From Microcoleus sp. FACHB-DQ6 (GTDB taxonomy: Bacteria; Cyanobacteriota; Cyanobacteriia; Cyanobacteriales; Microcoleaceae): 50,641 nucleotides of DNA. Below are positions 1 through 50,641 of this stretch, one piece after another. A program made the translations under genes and the position numbers. Each line of letters starts with the position of its first letter. Position 1 is the first letter of the stretch. Where the stretch lies: positions 1-50,641 of the forward strand of contig JACJNV010000374.1 of the NCBI GenBank assembly GCA_014695175.1, given 5' to 3'. The notes under the pieces were generated by a model. The model saw only the letters and a program-made list of their open reading frames with translations. It searched no databases and had not been told where the DNA came from.

Positions 1-695
1 AGTGGCTGTGACTGTGGCTGAAATCGGGAAATCAAAGGGATTTTCATCCGTATCATCATTGACAAATTGCAACGTACCTGTTTTATTTCCAGCTACTGTC
101 GTATCGACTTGAAGAAGCAAATTAGCACTCGCGCCGGCGGCTACTGTTGCAGGTAAGGTTCCGACTAGGCTAAATCCGGTTGGTAAGGTAAGGTTGCTGA
201 GGTTTAAAACTGCTGTACCGAGATTGTTGACGGTAAAGGTTTTGTTGAGAGTCGCGCCAATTAATGCACTACCAAAATCAATTGTACTTGCAGTACCATC
301 AACTATATCCGTTGTTCCGTCTAATACTTGGATTTCCGGTACAGGAGTTGCTGTGACTGTGGCTGAAATCGGGAAATCAAAGGGATTTTCATCCGTATCA
401 TCATTGACAAACTGCAACGTACCTGTTTTATTTCCAGCTACTGTCGTATCGACTTGAAGAAGCAAATTAGCACTCGCGCCGGCGGCTACTGTTGCAGGTA
501 AGGTTCCGACTAGGCTAAATCCGGTTGGTAAGGTAAGGTTGCTGAGGTTTAAAACTGCTGTACCGAGATTGTTGACGGTAAAGGTTTTGTTGAGAGTCGC
601 GCCAATTAATGCACTACCAAAATCAATTGTACTTGCACTACCATCAACTATATCTGTTGTACCGTCTAATACTTGAATTTCTGGTAAAGGCGTTA
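1..695. repeat. 345-bp tandem repeat, two nearly identical copies
   Basis: The sequence from base 6 recurs from base 351 with only scattered differences, a period of 345 bp or 115 codons. It encodes consecutive choice-of-anchor-D-like domains of the left-edge surface protein, and more copies may lie outside. Such low divergence points to recent duplication or gene conversion. Confidence 0.9.
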
Positions 696-3447
696 CATCG
701 TTGTCGGTAATGTCAACGTTACCTGTTGTTGTAGTTCCGAGTGTAACACCGGTAGAAGGAGTCGAGATTGTGAAAGTACCTGTTTCACTTCCTTCTACAA
801 GTGCATCATCCTTAACATTGACGGTAAAGGAACTTGTGGTTTGACCGTCGGGAATGGTAATGATATCCGGAATTGTCCCTGTAAAATCATCAGCAGTGGC
901 CGTTCCAGACAAAGCCACATTTACAGTTTGAGGGCCAACAACTGCACTTGATGCTGTGGCGGTGACGGTGATAACTGGAGTTCCGGTTTCTGTACTTGTG
1001 ACTGGGGAAACTGAGAGGTTGACTGTGGGGAAGTCGTTGTCGGTAATTGCAACGTTACCTGTTGTTGTAGTTCCGAGTGTAACACCGCTAGAAGGAGTCG
1101 AGATTGTGAAAGTACCTGTTTCACTTCCTTCTACAAGTGCATCATCAATAACATTGACGGTAAAGGAACCTGTGGTTTGACCGTCGGGAATGGTAATGAT
1201 ATCCGGAATTGTCCCTGTAAAATCAGCAGCAGTGGCCGTTCCAGACAAAGCCACATTTACATTTTGAGGGCCAACAACTGCACTTGATGCTGTGGCGGTG
1301 ACGGTGATAACTGGAGTTCCGGTTTCTGTACTTGTGACTGGGGAAACTGAGAGGTTGACTGTGGGGAAGTCGTTGTCGGTAATTGTTAGTGTCCCAGTCG
1401 TATTGGCGGCAACTGGATCGACAAAGTAGTTAAAATTGTTGGCATCGGCAGTGACGTTAACTTGGACTGTTTCCCCTGGGTTGACAATAGCATCATCTAT
1501 GGGGACGGCATTAAGAACAGCGGTAGTTACACCAGCGGCAATGGTGAAAGTATTAGCAGTAACTGCCGTGATATTCGTACCCGCAGTTAAGGAGTAGTGA
1601 CCAGAAGTAGCGGTACTGCCAGTGGTGTTGAAGTTGACGACTATGCCGCCAGCGGGGGCGGCAGTATCAAGGGTGATATTAAATGTGCCAGTGGTGGGGC
1701 CGGTTTCGGTGGGAGTAGTGCCTGCGGCGATGCTGACTTTGGGGGTGGTGTTGAGCAGGATGGAGACGGTGTTGGTGGTGTTGCTGAGGGTGTCCGGCAC
1801 AGCTAAGTCAGGTTTGCCGTCGCGGTTGAAGTCGCCGATGCTCAGCGAGAAGGGGCGATCGCCAGTACCGAAGTCAACATTGGTGGCAAAGGTGGGGGAG
1901 GTGGCGTTGGTGGGGGTGGTGTTGAGCAGGATGGAGGCGTTGCTGCTGATGAAGTTCGCCACAGCTAAGTCTGGTTTCCCGTCCAAGTTGAAGTCGCCGA
2001 TGCTGACTGATACGGGGCTAGCGCCAGTAGGGAAGGGGACTTGGGGGGCAAAGGTGGGGGTGGCGGCTCCTGTGGCGGTGGTGTTGAGCAGGATGGAGGC
2101 GCTGTTTTCGTTGAAGTTCGCCACAGCTAAGTCAGGTAAATTGTCGCCGTTGATGTCGCCGATGCTGACGGAGAAGGGGCGATTGCCAGTAGGGAAGGTG
2201 ACTTGGGGGGCGAAGGTGGGGGTGGCGGCTCCGGTGGCGGTGGTGTTGAGCAGGATGGAGGCGGTGTTGCTGCTGGTGTTCGCCACAGCTAAGTCAGGTA
2301 AATTGTCCCCGTTGAAGTCGCCGATGCTGACGGATCGGGGTTCAGTGCCAGTAGGTAAGTCAACTTTGGTGGCGAAGGTGGGGGTAGTGGCTCCGGTGGG
2401 GGTGGTATTGAGCAGGATGGAGGCGGTGTTGCTGGTGACGTTCGTCACAGCTAAGTCAGGTAAATTGTCGCTGTTGAAGTCGCCGATGCTGACGGAGAAG
2501 GGGCCATCGCCAGTAGGTAAGTCAACTTTGGTGGCGAAGCTGGGGGTGGCGGCTCCGGTGGCGGTGGTGTTGAGCAGGATGGAGGCGCTGTCGCTGCCGG
2601 TGTTCGCCACAGCTAAGTCTGGTTTCCCGTCCAAGTTGAAGTCGCCGATGCTGACGAATCTGGGGTTAATGCCAGTAGGGAAGTCAACATTGGTGGCGAA
2701 AGTGGGGGTGGTGGCTCCGGGGGTAGTGGTGTTGAGCAGGATGGAGACGTTGCTGCTGAACTCGTTCGCGGTTGCTAAGTCAGGTTTTCCGTCGCCGTTG
2801 AAGTCGCCGATGCTGACGGAGTAGGGGCGAAAGCCAGTTATGAAGTCTACTTTGGGGGCTAAGCCTAGTATGCCACTGTAAGTTTTGAGGGTGGTTTCGG
2901 TGAGGGCTAGTTGGGGCGCTTCAGAAGATGGGGGGATGAGTTGGAAGATGTCCCAGGTGCCTCCTAGCCTACTGTTGCCTGTTGGGTACGGGTTGGCGGC
3001 GATGTTTGCCCCTGTGAGTTGGTGCAGTTGAGTCAGGAATTGGTGTCCTCTGTCTCCGGCTGCTACGCTGCATCCATATAAGATGATGTTGGCGTTGTCA
3101 GTGAAGGCGTTTCGCCACTGTTGCAATTGGTAGCTGTAGTTGTGGATGTTGCTGCTGTTGAGTTCTGTTGTGCCTAGGTAAAGCTTGCCAGAATCTCCGT
3201 GGGTGATGATGTGGAGAGTTTCGATGCCTCTATGCTGAGCTAGGATTGTGGTGATTTGCTCTACGGCATCGGGCTGGCTTTTGAGGATGTAGGTGGCGGT
3301 GTCGGGTTTGATGCCGGAGATTAGGTGCTGGCTGTCTGGTATTGTGGGGTCAAGGATGACTATTTCTGTGGGCTTGTTGCTGGTGCAACCAACCAAACTT
3401 CCGATATTGTTATTTAGGGAACGGTTAATTTGAGGTAGAGTTTTCAC
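1..3447 (-). CDS. DUF4347 / FG-GAP (VCBS) / Calx-beta repeat surface protein, 5' part, runs off left edge
   Basis: An open frame of 1149 codons starts at a GTG (3445-3447) just after an in-frame TAA and is still open at base 1. Residues about 10-190 form a DUF4347 domain (IITHGDSGKLYLG and ILYGCSVAAGDRG), common at the N terminus of giant cyanobacterial and proteobacterial surface proteins. Residues about 196-555 hold seven FG-GAP/VCBS repeats of about 54 residues (SIGDFNGDGKPDLAVAN). Three Calx-beta type domains follow (about 555-915), then choice-of-anchor-D/HYDIN-like repeats (EIQVLDGTTDIVDG). No classical signal peptide is visible, which is usual for DUF4347 proteins thought to use type I export. 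The aspartate-rich turns suggest calcium binding. The function (adhesion or cell surface) is inferred from domains only, and the C terminus lies outside the window. Confidence 0.85.
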   Translation of the reverse strand, partial: MKTLPQINRSLNNNIGSLVGCTSNKPTEIVILDPTIPDSQHLISGIKPDTATYILKSQPDAVEQITTILAQHRGIETLHIITHGDSGKLYLGTTELNSSNIHNYSYQLQQWRNAFTDNANIILYGCSVAAGDRGHQFLTQLHQLTGANIAANPYPTGNSRLGGTWDIFQLIPPSSEAPQLALTETTLKTYSGILGLAPKVDFITGFRPYSVSIGDFNGDGKPDLATANEFSSNVSILLNTTTPGATTPTFATNVDFPTGINPRFVSIGDFNLDGKPDLAVANTGSDSASILLNTTATGAATPSFATKVDLPTGDGPFSVSIGDFNSDNLPDLAVTNVTSNTASILLNTTPTGATTPTFATKVDLPTGTEPRSVSIGDFNGDNLPDLAVANTSSNTASILLNTTATGAATPTFAPQVTFPTGNRPFSVSIGDINGDNLPDLAVANFNENSASILLNTTATGAATPTFAPQVPFPTGASPVSVSIGDFNLDGKPDLAVANFISSNASILLNTTPTNATSPTFATNVDFGTGDRPFSLSIGDFNRDGKPDLAVPDTLSNTTNTVSILLNTTPKVSIAAGTTPTETGPTTGTFNITLDTAAPAGGIVVNFNTTGSTATSGHYSLTAGTNITAVTANTFTIAAGVTTAVLNAVPIDDAIVNPGETVQVNVTADANNFNYFVDPVAANTTGTLTITDNDFPTVNLSVSPVTSTETGTPVITVTATASSAVVGPQNVNVALSGTATAADFTGTIPDIITIPDGQTTGSFTVNVIDDALVEGSETGTFTISTPSSGVTLGTTTTGNVAITDNDFPTVNLSVSPVTSTETGTPVITVTATASSAVVGPQTVNVALSGTATADDFTGTIPDIITIPDGQTTSSFTVNVKDDALVEGSETGTFTISTPSTGVTLGTTTTGNVDITDNDVTPLPEIQVLDGTTDIVDGSASTIDFGSALIGATLNKTFTVNNLGTAVLNLSNLTLPTGFSLVGTLPATVAAGASANLLLQVDTTVAGNKTGTLQFVNDDTDENPFDFPISATVTATPVPEIQVLDGTTDIVDGTASTIDFGSALIGATLNKTFTVNNLGTAVLNLSNLTLPTGFSLVGTLPATVAAGASANLLLQVDTTVAGNKTGTLQFVNDDTDENPFDFPISATVTAT
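701..1372. repeat. 336-bp tandem repeat (Calx-beta domains), two copies
   Basis: The block starting TTGTCGGTAA at 701 recurs at 1037, a period of 336 bp or 112 codons. It encodes two Calx-beta type domains of the same surface protein (protein sequence NVALSGTATA, IPDIITIPDGQTT). A third, more diverged Calx-beta-like domain lies at about 1370-1700. Confidence 0.85.
1795..2860. repeat. Seven FG-GAP/VCBS repeat units of about 162 bp
   Basis: A unit of about 162 bp containing TCGCCGATGCTGAC recurs seven times. On the minus strand each unit encodes an SIGDFNxDxxPDLAVAN motif followed by SILLNTT. The D-x-D/N-x-D-G turns are typical of the beta-propeller calcium loops of integrin-like proteins. Confidence 0.85.
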
Positions 3448-3649
3448 AGTTTTTTGCTTTTAATGTAGTTCGTCGTTTTTGAGTCGATCGGGAGATGACC
3501 CCGATTTGATTCTGGTTTGTGATGTTTCTACCTGGTGGTGGATGACACTCGCCGATCGTGATGAGTAATATCAAAAGAGCAAGAAGAACACTTCTAACCG
3601 GGACAAGGGCTCGAAACCTTTGTTTTGTAGGACTTACGCATTAATGTCT

Positions 3650-3798
3650 GATACCAATTTAATGGGTCGTTGCACATATCTTGATCCCCCTAAATCCCCC
3701 TTAAGAAGGGGGACTTTGATCGGAATCCTGTCCCCCCCTTATTAAGGGGGGCTAGGGGGGATCAGATTCTATGCAGCCTCATAAAAAATTGGTCTGAA
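3650..3798. mobile_element. Palindromic MITE-like element (nested inverted repeats)
   Basis: The outer arms TGATACCAATTT (3650) and AAATTGGTCTGA (3787) are near-perfect inverted copies. Inside them, 3683-3763 forms a long GC-rich hairpin from GATCCCCCTAAATCCCCC and its inverted partner. There is no coding capacity. This is the layout of non-autonomous cyanobacterial intergenic elements. The remaining non-coding bases 3448-3649 and 3799-3882 show no gene. A GACTTACGCA motif at about 3630 recurs near 8701 and 44691. Confidence 0.65.
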
Positions 3799-3882
3799 TC
3801 CCGTTAACCTGTGTATCAATTTATTCCCTAACAAGATTTATATCTTGCTGCTTCCTAGTTGCGCTAGCCAAATTGCGAAAGA

Positions 3883-4806
3883 TTAGTTTCGCAAAATGTC
3901 CGAAGGCTTTTCCCCAAAATGCTGCTGGAAATATTTTGTAAAGCGACTAGGATTGTAAAAGCCATAATTAAACGCAACTTCCGTAATCGTTTTGTTGCTC
4001 TCGATTAACTCCATACGAGCGGCTTCAAGTCGAGCAGTTCGCAAAAATTGACTGGGAGAGACACCGTAATAACGAGCGAATGCTGTTTGCAAAGAACGAC
4101 TGCTACAGTTCATGGCGGAAGCAATTTGTGCAATTGTCAGCTCTTGTTTCATATTTGCTCGGATGTATTCGGCCACCTCTCGCACGCGGGCGATCGAAAT
4201 TTCGGATACTTTAATAATCGATGGTTCTAAAGTGTTGTAAGATGAACCTTGGACTAAGGTAGAAAAAATAGCGATTTCTAAATTTTCAATTACCAGTGGA
4301 TGTCCGTTAGTGTCAATCAAATTCAACAGCGTTATGACCAGTTGATATAGCGATCGACCGTAAGGAGTAGTGCGATCGATAACTTGCATCAGGTTATGAC
4401 GTTCAATGGATTTGTCAAGATACTTGCTCATTTCAGTTAAAAATAGAGCTTCATCTATATAAATTGATATTCCGCTGTATGTGGCTGAGTGCTGAAGCTG
4501 GCTTAATTCGGCTCCCGGCTGAGTTATCAGCAAATTTCGATCGTTCACGAGGAATTCGTTAGACCCAACTTTCAATAAATGATCGCTGTCAAAAAATGTG
4601 AAACCTATTTTTCCAACAAAAGTATATCCTGCGGTATATGTACTCCCAGCTTCCCAAACAACACTCACGAACTCGAAGTTTTTTAACTTAGCAAGCCGCC
4701 ATTGAATTTTGTAATCTTTGGAAGAGAAAGTATGTTTAGTAATACCCGATACTTGATTAAGATATATCTCTGGATCGTTGATTTCAATATTTAAATCCCA
4801 GACCAT
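3883..4806 (-). CDS. AraC-family transcriptional regulator
   Basis: A 307-residue protein. The last about 100 residues are an AraC/XylS double helix-turn-helix domain (REVAEYIRANMKQELTIAQ, then IASAMNCSSRSLQTAFARYY and ITEVAFNYGFYNPSRFTKYF). The N-terminal about 190 residues resemble the AraC 'binding-like' cupin domain and would sense a ligand or mediate dimerisation. The start is the ATG at 4806, with GAGGA 8 nt upstream, rather than an in-frame GTG 27 bp earlier that has no ribosome site. It stands alone between non-coding regions. The target genes and effector cannot be read from the sequence. Confidence 0.9.
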   Translation of the reverse strand: MVWDLNIEINDPEIYLNQVSGITKHTFSSKDYKIQWRLAKLKNFEFVSVVWEAGSTYTAGYTFVGKIGFTFFDSDHLLKVGSNEFLVNDRNLLITQPGAELSQLQHSATYSGISIYIDEALFLTEMSKYLDKSIERHNLMQVIDRTTPYGRSLYQLVITLLNLIDTNGHPLVIENLEIAIFSTLVQGSSYNTLEPSIIKVSEISIARVREVAEYIRANMKQELTIAQIASAMNCSSRSLQTAFARYYGVSPSQFLRTARLEAARMELIESNKTITEVAFNYGFYNPSRFTKYFQQHFGEKPSDILRN

Positions 4807-4906
4807 TATTAAATCCTCATATTTTACACCCACAATAAATTATATCAATTATGTGTAAATATTTATACCTCTTCTGGGGTTTTTTACGGAAATTATCTCA
4901 GTAGAT

Positions 4907-5060
4907 GTGGGGGCGGATTTATGATATTGTGAATTTGAGGCAATTATTGTTGGTGAAGGAAACCTCTACATTCAAGAGGTACATTTTGATTTATAGTTGG
5001 GTGGGGGCGGGTTTATGAAATTGTGGGTTTTAGGCAGTTATTGTCTGTAAAACCCGCCCC
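4907..5060. repeat. Two related copies of a GGGGGCGG(A/G)TTTATGA intergenic element
   Basis: A segment starting GTGGGGGCGG at 4907 recurs at 5001 with similar following sequence (TTTATGA.ATTGTG). The second copy folds back on itself through GGGGGCGGGTTT and AAACCCGCCCC at about 5048-5058. It is a dispersed cyanobacterial repeat family. Relatives sharing AGGGGCGG occur at 11390 and 25945. Confidence 0.6.
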
Positions 5061-5087
5061 TACGAAAATTAAAATTTTACAGATTTT

Positions 5088-6149
5088 ATGAATAACGACA
5101 CAATTGTCAATACAGTCGAAGAACACGAGATTTTTGGCGATCGCGATTTTCCATCTTGGTTAACCCAACAACAAATCAGCCTTGCTTGCACTACCTATCA
5201 AACCAGCAGGTTAATGTTAATTGGTGCTGTGCCAGAAACCAACAGAATCTCGGCTTTTTGGCGAATATTCGATCGCGCAATGGGGCTTTTCTGCACGCCG
5301 GAACGCCTTTATTTAAGTTCAAAATATCAACTCTGGCAATTAGATAATGTCTTAGAATCCGGGAAATTATACCAAGGATACGATAAATTATATATACCAA
5401 GAATCGGTTATACTACAGGAGATATCGACATTCACGATATCGCTGTCGATAAAAATAATCAAATTCTTTTTATTAGCACTTTGTTTAATTGTATCGCTAC
5501 TTTGAGCGATCGCCACAGTTGCAAACCTCTCTGGAAACCGCCATTTGTCTCACAATATATAAATGAAGACCGCTGTCACCTCAACGGTTTGGCAATGGTA
5601 GCTGGGGAAGCGAAATATGTCACAGCGTCGAGTCAGTCGGATGTGGTGGATGGCTGGCGCGATCGCCGACAAAACGGCGGTATAGTTATTGATATTGAAT
5701 CTAATGATATTATCGTCACAGGATTGTCAATGCCGCACTCACCCCGCTGGTATCAAGACAAGTTGTGGCTGCTGAATTCGGGGAGAGGGGAATTCGGTTA
5801 TGTGGATTTAGAGACAGGGAAATTTGAGGCAATTACGTTTTGTCCGGGATATGTGCGAGGACTAGCATTTTGGCAAAATTGGGCAATTGTTGGACTGTCG
5901 AAACCTCGGGGAGGTGACAACACTTTTAGCGGTTTAGAATTGGATGAGTTGTTAGCAGCCAAGGATGCTGAGGCTCGCTGTGGTATGATGGCGATCGATT
6001 TGACTACTGGGGCGATCGTTCACTGGTTGCGGTTTGAAGGGATTGTCACAGAACTCTATGATGTACAAGTGATTCCTCAAGTACAAAAGCCGATGGCGTT
6101 GGGTTTTCAGACTGACGAAATTGCTCAGTTAATTACTTTGGAAATTTAA
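5088..6149 (+). CDS. TIGR03032 family protein (conserved, function unknown)
   Basis: A 353-residue protein that matches the TIGR03032 family in length and in its marker stretches (FWRIFDRAMGLF, IHDIAVDKNNQILFISTLFN, DRCHLNGLAM, SMPHSPRWYQDKLWLLNSG, LPGYVRGLAF-like GYVRGLAFWQNWAIVGLSKP). The repeated short beta-strand pattern suggests a propeller-like fold. The family has no assigned reaction; some members sit beside tetratricopeptide or sulfotransferase genes, but here the gene is alone. No signal peptide or membrane segment is visible. The ATG at 5088 is preceded by an A/T-rich stretch without a clear Shine-Dalgarno site. Confidence 0.85.
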   Translation: MNNDTIVNTVEEHEIFGDRDFPSWLTQQQISLACTTYQTSRLMLIGAVPETNRISAFWRIFDRAMGLFCTPERLYLSSKYQLWQLDNVLESGKLYQGYDKLYIPRIGYTTGDIDIHDIAVDKNNQILFISTLFNCIATLSDRHSCKPLWKPPFVSQYINEDRCHLNGLAMVAGEAKYVTASSQSDVVDGWRDRRQNGGIVIDIESNDIIVTGLSMPHSPRWYQDKLWLLNSGRGEFGYVDLETGKFEAITFCPGYVRGLAFWQNWAIVGLSKPRGGDNTFSGLELDELLAAKDAEARCGMMAIDLTTGAIVHWLRFEGIVTELYDVQVIPQVQKPMALGFQTDEIAQLITLEI

Positions 6150-6246
6150 CCGCAGATGGTGGCGGATGTACGCGGATTAACGCAGATAAATGTTGACAGG
6201 ATGTACGCAAAAGGTGTGAGAGAAAGTATTTAAGCGGGATTTGATA

Positions 6247-6885
6247 TTACTCAACAATCGCCCCATCTAAGCTTGTTTTTCTTAAGTCTGTTCTCGCTAA
6301 ATTTGCACCTCTTAAGTCAGCACCTGTTAAGCAAACATTGCTTAAATCTGCATAACTCAAATCAGCACCTCTGAGATTAGCATCCGATAAATTTGATCCT
6401 GATAAATTCGCCCTCACAAGTTGCGATTTACTCAAATTGCTGCCACTCAAATTTGCTGCTGGCATCTGTGCTGCCATTAAGTTTGCTTTGCTTAAATTAG
6501 TGCCACTGAGGTTAGCCAAATTTAATTTAGCATAACTCAAATCAATGTTTTCCAAGCAAAGTTCGCTCAATTGCGCGCATCGCAAGTTAGCATTAATAAA
6601 AAACCTGTCTCCAATCGCATAACGGCGCAGCAATTCGTCAACTTCCAGCCGAATTAAAACGGGTTCGCAAGTATTTTGGTAGCACCACGATGTCTCCAGC
6701 AAACTAGCGGCTGCTTCAATTGCTACCTTGTCGGATTTAGGGAGCACCAAACTATTGCACCCATCCCACTCACCGTTGAGCATGAATGCCATGTCAGAAG
6801 CTGCTGCAATTGAGTCGCATAACAAAACGGTTTCTGGTTTGGGTTGCAGCCAGTTCATTAAACCGATCGAGCTGTTGTTTTTCAC
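6247..6885 (-). CDS. Pentapeptide-repeat protein with an N-terminal unknown domain
   Basis: A 212-residue protein. Residues about 95-210 are pentapeptide repeats of the A(N/D)LxxAxL type (ANLSGSNLSKSQLVRANLSG, GADLRGANLARTDLRKTSL), which form a right-handed four-sided beta-helix. The first about 90 residues (LLCDSIAAASDMAFMLNGEW and an EPVLIRLEVDELLRRYAIGD linker) are not recognised. The protein should be cytoplasmic. It is transcribed divergently from the phosphatase gene at 6943, with 57 bp between the starts, so the two probably share a control region. The partner of the helix is unknown. The short gap 6150-6246 holds a CGCAGAT-type dispersed repeat. Confidence 0.85.
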   Translation of the reverse strand: MKNNSSIGLMNWLQPKPETVLLCDSIAAASDMAFMLNGEWDGCNSLVLPKSDKVAIEAAASLLETSWCYQNTCEPVLIRLEVDELLRRYAIGDRFFINANLRCAQLSELCLENIDLSYAKLNLANLSGTNLSKANLMAAQMPAANLSGSNLSKSQLVRANLSGSNLSDANLRGADLSYADLSNVCLTGADLRGANLARTDLRKTSLDGAIVE

Positions 6886-6942
6886 TGTAGATTCAGGATT
6901 TGTGCGTCTTTCTTAATTATAGGTAAAAATATTGAAAACAGT

Positions 6943-7488
6943 ATGCACAAATTCGCTGCGGCTTCAGAGAATGAATTAATTGTGTTTGGTGCAGCCAGAC
7001 CAGGATACCGCGATGCAGAAATTGCTGGGTGGATTGAATTTATGCAGGGGCATAATATCAAGCAAGTTTGCTGCTTGCTTGCTGAGACGCAACTCATCGG
7101 TTACACTGATTTACTGGGAACATATCGGAACATCTTTGGGTGCGATCGAGTTTGCTGGGCGCCGATTGCAGACTTTGAATTGGTCGATCGCGATATTTTA
7201 ATCGATCGCATATTGCCGTTCTTGGAATCTGCAAATAGCAAAGGCGAACGGGTGGTAGTTCACTGTTCTGGGGGGATCGGACGTACTGGACAGGTTTTGG
7301 CTGCTTGGTTGGTCAGCGCGCGGGGATTTTCGGACAAACAGGCGATCGCAGCAGTAAAAAAAACTGGCAGAAATCCCTATGAAGCAGCGATCGTAGCTTG
7401 TTTGAAAGGTCGAAACCCCTGGCTAGTTGTTGAAGAACTTAATGCTCTCTTAGATGATTGTCGCCTTGCTGCGAGAAATGACATATAG
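6943..7488 (+). CDS. Dual-specificity / protein tyrosine phosphatase-like protein
   Basis: A 181-residue protein with the cysteine phosphatase signature HCSGGIGRTG (Cys108, Arg114), which forms the phosphocysteine intermediate. An upstream aspartate in APIADFELVDRD is a candidate general acid. The fold is of the short DSP type found widely in bacteria. It would dephosphorylate proteins or small phosphorylated compounds in the cytoplasm; the substrate is unknown. The gene is divergent from the pentapeptide gene, and 7489-7506 is non-coding. Confidence 0.85.
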   Translation: MHKFAAASENELIVFGAARPGYRDAEIAGWIEFMQGHNIKQVCCLLAETQLIGYTDLLGTYRNIFGCDRVCWAPIADFELVDRDILIDRILPFLESANSKGERVVVHCSGGIGRTGQVLAAWLVSARGFSDKQAIAAVKKTGRNPYEAAIVACLKGRNPWLVVEELNALLDDCRLAARNDI

Positions 7489-7506
7489 CACTATACCAAC
7501 TATATG

Positions 7507-7613
7507 TATATAGCAATCCTAAATCATTTGTGAATTTCTTACTCCCTCCCCGCGGGTTCGGGGAGGGTTGGGGTGGGGTAAAAAGTTTACGACTCCTGCA
7601 AGGATTGCTATAT
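7507..7613. mobile_element. MITE-like inverted-repeat element
   Basis: The terminal arms TATATAGCAATCCT (7507-7520) and AGGATTGCTATAT (7601-7613) are perfect inverted copies over 13 nt. The interior has a GC-rich hairpin (CTCCCCGCG, CGGGGAGGG). There is no coding capacity. The flanking non-coding bases 7614-7756 carry TTGCGTAAG and CGCACTTAC motifs at the ends of a short unassigned segment. Confidence 0.7.
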
Positions 7614-7756
7614 GTGCCAATTGCGTAAGTTTTAAAACATTTAAACGACTCGGCTTCCTACGAGCGAACTCAGGCATCGCATAAATGGGTGTTTTGGCTA
7701 TCACCGTTAGCCAATCCGCTGGCATTTTTGGGAATATTAGAGAACAAATAACGCAC

Positions 7757-8632
7757 TTACAGCAACGCAAGATCCTTGAAGCAACGGCGCGTTAACTCGA
7801 TTCTTGCAGGTGCGTCATTTGGGTTGCGAATGTTAATGTTTGTAGCAAAAAAATAAGCTTTTTTATTCTTCTCTAAATAACCTACATACCAGCCAATTTG
7901 AGGCTTTGTTTGTTCTCCAAAGTTTGCCCAGCCTGTTTTGGCTCTAATTGTGTAAGCGGGAGTTTGTTCAACAATTATGATGTCTTTAACCAGAGACAAC
8001 GAGCGCTCAGAAAATGGTAAGTCGTTTTTGTAGAGACGGCGGAGAAATTGAATTTGCTCGTTGGGTGTGATTCGCAGTTCTCCCTCTAACCAGAATTTGT
8101 CAATATCGTCTTTGTTACCGATTTTTTGGTTGCCATAACCGACTTTAGCTACCCATTTTTGCATTTGCTCGTGTCCGACTCGGCGGGCGAGAACTTGGTA
8201 AAACCAAACGGCGGAAAGTTTCATGGCTTGTCTCATATTCAAGTCTCGATTCCATGCGGGAATTTGCCTTTGAGTTCCATCCCAAGTTAGAACGGCAATC
8301 TCATCTGAAATCACCCCTGTTTCTAAGGAAATCAGAGAGTTGAGAATCTTAAATGTAGATGCGGGTAAAAAAGCTGTGGCGTTACGTTGCGGGTTGTGTT
8401 GATAAAGCCGATCGCTATTCAAATCGTAAATCGCGATCGAGCCTTCAACTCCTAGCTCTTGAAAGTGCCGTCCAAAATTAATTTTCTCAGCAACATCTGC
8501 TCCGCGTCGTGGAGATTCTTGCACTGGAGGTGGCACGGTTAAGGCTGATTGCGGTGGCTGAACTAAAACAGAAATAATGCAGCCTAATACAATTAAAATA
8601 ACAGCGATCGCACGACGAGATATTCGGTTCAT
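7757..8632 (-). CDS. Class D (OXA-like) beta-lactamase / penicillin-recognising protein
   Basis: A 291-residue protein from ATG 8632 (an in-frame TTG lies 21 bp upstream). An N-terminal hydrophobic segment (AVILIVLGCIISVLVQ) exports or anchors it. All class D motifs are present in order: PASTFK (nucleophile Ser about 92, Lys about 95), SAVWFYQ (S-x-V), KFWLEGELRITPNEQ with the active-site tryptophan, and AKTGWA (KTG). The length fits OXA enzymes. It should acylate with beta-lactams in the periplasm. Whether it hydrolyses them or acts on peptidoglycan is not decided by the sequence. There is no regulator or mobile element that would suggest recent acquisition. Confidence 0.88.
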   Translation of the reverse strand: MNRISRRAIAVILIVLGCIISVLVQPPQSALTVPPPVQESPRRGADVAEKINFGRHFQELGVEGSIAIYDLNSDRLYQHNPQRNATAFLPASTFKILNSLISLETGVISDEIAVLTWDGTQRQIPAWNRDLNMRQAMKLSAVWFYQVLARRVGHEQMQKWVAKVGYGNQKIGNKDDIDKFWLEGELRITPNEQIQFLRRLYKNDLPFSERSLSLVKDIIIVEQTPAYTIRAKTGWANFGEQTKPQIGWYVGYLEKNKKAYFFATNINIRNPNDAPARIELTRRCFKDLALL

Positions 8633-8783
8633 AAACTTCGATAATTTAGCCAAATCACAGGCAGTAATGTCACAGGAGCGATCGACTTGTAAGGTGCGTC
8701 TGACTTACGCTGTATACGAAACAATTAGGATTTGCCCCTGACGCACCCTACTATATATAGGTTGCAATTGCGTAACTTCTGAA

Positions 8784-9197
8784 CTAGAAAACCGCCATAA
8801 TAGTTAAGGCGACCAAGCAGCTTAACTGAATTACTAAGCTGAAGAACCGAAACTTCGGATCGAGGCCAGCAATGTGAATCACTGAATGTACAAGCCGAAA
8901 TAGGATGTACACAACAATCAGCAAATCTACTGCTGTTCCTGAAACACCCCTAACTGTTAGAAGAAAAACAACTCCCAAATACAAAGGGAGGTTTTCTATC
9001 AAGTTGGATTGTACTCGAAATAGTCGCCAAAGCAAGCTGTCGTCGTTCTGTGTGCCGAAATCTTTTACTGATCCGCCCGCAGATAGATGTCGAATTCTGA
9101 CTGCTAGTAACAAGATAACGACTGCGATCGTCCACAAAATGAAAATTGTTAAACCCCAGAGGGGGAAAGTCATATTTGTCGGTTCAATTTGCATCAT
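8784..9197 (-). CDS. MAPEG family membrane protein
   Basis: A 137-residue integral membrane protein with about four helices (WGLTIFILWTIAVVILLLAV at the N terminus). It carries the MAPEG signature RVQSNLIENLPLYLGVVFLL in the second helix region. Family members are glutathione-dependent oxidoreductases or eicosanoid-type enzymes in eukaryotes; the bacterial substrates are mostly unknown. The start has AAGGTAG about 6 nt upstream. A short inverted repeat (GGTGCGTC at 8693 and GACGCACC at 8740) fills the gap to the upstream-lying beta-lactamase gene. Confidence 0.85.
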   Translation of the reverse strand: MMQIEPTNMTFPLWGLTIFILWTIAVVILLLAVRIRHLSAGGSVKDFGTQNDDSLLWRLFRVQSNLIENLPLYLGVVFLLTVRGVSGTAVDLLIVVYILFRLVHSVIHIAGLDPKFRFFSLVIQLSCLVALTIMAVF

Positions 9198-9311
9198 CTT
9201 TCTACCTTGCGAAACTGCGGCTAAGACTTTAGAAAAGTTAGCTCAAATCCGTTAGCATCGTTCTGGTCAAATCTCACCCACAGTCAACAATCACCGACGA
9301 TGCAACCGGAA

Positions 9312-9425
9312 TTGATCTAATTCATCGGCGTTAATCTGTGTTAATCTGTCCTCATCTGCGGTTAAAAAAAGAGAATATATTAACCGCAGATGACAATGGA
9401 TTGACGCTGATTCACGCAGATGAAG
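9312..9425. repeat. Palindromic CGCAGATGA-type dispersed repeat
   Basis: The left arm (9317-9366: GGCGTTAATCTGTG, CTCATCTGCGGTTAA) is inverted in the right arm (9380-9424: TTAACCGCAGATGA, GATTCACGCAGATGA). The same words occur near 6150-6190. This explains most of the 325-bp non-coding stretch 9198-9522, and no gene was found there. Confidence 0.6.
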
Positions 9426-9522
9426 ATCGGAGAGATATGAATAATTCGGATATTCTGAGTGTTTTCCGAAATGGATTGATCGCCCACCAAGCTCAAAGCA
9501 GCATCTAACCCACAAGCTGACG

Positions 9523-9987
9523 CTAACTAGAGTGCGATCGCATCTCCTGAGTGTCAATTCCAGCCGCTAGCAACCGAGCGTTTACAGATGGTTTTCGGCA
9601 AGACGATCGCACCATTGTATCGAGCAAGTGTTCGATCGCACCCGGTAGACTCTGGCAAAAACCAGTGTGTACCCGCGATGTCTGAACGATCGTGCTGCGG
9701 GGTGCTACGAGCCAGTGAAAGCGCTCTCTGTGGGGAAGTTGACCGATCGCGCCAGATTCGGAGCCGCCTGCACAAATGATGGGAATGACTGCTAGGTGAT
9801 TGCGAATCATTTCCAGATCCAACGTTGAGTCGATCGCCATCAAGCGCTGTTCATCAATTTCGATACGGGCTTCGAGGAATTTTTTCGTACCGCAGGAAAC
9901 GATCGCCCCCACGTTGATAAACTCCTCGCGCTCGACTTTGGGAACGACGCGGATAATGGCGTAATCATAAAGAAATCGATCGCGCAC
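9523..9987 (-). CDS. DUF3037 family protein
   Basis: A 154-residue protein that begins with the DUF3037 hallmark YDYAIIRVVPKVEREEFINVGAIV. A long GAIGQLPHRERFHWLVAPR segment follows. It starts with a GTG inside the 3' end of the HipA-like gene (23-bp overlap), so the two are translationally coupled. DUF3037 genes are repeatedly found directly after HipA-like kinase genes; the reaction is unknown. The last about 30 residues are poorly conserved in appearance. Confidence 0.8.
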   Translation of the reverse strand: MRDRFLYDYAIIRVVPKVEREEFINVGAIVSCGTKKFLEARIEIDEQRLMAIDSTLDLEMIRNHLAVIPIICAGGSESGAIGQLPHRERFHWLVAPRSTIVQTSRVHTGFCQSLPGAIEHLLDTMVRSSCRKPSVNARLLAAGIDTQEMRSHSS

Positions 9988-10753
9988 TAATCGCCTCCTC
10001 CAAAAAAATATGTGGTGATTCTAGCCGATTTAGCAGGTACTCAATATAAGCATCCCGATGTTGGTTGCTATCGCTGAAAGGAGAATCTCCCACCAGCCAA
10101 GTATCAGGAATTAGTTTAACAATGTTGCGAATGATGTCCGGGGTTAGCGTTTGAGTCATCTTTGAATTTGCCGCTTCCAGCGTACTGGCAAAACGCAGCA
10201 GAACGTGGTCTTTGATTGGGGGGAAACGATCGCGGCTGCGCGAGAGATAATCTTTCCAGGTGTGGTGGAAGTAGAGGGCTGCACCGTGATCTATCAGCCA
10301 AAGCCGGCGGTGCCATACCAGCATATTTGCATTGCGCGGCGTGCGATCGATGTTGGTCACAAAAGCATCGAACCAGACGATTTCTGAGGCCAGATCCGCC
10401 TCGGACTTCCCCGCTATCGGGTCAAAGGTGATGGAGCCCGGGAGATAGTCGAGGGCGAGGTTGAGGCCAGCACTTGCTCGGATCAAATCTTGAATTTCCG
10501 GGTCAGGCTCAGTGCGAGCCAGTTCGGGATCGAGTTCAACAAAGACGAGTTCGGGGATTGGGAGCCCGGAGGCGCGAGCAATCTCTCCCGCCACTAGCTC
10601 GGCGATCAGAGATTTAGCTCCCTGGCCCGCACCCCGAAATTTGAGCACGTACATACCATCATCATCTGCTTCGACGATCGCGGGTAGCGACCCGCCCTCG
10701 CGTAAGGGAGTGACATATCTGGTAGCAGTGACTGTTCGCAAGCTAATACTCAT
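9965..10753 (-). CDS. HipA-like kinase family protein
   Basis: A 262-residue protein with a HipA-type kinase core. The N lobe has MYVLKFRGAGQGAKSLIAEL (candidate ATP-binding lysine and glutamate). The catalytic loop is WFDAFVTNIDRTPRNANML (D-x6-D-R-x3-N pattern) and the metal site is LWLIDHGAAL, in place of DFG. It is shorter than E. coli HipA (about 440 residues), and no HipB-like helix-turn-helix gene is next to it. It is first in a two-gene unit with DUF3037. It would phosphorylate a protein in the cytoplasm. Calling it a toxin would be guesswork. Confidence 0.8.
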   Translation of the reverse strand: MSISLRTVTATRYVTPLREGGSLPAIVEADDDGMYVLKFRGAGQGAKSLIAELVAGEIARASGLPIPELVFVELDPELARTEPDPEIQDLIRASAGLNLALDYLPGSITFDPIAGKSEADLASEIVWFDAFVTNIDRTPRNANMLVWHRRLWLIDHGAALYFHHTWKDYLSRSRDRFPPIKDHVLLRFASTLEAANSKMTQTLTPDIIRNIVKLIPDTWLVGDSPFSDSNQHRDAYIEYLLNRLESPHIFLEEAISARSISL

Positions 10754-10898
10754 GCTATTTTAGATTTTCGCTTTGACATTTTAGATCCAAAATCACTGAT
10801 TTTATGAGGGTTTCGAGTACGGGCTTACAGACAGTTGGATTCTTTCTTTTAACTGGGACTGATGTTAAGTAGTGTGTTTACTAAACTGATGACTAAAA

Positions 10899-10919
10899 GG
10901 ACACAACAATGTTGTGTCC
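10899..10919 (-). terminator. Probable intrinsic terminator after rnhA
   Basis: A perfect 10-bp stem with a one-base loop (GGACACAACA / TGTTGTGTCC) is followed on the minus strand by TTTTAG. It lies between rnhA and the HipA-like gene, both on the minus strand. The rest of the 246-bp gap shows short CATTAGTCAT-like repeats only. Confidence 0.5.
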
Positions 10920-10999
10920 CTACGGAATTTTGCCAAATCTTGCTTTGAGACAGTCATTAGTCATCAGTCATTAATCAACTAATAACTCATGACTAACCA

Positions 11000-11905
11000 C
11001 TAATCAGTTGTACTAACGTGGTCGATTCTCTCTAATTGCCAGAGAATTTGGTTGCCTTCGCGCCGCACCCGCGAAACTACCCAATTCCGCCAAACCCAGT
11101 TGTCTCCACGACTGGTGACAGCGCTGGCATTGACATCCATCAAATCAGCCAGTTCAGAACTGGTAATCAAGTAGCCTTTCGTAGCAACCTCGTCGGCGAT
11201 GTGCAACGTTTCGATCAGATTGCGGAGGTCTTGAACCCTCACCTCGCGGGGCAAGTTCTCCAGGGTATCGGCAGTTGAATCCATCATGGTAGAGTTGGAG
11301 ATCGGAAGGTCAGAAGTTATGACATAGGATTCTATCGTTTTGTTACCAGTTGTGTCCGTTCCTTCCCAAACAATTGTGTTGTCAAAGTGTAGGGGCGGTG
11401 CCCCCGTGCCCGCCCCGGCCTCGTCTCCCGTTGGTTTGCGCTGTTGCAGTTCGGGAGTGAGATTGTGGGAGAAGCTGCGGGCGATTTCATCGCATCTGTC
11501 GTTGTAGAAGTCGCCGGAGTGGCCGCGGACGTGTTCCCACTTGATTTGCCGGGAATTCAGCTTGTCTAGCAGATGCCAGAGGTCTTGGTTGACAACATCT
11601 TTGCCCGTTGAGGTTTTCCAGCCTTTATTTTTCCAGCCTTGAATCCATTTGGTGATGCCGTTTTTAACGTATTCGCTGTCGGTGTAAACGGTGACAGGTT
11701 CGGTTTGACCGGAATTGGCAAAAAATTCCAGCGCAGCGACGGCAGCTTGCATTTCCATGCGGTTGTTAGTGGTTTGGGGGTCTCCACCCCCGAGTTCGTG
11801 ACAGTTGCCGTCGGCGAAGCAAACTACTGCACCCCAGCCACCTGGGCCTGGGTTGCCGGAACAAGCGCCGTCTGTGTAGAGGCTTTTGATTTTGGGAGTT
11901 GTCAT
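11000..11905 (-). CDS. rnhA: Ribonuclease HI with an extra C-terminal domain
   Basis: A 301-residue protein. Residues 1-150 are RNase [18 protein letters not shown] (first catalytic Asp, residue 12), NNRMEMQAA (Glu), YTDSEYV (Asp) and [16 protein letters not shown] (His and last Asp). It cleaves the RNA strand of RNA/DNA hybrids. RNase HI is usually about 155 residues. A further about 130-residue domain ([40 protein letters not shown]) looks like a small winged-helix type domain and may bind nucleic acid. The linker [10 protein letters not shown] is encoded by an embedded copy of a dispersed intergenic repeat. It is divergent from the CHAT gene, with 81 bp between the starts. Confidence 0.92.
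11388..11416. repeat. Dispersed GGGGCGG repeat inside the rnhA coding sequence
   Basis: TGTAGGGGCGGTGCC followed by CCCGTGCCCGCCCC forms an inverted GC-rich repeat of the kind seen between genes in this window (5001, 25940). Here it lies in frame inside rnhA, in the linker between the RNase H and C-terminal domains. Confidence 0.5.
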
Positions 11906-11986
11906 GAGCGAATTAATTTGTTATTTAGAGGTAAGTTGTTTGCAAGTGCCATAATTAAGGCAATTGCGATAGTTTTACTTGCTGCT

Positions 11987-14900
11987 ATGAAAAATGCCAA
12001 CTTAAAGATTAAAAAGGTTGCGCTATTTATTTGTCCGTTTTCTTTGTTAATTTTTAATACTTTCGCGCAAGCACAGCCCATAATCCCTGCTGCTGACGGT
12101 ACGGGTACTGTTGTCACCCCCAGCGGCAACCGCTATGATATCAACGGCGGCAGTTTGTCGGGAGACGGCGCGAATCTTTTTCACAGTTTTGGGCAGTTTG
12201 GCTTGAATGAAGGTCAAATTGCTAATTTTCTGACTAATTCGGCTATTCAGAATATATTAGCTCGAATTGCTGGCGGGGACGCTTCGCTAATTAACGGTTT
12301 AATTACTGTCACGGGCGGCAATTCTAATCTTTTTCTAATTAATCCTGCGGGGATTGTGTTTGGCCCGAACGCGAGTTTGAATGTGCCGGCGGCTTTTACT
12401 GCAACTACTGCGAATGGTGTCGGTTTTGGTTCAAATTGGTTTAATGCTGCGGGTACAAATAATTTTAGCGCCTTGGTGGGTACGCCAAATGCTTTTTATT
12501 TTAGTGCGGGTGTACCGGGAAGTATTGTTAATGCTGGCAATTTAGCGGTGACTCCTGGGCAAAATTTGGCTTTGCTTGGCGGTACGGTTGTTAGTACCGG
12601 GCAGTTGTCGGCCGCGGGCGGGCAAATTACTGTTGCTGCGGTTGGGGGCGGAAATATTCTCCGCATTAGTCAACCGGGGCATTTGTTGAGTTTGGAAATA
12701 GCAACGGGCGGAAATGTTGGTAATTCTCCACAGACTTTGAATCCTGTTTCTTTGCCGCAGTTGCTGACAGGTACTGGGCAAAATCAGGCGGCGGGTGTTG
12801 CGGTTGCGGATGACGGTTCTGTGCGGCTTGTGGGTTCTGGTTTGCAGGTGAATTCTGGGGATGTGGCGATTGCTGCTAATGTGTCTGGGCTGCCGCAGTT
12901 GAATGCGGGAGGTGCGAATTTATGGGCTGCGGGAAATCTCACGTTAGCGGGCGCTAGGCTGCAAACTACGGGGGATTTGAGTTTGCTGGGTCGGGATGCG
13001 GTGCGGGTCAGGGACAGCGCCGAGAATCCTTTTTTGGCGCAGGCTGGGGGGAATTTATACATTCAGGGATCTCGCACTATTGATATTCTCACTCAAAATG
13101 CGATCGGCGGCTTATCTCTTCCCCCGCAATTCCAAAGCGGCGGCAATTTGAGTTTGGTTAGCAACGGCATTATTTCGGGGGATTCCCACTTTGTTTCGGG
13201 GGGCAATTTTTCGATTCACAATTTGTCGGGAATGCCGGGAAACTTTGTCAGTTTATTTGACCCGATTATCAGTTCGGAAGGAGATGTTTTCTTTGGAGAT
13301 TATACCGGAGTTTCGCTGAAAGTCGAGGCGAGGGGGAGCATTGTTGCCGAGGATATTACAATTACCGGGCCCGATAGTGCATTGGGTAGGGAAAATGGGA
13401 ATCCCGACGATCCAGATGTTGCTATTTTAACCAGCAGTCCGGCCTTGATTCTGCGGGCGGGAGTGCAAAATCTGGCAAATTCTCCTAATGTTCCTAATTC
13501 TCCTACGGATACTCCGGGTGATAATGAACAACCTAATCCTTTAGGTGACGATGCAATATTTACTCCTGCGTCTATTTTGTCGAATAATTTGATTTATGTT
13601 GAAAATATTTCGGCTGGCGGGTCGGTGATTTTGTCAGCGCCGGGAAGTATCGCAACTAGAGATATTAATGGCGGTCAAATTAGTCTCGAAAGCAGGGAAG
13701 GGGCAGTGGTAGTTGGGGGCAGATTAACGTCTAGTTCGACAATTAATATTCAAGCTAATGACAATATTATATTGACAAGTGACATTTCTCGTGCTGATAT
13801 CAACGGCAGTATTAGTCTGAATACTGTTCGAGGCAATATAGTAACAGGGTCGATCGATACTGGGACTTCCGGGGCGATCGAACTCAGAGCTTTTGGCAAT
13901 GTGAATTTTGGGACTTTGCAGGGTTCTCAAGTTAATATTACCAGTAACTCCGGGGGTCTGGGAGTTTTGACTGATGCCAATACCCTTGTTTCTAATACAA
14001 CACCAGTCAATATTACAGCAACTGAGAATATCAATTTGACAGCTTTTAGGGACTTAACGGTAGGCAATCTCACCGCTGCGACTGTCAATGCTAGCAGCAG
14101 CAATGGGAATGTTAATACGGGGGCGATCGCTACTTCTGGAGATGTCAGAATTCTAGCGGGACAGGAAATCAACACAGGGGGAATAACTGTTAATCCTGTA
14201 ACCACAAATTCAGTTAAACCCCTCATTCCTACAGTAAATTTGGATGCACAAACTAATATGAATGTTGCATCGATTAACGCTGGCACTGGCACTATTAATT
14301 TGAGAGCATCCAGCGATTTAAATGCAGGGAGTTTGCAAGGTGGAGACGTTGACCTCAATAGCGATAGTGGAAATATTGCGATCGGTAATACTACATCTCT
14401 TGGGAATCTTAATATAATAGGTTCTGGCAATGTAAATTCCGGGGATGTGCAGGGAGTTGGAGTTAATATAAATAGCAATTCGGGAAGTATTAATATTGAA
14501 ACCGCTACAGCAACAGAAAATACTGTCAATTTAACAGCGCTGCTCAATGTAAATTCCGGGGATGTGCGGGGAGTTGGAGTTAATGTAAACAGCAATTCTG
14601 GAAGTATTAATATTGGTAATATCGACGCCACAACAGGAAATGTCAATTTGACAAGTTCTGGCAATGTAAATTCCCGAGATTTGCGGGGAGTTGGAGTTAA
14701 TGTAACTAGCAATACGGGAAGTATTAATATTGGGAATACGGACGCTACAACAGGAAATGTGAATTTAACAGCGCCGCTTGATGTAAATTCACGAGACTTG
14801 CAGGGAGTTGCAGTTGATGTCACTAGCAGCAGGGGAACAGTCAGCACTGGCAATATAAGTGCTGCCGAAAGTGTCCGAATTTTAGCCGGAAACGAAATTG

Positions 14901-16954
14901 CAATTGGGCGAATAAATGTTAATCCTGTTGTTAGTGCCGATCGCACTTCTACAGTAAATCTTAACGCTCAAAATGATATCAGTGTTGCATGGATCAATGC
15001 TCCGGGCGGTAATGTTGAGCTCACAACTCCGGGTTTAGTTCGAGTGACGGGTACTTTTGACCAAAACGGCACTCCTCTTAGCGTCTCGACTCTTGGCGAC
15101 ACTCAAGCGGGTACAGTTACGATCCGCCACGGCGGCGGCGATGTCAATCCGCCGATACCTTTTGCGGTGGGAGATGCGACGACTAACGGTACTGCTGGGG
15201 CGATCGCTAGCAATGCTTTGGGTACGATTACTCAAGGGCGATCTTTCATAAATTCTTACACTCAAGGCAATAGTGCGATCGTCACTACCAACCAACCTAC
15301 TCCTCCTACTCCTCCTACTCCTCCTACTCCTCCTACTCCTCCTACTCCTCCTACTCCTCCTACTCCTCCTACTCCTCCTACTCCTCCTACTCCTCCTACT
15401 CCTCCTATTCCTCCTACTCCTCCTACTCCTCCTACTCCTCCTACTCCTCCTACTCCCTCTGATTTCAATAATCCAAAATCGCCGCCAACATTACCAAGGG
15501 ATAGACCGGCATTCGATAGAGCGCGATCGCTTTTCCCCGAGCCGAACCAACCCTTTAGTCGGGAACAGCTGCAGAACCAAAACAGAATATCGCGAGATAT
15601 AGGAAAACCCGGAGACAGGATGCCGCCGGAAAGAATGCAATCTCCCAGAGGGCTGAGAAATTTCATCAATTCAAATATCAGAGATTCAGTTATTCAGTCA
15701 GCATTTCGCGGCGACATCGGCAGGAATTTGGAAATCGGCAATATATCGGCCGCTTTGTCTCTGCTGGACAAATCTTTCACCCAAGAATTCCGGGAATATT
15801 TGGGCATCAACATCAGCGACGAGTTGGTATCCCCAGAGGAAATCCAAAAAAAGTTAGCATCCCTGGGCGCAGAAACGGGCACGAAACCCAGCTTAATTTA
15901 TCTGTTCTCGCAGCCGGAAGAATTAAATTTAATGCTGATCACTTCTTGCGGTGAAGTGGTTCACAAAAGTGTGCCGGCTGCGAACCGGGCAGAACTGCTG
16001 AAAGTTGTAACTCAGTTCAGGGATGAGATTACCAAACCGGGAGTGCGGGCTACTACGAGTTATCTACCCTCTTCCCAACAGCTTTATAAGTGGATGATTG
16101 CGCCTTTAGAGGACAGTTTGAAAAAGTGCGAAACGGATACTATTTCCTTTGTTGTCGATCGAGGTTTGAGAGGTATGCCCTTTGCTGCTTTGCACGACGG
16201 AAAGCAATTTTTGGTGGAAAAGTACAATCTCAGCCTGATGCCCAGCATTAATTTAACAGATACTCGCTACGTCGATCTCAGAAATTCTCAAGTTTTAGCA
16301 ATGGGTGCCTCGGAATTTTCAGAGTTGAATCCTTTGCCTGCTGTTCCTGCTGAAATAGCGGCTATTTCCCGAGAGTGGCCGGGAGTTAGTTTTCTGAATG
16401 AGGATTTCACTTTGGATAATTTGAAGCGACAGCATCAAAGCCGACCTTTTGGGGTTATTCACTTAGCTACTCACGGCGAATTTCGACCTGGAGCACCGAA
16501 TAATTCTTTTATTCAGTTTTGGAATAGTCGGCTGCGACTGGATCAATTGCGGGATTTGAGATTGAATGATCCGCAGGTTAATCTGTTAGTTTTAAGTGCT
16601 TGTCGGACTGCGGTGGGAGATGCACAGGCGGAGTTGGGTTTCGGGGGTTTGGCGCTGCAAGCGGGGGTGCAAACGGCTTTGGGAAGTTTGTGGTACGTGA
16701 GTGATGAAGGTACTTTGGGATTGATGAGTGAGTTTTACCAGCAGTTGAAGACGGCGCGAATTAAGGGGGCGGCGCTGCGACAAGCGCAAATTGCGATGTT
16801 GCGGGGGGATGTGCGTTTGGAGGGTGGCCGATTGCGGGGTTTGAGTCGGGGTGAGGGGGTGGAGTTGCCGAGTTCGCTGCAAGGGTTTGCGGATTTGAAG
16901 TTGTCGCATCCTTATTATTGGTCGGCTTTTGTGATGATTGGGAGTCCTTGGTAA
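11987..16954 (+). CDS. Filamentous-haemagglutinin (TPS) / CHAT-protease fusion protein
   Basis: A 1655-residue protein. The start is ATG 11987, which gives a signal peptide ([20 protein letters not shown]); the frame is open further upstream but only inside rnhA. Residues about 30-260 are a TPS secretion domain (haemagglutination activity type: [39 protein letters not shown]). Residues about 260-1100 are beta-helix repeats, including four 39-residue units. Residues about 1104-1156 are a (Pro-Thr-Pro)n linker. Residues about 1290-1655 are a CHAT caspase-like domain with the catalytic pair HLATHGEF (His about 1495) and [11 protein letters not shown] (Cys about 1538), and a [14 protein letters not shown] motif. 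It is probably exported by a two-partner (TpsB) pore, whose gene is not in the window. The substrate is unknown. Confidence 0.9.
14431..14898. repeat. Four 117-bp tandem units (39-residue beta-helix repeats)
   Basis: The word TGTAAATTC begins units at 14431, 14548, 14665 and 14782, an exact 117-bp period. Each unit encodes NVNS(G/R)D(V/L)(Q/R)GV(G/A)V followed by SGSINIG-like strands, one or two turns of the beta-helix in the haemagglutinin part of the CHAT protein. Confidence 0.9.
15296..15455. repeat. Nine-base tandem repeat encoding a (Pro-Thr-Pro)n linker
   Basis: About 17-18 units of ACTCCTCCT, almost all identical, with one unit carrying ATTCCTCCT (Ile). It separates the beta-helix from the protease part. 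Such pure repeats change length by slippage in steps of three residues, so the reading frame is kept. Confidence 0.95.
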
Positions 16955-16990
16955 TTGGTGATTAGTGATTAGTGATTAGTCATTTGTTAG

Positions 16991-17109
16991 GCGTTGCATA
17001 ATTGCGAGATGATTTTGATTGTTTTGTGGGATGGGCCGTTGATCTCGTCCAGTGCGTTTTCACAGCGGGCGGGGCACCCCACAAGAATCATCCTCAAATT
17101 GTGCAACGC
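16991..17109. mobile_element. MITE-like palindromic element next to the CRISPR array
   Basis: The arms GCGTTGCATAATTG with GAGATGATT (16991 on) and AATCATCCTCAAATTG with TGCAACGC (ending 17109) are inverted copies, and the centre has GTGGGATGGGCC / GGGGCACCCCAC. It fills almost the whole gap between the CHAT gene and the first CRISPR repeat and ends 11 bp before it. TGATTAG heptamers lie at 16961-16980. It may also end transcription of either neighbour. Confidence 0.6.
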
Positions 17110-17120
17110 TTTCATTGCAA

Positions 17121-18950
17121 GTGATTAACGCCTAACGGCATCAAAGGTTATTTCAGCCTTTACCTCTCCCGGCGAGGGGTTTATTGTGGGTGTTGTGATC
17201 AACGCCTAACGGCATCAAAGGTTATTTCAGAACCAAGCTGCAACTATCAGCAATTGATGATAGGTGATCAACGCCTAACGGCATCAAAGGTTATTTCAGA
17301 AACCATGTTTAACACGCGCAAAGTAACCATAAAGCCGTGATCAACGCCTAACGGCATCAAAGGTTATTTCAGGGTTGCTTCCTCGCCGGAGAAACCAAAG
17401 GGATGAAGTGATCAACGCCTAACGGCATCAAAGGTTATTTCAGTACAGTGCGTAACTTACTTGAATCGAACTTTCGGCGCAGTGATCAACGCCTAACGGC
17501 ATCAAAGGTTATTTCAGTTGGGGTTTGCTGAACCAGAATCGGCTTATGGACAGTGATCAACGCCTAACGGCATCAAAGGTTATTTCAGCCCAGGTTTTTG
17601 TCCTTCTTCACCCCAAGTTTCAACGTGATCAACGCCTAACGGCATCAAAGGTTATTTCAGCTACTAAAACGCTTCTTAATTTGTTCATTACTGGGTGATC
17701 AACGCCTAACGGCATCAAAGGTTATTTCAGAGCACTGGAAGATTTAGGGGTGCAATATGGCTAGTGATCAACGCCTAACGGCATCAAAGGTTATTTCAGC
17801 ACCTGTAACGAACCGAGTTGCTTGAATTACTTGCAAGTGATCAACGCCTAACGGCATCAAAGGTTATTTCAGGAGGTGAAAGCGATATGAAAATGCACGA
17901 TGAAGACGTGATCAACGCCTAACGGCATCAAAGGTTATTTCAGAACCCCGGTTGCTGGCTCTACGCCGCGAGATTGAAGTGATCAACGCCTAACGGCATC
18001 AAAGGTTATTTCAGGACTGTATTTTCGCCAACAAAAACCAATCCTTTTGGGTGATCAACGCCTAACGGCATTAAAGGTTATTTCAGAATTAGGTGCAACG
18101 AACCTATCCAGGCACAGGATTAGTGATCAACGCCTAACGGCATCAAAGGTTATTTCAGCCTCTGCCTTGCTGACCAATAATTGCGGTAATACCGTGATCA
18201 ACGCCTAACGGCATCCAAGGTTATTTCAGATACGTCACAGTTCGCGGGATAAAGTACGCTTGGAAGTGATCAACGCCTAACGGCATCCAAGGTTATTTCA
18301 GGATCTCAGCCGCTCGCACTTCCAACGGTTGTGATTCGTGATCAACGCCTAACGGCATCCAAGGTTATTTCAGCACTACAACCAGGAAACAAAAACCATG
18401 ATTAACTTGTGATCAACGCCTAACGGCATCCAAGGTTATTTCAGATTAACTGCTGCTGGACTTCAGCGGGAGTCAAATAGTGATCAACGCCTAACGGCAT
18501 CAAAGGTTATTTCAGGATTGTGCGACTTCATGTATAAAAGTCTTAGCACCGTGATCAACGCCTAACGGCATCAAAGGTTATTTCAGAAATTCAGTCCTGC
18601 CGTCGTTGTGATGCAATTCAATGATGTGATCAACGCCTAACGGCATCAAAGGTTATTTCAGGTTTCACCAGGTTTGATTTCTTCGAGTTGGGTTTTGTGA
18701 TCAACGCCTAACGGCATCAAAGGTTATTTCAGCTTTGTTCTAAAGCCCACAGGTTCGCTTCTTGAATCGAGTGATCAACGCCTAACGGCATCAAAGGTTA
18801 TTTCAGACCTGACATCGGGCCGGTGACGAGACTGACTCCAGTCGTGATCAACGCCTAACGGCATCAAAGGTTATTTCAGTTCTGTGCAGTGTTGCCTGTA
18901 ATCTCAGCCTGAGAGTGATCAACGCCTAACGGCATCAAAGGTTATTTCAG
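17121..18950 (-). CRISPR. CRISPR array A: 26 repeats of 36 bp, 25 spacers
   Basis: The 36-bp repeat on the plus strand begins GTGATCAACGCC, has the core GCCTAACGGC and ends AAAGGTTATTTCAG. Spacers are 33-39 bp. R1 (17121) has GTGATT for GTGATC. R14 (18051) has ATTAAAGG. R16-R19 (18194, 18266, 18338, 18409) have ATCCAAGG for ATCAAAGG. The proposed transcription is on the minus strand, as for the cas genes. There the hairpin GCC-GTTA-GGC is followed by an 8-nt end TTGATCAC, which would be the crRNA 5' handle. The mutated R1 would be the old, leader-distal end. The plus-strand direction cannot be fully excluded. Confidence 0.95.
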
Positions 18951-19059
18951 ACCGATCGCCCAACCCATTAAAGAATAAACCCTCCAAACCATTTTTGCAA
19001 GCACCTGGCCCGACTAAATCCTTAAAACCTCCTTCCAACATCAAAGCAGTTCGATCGCA
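18951..19059 (-). promoter_or_regulatory. Leader-like flank of array A (copy 1)
   Basis: A 109-bp non-repeat stretch sits where a spacer would be. Bases 18952-19021 are about 83% identical, nearly without gaps, to 19243-19312 beside array B (shared CCGATCGCC and CATTTTTGCAAGCACCT). The same flank touching the same side of two arrays is what a CRISPR leader does. Bases 19022-19059 are unique and probably come from the trailing end of array B. Confidence 0.55.
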
Positions 19060-19241
19060 GTGATCAACGCCTAACGGCATCAAAGGTTATTAGTAGTGTA
19101 TATAAGGTGTTGCAGCGACTGCGGGAAGAAGTGTGATCAACGCCTAACGGCATCAAAGGTTATTAGTAGAATACCAGCTTTTCATTCAAAAACTGCCCCC
19201 ACTAGTGATCAACGCCTAACGGCATCAAAGGTTATTAGTAG
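19060..19241 (-). CRISPR. CRISPR array B: 3 repeats of 37 bp, 2 spacers
   Basis: Repeats at 19060-19096, 19133-19169 and 19205-19241 match the array A repeat over the first 32 bases but end TTATTAGTAG instead of TTATTTCAG. Spacers are 36 and 35 bp. All three share the variant end, so they form a separate lineage. It lies between leader copy 1 and leader copy 2, directly downstream of cas5. Confidence 0.9.
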
Positions 19242-19313
19242 GCCGATCGCCTAACCCCTTCCACAATAGACCCTCCCAGCCATTTTTGCAAGCACCTTGC
19301 CACACTAAATCCA
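19242..19313 (-). promoter_or_regulatory. Leader-like flank of array B (copy 2)
   Basis: 72 bp between the cas5 stop codon and array B, homologous to 18951-19021. The homology ends almost exactly at the cas5 stop. On the minus strand an ATG overlaps the cas5 stop (TAATG) and opens a 29-codon frame that ends inside the first repeat. Copy 1 keeps the same frame (GACKNG and GLGDR conserved), so a short peptide is possible but unproven. Confidence 0.5.
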
Positions 19314-19958
19314 TTACTCAGGCCCGATGGAACTCCAGCAATCAACCCCAGCCAACACATCAGCCAGCAAAAAATCCCCAGCATCAGCCAAAACATAGCG
19401 CCGCCACCTAGTCTTTTTAGAACCCGCATGATCCACCCAGCAAGGCAAAGCCAAATACCCATTTCGATCTAAAATCAACCACTGACAAATATCAGCTTCA
19501 AATTCATCCCGCCACAGCAAAACAGAATTAATTAAATCCCGACTTTCCCCCAGCGAAACCCCACCAAATCTACTCACCGACTCCGGGCGCAAAATTGCCT
19601 CCCGCAATCTTTCCCACAGCTTGGGATTGCCAACATCCCCGCCAAAATCCACCCAAATTCCCAAATCAATACCAGTCAGCAACACCTGAAAATCCGGCCG
19701 CGCATTGCCCGCCGCAAACTCCTCCTTCGCAACTTTCACCCGCCGAACAGTCCGCAGCAAAGTAGAACTTTTGGGAGCAGACAAAAGGGCGATCGCAATC
19801 TTACAGCCACAGTGAGAATAGCGGTTAATTTCCCCCACCATTGACAGCAGCATTCCGTACACCGTAGCCGGCGGCGGCACCGGATAACTTTCCGCATATT
19901 CCCGCGCATAAGACTGCCGCCAACAAGCAATTGGCACTTCAATTCGCAACCCGATCAT
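19314..19958 (-). CDS. cas5: CRISPR-associated Cas5 (DevS/Cmx5-like)
   Basis: A 214-residue Cas5-type RAMP protein. The N terminus has the RAMP beta-strand and the family pattern SYPVPPPATVYGMLLSMVGE. RRVKVAKEEFAAGNARPDFQ and an RFGGVSLGESRDLI stretch (glycine-rich turn) follow. It should bind the 5' handle of the crRNA in the Cascade complex. The ATG overlaps the cas7 stop (ATGA), so it is coupled. It is last in the operon, and its stop directly touches the array leader. Confidence 0.88.
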   Translation of the reverse strand: MIGLRIEVPIACWRQSYAREYAESYPVPPPATVYGMLLSMVGEINRYSHCGCKIAIALLSAPKSSTLLRTVRRVKVAKEEFAAGNARPDFQVLLTGIDLGIWVDFGGDVGNPKLWERLREAILRPESVSRFGGVSLGESRDLINSVLLWRDEFEADICQWLILDRNGYLALPCWVDHAGSKKTRWRRYVLADAGDFLLADVLAGVDCWSSIGPE

Positions 19959-20902
19959 GCAGCCTCCCGATCGATATCCGACAAAATCACAGACTGCAAA
20001 TCCCTCACCGCCGGCTTAATTCCCCGAAAAACTTTCACACCCAATTGCTCCAATTCTTCCACCTCCGGTTCCACAGAAATTGCACCGCCAATCCACACCT
20101 CATTCGGGTCAATATCTCCAGCCTCAATGCGGCGCACCAAATCCGATATTGAAATCTCCCCTTTGCGATTTTCCTCAAAGCAGTAAAGAATCCGGGGAGC
20201 AAAATCGTGAGTCCACCTGAGCACGATACTTTCAGGAGAAAAATCGTAAAGAAACCGAGCGTGATTTCCCGCAACACCTCCGAGAGAAGCCAAAGCATCC
20301 AAAACAGAAATCACCCGATTCGCAACCTTCAAACGGTGCGGAGTCATCGCAAAACCGTACTGATAGCGAGTAGCGTGAGCCTCGGTTTGATGAATAGATT
20401 TCCGGTCTTTTTTGCCGCTAGTCGAGCCAAAAAACAAATCGCCAGTATCCGCAGTCAAAGAAATCGCGCGAGTCACTTCTAGCACCCCCCTGCGAGCAAT
20501 GCTTTCCCCTTTTTTCAGCTTAGCTTTAGCCTTGCCGCCTTTAGCAGTTGGTTTGGTGTCGCTCGACTCTGGAACCCCATCATTATTAATATCTTCCGTT
20601 GCCGCTTTCGCATCCATGTAACCCAAAACATCATCATCAATGTAGATTTCAGGATCGAAAACACCTTCTTGAACGCGATAATTTTCATTTTTATCATCAT
20701 CCCATTTGCGGTTGACATCTTCTCCTAAAAACTGCCACTGATAGCGAATTGCCCACCGAATAGCCTCAGCAGATACAGTAGTCCGCAGCGAATTTTTCCA
20801 TGCTAAGCGCTGCAAAGTTGTGACGTTACCTTGGTTTTCACCCCGGTTGTTAGCAGCGATGCCGTAATTGGTCAAAATGTTGCCAAACAAATGATAAGTC
20901 AT
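19955..20902 (-). CDS. cas7: CRISPR-associated Cas7 (DevR-type)
   Basis: A 315-residue Cas7/DevR family protein. The N terminus LFGNILTNYGIAANNRGENQ with TTVSAEAIRWAIRYQWQFLG is characteristic of the DevR 'autoregulator' family. A charged, lysine- and aspartate-rich insert (about residues 105-140) is followed by RRGVLEVTRAISLTADTGDLFFG. Several copies would form the crRNA-binding backbone of Cascade. The name autoregulator comes from Myxococcus, where DevR lowers dev operon expression. That fits the guide-like element upstream of cas6 here. Confidence 0.92.
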   Translation of the reverse strand: MTYHLFGNILTNYGIAANNRGENQGNVTTLQRLAWKNSLRTTVSAEAIRWAIRYQWQFLGEDVNRKWDDDKNENYRVQEGVFDPEIYIDDDVLGYMDAKAATEDINNDGVPESSDTKPTAKGGKAKAKLKKGESIARRGVLEVTRAISLTADTGDLFFGSTSGKKDRKSIHQTEAHATRYQYGFAMTPHRLKVANRVISVLDALASLGGVAGNHARFLYDFSPESIVLRWTHDFAPRILYCFEENRKGEISISDLVRRIEAGDIDPNEVWIGGAISVEPEVEELEQLGVKVFRGIKPAVRDLQSVILSDIDREAA

Positions 20903-20945
20903 GGTATTTCCTCAGTTACAGATATAGTGTGTGCGTAAGTTCTGC

Positions 20946-22628
20946 CTAACGTAAATTGCGAAGGGATGATGGCAAAGGCACGCTTTCACCATCATCATCA
21001 TCTTCGTCATCTTCTTCTTCCTCATCCCCATCATCCTCATCTAAATCAACATCAGAATCTTCAGCCTCCACCCGAGTGCTGCTTGGCAATTCAGGCGGCA
21101 AGTCAGCAGATTTCCTGCCTTTGTAACTGACGAGGGAAAGCAAGACTAAATTTCTTGCCATTTCCCAATCATCTAATACTAAATTCCACAATTCTGCTTG
21201 ATATTCTTGCTGCACTCGCGAAAAGCCCGCTTTCGACCAAAATTCCGTGATGAAAGAACAGAATGCTGAAAAGTTTTTGCAGCGAATCATTTTCGAGCGC
21301 ACTTTTTCCCGCTCATCTGATATCCGCTTTTCACCTAAATTTTTCCCGTGTTCTTCGCTAGCATTTTGGCGCTTTGCTTCAGCATTTCCTTGCTTGAAAG
21401 AACCAGCGTAAATTCCTCTCAAAGCATCGTGACAAGCCTCAACAAACCGCCCGTGGGATGCTTCTTTCCACTCCGCATATTCTACCATATCTCGAAATCC
21501 TTTACTTTCATAACACAGTCGATCGAACAATTCTTTGCTAGTTATTTTCGCCGCCAATTCTCCGTACCAAGGAAGGTGTTTAATCAAAGCATCAGCGATT
21601 AAACCTTTAGCCAAGCTGGGGACAATGGCACTGCCCGAATCTCCGTAAACTACATACTTATCCTTGAAAGCATTTTGCGCTTTCTGATAAGCGGCACAGA
21701 TTTTTGCATCCGCAGTTACGGAATACTTGTCCGTCGGAGATTTTTGCTTTTGATTCCACGGCGTTTTCCCAAAAATCACAGCGCGACAGCGGCTAACTTT
21801 GTAAGTTTTCGCAATCTCTACTGCGGATTCGTAAGTCACTAAAAAACGCAGCGCTGCATCTCCAATCCCGGAAGCATGAAAATTTTTGTACGCTTGATGG
21901 CGTTTGGCGTAACTCATTCTAGTTTCAGCAAACTGTTTGAGATTCAAGATTTCAGGAATTATCAAAGCGGCAGATGCTTTTTCTCCTTTTGCGAACGATC
22001 GAATTTTGAAATAACAGCAAACTACGGGCGCGAAAAGCAACACTAAAGCATCTAAAGCGTTTTGTTCGATGCTAGTTTTGCCTGCGAAAGCAGTGTGTTT
22101 GACTGTAGCGCCCGGATTCAGCCAGCCCGCTACTGCCAATGGTTTCTCTAGCAGGAAACCCGCGCGATCGCACAAATTTTTAGCAAACTTTTGATGGCTG
22201 TATTCAGTTAGCGACTTGTAACTTACTACTAGCGGCAACTCGCCCTCATCAATCTCAAAAGATTGAGATTTTATGCCGTCGCTTTTAGAAAGTATCCCTT
22301 GCTGCAAAAAAGTATTCAACAATCCTTGATGCAGCGCCACTCTCGACTCCGGCAGGAGATTTTCCGAATCGATTCCCCGGAATCCAATCAATCCGTCATT
22401 CAGCAAAAACGACTGTTGAATCAACCATTCGAGCGCCTCTAAATGACTCCCGTGAATATTCAGCGCGACTTCATATTCGCCAAGCTCCCATTTCAGTTTA
22501 TCATAACTAATTCCATCCCGATTAAATTGCTTTAAGGTCATCCACAAACCAGCCAAACCCGCCGCGTGCATATCCGTATAATGCGGGCTGTGCAAGTTAA
22601 GAACAATTTCAACATTTGTACTGTTCAC
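20946..22628 (-). CDS. cas8: CRISPR-associated Cas8 (Cmx8/Csx13-like large subunit)
   Basis: A 560-residue protein. Its N terminus (VLNLHSPHYTDMHAAGLAGLW) and its place between cas3 and cas7 match the MYXAN-type large subunit Cmx8. The large subunit reads the PAM and holds the displaced DNA strand. The last about 45 residues include a run of about 25 mostly Asp/Glu residues (DLDEDDGDEEEEDDEDDDDG) before VPLPSSLRNLR. Such an acidic tail is not a standard part of the family. The start overlaps the cas3 end by 20 bp. The family call rests on context and the short N-terminal pattern. Confidence 0.82.
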   Translation of the reverse strand: MNSTNVEIVLNLHSPHYTDMHAAGLAGLWMTLKQFNRDGISYDKLKWELGEYEVALNIHGSHLEALEWLIQQSFLLNDGLIGFRGIDSENLLPESRVALHQGLLNTFLQQGILSKSDGIKSQSFEIDEGELPLVVSYKSLTEYSHQKFAKNLCDRAGFLLEKPLAVAGWLNPGATVKHTAFAGKTSIEQNALDALVLLFAPVVCCYFKIRSFAKGEKASAALIIPEILNLKQFAETRMSYAKRHQAYKNFHASGIGDAALRFLVTYESAVEIAKTYKVSRCRAVIFGKTPWNQKQKSPTDKYSVTADAKICAAYQKAQNAFKDKYVVYGDSGSAIVPSLAKGLIADALIKHLPWYGELAAKITSKELFDRLCYESKGFRDMVEYAEWKEASHGRFVEACHDALRGIYAGSFKQGNAEAKRQNASEEHGKNLGEKRISDEREKVRSKMIRCKNFSAFCSFITEFWSKAGFSRVQQEYQAELWNLVLDDWEMARNLVLLSLVSYKGRKSADLPPELPSSTRVEAEDSDVDLDEDDGDEEEEDDEDDDDGESVPLPSSLRNLR

Positions 22629-25083
22629 AAGCTCCCGTTACCTCACTGTAAATCACGGCATCTGTTGGGGCGATAGGATAAATTTTTTGAAATTTCTCCC
22701 TCCAGTTTTTTAGCTCAGAAATAGGACGGGGAAGCCGCACCGGAACCGCCCATTTTTGTGCTTCCTCAGCCAAAGCCTTATTTTTACTGATGCCTTTTTT
22801 TGCCCTTTTTTCTTTTGCAATTTTCTCAATATTTTGCTTGTCTTCTGCTAAAATGACATTAATGGTATTCCCAGGCTCTCGCAAAGATTCGCGACTGGTA
22901 CACCACAAGCCGTCAAGCCATGCAGAGTCATATTCGGCGATCGGTTCGCCGGTGATTTTGAGAGCCGCATTCATTAAATCAGTCTGCGAAATTTCCCCCA
23001 ATTCCGCAAGTTCTCGAACGAACTCTTGACCAGCTTTTACCTGTTCTCCTGTATAAGGATAAGGAGTGTTAGTCGGATAAAATATAGCTTGGCAAATTCG
23101 TCCCGATGCTAGTACCAAATTGCCAGTAGCATCAAACTCAACTTGCCTGTTAAGCCGCCCCAGCCGCTGAATCAGCGCCGCAAAAATTGCAAATGGCGTT
23201 ATCAGCAAATCGGCACTCAAATCGAGGGACATTTCGCAGATTTGATTGGTAACAGCCAGCACACCTTTAGTTTGCTGCCCAAAAGCTGACATGACTTGAG
23301 AATGGCGATCGACCCGATCTTTGTACCGATATCGAGCGTGGTAAACTAAAGGCAAAAAATCTAAATTCGGGTACTTAACTAACTCATTTACCGCAAAATT
23401 GTAAGTGTCAACGCAACTTTTTACAGAATTGTTGACCCACAAAACCTTTTGATTTGCTCCTAAAGCAGCCGCGACATCCACCATGACATCGGTGGAACTT
23501 TCAACTACTTGAAATTGATAGCGCGGCAAATCCTCCAAATCTTTCGGGCCTTCAATCTCGGTCATCTCTTCGCCCAACTCCGCCACGGTAGCGTAGATTT
23601 TAGCCAATTGTTCCTGAGTGAAACTAGCGCTCATCAGCAAAATCGGCGCGCCTTTAAACGTCTGGATAAATCTCAGCAAAGCGCTAAACAATTTGTCATC
23701 GTAAGCGTGAACTTCATCAAAAACAAAAGCACCTTGGGCGATCGCAATCCACGCATAAATCGGCTTGCGGTTGTTCTGCATCAATCCCAAAACTGAATCT
23801 ACCGTGCCAACGATGAGTTTGGCAATCCAAGCTTTGAAACTTTGCAGTCTCGACTCATTTTCAACGTGGTCGTCATTTTCATTAATCAAAGCTTGGTAAA
23901 CCTCTAAATCGATGTTCGATCGAGAGTGCATTAAAGCTGTTTCAGCTTCAGTCAAAGTGCCGTAATCCAAAAAGCCCTGAGTAGCCGTCCCAGTAGTAGG
24001 ATAAAGTACAAAGAGCTTTCTATTAATTGCCCAATTTAATCCCCACAAATAAGCAGCAATTGTTTTACCAGTTCCGCAACCAGCTTTAACTAAAGTAATT
24101 CTACTTTTGGTCGCAGCAACAGACTTTTGAAAACCCCGCGGCTGCTTTTTATTGAGCCGGGAATCGATAACCTGCTGTAAATCTTCCCGGCTCAATACTT
24201 GCTCCAAAACTTGCCTCAACCATTGCCGCTGATTTGCCATTTGGGGCACCGCAGAACCTGCGATATCCGCTGCAATGACAGTCGCTTTCACTGCGGCAAT
24301 GAACCGCTGGCGATCGCTATTTCGCCCCACAGTTTTTGCCATTGCTTCGCATTCGTCCGTTACTGCCTCAACAGCATATTTTAGTTCCTCCTGCGTCCAA
24401 TTTGATTTTTTGACATTGGGTAGTTGTGGCGGCAATTTTAACTGGCTGCCAGTCCCAATTTTGAGCAGCGCCCTAAAATCATCTCGGACGGGTTTTGAAT
24501 CTGGTTTAGAAGGAATTTTGTGCTGGCAAAATACATAAAGCGGGGCATTGCCGCAGCCCTTAGTTTTGACAAATTCCTTTGTTGGATCGACTTTGAGATG
24601 GTGTCCGATCGCCCCCCAAACAGCCACCAACAAATCGACATTTTCGCAACTTTCCAGCCACTGCCTAAATTCGGGAACTCGCAGCACCAAAATGCCGCTC
24701 AAAATTTCGTGACGGATTATTTGTTGGACTTGATTTCTCTCGTTAGTTGGCAATTCTGATTTAATCGTTTGTAACCACTGAGGATGCTTTTGATAATGCA
24801 CTGACTCGGTTGCCATCAATCCCAAAAAGTGCTGGTTGGCTTTCCCCCAATCGTGAATGTAACATCCCATCAAAGTTGTTTTCAACAGCAATTGCGCCCA
24901 TTCATCGCCCAAACCTAATTGACGCAAGATAATCGGCAGCAATCGGTTGAGAATGATTTCAGCAGAACAGTACACCGCAGCAGTATGTCCGGGCAAAAAG
25001 TGAGCTGACTGAATTTCTTTAGGCAGCCTTAAAAAATCCTTGGGCAAAGACTTAGCAAAAAGTCGGGGAAAATTCACTTTCAT
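22609..25083 (-). CDS. cas3: CRISPR-associated nuclease-helicase Cas3
   Basis: An 824-residue fused HD nuclease and superfamily 2 helicase. HD part: FLPGHTAAVY (His33), CYIHDWGKANQHF (His77-Asp78), IRHEILSG and GAIGHHLKV. Helicase: VKAGCGTGKTIAAY (motif I), AFVFDEVHAYD (DEVH, motif II), LLMSASFT (motif III), NQICEMSLDLSADLLIT (motif V) and ALIQRLGRLNR (motif VI). It degrades target DNA after Cascade binding. All catalytic motifs look intact, so the system should be able to interfere and is not a transposon-linked, cas3-less type. The start overlaps the cas6 stop (ATGA). Confidence 0.95.
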   Translation of the reverse strand: MKVNFPRLFAKSLPKDFLRLPKEIQSAHFLPGHTAAVYCSAEIILNRLLPIILRQLGLGDEWAQLLLKTTLMGCYIHDWGKANQHFLGLMATESVHYQKHPQWLQTIKSELPTNERNQVQQIIRHEILSGILVLRVPEFRQWLESCENVDLLVAVWGAIGHHLKVDPTKEFVKTKGCGNAPLYVFCQHKIPSKPDSKPVRDDFRALLKIGTGSQLKLPPQLPNVKKSNWTQEELKYAVEAVTDECEAMAKTVGRNSDRQRFIAAVKATVIAADIAGSAVPQMANQRQWLRQVLEQVLSREDLQQVIDSRLNKKQPRGFQKSVAATKSRITLVKAGCGTGKTIAAYLWGLNWAINRKLFVLYPTTGTATQGFLDYGTLTEAETALMHSRSNIDLEVYQALINENDDHVENESRLQSFKAWIAKLIVGTVDSVLGLMQNNRKPIYAWIAIAQGAFVFDEVHAYDDKLFSALLRFIQTFKGAPILLMSASFTQEQLAKIYATVAELGEEMTEIEGPKDLEDLPRYQFQVVESSTDVMVDVAAALGANQKVLWVNNSVKSCVDTYNFAVNELVKYPNLDFLPLVYHARYRYKDRVDRHSQVMSAFGQQTKGVLAVTNQICEMSLDLSADLLITPFAIFAALIQRLGRLNRQVEFDATGNLVLASGRICQAIFYPTNTPYPYTGEQVKAGQEFVRELAELGEISQTDLMNAALKITGEPIAEYDSAWLDGLWCTSRESLREPGNTINVILAEDKQNIEKIAKEKRAKKGISKNKALAEEAQKWAVPVRLPRPISELKNWREKFQKIYPIAPTDAVIYSEVTGACEQYKC

Positions 25084-25721
25084 TTAGCCTCCCAGTGAGG
25101 CACAAAAAAGCCACCTCCCATGTGTCCTTTGCCGCCAATACCGTTATGCTGCACCAACAAAGAATCTTCATCAGTAAGCCCGGATATTTTCACCGAATAA
25201 CCTACTTTTGTATCGCCCTTAACTTTGATAGTTTTTCTGGCGATTTCGCCGTATTGATTGAGGGGAATTTCAGCATTGCCCGATCGCACTCCCAGCGCTT
25301 TCAGTTGCCGATTCACCGCCGCTAAAAAATAATCCTGCTTTTCATAGCCAGTAATCACCACAATCCGAGCAAACAAGTCAGCAGCAGGCTTTAACGGCAA
25401 TATTGTCGGCACTCCCAGCACGATTTGGTGGATGCCCACAGACAGTTGCCGGCCACCGAGTTTAAAGAAATGGTGCGCGTTTTCTGTTGCCACCCTGATC
25501 CGCATTCGCGACGATCGCCCGATCTCGCGCTTGAGAGTAATTTTCCCCTGTCTGTCTGGATATCCCGCCACCGTCAGCAGCCGAATTGTGCGATCGGCCC
25601 GCAACATCGGCACTACTTCGCAAATCGCTGCAAACAGCCCGTAACCGTGGTCTGCTGGGAGTTCTAAGCCATTTACTCTGAAAGAAATGTCTGTCGAACT
25701 TGTTACTCGGAGTGCAGACAT
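25080..25721 (-). CDS. cas6: CRISPR-associated Cas6 (Cmx6-like) endoribonuclease
   Basis: A 213-residue protein from ATG 25721 (an in-frame GTG lies at 25748; neither has a strong ribosome site). The N-terminal FRVNGLELPADHGYGLFAAI matches Cmx6. The C-terminal IGGKGHMGGGFFVPHW is the glycine-rich loop of Cas6 enzymes. A conserved histidine near residue 24 (ADHGYG) is a candidate catalytic residue. It processes the array transcript at the repeat hairpin. It is the first gene of the five-gene operon cas6-cas3-cas8-cas7-cas5. Its first codons match the pseudo-guide encoded just upstream. Confidence 0.9.
   Translation of the reverse strand: MSALRVTSSTDISFRVNGLELPADHGYGLFAAICEVVPMLRADRTIRLLTVAGYPDRQGKITLKREIGRSSRMRIRVATENAHHFFKLGGRQLSVGIHQIVLGVPTILPLKPAADLFARIVVITGYEKQDYFLAAVNRQLKALGVRSGNAEIPLNQYGEIARKTIKVKGDTKVGYSVKISGLTDEDSLLVQHNGIGGKGHMGGGFFVPHWEAK
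25700..25721 (-). promoter_or_regulatory. Proposed Cascade binding site at the cas6 start codon
   Basis: On the minus strand the cas6 ATG (25721-25719) is followed by TCTGCACTCCGAGTA (25718-25704). The pseudo-spacer upstream begins TCTGCCCTCCGAGTA, identical except at position 6. Type I Cascades do not pair every sixth guide base, so pairing would be continuous to base 15. ATG stands where a 5' PAM would be. Pairing stops after base 15 (positions 16 and 17 differ), which would favour binding without cleavage. Confidence 0.6.
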
Positions 25722-25764
25722 TTGATTTTTGAGAGAGGTAGTATTCACTAGCCTGCTCGGGAAT

Positions 25765-25792
25765 AATTTAGTTAATCGCCTGACGGCATCAA
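25765..25792 (-). promoter_or_regulatory. Possible second promoter for cas6, inside pseudo-repeat 2
   Basis: TTGATG (25792-25787), a 16-bp spacer and TAAATT (25770-25765) on the minus strand form a weak sigma70-like promoter. Transcription would start near 25758, about 40 bp before the proposed Cascade site, where a bound complex would block it. Confidence 0.3.
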
Positions 25793-25890
25793 AGGTTTTG
25801 GGGAGTTGAAAGCAATGGCTGTTCGCGTCCCTGCATTAATCGCGTAGGTTTTACTACTCGGAGGGCAGAGTGATCAACGCCCCGTCTAAT
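25769..25890 (-). ncRNA. Mini-CRISPR / CreR-like pseudo-crRNA gene upstream of cas6
   Basis: Read on the minus strand, a 12-nt remnant GGCGTTGATCAC (25881-25870) is identical to the 3' end of the array repeat and keeps the 8-nt handle TTGATCAC. A 65-nt spacer-like stretch (25869-25805) follows. Then comes a pseudo-repeat (25804-25769) whose 21-nt core AACCTTTGATGCCGTCAGGCG differs from the array repeat at one base and keeps the GCC/GGC hairpin. The first 15 nt of the spacer match the cas6 start region except at position 6. The promoter at 25897-25925 would start the RNA about 8 nt before the handle. The spacer is longer than the array spacers (33-39 nt). An array relic is the main alternative. 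Confidence 0.6.
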
Positions 25891-25896
25891 TTTCTA

Positions 25897-25925
25897 GGTA
25901 TAGCAATTACCGCAACTTTTGTCAA
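25897..25925 (-). promoter_or_regulatory. Promoter of the pseudo-crRNA and cas operon
   Basis: TTGACA (25925-25920), exactly 17 bp, then TATACC (25902-25897) on the minus strand is a near-consensus sigma70 promoter. The predicted start is near 25890. No better promoter was seen between rph and cas6. The rest of 25926-26061 holds a GGGGCGG dispersed repeat and a TTCCGGTTG...CCGGAA hairpin. Confidence 0.6.
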
Positions 25926-26061
25926 GTCTAATGTAAATAAATCTGTAGGGGCGGCTTTCACCAAAAATATTTCCGGTTGCCATAAAGACCGGAAAACCCG
26001 TCCCCACCCAACGGTAAATTCAAACAGACATCTCCAACAATTGGGGTTAAAATCAATCGGT

Positions 26062-26775
26062 CTAAAGAGCTTGTCGCTGAGCATCCAACAATTCCTGAAT
26101 CCCAGTTTCTGCGACATCCAAAATTTGATTTAACTGACTCCGGCTGAAACTTCCCTCTTCCGCAGTTCCCTGAATTTCGATGATGTTCAAATCTCCATTC
26201 ATTACCACATTACAATCAATTTCAGCCGCTACATCTTCAAGATAATTCAAATCTAAAAACGGCTCGCCCTCCAAAAGTCCCACAGACACGGCCGCCACTT
26301 GACGAATAATGGGCGATCGCACTAAATCACCTTTTTGCACCAACTTGTTCAAAGCATCAGCCACAGCCACAAACCCGCCAGTAATTGAAGTGGTGCGAGT
26401 CCCAGCGTCCGCTTGCAAAACATCGGCATCGACAAGTATTGTGCGTTCCCCCAATAGTTGCATATCCAAGCACGATCGCAAACTGCGCCCAATCAACCGC
26501 TGAATCTCTTGAGTCCGTCCCGATAATTTCATAAATTCCCGCTCTTGTCGCTGCGGTGTCGAGCCCGGCAACATTCGGTATTCCGCTGTTAGCCAACCTT
26601 GTCCGGTATTCTCTAGAAATCTAGGCACTCCCGGCTTGATTGTAACGCTGCAAAGTACCTGAGTATCGCCACTTTTCGCGAGTACGGAACCGCTAGCAAA
26701 TTTAGTAAACTGTCGATCGAAACTAATCGGACGAATTTGATTTGGTTGTCTGCCGTCTGGACGCTGGAAAGACAT
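26062..26775 (-). CDS. rph: Ribonuclease PH
   Basis: A 237-residue protein of full RNase PH length. It carries [13 protein letters not shown] at the N terminus, [17 protein letters not shown], the phosphate-binding and active-site region [20 protein letters not shown], the arginine-rich [14 protein letters not shown], and [17 protein letters not shown]. It trims the 3' ends of tRNA precursors using phosphate and forms a hexamer. The downstream neighbour on the same strand is the cas operon, after a 340-bp gap with its own promoter, so the two are probably not one unit. Confidence 0.95.
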
Positions 26776-26899
26776 AATATTTAGGTGATTGGTAATGGGT
26801 AAGTGGATATTAAAGATTGAAAATAGGATATTAATCTTCGGGTCTTTTTTGATTTTTTAAATAAGCAGTCATTCAACCTAAAATGGAAAATCTAAAATG

Positions 26900-27466
26900 C
26901 TATGAGTATTGACCTTTAGCCTCGATCAATGTGAGAATATCCTGCTGGACTTGTTGTGGAGATCGATCGCCATCAATAGTTAACAATTTGTTGCGGTGTT
27001 CGTAATACTCTAAAAGAGGAATAGTGCGTTCGTGGAACAAATCGAGGCGACGCTGTAAAATTTCAGGGTGGTCATCCGATCGATCGCGCTCGATCGACCT
27101 GCTCAGCAAAACCTCGATCGGCACTTTCAGCCAAACTGCCCAATCTAGCTCCTGCGCCAACTCCTCTAATAAAAAATCCAAATCCTCAGCTTGAAAAGCC
27201 GTTCGCGGATAGCCCTCCAATACCCAGCCATTAAAGACATCCCACAGCAGCAGCCGGCGGCGAAAGAATTCAATCATAGTTGCATCGGGAACTAATTCCC
27301 CTCTTTCGACATAAGACACCGCCCGCTTGCCTAAATCTGTGTCTTCTGCGATCGCCTCCCGTAGAATGTCCCCCACAGCCAGCAAAGGAAGGCTCAAATT
27401 GCTGCACAGTAGTTCAGCCTGAGTTCCCTTTCCCGCTCCTGGCCCTCCCAGAATCACCACTCTCAC
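26900..27466 (-). CDS. Adenylate kinase (short-LID type)
   Basis: A 188-residue protein from GTG 27466, chosen because AGGAG lies 8 nt upstream; a TTG start 30 bp earlier has no such site. P-loop GGPGAGKGTQ, NMP-binding region AVGDILREAIAEDTDLGKRA, GWVLEGYPRTAFQAEDLD (GYPRT for the usual GFPRT), and RDRSDDHPEILQRRLDLFHE, which replaces a long LID. It would convert AMP and ATP to two ADP, but a different nucleoside monophosphate is possible. The usual cyanobacterial adk sits in the ribosomal-protein cluster, so this looks like a second copy. Confidence 0.85.
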   Translation of the reverse strand: MRVVILGGPGAGKGTQAELLCSNLSLPLLAVGDILREAIAEDTDLGKRAVSYVERGELVPDATMIEFFRRRLLLWDVFNGWVLEGYPRTAFQAEDLDFLLEELAQELDWAVWLKVPIEVLLSRSIERDRSDDHPEILQRRLDLFHERTIPLLEYYEHRNKLLTIDGDRSPQQVQQDILTLIEAKGQYS

Positions 27467-27690
27467 AGTCTCTGCTCCTAGTGCCGCGACATTCAAATTT
27501 TACGCGATGTGTGTACCTTTTCTTAAAAGCCCTGGACGCCGCCAGACTCTCATCACCTTGGTTTTTCACCCTATAACTGTATAAATGTCAAGCTCCACGC
27601 CGTATTTTGGTAAAAAACCCCGTTTCTGTGTAAGTGCTAATTGAGTTCAAAAATCGCACAAACGACTGCGAATGCCACTGCAGCTAGCTT

Positions 27691-27756
27691 TTGACAACTT
27701 GTATATCTAGTGTTCGATCCGATGTGCACTCGGCCCCGTACACTATATATTGTCAA
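27691..27756. repeat. Imperfect inverted repeat in a 356-bp non-coding stretch
   Basis: TTGACAACTTGTATATCTAGTG (27691) is mirrored by CACTATATATTGTCAA (27741-27756), with a GC-rich middle. It could form a hairpin or act as paired promoter-like boxes for the gene at 27823. No other structure is seen in 27467-27690. Confidence 0.4.
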
Positions 27757-27822
27757 GCAGGCTTCAGCCGCGCCAAGGTCGGAGCTGCACTCAAGACTTA
27801 GTTGCTGATTAAATATTGCCCT

Positions 27823-28350
27823 ATGGTTGCTCAGTTACAAACCCCTAAACTAAATTTAAACCACAGCTTGCCCTACACAGTTCAAGGGCTGGTGCAAGTC
27901 TTTACAGGCCCGCACCGCTGCTTTTTTACCAGTGTCATGGCTCAGGCCCTCCGAATTGCAGGACAGGGAGCTCCCGTGCTAGCGGTGCAGTTCCTCAAAG
28001 GGGGAATTAATCAAGGGCATCAGCATCCGGTGCGGCTGGGGCAAAATTTAGATTGGGTGCGCTGCGATTTGTCACGCTGCATTGAGAATGCCGATTTAGA
28101 TGAGCTGGAGACGCGATCGCTCCAACAATTGTGGCAGTATGTTCAAAATGCAGTGCGCGAAGGTCGTTATTCCTTAGTTATTCTCGATGAATTGAGTTTA
28201 GCGGTTAATTTGGGCTTGATTCCCGAAGCCGAAGTGGTGGCATTGATTGACAACAAGCCGCATCATTTGGATATGATTTTTACCGGGCCATCCATGCCGC
28301 AAAGAATTTTGGATGTAGCCGACCAAATTACTGAAATTCGCCGCAGTTAA
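27823..28350 (+). CDS. CobO/BtuR-like P-loop-fold protein with a degenerate Walker A
   Basis: 175 residues from ATG 27823 (an upstream in-frame TTG is less likely). The fold and order match cob(I)alamin adenosyltransferases of the CobA/BtuR family: LAVQFLKGG after the first helix, SLVILDELSLAVNLGLI (Walker B-like) and MIFTGPSMPQRILDVADQIT at the end. Where CobO has a P-loop of the GxGKGKTT type, this protein has VFTGPHRCFFTSVM, without the lysine. It therefore probably does not bind ATP in the usual way, and the adenosylation role should not be assumed. It is followed by a good terminator. Confidence 0.75.
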   Translation: MVAQLQTPKLNLNHSLPYTVQGLVQVFTGPHRCFFTSVMAQALRIAGQGAPVLAVQFLKGGINQGHQHPVRLGQNLDWVRCDLSRCIENADLDELETRSLQQLWQYVQNAVREGRYSLVILDELSLAVNLGLIPEAEVVALIDNKPHHLDMIFTGPSMPQRILDVADQITEIRRS

Positions 28351-28366
28351 GGACAATGATTCAAGT

Positions 28367-28397
28367 TGCGAGCTCCTTTTTAGCGCTCGCATTTTTT
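28367..28397 (+). terminator. Intrinsic terminator of the CobO-like gene
   Basis: The seven-base stem TGCGAGC / GCTCGCA with an about 11-base loop is followed by TTTTTT (28392-28397), 17 bp after the stop codon. Confidence 0.75.
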
Positions 28398-28401
28398 ATG
28401 T

Positions 28402-28439
28402 AAAAAAATAGGCGATCGCTTAGCTCAAAGAGCGATCGC
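28402..28439 (-). terminator. Intrinsic terminator of the small minus-strand gene
   Basis: On the minus strand the HIP1-containing stem GCGATCGCT / AGCGATCGC is followed by CTATTTTTTT. It faces the plus-strand terminator, so the two convergent genes are insulated from each other. Confidence 0.65.
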
Positions 28440-28463
28440 ACGCTGATCAATTTACCAGCGACG

Positions 28464-28643
28464 TTACGCTTGAACTACCGGATCGAACACAACAGTCAAT
28501 CGATCCGTCGGAACCATCCGTTTGAGAATTTTCAAGTGACCGTCTGCATCAGACCAACTGCGAAACTCACCCACAACCACCTTTTCCACATTTGGAAGCG
28601 AGCGAACTATAGTCCACGGCTTGAGACGTTTTTCTTGCAACAT
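28464..28643 (-). CDS. Small conserved cyanobacterial protein, function unknown
   Basis: 59 residues from ATG 28643, with AAGGA about 13 nt upstream. The frame is open 28 codons further, but that part is not protein-like. MLQEKRLKPWTIVRSLPN, VVVGEFRSWSDADGHLKIL and RLTVVFDP are the recognisable parts. Similar proteins of this size are frequent in cyanobacteria. Basic and aromatic residues alternate, there is no signal or membrane segment, and no function is assigned. Confidence 0.7.
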   Translation of the reverse strand: MLQEKRLKPWTIVRSLPNVEKVVVGEFRSWSDADGHLKILKRMVPTDRLTVVFDPVVQA

Positions 28644-28945
28644 AATAGATATATTTCCTTGGTAAATTGGAGCAAAAGCCAGTCCCCATGCTTTGGCAGG
28701 GCCGAGGACTGGCTTTTGACTTTGCAAACTTGCCCTTCTCTAAGAACATAGCACAAAAAAAATAGTTTGTGATTATATCTTATTTTCCGCTTTCTTTATA
28801 CCTAATTCCTACCTGACAAATGATTAAACTAAAAACTTGTTAATTCTTTAATTCGCAACTCAAAACTATTTCATGACTCACACTTGGACTACGCTTGGGG
28901 TGCAGCGTGACTAATAAATTTTGCCTTCTACCTTCTACCTTCCCT

Positions 28946-30445
28946 TTACAAATCCCGCCGCGACAGCAGAAACCAGATCCCACCCAAACCCAAAACACCG
29001 CACAAAACCCCGCCTTCCCACCCAAAAACAGTCCCCCCCGGCAAATGTCCAGGCTTTGCTTTAGAAGTAAAATTCAGCTCCGAATAGTATACCCACTGGC
29101 TGTTAACCCGCCAGCCCACTCGATCGCCAAACTTCTCCCAAACTGTAGCATCATAAACACCAGCCTTTCCTCCCGACTTTACCCACAAACCCTTTTGCAC
29201 AGAAAAACCAAATCTGCGGTGACTGTGGCGCACCCAAAGTTGATCGATAGTCTGCAAATCCTTAGCTGGAAACTTCCTAATATCTTCCTCGCTCAAATAA
29301 CCCCGTGAAACTTGCTGCATCACCTCCAGCATTTTCACAGAAGTTTCCTCATCAGCACCACGCCAATTTTTAGCAGCCAGCAGCCTTGCCAAGTGAGAAT
29401 AATCAATACCTTTTTCGGACTCTAAATTCACAGAAATTAGCGGAGAATCAGTCACAGGTTGAGTCGGTACAGAAGGACTAACAACAGTTGGCTGCTGCGA
29501 CTTTTCCAGCACAGGGACAACAACAACCGGAGGTTTTAAAGCATCCAAAACTTCCACAGCCGATTTGTAGCGATCTTTAACATATTCCTGAATCAACTTA
29601 TCCAAAACCTGACCTAAATCCTCGCTAATTTGTGTTCCTTTTGGCAAAGCCTCCCTCCAAAGCCACCGGCCTTCAAGCGGATCGTAAAGGTCATCGTGAA
29701 TGTCGCCGTAGATATCCAGATAAGGCATAACAGAAGTCAGCAAGCGAATGCAAGTCACCCCCAAACTATAAAGGTCGCTAGCAGGAACAGCCCTACCGTG
29801 ACGCTGTTCTAGAGCCGCGTAGCCGGGAGTTCCCAACTTAGTTCCTGTTTTGGTCGGAGCAGCAGCTACTACCTGTTTAGAAACCCCAAAATCTATCAGC
29901 ACTAACTTACGATCGCGAGAGCGGCGGATCACATTCTCAGGCTTAATATCGCGGTGAATTACATTTCTGTCGTGAACAAACTTCAATAAAGGCAACAAAT
30001 CTAACAGCAGTTCGCAAATTTTAATTTCGCTATAAGCACCGTACTTTTCTAACTCATCCTTTAAATTATAGCCATCAATAAACTCTTGCACTAAATACAA
30101 GCGCCCATCTTCCTCAAAATAAGAAATTAATTGAGGAATTTGCGGGTGCTTCAGTTCGTATAACCGCCTTGCCTCTTGTTCAAACAGCCGAACATATTTT
30201 TTAAAATGACCGGGCTTCCGCTGAAACTCTTGAGGGGGTGACAACTGTTTAATTACGCACAATTCCTCAAATTTTCCATGATTAACAGCTCGGAAAGTCC
30301 TACCAAATCCCCCATCGCGCAGCGGTTCAGTTGCTGCATAAAGGTCTTTTAGTAGCAGCTTTGAACCACAATTAAGACAATACTTTGTGCCTGGTGGGTT
30401 CTGACGCTTGTCTCTTGGGCAATCGAGATTAAGGCAGTATGTCAT
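28946..30445 (-). CDS. Zinc-ribbon serine/threonine kinase with GUN4 domain and C-terminal membrane helix
   Basis: A 499-residue protein. Residues 1-30: four-cysteine zinc ribbon (C4, C9, C23, C26). Residues about 35-300: Hanks-type kinase with glycine loop DGGFGRTF, lysine in CVIKQL, VIHRDIKPENVIRR, LVLIDFGVSK and GTPGYAALEQ. Residues about 340-465: GUN4-type domain (YSHLARLLAAKNWRGADEET, RGYLSEEDIRKFPAKDL, IDQLWVRHSHRRFGFSVQK). It ends in a hydrophobic segment, GVLCGVLGLGGIWFLLSRRD. All kinase residues needed for catalysis are present. GUN4 binds tetrapyrroles in the chlorophyll pathway, so the kinase may sense porphyrins; that is inference. Confidence 0.9.
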   Translation of the reverse strand: MTYCLNLDCPRDKRQNPPGTKYCLNCGSKLLLKDLYAATEPLRDGGFGRTFRAVNHGKFEELCVIKQLSPPQEFQRKPGHFKKYVRLFEQEARRLYELKHPQIPQLISYFEEDGRLYLVQEFIDGYNLKDELEKYGAYSEIKICELLLDLLPLLKFVHDRNVIHRDIKPENVIRRSRDRKLVLIDFGVSKQVVAAAPTKTGTKLGTPGYAALEQRHGRAVPASDLYSLGVTCIRLLTSVMPYLDIYGDIHDDLYDPLEGRWLWREALPKGTQISEDLGQVLDKLIQEYVKDRYKSAVEVLDALKPPVVVVPVLEKSQQPTVVSPSVPTQPVTDSPLISVNLESEKGIDYSHLARLLAAKNWRGADEETSVKMLEVMQQVSRGYLSEEDIRKFPAKDLQTIDQLWVRHSHRRFGFSVQKGLWVKSGGKAGVYDATVWEKFGDRVGWRVNSQWVYYSELNFTSKAKPGHLPGGTVFGWEGGVLCGVLGLGGIWFLLSRRDL

Positions 30446-30768
30446 ATATTAAAAAAATGCGAACAAAATTATACTCAGGGTTTTATATTATTCAAGAGTC
30501 CGATCGCGAGCTGGTTTTTGTAGAGGCGAAACCTCGAACCTTACGGAGGCGGCCGCCACCCTCGCGATCGGAGGGGGCGCTCTCGCCAGACTGCCCCTGA
30601 GCAAGTATAACTCTCTTGAGGGTTTGACCTCAAACTCGAAGTCCACATCTAACCTTAGACTCCGAGCCGTGCAATACATTTGATTTAGTGGTCAAATAGC
30701 CCCTAGATCAAACAGAAATAGTAATTTATTACCAGCCCCGTGAGCTTTGCAACGCCAAAAAAACTGAG

Positions 30769-30892
30769 GATTCCGCCTGAGATATAATTTTATTGCCAGA
30801 GAGAAGCACATTAACGGGAGCCACAGCTTCCGCCAAGTTCGATCGGCTTTAATATTTTAGCAGCATAATTTATTACCTAACCAGGCGGAATC
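30769..30892. mobile_element. Short element bounded by inverted GATTCCGCCTG ends
   Basis: GATTCCGCCTG (30769-30779) and CAGGCGGAATC (30882-30892) are perfect 11-bp inverted ends around about 100 bp without coding capacity. It lies in the 609-bp gene-free stretch 30446-31054. The left part of that stretch (30490-30680) is GC-rich and unassigned, and the right part is the upstream region of the next gene. Confidence 0.5.
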
Positions 30893-31054
30893 AACAATCC
30901 AAAACTCCCCAACAAACGCACGTTAAAATAAAGACTAGGTTGCGCGATCGTAATCCGAGCGCGACCAGACAATTAGCCAGTTTTCCCTGTTTCCTTTTTT
31001 CAGCTATTACCAGTTACATCTAATTCGATCGGTCTACTTAATTAGGAATCGCCA

Positions 31055-32506
31055 GTGACACCAAAACTACAGCCCTCTCCCACTCCAAACTCCCGCATAA
31101 AATCACCAAAAGTACCCTGGTTCGAGCGGTTCATGGCACTGGTCGCCCTAGGAAATTTAAGCCTAGTATTATTTGACATAACTTACGTCCCCGGTCGAGA
31201 TTTCTACTTCCGGCAACTGCCAGTTCTAACTCAAGTATACGACCCATTTAAAGGAATTAAACCCCACCGAGACACCCAGCAATATCTGGAAACCTTAGAA
31301 GAATTAAAAACTCAAGTAGTGCAAACAGGGTTGCCCTCTCCCCAAGTAGCAGCCAAATTGCAGGAAATAAACAATCTGAGCGCGAAAATGATCGACGAAG
31401 ATCCCTTTCGAGTAGCATCAAAAAGTGGCACCCTAGAAAAAATAAAAGACCGGATGCGCGATCGCGTCCCGAATCCCCAAGACTCCGCTAAACAATCATT
31501 CCAAAGATTCTGGAGCCAAGACTATTTAAACAAACAAGGCTGGCAAAAAGAAATCAAGTGGTTTGACTCCAAAATCAAGCCATTAATCGCCACCAACTAT
31601 TTCCGCGAGATTGGAGACAACGGCGAATTCACCGATAACTTCTGGCAAATCGACCTGCCCTTTATTGCCATATTCGCGATCGAATTTCTAGCCCGTACCT
31701 ACTTGATCAGCCGCCGCCACCGCAGCGTCACTTGGCGAGCAGCCATGCTGTGGCGATGGTACGACATCTTCCTGCTTCTCCCATTCTGGCGCCTGTTGCG
31801 AGTATTACCCGTCACAATTCGCATCCACCAAGCCAAAATGCCAGATCTCCAACCCATACGCAGCCAAATCAGCCGAGGTTTCGTGGCCAACTTCGCCCAA
31901 GAATTGACCGAAGTAGTAGTAATTCAACTCATCAACCAGATGCAACAATCAATTACCACAGGCGAACTCGCCCGTCAACTATTTCAATCTCAAAAACAGC
32001 GCTATCTAGACATCAACAATATCAATGAAATAGAAGCGATCGCCACCCATCTAGTCCAAATAACCGTCTACAAAGTCCTCCCCCAACTCCAGCCAGACCT
32101 AGAAGCCCTCCTCCGGTACAATATTGAAAGCTTGCTCAAACAATCCCCCCTCTATCAAGGATGGAAGCAAGTACCTGGGCTGGGAAACCTGCCCGAACAG
32201 CTAGCACAGCAATTAGTTGCAGAACTGTCAAAATTAGTCACTCTCGGCCCCCAAGATGCCTACGAAGCCTTCAAAATCGCCAGCGAAGACCCCATAAGCA
32301 TCAAACTCTCCAGCCAGCTAGTCCAACATTTCGGGCAAGCTTTAGGAACCGAACTGCAACAGCAGCACACCTGGCAAGAAATACAACTGCTGCTGTGCGA
32401 CTTCCTAGAAGAGTTCAAAATCAACTACATTCAGCGGTTGAGCGAAGAAGACTTCGAGAAAATTTTAGAACAAGCCAAAGAACTGCAACGGATAGCCCCG
32501 CGTTAG
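31055..32506 (+). CDS. Cyanobacterial membrane protein with an arginine-rich channel-like segment
   Basis: A 483-residue protein starting at GTG 31055 (TAGGAA upstream). One membrane segment is near residue 30 (MALVALGNLSLVLFDITYV). A charged region follows, then a membrane pair around residues 205-260 (FIAIFAIEFLARTYLISRRH and WYDIFLLLPFWRLLRVLPVT). The spacing of arginines in the second pair recalls the S4 helix of voltage-sensor domains, but no pore motif is visible. The C-terminal half is soluble and helical (FAQELTEVVVIQLINQMQQS). It belongs to an unnamed cyanobacterial family. An ion-channel relation is inference. Confidence 0.7.
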   Translation: MTPKLQPSPTPNSRIKSPKVPWFERFMALVALGNLSLVLFDITYVPGRDFYFRQLPVLTQVYDPFKGIKPHRDTQQYLETLEELKTQVVQTGLPSPQVAAKLQEINNLSAKMIDEDPFRVASKSGTLEKIKDRMRDRVPNPQDSAKQSFQRFWSQDYLNKQGWQKEIKWFDSKIKPLIATNYFREIGDNGEFTDNFWQIDLPFIAIFAIEFLARTYLISRRHRSVTWRAAMLWRWYDIFLLLPFWRLLRVLPVTIRIHQAKMPDLQPIRSQISRGFVANFAQELTEVVVIQLINQMQQSITTGELARQLFQSQKQRYLDINNINEIEAIATHLVQITVYKVLPQLQPDLEALLRYNIESLLKQSPLYQGWKQVPGLGNLPEQLAQQLVAELSKLVTLGPQDAYEAFKIASEDPISIKLSSQLVQHFGQALGTELQQQHTWQEIQLLLCDFLEEFKINYIQRLSEEDFEKILEQAKELQRIAPR

Positions 32507-32507
32507 G

Positions 32508-32640
32508 GCGTGTCCTGACTCGGAAATCCCCAAACCGTTCGGGCAAGTCTCCCTACGCGGTGTCCGCTGGGTAGCGGTACAACACCGCTTCCACGAACAA
32601 CCGATTGTAGGCAGACTGTCCCACCCACATAACCTTCACA
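32508..32640 (-). pseudogene. IS5-family transposase remnant, frameshifted and truncated
   Basis: On the minus strand one frame encodes AYNRLFVEAVLYRY and the next frame DLPERFGDFRVRTR. Together these match the N-terminal helix region of IS5-type (DUF4096-like) transposases (NRLFVEAVLYRYRAG, WRDLPERFGDFR). A frameshift separates the halves, and the match ends 2 bp after the stop of the preceding gene. The catalytic DDE part is missing, so it cannot be active. Confidence 0.7.
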
Positions 32641-33524
32641 TCCGCGCAACAAATCTTCGATCCTTTGCCACTGTTAATCCCGTAGCGCATAACGGCGGCT
32701 TGTCGTGCCGATCGAATCCTTCTAGTCGGCTGTATCTCTCCTTTACATCAACTGATGACAAACCCTAGTCTCTCGGATTTGAAGAACCTTAAAATCCTTG
32801 GCAGCCCTCTGTTCACCTCTAGTACCGAATTCACTATTAAGCTGAGATAGTTTCCCAGAATTAAAAGAATAACCCTAACCCTCTTCTGTGTCATAATGCC
32901 CTCTGTTCCACCGCTCTACTTATTTTTTTCTTCCCCAATTAGCAATTAGCAATTACCCTGCTGTAACTCCTGCAAATGAAACTTGCGGGAATTGTAAAGT
33001 TTCATTTGCGATCGGCATTCTCTACCAGAGTCATCAGCAGAGTTGTGCATCAAATCTTCAGCGCGGTAGCGAGTTAGACCGCCGTTACGGTTCTCAGCGG
33101 CCTAGCGTGTCATTTTTTTAGCGCGAAGGGTCACTTTTTTTAGACGTATATTATATCAATTTATATGTAAGTTTGATGATTTTATACTTTTTATTACCAC
33201 TGTGTAAAGTAAAGTTAAAAACTACTACACATATCTCTAAACGAGGTAATCTATTAGATATGATTTCTAAATGCTTTGCTAAGCGATAAAAAAAATTACA
33301 ACGGCTAGAAAAAAAAGAAGGCGCGTCAGCATTTTTAGTCAGCTATAATTATAAAGCTTTCAGGGAAAATACCTAAGTAGCAATGCTTGTTCAAGTAAAT
33401 TACTTTCTAAAAATTTACACTAACTATTATAGATTGCTTTTCAATATATATTTCCTCAGCCTCATTTCACTAAATCCCCTGAGATTTTTCAGCCAACTCG
33501 TTACCCCAGGAGTAACACCAATCA
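32641..33524. other. Gene-free upstream region of the histidine-kinase operon
   Basis: No credible gene on either strand. The first about 200 bp may be decayed IS sequence. Bases 33120-33380 are very A/T-rich (ATTATATCAATTTATATG) and probably hold the promoter of the kinase operon. A short frame at 33383 overlaps the kinase in another phase and is not protein-like. Confidence 0.5.
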
Positions 33525-36350
33525 ATGTCACAGACCTCTCCAACCACTTTTCTGTCAAACCGTTCTCAAAAGAAGCTGTCACTTCGCCTGATTTTAGTGT
33601 TGCCTTTTGTTCTGCAAATCTTTGCAACCGTCGGGCTGACAGGCTGGCTATCCTTACGCAACGGGCAAAAAGCAGTCAACGAAGTTGCCAGCCAGTTGCG
33701 GAGTGAAATTACGGCCCGCATCCAGCAGCAGCTCAACACATACGTAGATACAGCCCCTCGCGTCAATCAACTGAATGCCAATGCCCTTCGACTAGGATAC
33801 TTAAATCCCGACGAATTGGAGAGTACGGAACGCTATTTGTGGGAGCAAATTCAAGCATTTCCTTCTCTACCCAATATGGGTTTTGCTACTAAAACTGGAG
33901 AATTCATTGCCATTGAACGCCAAGAGAATGGCAAAGTAGTTTTTAAAATAGCAGACAAAGAGCATCGGAATGAACTTCATATTTATGAATCTGATAGCAA
34001 AGGCAATCAAACGAAGCTCTTAACAGTCTCCCGCAACTACAATATACTCAGCCGTTCATGGTATAAAGACAGTGTACGCTTAGGCAAGCCGACATGGAGC
34101 GAAATTTTTTCACTTACAGGTCAGAAAACGCTCTCGCTTCCTGCCGGACATCCAGTTTATGACGACAGTGGCGAACTGCGCGGGGTATTCGTTGCTAATT
34201 TTCTGATCTCTTTCCTCAGTGACTTCCTGCACAGCTTAAACATCGGTCGATCGGGACAGACATTCATTATGGAACGTTCTGGACTCCTAGTAGCCAGTTC
34301 AACTCTCAAAGAAGCATTTATCACCAACAATGACCAGCTCGATCGCCTGAATGCTTTAGATAGCACAGATGATTTAATTCGGCTGACAACAGCGCATTTA
34401 AAAGAACACTTTGGCGACCTGATTAAAATTAACAGATCTCAGCAATTGGATTTTACGATCGCCGGCCAGCGACAATTCCTCCAAGTTATGCCGTTTCAGG
34501 ATAGCCGAGGATTGGACTGGCTCATTGTCGTCGTAGTTCCTGAAAGCGATTTCATGGATCAAATTAACGCCAATACCCAGACTACTATTTTGTTGTGTGT
34601 GGGAGCCTTGGCGCTAGCTACCGTTTTGGGAATCTTAACCGCACGCTGGATTACCAGCCCGATTCTCCGTTTGAGCGCAGCTTCTAGGGCGATCGCCAGT
34701 GGCGACTTAAAAGAAAATGTACAGGTAAAAGGCGTAGAAGAACTAGAAGTTCTGGGTCAGTCTTTCAACCTCATGGCACAACAGTTGCGCGAATCCTTTG
34801 AGGCGCTAGCCAAGACCAATTCCGAGCTAGAAATCCGAGTAGAACAACGCACTGCTGAACTCACGGAAGCCAAACAAATCGCTGATACTGCCAACCAAGC
34901 TAAAAGTGAATTTTTAGCGAATATGAGTCACGAATTGAGAACGCCACTCAATGGAATTTTAGGATACGCTCAAATCCTAGAACGCTCAAAAACGATGGCT
35001 CCGAAAGATATCCAAGGCATCAGTATTATTCACCAGTGTGGTTCCCACCTGTTAACCCTGATTAATGACATCTTAGACCTCGCTAAAATTGAAGCTCAGA
35101 AATTGGAACTGTACGCGAAAGATTTCCATTTTCCTTCCTTTTTGCAGGGAGTCGCGGAAATCTGCCGCATCCGAGCCGAACAAAAAGGAATTGCTTTTGT
35201 TTATCAACCCAGTTTGGAAATTCCTGCTGGCATCTACGCTGACGAGAAACGCTTGCGACAGGTACTAATTAACTTACTGAGCAATGCAATTAAGTTTACA
35301 GACTCAGGACGAGTGACTTTTAAGATAGAACATCTGGAAAAGGGCACAGGTGAAAAGGTACAAACCAATGAGCAAACGCCAGCCTCACCAATTCACAAAA
35401 TTAGGTTTCAAATTGAAGATACTGGCGTGGGTATGACACCCGAACAATTAAAAAAAATATTTTTGCCTTTTGAACAGGTAGGAGACAGCAAGCGTCAGGC
35501 GGAAGGAACCGGACTCGGTTTAACAATTAGCCAGAAAATTGTCGAAATGATGGGTAGTACAATTCAAGTAAAAAGTCAGTCAGGAGTCGGCAGTGTTTTT
35601 TGGCTAGATTTGGATTTACCCGAAGCGGCAGACTGGGCAAATACAGCCACGGTTGCCAAGCCAAGAAAGCTGGTTGGCTACCAAGGTAGAAAGCAAAAAG
35701 TTTTGGTTGTGGATGACAAATGGGAAAACCTCTCGGTCATTGTCAATCTCCTAGAGCCCCTCGGCTTTGAAGTAACCGAAGCTAAAAACGGTCAAGAGGG
35801 TTTAGAAAAAGTAGAAGAGTTTAAGTTCGATTTGATTATCACTGACTTAGTGATGCCAGTGTTAGATGGCTTTGAGATGATGCGCCGTATCCGAAATTTG
35901 CCACACTATAAAGACGTGGCAATCATTGCTTCCTCTGCCAGTGTATTTGCTACCGACCAACATAAAAGTTTGGAGGGGGGAGCCAACGATTTTGTCGGTA
36001 AGCCAGTGCAGGCAGAAGAGCTATTTGAGATATTGCAAAAGTATTTAAAACTTGAATGGATATATGAGGAACGAAAAAATGAAAAAATCAGCGCTATTCC
36101 TTTTTCATCAGATCCTCAATCACTTTCTGAATCTACCTCTGTAGTGGCTCCCCCGCCAGGAGAAATGGAACTTTTATTTGAACTGGCGATGAGAGGCAAC
36201 GTGAAAGGAATTGTGAAGCGCAGTGAGCACCTAGAGAAGTTAGATCAGCAATTTGTGCCCTTTGCTGTTGAGCTGCGCCAGTTAGCCCAAGGCTATCAAG
36301 TCAAAAAAATCAAAGAGTTTATTACATCCCACAGGGTAGAAAAAGAATGA
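33525..36350 (+). CDS. Hybrid sensor histidine kinase (Cache-HAMP-HisKA-HATPase-REC)
   Basis: A 941-residue protein. Order: membrane helix (about 20-40), extracytoplasmic double-Cache sensor (about 45-340), second helix ([19 protein letters not shown]), HAMP (about 370-420), short coiled coil, HisKA with [20 protein letters not shown] (phospho-His about 470), HATPase with [21 protein letters not shown] and [13 protein letters not shown], then a receiver domain with [22 protein letters not shown] (phospho-Asp about 776) and FVGKPVQ. The last about 90 residues are a helical tail of the Hpt type in position but without a clear histidine motif. It overlaps the next gene by 4 bp. The signal is unknown but is sensed outside the cytoplasm. 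Confidence 0.93.
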
Positions 36351-37738
36351 AGCCAGCAAATATGGAAACAAGTAGCATCTTAATCGTCGATGACAATCCT
36401 AGCAATCTTGACGTGCTTTCTGAAGCTTTAGCTGGTTCAGGATGGGAGATATTGGTAGCAACTGATGGCGAAACAGCCATAGAACAGGCTGAATATAGTC
36501 AGCCTGATTTGATTCTGTTAGATGTGATGATGCCAGGAATTGACGGGTTTGAAACCTGTCATCGGCTGAAGGCAAGTCCGTTGACAACCGAAATTTCGGT
36601 AATTTTTATGACCGCTCTTTCTGACATAGGAGATAAGGTCAAAGGCTTTAATCTAGGGGCGGTGGATTACATTACTAAGCCCTTTGAACAAAAGGAAGTG
36701 TTAGCTCGCGTCAACCTCCATTTAAAACTGCGTTCTCTTACTAAAATTCTTGCAGATCAAAATCTGCTTCTCAAACGGGAAATAGAAGACAGGCTCGCAG
36801 CAGAAGCAGCGTTACATCAGCTCGCGCAGGGGTTAGAAAAACGGGTGGAAGAACGAACGGCTGAACTTTCTCAAGCTTTGGAGAATCTTAAAAAAGCTCA
36901 AATGCAAATCGTTCAAAGTGAAAAGATGGCTTGCCTTGGTCAACTTGTAGCTGGGGTGGCTCACGAAATTAACAATCCAGTTAGTTTTATCTCCAATAAT
37001 ATCCCTATTGCCAAGGAATATATTGCCGATTTGATCGGGATGACTCGGCTTTGCCAGCACAACGTTACTTCGACATCAGAATTTGAGGATAAGTGCCAGG
37101 AGATTGAGTTAGATTTTATTGTTGAAGATTTGCCAAAAATTATTGATTCAATGGCGGTGGGAACAGAGCGACTTTACAATCTTTCTATGTCACTGCGTAA
37201 TTTCTCTCGGTTGGATACATCGGCACTAACCCCAGTGAATATTCACGATGGGCTAGAGAGTACCTTATTAATTTTAGGGCATCGACTAAAATCTAAAGGG
37301 AGTTTCCCAGGAATTGCCGTGATTAAAGAGTATGGGGAATTGCCGCTAGTAGAGTGTTATCCGGGGCAACTTAATCAGGTGTTTATGAATATATTGGCGA
37401 ATGGAATTGATGCTTTAGAAGAGTCTACGATTAGTTGTCCGCTGTGCGGGGAAAAGAAACAGAGCAATGACACTCCACAGATTCGGATCTGCACTGAAAT
37501 GCTTCAGGGCAACAAAGTGGTGATTCGGATTGCTGATAATGGGGTTGGCATAACTCAGGAAGTAATGCAGCATTTATTCACGCCGATGTTTACTACTAAA
37601 TCAGTAGGTAAAGGGACAGGTTTAGGTTTATCTATTAGCCGTGAGATCGTAGAACGAAAACATGGTGGTAAGCTGACTTGCATTTCTACGCCCGAATGGG
37701 GGGTAGAGTTTGTAATTGAGCTTCCTATTCAGCATTAG
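36347..37738 (+). CDS. Response regulator-histidine kinase hybrid (REC-HisKA-HATPase)
   Basis: A 463-residue soluble protein. The receiver comes first: [34 protein letters not shown] (Asp about 56), FMTALSD and DYITKPFE. Then a coiled coil (about 140-190), HisKA with [20 protein letters not shown] (His about 205), and HATPase with [26 protein letters not shown] and [16 protein letters not shown]. Between the N and G1 boxes lies a short insert with one CPLC pair. It starts inside the stop of the membrane kinase gene (ATGA), so the two act in one phosphorelay. There is no DNA-binding output domain. Confidence 0.92.
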
Positions 37739-37808
37739 TAATGGGATTTTTTAGGGTGAATCTTAGTTTGGCTGTTTTGTCAATATATCGTTAATCTTGC
37801 GATCGCCC

Positions 37809-38056
37809 ATGTCGAATCTACCAATCGCCCTCACTGTCAACCTCTTCGCCACCTATCAAGAAGCAGAGGGCTTGTCCGAACTAAATGAAAATTTCCCACA
37901 GCAACTCCCGTATCGCAAGTCCTAGAAGGCCTGAGTGACCATTGCCAACAGTTTTAGGGACATCGCACCGGCTTCGGTATCAACCAGGAATTTGCCCTCG
38001 CCCCACCCCACTCCAAAACGGTGATCGAGTCGTCCTTATTCCCCCTGTCAGCTATC
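37809..38056 (+). pseudogene. moaD: moaD pseudogene (molybdopterin synthase sulfur carrier subunit)
   Basis: The ATG at 37809 opens LTVNLFATYQEAEGLSEL. Another frame continues with PVSQVLEGLSDHCQQF, then an in-frame TAG, then GHRTGFGINQEFAL. A third frame ends TPLQNGDRVVLIPPVS. In order these are the conserved parts of MoaD, a ubiquitin-like protein. It has two frameshifts, one stop and a lost C-terminal Gly-Gly, so it is dead. It lies in the 709-bp gap between the kinase operon and rimP. Apart from this copy and the terminator, that gap holds nothing recognised. Confidence 0.75.
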
Positions 38057-38193
38057 CCCTTCTGCCCTCGGACAGTCCGCCGATGCCGATTCGGTTTGTC
38101 ACCAGGCGGGCGATCGAGCTAAACTGAGAACTGAGGCCTCCCTTCGATCAGAAGAAGCCCTCAAACTTCTTGGAAGAAATTGTTTTACCTAGG

Positions 38194-38217
38194 AGTGGGT
38201 CAAGCCCACTTTTTTTG
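38194..38217 (+). terminator. Intrinsic terminator
   Basis: AGTGGG, loop TCAAG, CCCACT, then seven T residues. It lies downstream of the dead moaD and isolates the rimP-infB cluster. Confidence 0.7.
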
Positions 38218-38447
38218 TTGCATTAGTCGCAGGAAAAGAGCTCAGGGCGTCTGACTTGCAAGTTGAGGACTGATTTAGTAGGGGTACCCCCCCGCTTGAG
38301 ATCCCCTGCTGGGATGTTGGGTAAGTCCCAAAGTTGAAGACGAAAGTCGCAGCCACCTAATCAAACCACCTCAAAGCCAAGCAATCTCAACACCAAATTT
38401 TTCCTTGCCCGTGTCCGAGTTTAGGAGTTTTAACTGAAGTATTCGAT

Positions 38448-38915
38448 ATGACTCATCCCCTAATCCCACAAATCATAGACTTAGCTACCCCCGTTGCGGA
38501 AACACTGGGATTGGAAGTAGTGGGAGCAGTGTTTCACACCAACCAAAATCCTCCCGTCTTGCGGGTAGACATCCGCAACCTCCAACAAGACACTGGTTTA
38601 GCCGACTGCGAGCGCATGAGCACAGCCCTCGATGCTGAGTTAGACGCAGCCGACATCATACCCGATGCCTACGTGCTAGAGATTTCCAGTCCCGGAATAT
38701 CCCGATTGCTCAGCAGCGATCGAGAATTCATTACCTTTAAAGGTTTCCCCGTGACAGTCAAAACCACCGAACCCGACTCGCGAATCAAAGAGTGGAAAGG
38801 ACTACTCCTGGGCCGGGATGAAACAGCGGTTTATCTCAATCAAAAAGGGCGACAGGTTAAAATTCCCCGCCCTCAGATTGTCCAAGTTGAACTAGACGAA
38901 GGAAAAAAGATGTAA
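38448..38915 (+). CDS. rimP: Ribosome maturation factor RimP
   Basis: A 155-residue protein of RimP length. The N-terminal domain has [20 protein letters not shown] and the family block [20 protein letters not shown], followed by [20 protein letters not shown]. The C-terminal Sm-like domain holds [18 protein letters not shown]. It helps mature the 30S subunit. It heads the conserved rimP-nusA-ylxR-infB order. A heptamer-repeat gap of 263 bp separates it from nusA, so the operon may be interrupted. Confidence 0.95.
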
Positions 38916-38922
38916 AGGGAAA

Positions 38923-38950
38923 TTTTGAGTTTTGAGTTTTGAGTTTTGAG
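38923..38950. repeat. Heptamer tandem repeat (TTTTGAG)x4, STRR-like
   Basis: Four perfect TTTTGAG units lie just after rimP. Short tandemly repeated heptamers are typical of filamentous cyanobacteria. Others in this window: TGATTAG at 16961, ACTCATA at 44804, ATTTTAG at 49423 and 50314. Confidence 0.8.
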
Positions 38951-39178
38951 ATTGCCTCGCAGCAAGCTGAAAACGCTTGGCTGCGAGTTAATTTTTAACA
39001 CTCACATCTCTAGCAGCGGGTTGAATAGGAACAACAAATAAATTGTTACAGCACCGAGTTTCCCTAATCCTATTCAGTAACTCATCACTCCTCTGTCATC
39101 ACTTCCCCTCGCAACTTTCCAAGTACCAATTACCGATTACCAGTTACTTATTACCACAGCAAAAAAGGAGTGTTTTAT

Positions 39179-40468
39179 ATGTCAATGGTTCCCCTGCCCG
39201 GACTAAAAGAAATGGTCGAAGGTATTAGCAAAGAACGCAATTTACCCAAACACGCCGTCCAAGCAGCCTTGCGAGAAGCCCTGCTCAAAGGATACGAGCG
39301 CTACCGCCGTACCCAAAAACTCGACCACTTCAGCGAAGAATACTTCGACAACTTTGATGTAGAACTTGACGCAGAACAAGAAGGTTTCCGCGTTTTAGCC
39401 AACAAAACTATTGTCGAAGAAGTCGCCAATCCCGATCACGAAATCTCACTTTCGGAAGTGCAAGAAGTAGCCACGGAAGCTCAACCGGGCAGCATCGTGC
39501 TCGTAGACGTAACACCAAATCAAAAAGAATTTGGTCGCATGGCCGCCATCCAGACCAAACAAGTTCTCGCTCAAAAACTGCGCGACCAACAGCGCAAAAT
39601 GATTCAAGAAGAGTTTAAAGATTTAGAAGAAACCGTTCTTCAAGCAAGAGTGCTCAGGTTTGAGAGGCAGTCGGTAATTTTAGCAGTTACCAGCAGCTTC
39701 GGTCAGCCAGAAGTAGATGCCGAACTCCCTAAGCGCGAACAGTTGCCCAACGACAATTACCGGGCAAACGCTACATTCAAGGTCTATCTCAAAAAAGTAG
39801 GCGAAGGCTCTACTAGAGGGCCGCAGTTACTTGTTTCTAGAGCAGACGCAGGTTTGGTGGTGTACCTGTTTGCTAACGAAGTACCAGAAATAGAAGACGG
39901 GGTGGTGAGGATTGTCGCCGTGGCCAGGGAGGCAAATCCGCCCTCCCGGCACGTCGGCCCCCGGACTAAAATAGCAGTTGATACTCTCGATCGCGACGTA
40001 GACCCCGTAGGAGCCTGCATCGGAGCGCGGGGATCGCGGATTCAGGTAGTAGTCAACGAATTGCGCGGCGAAAAAATCGACGTGATCCGCTGGTCTCCAG
40101 ACCCCGCAACTTATATTGCTAACGCTCTGAGTCCCGCTAGAGTAGATGAAGTGCGTTTAGTTGCTCCCGAAGGCAGGAGAGCTCACATTTTGGTCGCTGA
40201 AGACCAACTCAGTCTTGCCATTGGCAAAGAAGGTCAGAACGTCCGTCTCGCAGCCCGCCTAACCGGTTGGAAAATCGATATCAAAGATATTGCTAAGTAC
40301 GATCGCGCCGCCGAAGACAGCAAATTGGCAGCAGAAGCAACTAGGCTCGAAGAACTAGCAGGCGACTACGATGCAGACGAAGCGGGCGACTACGACGGCG
40401 ACGAGGAAACCGCAGAATTTGAGGAAGAGGAGGCAGCTACCACGGAGGAAACCGAAGCTGCAGTCTAA
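39179..40468 (+). CDS. nusA: Transcription termination/antitermination factor NusA
   Basis: 429 residues from ATG 39179, chosen because AAGGAG lies 8 nt upstream; an in-frame GTG at 39170 overlaps that site. N-terminal RNA-polymerase-binding domain (LKEMVEGISKERNLPKHAVQ), S1 domain, then KH domains (VGACIGARGSRIQVVVNEL with GxxG, and LSLAIGKEGQNVRLAARLTG). The tail is strongly acidic (about residues 400-429), as in other cyanobacterial NusA, and replaces the E. coli acidic repeats. It binds RNA polymerase and nascent RNA. Confidence 0.96.
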   Translation: MSMVPLPGLKEMVEGISKERNLPKHAVQAALREALLKGYERYRRTQKLDHFSEEYFDNFDVELDAEQEGFRVLANKTIVEEVANPDHEISLSEVQEVATEAQPGSIVLVDVTPNQKEFGRMAAIQTKQVLAQKLRDQQRKMIQEEFKDLEETVLQARVLRFERQSVILAVTSSFGQPEVDAELPKREQLPNDNYRANATFKVYLKKVGEGSTRGPQLLVSRADAGLVVYLFANEVPEIEDGVVRIVAVAREANPPSRHVGPRTKIAVDTLDRDVDPVGACIGARGSRIQVVVNELRGEKIDVIRWSPDPATYIANALSPARVDEVRLVAPEGRRAHILVAEDQLSLAIGKEGQNVRLAARLTGWKIDIKDIAKYDRAAEDSKLAAEATRLEELAGDYDADEAGDYDGDEETAEFEEEEAATTEETEAAV

Positions 40469-40562
40469 AAACTGTGACATTTACACGATTTTCTGTCTTC
40501 GGGAGACCAGGAGGACTTGTCCCCTACTCCCCCCTCTCCCCCTACTCCCCCTCTCACAAGAA

Positions 40563-40877
40563 ATGAAACCGAACTACCGGTGCTGTGCAAGTTGTCGAAA
40601 AATAGCTCCTAAGGAAGCTTTTTGGCGAGTAGTCAGGCTCTATCCTTCTCATCAGGTACAATTAGATCGTGGCATGGGCCGTTCTGCTTACCTTTGTCGG
40701 GAAGCAGAATGCCTCAAAGCAGCTCAGAAAAAAAATCGGCTTGGGCGATCGCTCAAAGCGCCTGTGTCTGACGAACTGTACCAAACACTTTGGCAGCGTT
40801 TAGCCACATCTGACTGTACATCTTACTCTGGCCGGGCCGGACGAAAAACCGACAGTAGTTCGGTATCGACTGTATAA
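40563..40877 (+). CDS. ylxR: YlxR family RNA-binding protein (DUF448)
   Basis: 104 residues. The family block YRCCASCRKIAPKEAFWRVV, then LDRGMGRSAYLCREAECLKA and KNRLGRSLKAPV, match YlxR. The open frame extends upstream into nusA, but the ATG at 40563 gives the normal length. It lies between nusA and infB as in most bacteria. In other bacteria YlxR binds nucleic acid and affects gene expression and RNase P. Confidence 0.88.
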   Translation: MKPNYRCCASCRKIAPKEAFWRVVRLYPSHQVQLDRGMGRSAYLCREAECLKAAQKKNRLGRSLKAPVSDELYQTLWQRLATSDCTSYSGRAGRKTDSSSVSTV

Positions 40878-41259
40878 ACCCTCTTGGCAGCCCTACCAGT
40901 AATTACCGGTAGCGCCAGCTATAAAACCCCAATCCGATCTGCCCACCAGTCTGGAAAGATTTGTGTCAGATTAGATAAGGGTAGGGTACTAGCAGAGGTA
41001 TCCTCAAGGTGGAAAGGCAAACTTTGAAGCTTGAGAGAGTGGGTTTTGCCAAAACTCAGACTTCGGAGTTCCAAGTTCCCAAACAGACTTGAGAATTCTT
41101 CAACCGCAGACTTCAGCGAGTTGCATCTTTTAGATAAAATTGCTGAGCGAGTACCAAAACCCCGATTCCTGACACTGAATCAATCACAGCGAATGATGTC
41201 GTCATTAGAACAAAAAATCACAATGTAAAAACTGGTTGGCACAAAAGAGGGCAGAGTGG
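40878..41259 (+). other. 382-bp leader region between ylxR and infB
   Basis: No convincing gene: a 65-codon frame (41031-41228) looks random. A TACCGGTA palindrome is at about 40903. The distance suggests that infB may have its own promoter or a long untranslated leader, but no clear promoter boxes or riboswitch were recognised. Confidence 0.4.
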
Positions 41260-44200
41260 ATGAACAACGGCAAAGTAAGAATTTACGAATTATCACGGGA
41301 ACTAAATTTGGATAATAAAGACATCTTGGCAGTATGCGAGCGGCTCAATATTTCAGTCAAGAGCCACAGCAGCACAATTACAGAATCCGAAGCAGAGCGC
41401 ATTCGCAAAACGGCGGAAAAATACGTAGCCAGTAGCCACTCTTCCCCCGGCAAGCCAGCTCCACCCGAAAGAGCAGCAGCGCCATCTAGAGAATCTGGCC
41501 CTCACCCTAACGACCAACAAAAAAAGCAGCAAATTTTAGAAATACGCAGTCCAAAAGTACGCCCGGCTGGTGCAAACTCCCAGCCTGCAGGCAACGAGGA
41601 GAACAAAAACCAGCCTGCGGCAACCGTGGCAACTCCTCCCAAGTCGCCTGCAGCTCAACAACTCCAGCCTCCAGCTAAACCGAATATCAATAGACCTGTA
41701 CTGTCGAAGCCAAATGTCGCTGTCTCGGCGGCTCCGTCAGAAGTAGTGTCGGAAACTGTAGGTGCGATCGCCCCGGAAAAAACCGCCCAGGCGCAGGCAC
41801 CTACGCAACCTCAACCGCCTTCGGAAAAGGCTCCGGAACGCACCCCGCAACCGCCGATCGCCCCTCCCGCGCCTTCGGCCAAACTCACGTCGCCGCCAGT
41901 CAGAGCGGCGTCCGAGTCGGGTAGCCGTACCCCACAAAATTTGGGGAACAAGCCGGTACTCAAACTTGCAAAAACCGAGCAAGAGCAATCAGAACAGTCA
42001 GAAACTCTGGAAGCGCCGGCTAAACCGAGCCGCCCCAGCAGACCTACACCGGGAGCTCCTACCGAATCTCGCGACGCGCAAAGACCGCGCCGGGAAGGCG
42101 CTGGTGGTCCAGTCAAAACTCCACTTGCCGCTCGACCCCAGCCCGGTGGCCCGCGCCGGAGCCTTGCCCCCGCAACGTCAGCTACCGGGCTGCGTAGCCG
42201 CGGCGGTGACACCGGAGCCATAGGGGATGACACTGATGACAATGAAGAAGATAATACGCCGTTGCTGGAGATTCCTCTCCTCGAAAGGCCCTCCCTCCCT
42301 CGTCCTGCCAAAAAGACATCGGTCATTTGGGAAGAAGATGATGACGAAAACTCAGATGCTGCCAAAGCTGCCAAGGCAGTTAAGGCAAAACGTTCTCGCC
42401 TCAAACCCATAGACGAGGATGACGATGACTTAGAAAACGGCTTGGATCTGCCAGCACCAGTCACGGTCAGCCTGTCCCTAGCCCGCCCAGCTAAAGCGAA
42501 GGGACAAGCAGCACCCAAGTCAACACCAACTCCGGGCGCACCCGGAAGCAGCGGAAAAAATAAGAGACCGGGCCCTTCTCACGATAAAAGTTCTTCTTCA
42601 GGTTCGAGTGGGGGACGCGGCAACCGGGGCAAAACAGCCGAAGCTAAGGTAGAACGTCCAGAAAAGCTCCTGCTGAGCAGGCCGATGACCGTTCAAGAAC
42701 TAGCACTTACTCTGGCTGTTCCCGAAACCGAAATTATTAAGCGGCTGTTCTCTAAAGGAATTGCGGTCAATATTACCGAAACCCTGGACATTCCAGCGGT
42801 GAGGATGGTAGCCGAAGAAATGGGCGTAGAGGTGGAAACCCCAGAAAAAGTAGCGCCAGCTATCAAAGTGATCGAGATGCTGGACGAAGCAGATTTGGAA
42901 TACCTCGAACGCCGTCCGCCAGTCGTAACGATTATGGGCCACGTGGATCACGGCAAAACTACCTTGCTCGACTCGATCCGCAAAACCAAGGTGGCTCAGG
43001 GAGAAGCTGGGGGCATTACCCAGCACATCGGTGCTTACCACGTGGATGTGGAACACGAAGGCAAGAGCCAGCAGGTGGTGTTTTTGGATACGCCCGGTCA
43101 CGAAGCCTTTACAGCGATGCGGGCTCGGGGAACACGGGTTACGGACATCGCCATCTTGGTGGTGGCGGCGGACGACGGCGTGCGACCCCAGACAATTGAA
43201 GCGATCAGCCACGCGAAAGCGGCGAAAGTGCCAATTGTCGTGGCTATCAATAAAGTGGACAAGGAGGGTGCTCAGCCGGAACGGGTGAAGCAAGAGCTTA
43301 CTGAGTACGGCTTGGTCGCAGATGACTGGGGCGGCGATATCACGATGGTTCCAGTCAGCGCGATCCGAGGCGAAAACCTGGATACGCTGTTGGAAATGAT
43401 TCTGACAGTGGCGGAAATGGAAGACCTCAACGCCAACCCGCACCGACCGGCTAAGGGTACTGTGATTGAAGCTCACCTCGACAAGGCAAGGGGGCCTGTG
43501 GCAACTCTGCTGGTGCAGAACGGTACTCTGCGAGTGGGCGATATTGTGGTCGCAGGCTCGGCTTTGGGCAAGGTGCGCGCCATGATCGATGACCGGGGCG
43601 AGCGCGTAGAGCAAGCAACTCCATCCTTCGCGGTGGAAGTGCTGGGGCTGCGGGAAGTTCCTCGCGCCGGAGACGAGTTTGATGTCTTCGCAAACGAAAA
43701 AGAAGCTGCGGCGATCGCCTCTGGAAGAGCTACCTCCCAAAGAGATTCCCGCCTGCTGCAAGGCGGCCGGATCAGCCTCAGCGGCTTCTCTCAACAAGCT
43801 AAGGAAGGCGTTCTCAAGGAACTCAACTTAATTTTGAAGGCAGATGTCCAAGGCTCCCTCGAAGCAATTGTCGGCGCTCTGACTCAACTTCCTCAAAAAG
43901 AAGTTCAACTCCGACTGCTGCTATCTGCTCCTGGGGAAATTACAGAAACGGATATTGACCTCGCTGCAGCCAGTAATGCTGTAATTATCGGGTTCAATAC
44001 TACTCTCGCCACCGACGCTCGCCTCGCAGCTGACCAAGCGGGGGTAGACGTGCGGGAATACAGCATCATCTACAACCTCTTGGATGACATTCAAGGGGCG
44101 ATGGAAGGCCTGCTGGAACCCGAATTGGTGGAAGAACCTTTGGGTCAAGTCGAAGTGCGCGCTGTCTTCGCGATCGGCCGCGGGGCTGTGGCTGGATGTA

Positions 44201-44430
44201 TGGTACTCTCTGGCAAAGTCATCCGTAACTGTAAGGTGCGGGTGCGCCGGGGCAACAATGTCGTTTACGAGGGTGTCCTCGACTCCCTAAAACGGATGAA
44301 GGAAGATGCCAAAGAAGTCAATGCTGGCTTTGAATGCGGCATTTCCTTGAGCGGGTTTAGCGACTGGGCGGATGGCGATATGATTGAAGCCTACCGGATG
44401 GTTACTAAACGCCGGACTCTCTCTCAATAG
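41260..44430 (+). CDS. infB: Translation initiation factor IF-2
   Basis: 1056 residues from ATG 41260 (GAGGG-type site upstream; a TTG 24 bp earlier is less likely). N-terminal IF2_N motif [20 protein letters not shown], then an about 400-residue proline-, alanine- and acidic-rich stretch typical of cyanobacteria. A second IF2_N ([20 protein letters not shown]) follows, then the GTPase domain with [17 protein letters not shown] and INKVDK, and domains II-IV ([29 protein letters not shown] [13 protein letters not shown]). It delivers initiator tRNA to the 30S subunit. No internal stop or frameshift. Confidence 0.97.
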
Positions 44431-44803
44431 TTTTGAGTTGTGAGTGTTGAGGGGGAAGAGAATTTTTGAGCTATCGCAATCAAATTGCCGATCGCTCGCA
44501 ACTCTTCTCTTCACTCAATACTCCCACACTCATCACTCGCAACTTGGGTTTTTAACTTATACCAGAAGGAAGAAGGTTTTAGTTATCTAGCAAAGAATGA
44601 AGAAGCAATAAAAGCAAAGATGTTAGCAATTAACAAGGTCCTAATCGTCTGGGCTGTTGCTGAAAATTCAAAATTTAAAACTAAAATAAGACTTACGCAA
44701 ATCAACCGAGTTTCCTCCCAAAATGCTCGGTTTGACCGCTAGAAATGTACTCTTCGCACCGGGTTTCTGGGTCAAAAGTGCGTCCCAGACTCTCAAAATT
44801 CAA

Positions 44804-44824
44804 AACTCATAACTCATAACTCAT
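44804..44824. repeat. Heptamer tandem repeat (AACTCAT)x3
   Basis: Three AACTCAT units lie just upstream of the membrane protein gene, in the 405-bp non-coding stretch 44431-44835. The rest of that stretch holds a GACTTACGCA motif at about 44691 and no recognisable gene. Confidence 0.7.
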
Positions 44825-44835
44825 AATTATTTAAA

Positions 44836-45576
44836 GTGCGTTCTTTTTGGTCTGATCCTTTTTTGTGGATTCACCTTTCTGGGGCGGCTACACTGCCGAT
44901 ATTCCTGGGGCTGTGCTTGCTGGGACTCGCAGTGGGTTCTCCCCAGCTCCCTGTCTGGTTAGAAATATTTTTAGTAGCTGTAGCAGGTATTGTTCCTGTG
45001 CTGTGGATGCAGTGGTTCCGCCCTTTTTACATTTTTAGTATTTTAGTTGTGGCGGTAAAACCGCAGAATTTAAATTCTGTGCAGCACCGACTTCTGACTC
45101 GGTTTAAAACAAAGTTAAATCAAGGAATCGCTCTTTTTGTCGCTGTTTTGCTGGCAGTAATTTTGTGGCAACTCTACCGATTGGCTCCCCTCGCGGCTTC
45201 GGTGGCTCCCTTTCCTCCTTCCTGGCGGTGGGCTGGATTGTTGTTGGCAGCTTCTGCTTTTTTAGCTAGCAATTTGTTTTTGCAGGTGTCTGCTAGTGTC
45301 ATGGCGGTTTTGCTGACGCCGGAATCAGAATTTGCAGCGACAAAGCCTCATGTTTTAGAAAAAATTCGGCAGGATTTTACGATCGCGCCTTGGCAAGTCG
45401 ATCGACTTTTGCCGGCTTTTGCAGCCGAGACAACTGCCGCTGTGGCTGCACCCGCAGAGTCAATTGGGCTAGCATCCGGCATAGGGAATTCGTCAGCCGG
45501 CAGTCTTGTCAACCCAAAACCTACTGACACCAATGGCGTTACATCTCTACCCGAAGAGTCGATCGAAAAAAAGTGA
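44836..45576 (+). CDS. Low-complexity tail membrane protein (cyanobacterial family)
   Basis: 246 residues, GTG start. Four membrane helices are seen: PIFLGLCLLGLAVGS, WLEIFLVAVAGIVPVLWMQW, ALFVAVLLAVILWQLYRLA and WAGLLLAASAFLASNLFLQV. A conserved segment EKIRQDFTIAPWQVDRLLP follows, then an Ala/Ser/Thr-rich tail of about 60 residues. This matches the cyanobacterial family named for its low-complexity tail. The function is unknown; it is in the cytoplasmic or thylakoid membrane. Confidence 0.8.
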   Translation: MRSFWSDPFLWIHLSGAATLPIFLGLCLLGLAVGSPQLPVWLEIFLVAVAGIVPVLWMQWFRPFYIFSILVVAVKPQNLNSVQHRLLTRFKTKLNQGIALFVAVLLAVILWQLYRLAPLAASVAPFPPSWRWAGLLLAASAFLASNLFLQVSASVMAVLLTPESEFAATKPHVLEKIRQDFTIAPWQVDRLLPAFAAETTAAVAAPAESIGLASGIGNSSAGSLVNPKPTDTNGVTSLPEESIEKK

Positions 45577-45774
45577 AAAAAAATTAAGAGGGGGACAATT
45601 GTAGTTTAAGCTACTTTAATTTGTACAGATGTATGCTGTGAAAAAAATAGGTAAGGCCCCTCTTCGGATAGAGATTATTAATAGTCTTAATATTTAATTT
45701 TTTATTGCAGGTTGGGGATATTTTATATTGGCTATCTAGAGAGAAGAATCTATAATAGAGAGTGTCAAGGTCAG

Positions 45775-45801
45775 CTTTCAATCCTTACAGGGGATTAAAA
45801 C
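45775..45801 (+). repeat. Solitary CRISPR-repeat-like sequence before a small gene
   Basis: CTTTCAATCCTTACAG followed by GGGATTAAAAC resembles a common cyanobacterial CRISPR repeat of another class (palindrome AATCC/GGATT, AAAAC end) but stands alone. It lies 15 bp before the ATG of the small gene at 45816 and could instead be a 5'UTR hairpin. The remaining non-coding stretch 45577-45774 is A/T-rich. Confidence 0.35.
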
Positions 45802-45815
45802 AGAGGTATAACAAT

Positions 45816-46040
45816 ATGGCGAATTATCTACCGCTCGCAGAAGAACCTCAAGCCACAGAGCCGATCGAGCTGTGCGAAGATTCTGAAATCTGGGGCAGTC
45901 TCAAATCCGCGATCGGCGCAAGTTCAGGATTTCAACGCTGGCAGCTTGAACTCAATTTTGAGCGTCAGCAGCAAAATACCACCATCGATCAGCAGGTTCG
46001 CTCCTATCTGCGGGAAACTTTAGAAACTTTGGCTTACTGA
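45816..46040 (+). CDS. Small conserved hypothetical protein
   Basis: 74 residues from ATG 45816, with AGAGGT about 9 nt upstream. The open frame is 18 codons longer, but that part overlaps a repeat-like hairpin. The protein (EDSEIWGSLKSAIGASSGFQ, then RWQLELNFERQQ and VRSYLRETLETLAY) is helical, acidic at the N terminus and has no membrane segment. Not recognised with certainty; similar small proteins occur in filamentous cyanobacteria. Confidence 0.65.
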   Translation: MANYLPLAEEPQATEPIELCEDSEIWGSLKSAIGASSGFQRWQLELNFERQQQNTTIDQQVRSYLRETLETLAY

Positions 46041-46168
46041 GAGCAGCCAAGCCCAATGCTGTAACCGATTGTACCTTCCCATCGCCCCATGTTTAAAACC
46101 AACTTGAAACACGGCGTTAATTTCACGATTTTTCAGAACAAAGGGCGTTGTAGAATGAATCATAGATA

Positions 46169-46197
46169 TCCTAGCTCCTTCTATTCAGGAGCTAGGA
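46169..46197 (+). terminator. Strong hairpin after the small gene (possible terminator)
   Basis: A perfect 10-bp stem TCCTAGCTCC / GGAGCTAGGA with a 9-base loop, about 130 bp after the stop codon. No T-run follows, so termination is uncertain. The rest of 46041-46456 shows a doubled TTATTGACTCAT word and no gene. Confidence 0.45.
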
Positions 46198-46456
46198 CGT
46201 TATCGATACCTACTCAAAAAAATCACCGTGTTCAATCTTAAAAAAATGAGCTGAGTTCCTTGACGGAGCGACAACGCCTATCTTACCTTGATGGTAAAAG
46301 TATTTAATCCCCTGAACCTCAAAAAAGATAGCGGCTTCTGGACTGGCTTATTGACTCATAAGATCGTCCGAGATAGGCTTGAACCTGATTCTCTACGATC
46401 GCCAGTCTCTTTTATTGACTCATGCCCGCGAAGATATTTTCGCTTGGTCATTTAAC

Positions 46457-47725
46457 TCAAAACCTTGACGCAGCAATGCTTTCAACCTGCTTTTCACCCC
46501 GTGAACTGAGTTCCTCCAAGGATTGAAGTAATATCTGAGCACTACGCCGATGGTGAAATTTAGCAGCAATCTTCTGTCGTGATTTCTGAATCATGCTCAA
46601 TGTTAATTCTTTGTCCTTTAGCAATTTTGCTATGGCCTGTGCCATTTTTTCGGGATTTTCCGGCGGGACTAGCATACCGTCAACACCGTTATCTATCAAT
46701 TCCGCCATTCCACCCACCTGCGTCACTACTACAGGAGTTTCCATAGCCATTGCTTCCATAACAGCTACAGAAATTCCCTCTTTCAAGCTGGGTAAAACAA
46801 AAATATCAGCCTCTTTATAACCTTGGCGATTTCGTTCTTCTGAGACAGAACCAAGCAGCTCAACATAATCAGACATTGATTGCTCTTCAATGAATTTCTC
46901 CAGTTCTTTGCGGTAGCCATTACCACCCTTTTCATCCTCACCAGCAATCTGCAAGCGCACGTCAAACGCTCGTTCTCGAAGCAACTTCACTGACTCAATC
47001 AGGTACTTTTGTCCTTTCGCTATATTCAGACGGCCGCAAGTGTAAATTCGGCATTGACTGCCTTCCTGCCAAGGACTATAGGGAGTTTCACGCTTAAGTT
47101 CATCCAGATTTACACCGACTGGTGACACCCTCACATCCTTTGGCAAGAAGCCTGCCAGCTCATCTTTGACAGAGTTGAGGAGTTGTTCAGACATTACAGA
47201 AGCAAAAGCAGAATGTTTCCATTTTTGTTCTTGATTGGGCCCAAAATCTTCTAACTGACCGAGAAGAGCCAGACTATAAGTGATGCCCGAAAGTATGGAG
47301 GCAAATAGGGCTATATTAGCAGCATTGCTACAGGAATGAACGTGGACGTGAGACCAGCCCTGGGTTCTGGCAAGCCCAGCTAGCTTAGCCCCCATAACAA
47401 TTAATACCAAATAGTAAAGCCTTTGAGAAAAGGATAGATTTTTAGTATTAGCAATTACACTGAGGCAGCGCCACCAGGCAATCGGGCCAGCTTTGATGAG
47501 TTCTATGGGAACGTTTACAACATCTTTGATCTCAAAGGGTATCAAATAATCAGTCATACTTTGCGCTTTCTGGGCCCAAGTATGTACAACTTTAGTGGGC
47601 GGACGGCGGGTTGATATCATGTGAGGTTTCATACCAAGATCGAGCATTGCTTCATATTCTCGCCATATCCAAGTATGAGTTTGTCCGGGAAATTCAGGGA
47701 TAAAGTAGCCAATCTGTTTATTCAT
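46457..47725 (-). CDS. GT4-family glycosyltransferase
   Basis: 422 residues. The N-terminal Rossmann domain has YFIPEFPGQTHTWIWREYEA and HVHVHSCSNAANIALFAS. The C-terminal domain carries the GT4 marks IYTCGRLNIAKGQKYLIESV, LPSLKEGISVAVMEAMAMET (E-x7-E) and PVVVTQVGGMAELIDNGVDG. It transfers a sugar from a nucleotide donor, most likely in polysaccharide or lipid-linked glycan synthesis. No signal peptide. It is downstream of the broken aminotransferase gene on the same strand, consistent with a sugar-modification locus. Confidence 0.9.
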   Translation of the reverse strand: MNKQIGYFIPEFPGQTHTWIWREYEAMLDLGMKPHMISTRRPPTKVVHTWAQKAQSMTDYLIPFEIKDVVNVPIELIKAGPIAWWRCLSVIANTKNLSFSQRLYYLVLIVMGAKLAGLARTQGWSHVHVHSCSNAANIALFASILSGITYSLALLGQLEDFGPNQEQKWKHSAFASVMSEQLLNSVKDELAGFLPKDVRVSPVGVNLDELKRETPYSPWQEGSQCRIYTCGRLNIAKGQKYLIESVKLLRERAFDVRLQIAGEDEKGGNGYRKELEKFIEEQSMSDYVELLGSVSEERNRQGYKEADIFVLPSLKEGISVAVMEAMAMETPVVVTQVGGMAELIDNGVDGMLVPPENPEKMAQAIAKLLKDKELTLSMIQKSRQKIAAKFHHRRSAQILLQSLEELSSRGEKQVESIAASRF

Positions 47726-47859
47726 TATTGATTCTTTTCCTTAGCAACTCGACAAATTGAAATATGCTAAACAATCGGTTGTTTGTTCCTGATCAAAGAT
47801 TTTTAGCTGGCGGAAGCCACGCCCTGCCCATTTTTTGGTATTAGAACTTTTAATAGCTA

Positions 47860-47897
47860 CAAATATAGTTTGGGGTATACCCCAAACTATATTTGTA
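47860..47897. repeat. Perfect 38-bp palindrome
   Basis: Seventeen bases (ACAAATATAGTTTGGGG), then TATA, then the exact inverted copy. It lies between the GT4 gene and the aminotransferase gene in a 296-bp gap. It can form a cruciform or an RNA hairpin. It lacks a T-run on either side, so it is not a standard terminator. Nothing else was recognised in 47726-48021. Confidence 0.9.
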
Positions 47898-48021
47898 TCA
47901 ACCAAAAACTCCAATCCCACTACGTTGAAAGGGTGTAAAATTTTAGGCTACTGAATGTGAGCCGTCATTCAATAAATGCTGATTAGCCGGAGAGGTTTCA
48001 CATTGTTTTTTGGCTAATAGT

Positions 48022-49239
48022 CTAGGCGGTTTTGCCTGCTGTAACCTTTAATCGAGTCCGATCTTTGCCGATCGCCAAACATTTTTTAACAGCCGCAATT
48101 ACATCTTCCACATCTGCATCTGTTAATTTTGCCGAAATCGGCAAGCTAACTGTATGCCGCCCGATGTAGCTAGCATTCGGATAGTCTTCCGGCTGCCATC
48201 CAAACATTTCTTGATAGATAGGATGTTCCGGCATACTCATGTAATGTACGCCGACACCGATATTTTCCGCATTCATAGCGTTGAGAAACTCGTCGCGGCT
48301 GATTCCTGCTTTGGCTTCATCTACCAGAATGCTGTACAGGTGATAAGCATGAATTGTATCCGGTTCGGGCTTCGCTGGCAAAGTAATCGGCAGATCCGCA
48401 AATGCTTCGTTGTAGCGCTGCCAAATCTGCTCCCGCCGTTGCCAATAAGGAGCAACTCGTTTCATTTGATGAATGCCGATCGCAGCTTGCAGATCCATCA
48501 TATTGTATTTAAAACCGACTCCCACCACTTGGTAGTGCTTGTAACCCGAGTCTCCGAATCGCTTCCAAGCATCTTTGCTCATACCGTGCAGCGCTAAAAT
48601 GTTGAGCCTGTCGGTATCTTCTTTACTGGCGACCAGAATCATTCCTCCTTCACCCGTCGTGATATTTTTGGTAACATAAAAGCTGAAGCATCCGAAGTCG
48701 CCAAATGTGCCTGCTTTCCGCCCCTTGTACTCTGTTTCGATCGCGTGAGCGCAGTCTTCAATTAACTTCAAGTTGTGACGGCTAGCAATCTCGCAAAGCG
48801 CATCCATATCGCAGGGACGACCTGCGAAGTGAACTGGCAAAATTGCTTTAGTTTTTGGAGTTATTTTAGCTTCGACTTGAGCCGGGTCAATATTCATTGT
48901 CACCGGATCTACATCCGCCAGTACCGGTGTTGCCCCTGCGTGAATAATCGCATTAACTGTAGCGCAAAAAGTCATTGGAGTAGTAATGACTTCATCCCCC
49001 GGTTGTAACGAAGCAGGGAGGATGCTCAAGTGGAGTGCGGCCGTACAGGAATTGACTGCAATCGCCTACTGGGAACCCTTGTAAGCATTGAATTCGTCTT
49101 GAAAACTCATCACTTTCGGGCCTGTACCCAAGCAACCTGTTTTCCTGGTTGACACCACTTCTTGAATTTCAGCATCTTCGATCGCCGGAGCGCCGAAAAC
49201 CACGAAACGGTCTTTTGAACGAATAGGATTGTTGTTCAT
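48022..49239 (-). pseudogene. DegT/DnrJ/EryC1/StrS aminotransferase gene with one premature TAG
   Basis: ATG 49239 opens FVVFGAPAIEDAEIQEVVST and CLGTGPKVMSFQDEFNAYKG. A TAG at 49066-49068 stands where relatives have Tyr (GSQ-Y-AIAVNSCTAALHLS). The frame then continues intact to 48022, with GDEVITTPMTFCATVNAII, LIEDCAHAIETEYKGRKAGT and the PLP lysine in SFYVTKNITTGEGGM. One base change (TAC to TAG) explains it. A TTG restart at 49029 would lack the first about 70 residues. The intact enzyme makes amino sugars by PLP-dependent transfer to keto-sugar nucleotides. Confidence 0.85.
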
Positions 49240-49422
49240 CTTGCTAGTGTTACCCAGTAAATAGAGTCGAGCGAGTGCAAGTTTTAATTAATGCAAGTTA
49301 TTGCCCATATTTTTTGGTTCAAATACTTTCCAGACTAAAAAAACTGGTACTCCCTCTATAAAGAAAGTTTTTTTAAACTGTAAGACATCTATCCCGAGAT
49401 AGATTTGACAGCAAAGTTATCT

Positions 49423-49446
49423 GATTTTAGATTTTAGATTTTAGAA
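49423..49446. repeat. Heptamer repeat (ATTTTAG), copy of the element at 50314
   Basis: GATTTTAGATTTTAGATTTT with AGAATTAGGAATGACTGA following. The same array and the following GAATGACTGA recur at 50314-50360, so this is one dispersed element seen twice. The surrounding gap 49240-49622 shows no gene. Confidence 0.7.
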
Positions 49447-49622
49447 TTAGGAATGACTGATTCCCGTCTGGTTTGGAGCTTGCCTGGAGTTAGATTGTGT
49501 TTTTAACTCGTGTCAAAATTAGGCAAATTTTGCACAAAAAAATGTAACTCCCCTGTAATTCATGCAGGTTCAGCAACATTCTGCGATCGCTCGAAGCAAT
49601 CAACCGTCCTTGACCAAATCCG

Positions 49623-50198
49623 CTACAGTCTAGGCAGGCGAATCTTGTTCAAAATGTCTTGCAGCCGTTCTGAAACGCCGCCCAATTGTTCTGACAAAGC
49701 TACCAGTTGACCGTAAGCTTCAACTAAGCGATCGCCCTCAACATAAACTTCTGGAGTAGGATAATTCTTCATCGCTTCCAGCAGTGTAATCTCGTTATCA
49801 TTAGTTGCAGACAGCACCAAGGCCTCGCGCAAAGCTTCTCGATTTGCATTTCCAGAAGGAGTGCGAATTACTTGACCCACTTCATCGAGAATTATTTCCC
49901 CAACCTTGCTCTTAAGCGTCCGGTCCAAAAAGCTTTGACTGACTTTTACTGGTCTCGTCAGACTGTTGCGAACCGCTTCCGGGTCTTTTTTTGCATTTCC
50001 CAGCAGCATTTCTAAGCCGGGCGACATTTTCCCAGTTTCTACAAAAATTTCTAATTCGCTGACGGGTAAAGTCATTCGGATCGCACTGTATTTGAGCACT
50101 ACCTTTTCGGCAGCGCCCGCAGCATTACTATAAAATACAATTCCCGCGCCTGCTGCCAAAAATAATGTCCACCGCCCTTTGAAAAATGATCGACGCAT
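49623..50198 (-). CDS. DUF1400 (alpha/beta-hydrolase N-terminal) family protein
   Basis: 191 residues from ATG 50198, chosen because GGGAG lies 8 nt upstream; an ATG 18 bp earlier has no such site. Signal peptide WTLFLAAGAGIVFYSNAAGA, then EKVVLKYSAIRMTLPVSELE, FVETGKMSPGLEMLLG and PVKVSQSFLDRTLKSKVGEI, which match DUF1400. In cyanobacteria this domain usually precedes an alpha/beta hydrolase; here the hydrolase part is absent and the protein is DUF1400 only. It is exported, and the function is unknown. Confidence 0.85.
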   Translation of the reverse strand: MRRSFFKGRWTLFLAAGAGIVFYSNAAGAAEKVVLKYSAIRMTLPVSELEIFVETGKMSPGLEMLLGNAKKDPEAVRNSLTRPVKVSQSFLDRTLKSKVGEIILDEVGQVIRTPSGNANREALREALVLSATNDNEITLLEAMKNYPTPEVYVEGDRLVEAYGQLVALSEQLGGVSERLQDILNKIRLPRL

Positions 50199-50313
50199 AG
50201 TAAAATCTCCCAACATCTTTTTCTACTTAGACTTTGACACATCTCATTAGTTACTGCACAGGCTAAGGTCTTCGGGAAATGCCAAATTAGTCGATCGCCC
50301 CAACACTTATACC

Positions 50314-50343
50314 ATTTTAGATTTTAGATTTTAGATTTTAGAA
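50314..50343. repeat. Heptamer repeat (ATTTTAG)x4
   Basis: Four ATTTTAG units followed by AATTGCGAATGACTGATG, a second copy of the element at 49423. It lies between the DUF1400 gene and the transposase end. Confidence 0.75.
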
Positions 50344-50424
50344 TTGCGAATGACTGATGACGATCGTGGTTTTGAACACGGGTCTACAGTTGCATGATTT
50401 CGGGAACTGGTATTATAGCCTTTC

Positions 50425-50641
50425 TCAAAAAGATGAGGTACAATAACAGCAGTGTGTAAACCAGTTAAAAATATTTGACGATGTAACTTGCCCCAACGCA
50501 AACTCTATGGCTTTTCCTAATTCTTGATAATTAGTAGTATTGATAGAACGGAGAATAATTTTAAGTTTTGACCACAGATTTTCAATTGGTGAAAAATCTG
50601 GTGAATAAGGTGATAAGTATATTAATTTGGCCCCTTTTTTT
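50425..50641 (-). CDS. IS630-family transposase, C-terminal part, runs off right edge
   Basis: A 72-codon open frame ends at TGA 50425-50427 and is open to the last base. It reads KLIYLSPYSPDFSPIENLWS and LKIILRSINTTNYQELGKAI. PxSPDFSPIENLWSxLK is the last catalytic block (Glu of the DDE triad) of IS630/Tc1-type transposases. The TGA follows directly after CCYCTSSF. The beginning of the element and its left end lie outside the window, so completeness cannot be judged. Confidence 0.85.
   Translation of the reverse strand, partial: KKGAKLIYLSPYSPDFSPIENLWSKLKIILRSINTTNYQELGKAIEFALGQVTSSNIFNWFTHCCYCTSSF

What the first reader, a model, noticed from the sequence alone, without database searches (positions are those of the whole stretch)
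25700..25925. Operon-leader guide RNA that would let Cascade repress its own cas6
Seen: a promoter-like TTGACA-N17-TATACC, then a 12-nt remnant identical to the repeat 3' end (handle TTGATCAC), a 65-nt pseudo-spacer, and a pseudo-repeat with hairpin kept. The first 15 nt of the pseudo-spacer match cas6 immediately after its ATG except at position 6. Known: CreR/CreA RNAs of type I systems use handle-plus-partial-match guides, and type I guides leave every sixth base unpaired. Cyanobacterial I-B Cascades of CAST elements are, as I recall, reported to accept ATG as PAM. Inference: the operon carries its own guide in its 5' leader, and Cascade bound at the start codon blocks transcription when crRNA complexes are in excess. 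I know of no description of this for the MYXAN-type branch.
Basis: partly seen in the sequence, partly recalled or inferred. Interest (0 to 1): 0.92.

Follow-up and report, generated by a model that had tools for sequence, protein, structure and literature searches.

The report
CRISPR operon carries own repressor guide
A cyanobacterial CRISPR operon begins with a relic CRISPR unit that probably yields a guide RNA aimed at the start of the operon's own first gene, so that the defence machinery can turn down its own production.

Summary
In detail: the leader of a type I-B (MYXAN) operon holds a promoter, a repeat remnant keeping the crRNA handle, a pseudo-spacer, and a pseudo-repeat keeping the Cas6 hairpin. 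The pseudo-spacer matches cas6 after its ATG at positions 1-5 and 7-15. Comparison makes it a rule. In four congeneric leaders guide and target change together at positions 2 and 5; position 6 never pairs. Handle, 5-1-5 match and ATG occur in 24 of 92 cyanobacterial cas6 loci (26 with both strands) and 6 of 24 from another draw, never in shuffles. Window-like operons: 17 of 18 by rule, the last by eye. Five targets lie on the opposite strand, so DNA is read. In 20 of 23 other pairs the target lies within 70 nt of a predicted cas promoter (random 10.1); the window clade and L077/L083 target the cas6 start codon. It works like CreR, in variant form. Also found in relatives: a covarying hairpin inserted in the guide RNA, and a repeat-like hairpin before cas6. 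RNA, processing and repression are untested; the two closest papers were not readable, so priority is open.

The parts
25920..25925 (-). -35 element TTGACA of the leader promoter
   Evidence: score 12.3; TTGACA kept in L002, L003, L004
25897..25902 (-). -10 element TATACC, 17-nt spacing
25870..25881 (-). pseudo-repeat 1: GGCGTTGATCAC, the 3' end of the repeat with the 8-nt handle; hairpin lost
   Evidence: handle kept in L002-L004 (last base T in L003)
25855..25869 (-). guide seed, 15 nt, matching cas6 except at position 6
25805..25869 (-). pseudo-spacer, 65 nt, about 30 nt longer than array spacers
25801..25831 (-). insert after the spacer-length part of the guide; weak stem GGGA..TCCC here, covarying hairpin at the same place in relatives
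   Evidence: covariation in relatives; position; the window itself is not matched by model R1
25769..25804 (-). pseudo-repeat 2: Cas6 hairpin kept (GATGCCGTCAGGCG 25790-25777), handle lost
25719..25721 (-). cas6 start codon ATG, in the PAM position
25704..25718 (-). target (protospacer seed) in the first codons of cas6
25080..25721 (-). cas6 (TIGR02807 cmx6)
22609..25083 (-). cas3 (HD and helicase)
20946..22628 (-). cas8 (csx13/cmx1, type I-MYXAN)
19955..20902 (-). cas7 (Cst2/DevR)
19314..19958 (-). cas5 (cmx5/DevS)
17121..19240 (-). CRISPR array, 29 repeats, consensus CTGAAATAACCTTTGATGCCGTTAGGCGTTGATCAC (the three nearest cas5 begin TACTAATAACC)

Best explanation
The leader encodes a CreR-like guide RNA. 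A promoter whose -10 ends 15 nt before the repeat remnant transcribes guide and cas operon together (inferred). Cas6 cuts at pseudo-repeat 2 and Cascade takes up the RNA through the handle (inferred). The complex reads the cas6 start codon as its ATG PAM and pairs over a short seed, about 13 nt, with every sixth base idle. That is enough to bind and, by analogy with CreA and CreR, too little for Cas3 cleavage (inferred). Bound there it stops RNA polymerase before cas6-cas3-cas8-cas7-cas5 (inferred). The guide lies upstream of the block, so it could go on being made while the cas genes are off (inferred). When array crRNAs occupy Cascade, or Cascade is lost or inhibited, the block lifts (inferred from CreR). 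The guide-target coupling, the PAM preference, the seed pattern and recognition at the DNA level are supported by sequence comparison; expression, processing and repression are not shown.
For: Window anatomy. Co-variation at positions 2 and 5 with position 6 unpaired in 4 of 4 congeneric leaders. Strict rule: 24 of 92 loci, 0 in 40 shuffled sets; both strands and 1000 nt: 26 of 92, 0 in 20; another draw: 6 of 24, 0 in 40. A tighter handle with up to one mismatch: 29 of 92 and 13 of 24, 0 in 20 shuffled sets each. By operon type, accepted pairs: 18 of 18 window-like (17 by one of the two rules, L059 by eye), 14 of 27 of a second cas6-cas3 branch, 1 of 6 unclassified, 0 of 25 and 0 of 16 in two other groups. 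ATG in 26 of 36 handle-led matches without PAM selection. Matches per position, n=46 pairs, relatives included: 46,45,46,45,45 at 1-5; 8 at 6; 46,45,39,45,43 at 7-11; 19 at 12; 9 at 18. Opposite-strand targets: L066, L139, L143, L144, L145. Pseudo-repeat decay as described for CreTA (PMC9458426 section 13). Target within 70 nt of the best promoter-like site between guide and cas6 in 20 of 23 pairs, 10.1 by random placement; 20-23 nt past the -10 start in 6 of 23, 0.27 by random placement.
Against: No RNA or expression data. Pairs were found by matching positions 1-5 and 7-11 (in one search also 13-14), so only positions 6, 12 and 15 onward are free of that selection; and several pairs come from close relatives. 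13 of 27 second-branch loci show no pair. A start-codon target about 180 nt past the promoter is an unusual place for CreR. Internal promoter-like sites of the start-codon loci score 5.0-9.7 against 8.4-14.6 in the others, so the two ranges overlap; the highest, in the window itself, starts inside pseudo-repeat 2 and scores 8.2, 6.1 and 5.0 in L002, L003 and L004. G003 (L004) has no operon in 18 kb yet keeps guide and target, so its position-5 change may predate or postdate that loss. In 3 of 23 pairs the best promoter-like site is far from the target.
Confidence: 0.82

Rival explanations
1. Relic only: an old, decayed mini-array upstream of cas6 with no present function; the match is a fossil of a self-targeting spacer.
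For: G003 keeps guide and target although no other cas gene is found in 18 kb. In L009, where no cas3 follows cas6 in the 1.1 kb before the contig ends, the place of the handle reads as GAGCA repeats and no guide is found.
Against: Compensated seed change in an intact operon, L003; 18 of 18 window-like operons keep a pair; other guide sequences in other species meet the same rule.
Confidence: 0.06
2. Post-transcriptional control only: Cas6 binds or cuts the hairpin in the leader of its own mRNA and limits cas6 translation; the seed match is secondary.
For: A repeat-like hairpin motif lies between -130 and -20 of the Cas6 match in 11 of 18 window-like loci, 5 of 27 second-branch, 0 of 24 and 0 of 16 in two other groups, 3 of 23 from the other draw, 3 of 6 unclassified. 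In six window-like lineages, counted by eye, it is an extra one besides pseudo-repeat 2.
Against: It does not explain the seed co-variation, the ATG or opposite-strand targets. It can act together with the best explanation.
Confidence: 0.07
3. CreTA-type addiction module: the guide represses a toxin, not the cas genes.
For: Same pseudo-repeat architecture (PMC9458426); one relative (L081) has hicB and hicA homologues between target and cas6.
Against: In the window the target is the first codons of cas6 itself and only a weak promoter-like site lies between guide and cas6; the one mini-ORF in the pseudo-spacer is not kept in the relatives (read by eye).
Confidence: 0.03
4. Antisense RNA control: the leader RNA pairs with the cas6 mRNA.
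For: Matching sequence near the start codon.
Against: In the window guide and mRNA have the same sense and cannot pair; the idle positions 6, 12 and 18 point to a Cas7 filament.
Confidence: 0.02

Closest known systems
CreR, Cas-regulating RNA (Liu et al. 2023, Cell Host Microbe; not held, seen through passages of the reviews PMC12737573, PMC13131331, PMC12948488)
   Same: crRNA-like RNA with partial complementarity to the cas promoter; reported for types I-B, I-E and V-A; autorepression relieved by crRNA competition
   Different: Here: MYXAN-branch I-B of cyanobacteria; in the window the target is the cas6 start codon, in the PAM position, downstream of a shared promoter; most of the window-like branch carries an extra hairpin in the guide RNA
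crRNA-like elements and mini-arrays of Shmakov et al. 2023 (Nucleic Acids Res 51:8150; not held, title seen as a citation in PMC13326750, content recalled)
   Same: Standalone repeats beside cas genes with spacers partly matching cas promoters (recalled)
   Different: Whether this branch, the start-codon target or the insert hairpin is listed there could not be checked
CreA of CreTA (Cheng et al. 2022, PMC9458426; abstract and section 13 read)
   Same: Pseudo-repeat 1 conserves the Cas5-binding handle; pseudo-repeat 2 loses it and keeps the rest better
   Different: CreA represses a toxin RNA; here the target belongs to the cas operon. Haloarchaeal repeats have no conserved hairpin; here the hairpin is kept
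Tn7-like CAST I-B effectors (passages of the review PMC12719977)
   Same: I-B effectors with 5'-ATG (PmcCAST) or 5'-AT (AvCAST) PAM
   Different: This operon has cas3; transposition genes were not looked for

Membership tests
CreR | crRNA-like unit outside the array: handle, spacer, second pseudo-repeat | tested here: met
CreR | Limited complementarity to the promoter of the cognate cas operon | tested here: not met
   In the window the complementarity is to the cas6 start codon, about 180 nt past the promoter; 20 of 23 other pairs lie within 70 nt of a predicted promoter. Hence variant, not plain member
CreR | PAM next to the target | tested here: met
   ATG in 26 of 36 handle-led matches; the PAM of this very system was not measured, and its spacers had no phage match
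CreR | RNA made, bound by Cascade, represses cas; relieved by crRNAs or anti-CRISPRs | not testable with these tools
   needs RNA-seq and reporters
CreTA | Guide targets the promoter of a toxin gene | tested here: not met
   target is cas6 itself; only a weak promoter-like site and no kept mini-ORF between
Type I-B, MYXAN branch | cas6, cas3, cas8 (csx13), cas7 (DevR), cas5 (DevS) | tested here: met
   TIGR02807, TIGR01587, TIGR03485/03486, TIGR02585, TIGR02586 over cut-off
Type I-B, MYXAN branch | cas1 in the operon | tested here: not met
   the only Cas1 match in the genome (98% complete) is on another contig, G000:C190

The most novel reading that the evidence does not exclude
The leader is a two-layer autoregulatory RNA. 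A Cascade guide sits upstream of its own roadblock and reads the start codon as PAM, so the guide escapes the repression it causes. The same hairpin that ends the guide is a Cas6 site in the cas6 mRNA leader, so Cas6 level is sensed too. The insert hairpin, placed after a spacer-length guide in most of this branch, marks the RNA as different from immune crRNAs. The same principle could explain the autoregulation of the Myxococcus xanthus dev operon (DevT, DevR, DevS; recalled), which belongs to the same branch.
Probability: 0.3. Interest if true: 0.87.

Novelty: new variant of a known kind. Interest (0 to 1): 0.74.

Why it matters
If true, RNA-guided autorepression is common wiring of this CRISPR branch in cyanobacteria, and the guide-target pairs give some dozens of natural experiments on what a type I-B effector needs to bind without cutting: ATG, positions 1-5 and 7-11, idle 6, 12 and 18. 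The start-codon form shows how a guide can sit in the transcript it controls. It also makes a concrete question testable: whether the autoregulation after which the DevR family seems to be named (one search lists TIGR01875 as 'DevR family CRISPR-associated autoregulator') runs through a guide RNA in the leader.

Tried and rejected
Phage matches to the array spacers, to read the PAM directly: none in the phage collection. Rfam: nothing above threshold for 25600-26100. Both-strand relaxed search of 18 loci without a pair: only L066 gave one. Relaxed same-strand search of the first set: of its 19 rows, 8 were kept by eye (L007, L012, L041, L050, L059, L068, L072 and one of two L081 rows); the other 11 were taken as chance. 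A later rule with a tighter handle and up to one mismatch recovers 7 of these 8 (not L059, which has two mismatches) with 0 in 20 shuffled sets; that rule misses L048, L057 and L069, which the first rule finds. In one search one-mismatch rows from seven loci (L126, L131, L134, L136, L146, L147, L152) were kept, one of two rows for L131; one search finds the same seven with 0 in 20 shuffled sets. One search also listed rows inside arrays (L041, L076), a row without handle (L069) and further rows between copies in L057 and L077; one search removed pairs with identical upstream triplets. Loci: 92 were taken from the matches, leaving out most partial or weak matches and some full ones that were not fetched (L004, itself partial, was kept), the 24 new ones among the 30 loci returned, two of them with short upstream DNA (L127 158 nt, L142 46 nt); matches without a locus were left out. 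The operon groups are my own cut-offs on tblastn identities, set after seeing the data. The promoter score uses recalled weights. One of five measures for the insert hairpin (further pair types) does not exceed its shuffles (146 of 500). The folding of the window leader as a whole is not unusual (z -1.65). A mini-ORF in the pseudo-spacer was rejected because it is not kept in the relatives (by eye). Paper searches: for prior description and for the dev operon; apart from the passages named in the report I saw listings and starts of abstracts only, and passages of PMC9938897 that did not bear on this. The two most relevant papers are not held, so absence from print is not claimed. Myxococcota could not be reached with the genome tools.

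Full report
WHAT IS THERE. On the minus strand the window holds cas6, cas3, cas8, cas7 and cas5, matching type I-B/MYXAN models, followed by an array of 29 repeats. Upstream of cas6 lie a TTGACA-17-TATACC promoter, a remnant GGCGTTGATCAC identical to the last 12 nt of the repeat, a 65-nt pseudo-spacer and a pseudo-repeat with its hairpin kept. The first 15 nt of the pseudo-spacer equal the 15 nt after the cas6 ATG except at position 6. The own genome has one exact place for the ATG-flanked pattern.

CO-VARIATION IN THE GENUS. Three further genomes of the genus have the same leader. Over guide positions 1-14, omitting 6 and 12, guide and target match in 4 of 4. Two changes, at position 2 in L003 and position 5 in L004, occur in both guide and target. 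Position 6 is unpaired in 4 of 4 and position 12 in 1 of 4. Both changes alter a cas6 amino acid (Ser to Phe, Ala to Val), so they are not synonymous drift. One caution: in G003 (L004) no other cas gene is found in 18 kb, no array is seen, and cas6 runs into a piece that resembles the RNase PH-like gene next door (the name is recalled). L003 (G006) has the whole operon.

A GENERAL RULE. In 92 cyanobacterial cas6 loci, I asked for a handle-like 8-mer, a match at positions 1-5 and 7-11, and ATG before the target. 24 of 92 loci qualify on one strand over 700 nt; in 40 dinucleotide-shuffled sets none does. Without asking for a PAM, 26 of 36 handle-led matches have ATG; the rest are AAC 4, TAA 3, CAA 2, CCG 1. 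With both strands and 1000 nt the count is 26 of 92 (0 in 20 shuffled sets). A later draw of 24 loci from a class-level search gives 6 of 24 (0 in 40 shuffled sets). With a tighter handle and up to one mismatch the counts are 29 of 92 and 13 of 24, 0 in 20 shuffled sets each. I accepted 33 pairs in the first set, 32 by one of the two rules and L059 by eye, and 13 in the second. By operon type in the first set: 18 of 18 window-like, 14 of 27 of a second cas6-cas3 branch, 1 of 6 unclassified, 0 of 25 loci where cas8 and not cas3 follows cas6, 0 of 16 of a fourth group. Matches per position over the 46 pairs: 46, 45, 46, 45, 45; 8; 46, 45, 39, 45, 43; 19; 37, 37, 35, 30, 25; 9; then 6 to 20. Positions 1-5 and 7-11 (and 13-14) were selected for in the search; the dips at 6, 12 and 18 were not. 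Close relatives count more than once. This is the 6-nt pattern of type I effectors (recalled).

DNA, NOT RNA. In the window guide and cas6 mRNA have the same sense. In five loci (L066; L139, L143, L144, L145) the target is on the other strand with the same rule. Recognition of DNA by Cascade explains both; antisense pairing does not.

TWO PLACES OF ATTACK. A rough promoter score (weights recalled) separates two forms. In 23 pairs of the first set the target is not at the cas6 start. In 20 of these it lies within 70 nt of the -10 of the best promoter-like site between guide and cas6 (10.1 expected for random places; 0 of 5000 draws reach it), and in 6 of 23 it starts 20-23 nt after the -10 start (L005, L041, L048, L054, L059, L064; 0.27 expected). 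In three it is far from it (L071, L072, L081). L066, the 24th such pair, was not in this test. In the window clade (L001-L004) and in L077/L083 the target follows a cas6 start codon; in L006/L051 and L057 it follows an in-frame ATG in the first codons. These nine have weaker internal promoter-like sites (5.0-9.7 against 8.4-14.6; the ranges overlap because of the window's 9.7, which falls to 8.2, 6.1 and 5.0 in L002-L004). L057 and L077 have a second target further upstream as well. My reading: where guide and operon share one promoter, the block sits behind the guide, so guide synthesis is spared.

TWO FURTHER ELEMENTS. (1) In window-like operons the distance from guide start to the hairpin of pseudo-repeat 2 is 75-90 nt in 14 of the 15 measured (52 in L007; three not measured), against about 50 in an array and 33-58 in the 11 second-branch loci measured. 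The extra part is a hairpin in most. On 12 sequences the stem pairs in 85.5% of cells with two-sided changes in 8 of 12 pairs; slid controls give 36-58% of cells; shuffles reach the observed value in 2 to 4 of 500 for four measures and 146 of 500 for the fifth. A model of it gives 19 matches in 84 sources (451,420 bases): one at each guide of the 12 training loci, two in loci not used for training (L134, L136), L107 (the same place as L006), L110 (the place of L051 in G115), and a weaker second match in L006, L107 and L110. It starts 37-39 nt after the guide start in 10 of 14 loci (32-44 in all), that is, just after a spacer's length. Of the 18 window-like loci, L001, L002, L003, L005 and L007 are not matched by the model; the window clade has only a weak stem there. 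(2) A repeat-like hairpin motif lies between -130 and -20 of the Cas6 match in 11 of 18 window-like loci, 5 of 27, 0 of 24, 0 of 16, 3 of 23 and 3 of 6 of the other sets, with at most 0.05 expected per set from shuffles at two mismatches. In the window clade this is pseudo-repeat 2; in L005, L006/L051, L041, L048, L052 and L055 it is an additional one. Cas6 may thus act on its own mRNA; this is inference.

COMPARED WITH WHAT IS KNOWN. CreR RNAs are described in reviews as crRNA-like RNAs of type I and V-A that repress the cas promoter and are competed by crRNAs (passages of PMC12737573; PMC13131331; PMC12948488). The decay of the two pseudo-repeats agrees with that described for CreTA (PMC9458426, abstract and section 13). 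The original CreR paper and the survey of Shmakov et al. are not held. I therefore file this as a variant that works like CreR: the promoter-complementarity criterion is not met in the window, but is met, by prediction, in relatives. ATG as PAM agrees with a review passage on PmcCAST.

VERDICT. The finding stands, is wider than claimed, and is a new variant of a known kind. What is shown is sequence coupling that looks selected; what is not shown is RNA, binding and repression.

Noticed in passing
L005, L006/L051, L041, L048, L052, L055, 28-50 nt upstream of the cas6 start: A third repeat-like hairpin in the cas6 leader, besides the two pseudo-repeats of the guide: possible Cas6 site in its own mRNA.
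   Followed up: partly
L041, L048, L052, L054, L055, L057, L059, L064, L076, L077, L083, L006, L134, L136, 32-44 nt after guide start: Covarying hairpin, loop often like TTANCAT, inserted between guide and pseudo-repeat 2.
   Followed up: partly
L007, L011, L012, L068, L071, L072, between target and cas6: Small ORF of about 70-100 aa with a C-terminal motif like NNYIVLHKGRNSW (variable); the four of these proteins scanned (L007, L011, L012, L071) have no Pfam family over cut-off.
   Followed up: partly
L081, -424 and -168 from the cas6 match: HicB and HicA homologues (over the Pfam cut-off) lie between the guide's target and cas6.
   Followed up: no
L104 (G003) around 8684-9202: cas6 is cut off and runs into a piece resembling the RNase PH-like neighbour; no other cas gene or array in 18 kb, guide relic kept.
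   Followed up: partly
window 18949-19021 and 19240-19312: A 73-nt element next to the array start has an 84% copy inside the array, as if the leader end had been duplicated.
   Followed up: no
G000:C190:10251-11108: The only Cas1 match in the genome is on another contig, not in this operon.
   Followed up: no
L008, L010, L013, L017, L018 upstream of cas6: A gene whose product looks like a WYL-type regulator (by eye, recalled) ends just before cas6 in several loci without a guide; L014 seems to have both.
   Followed up: no
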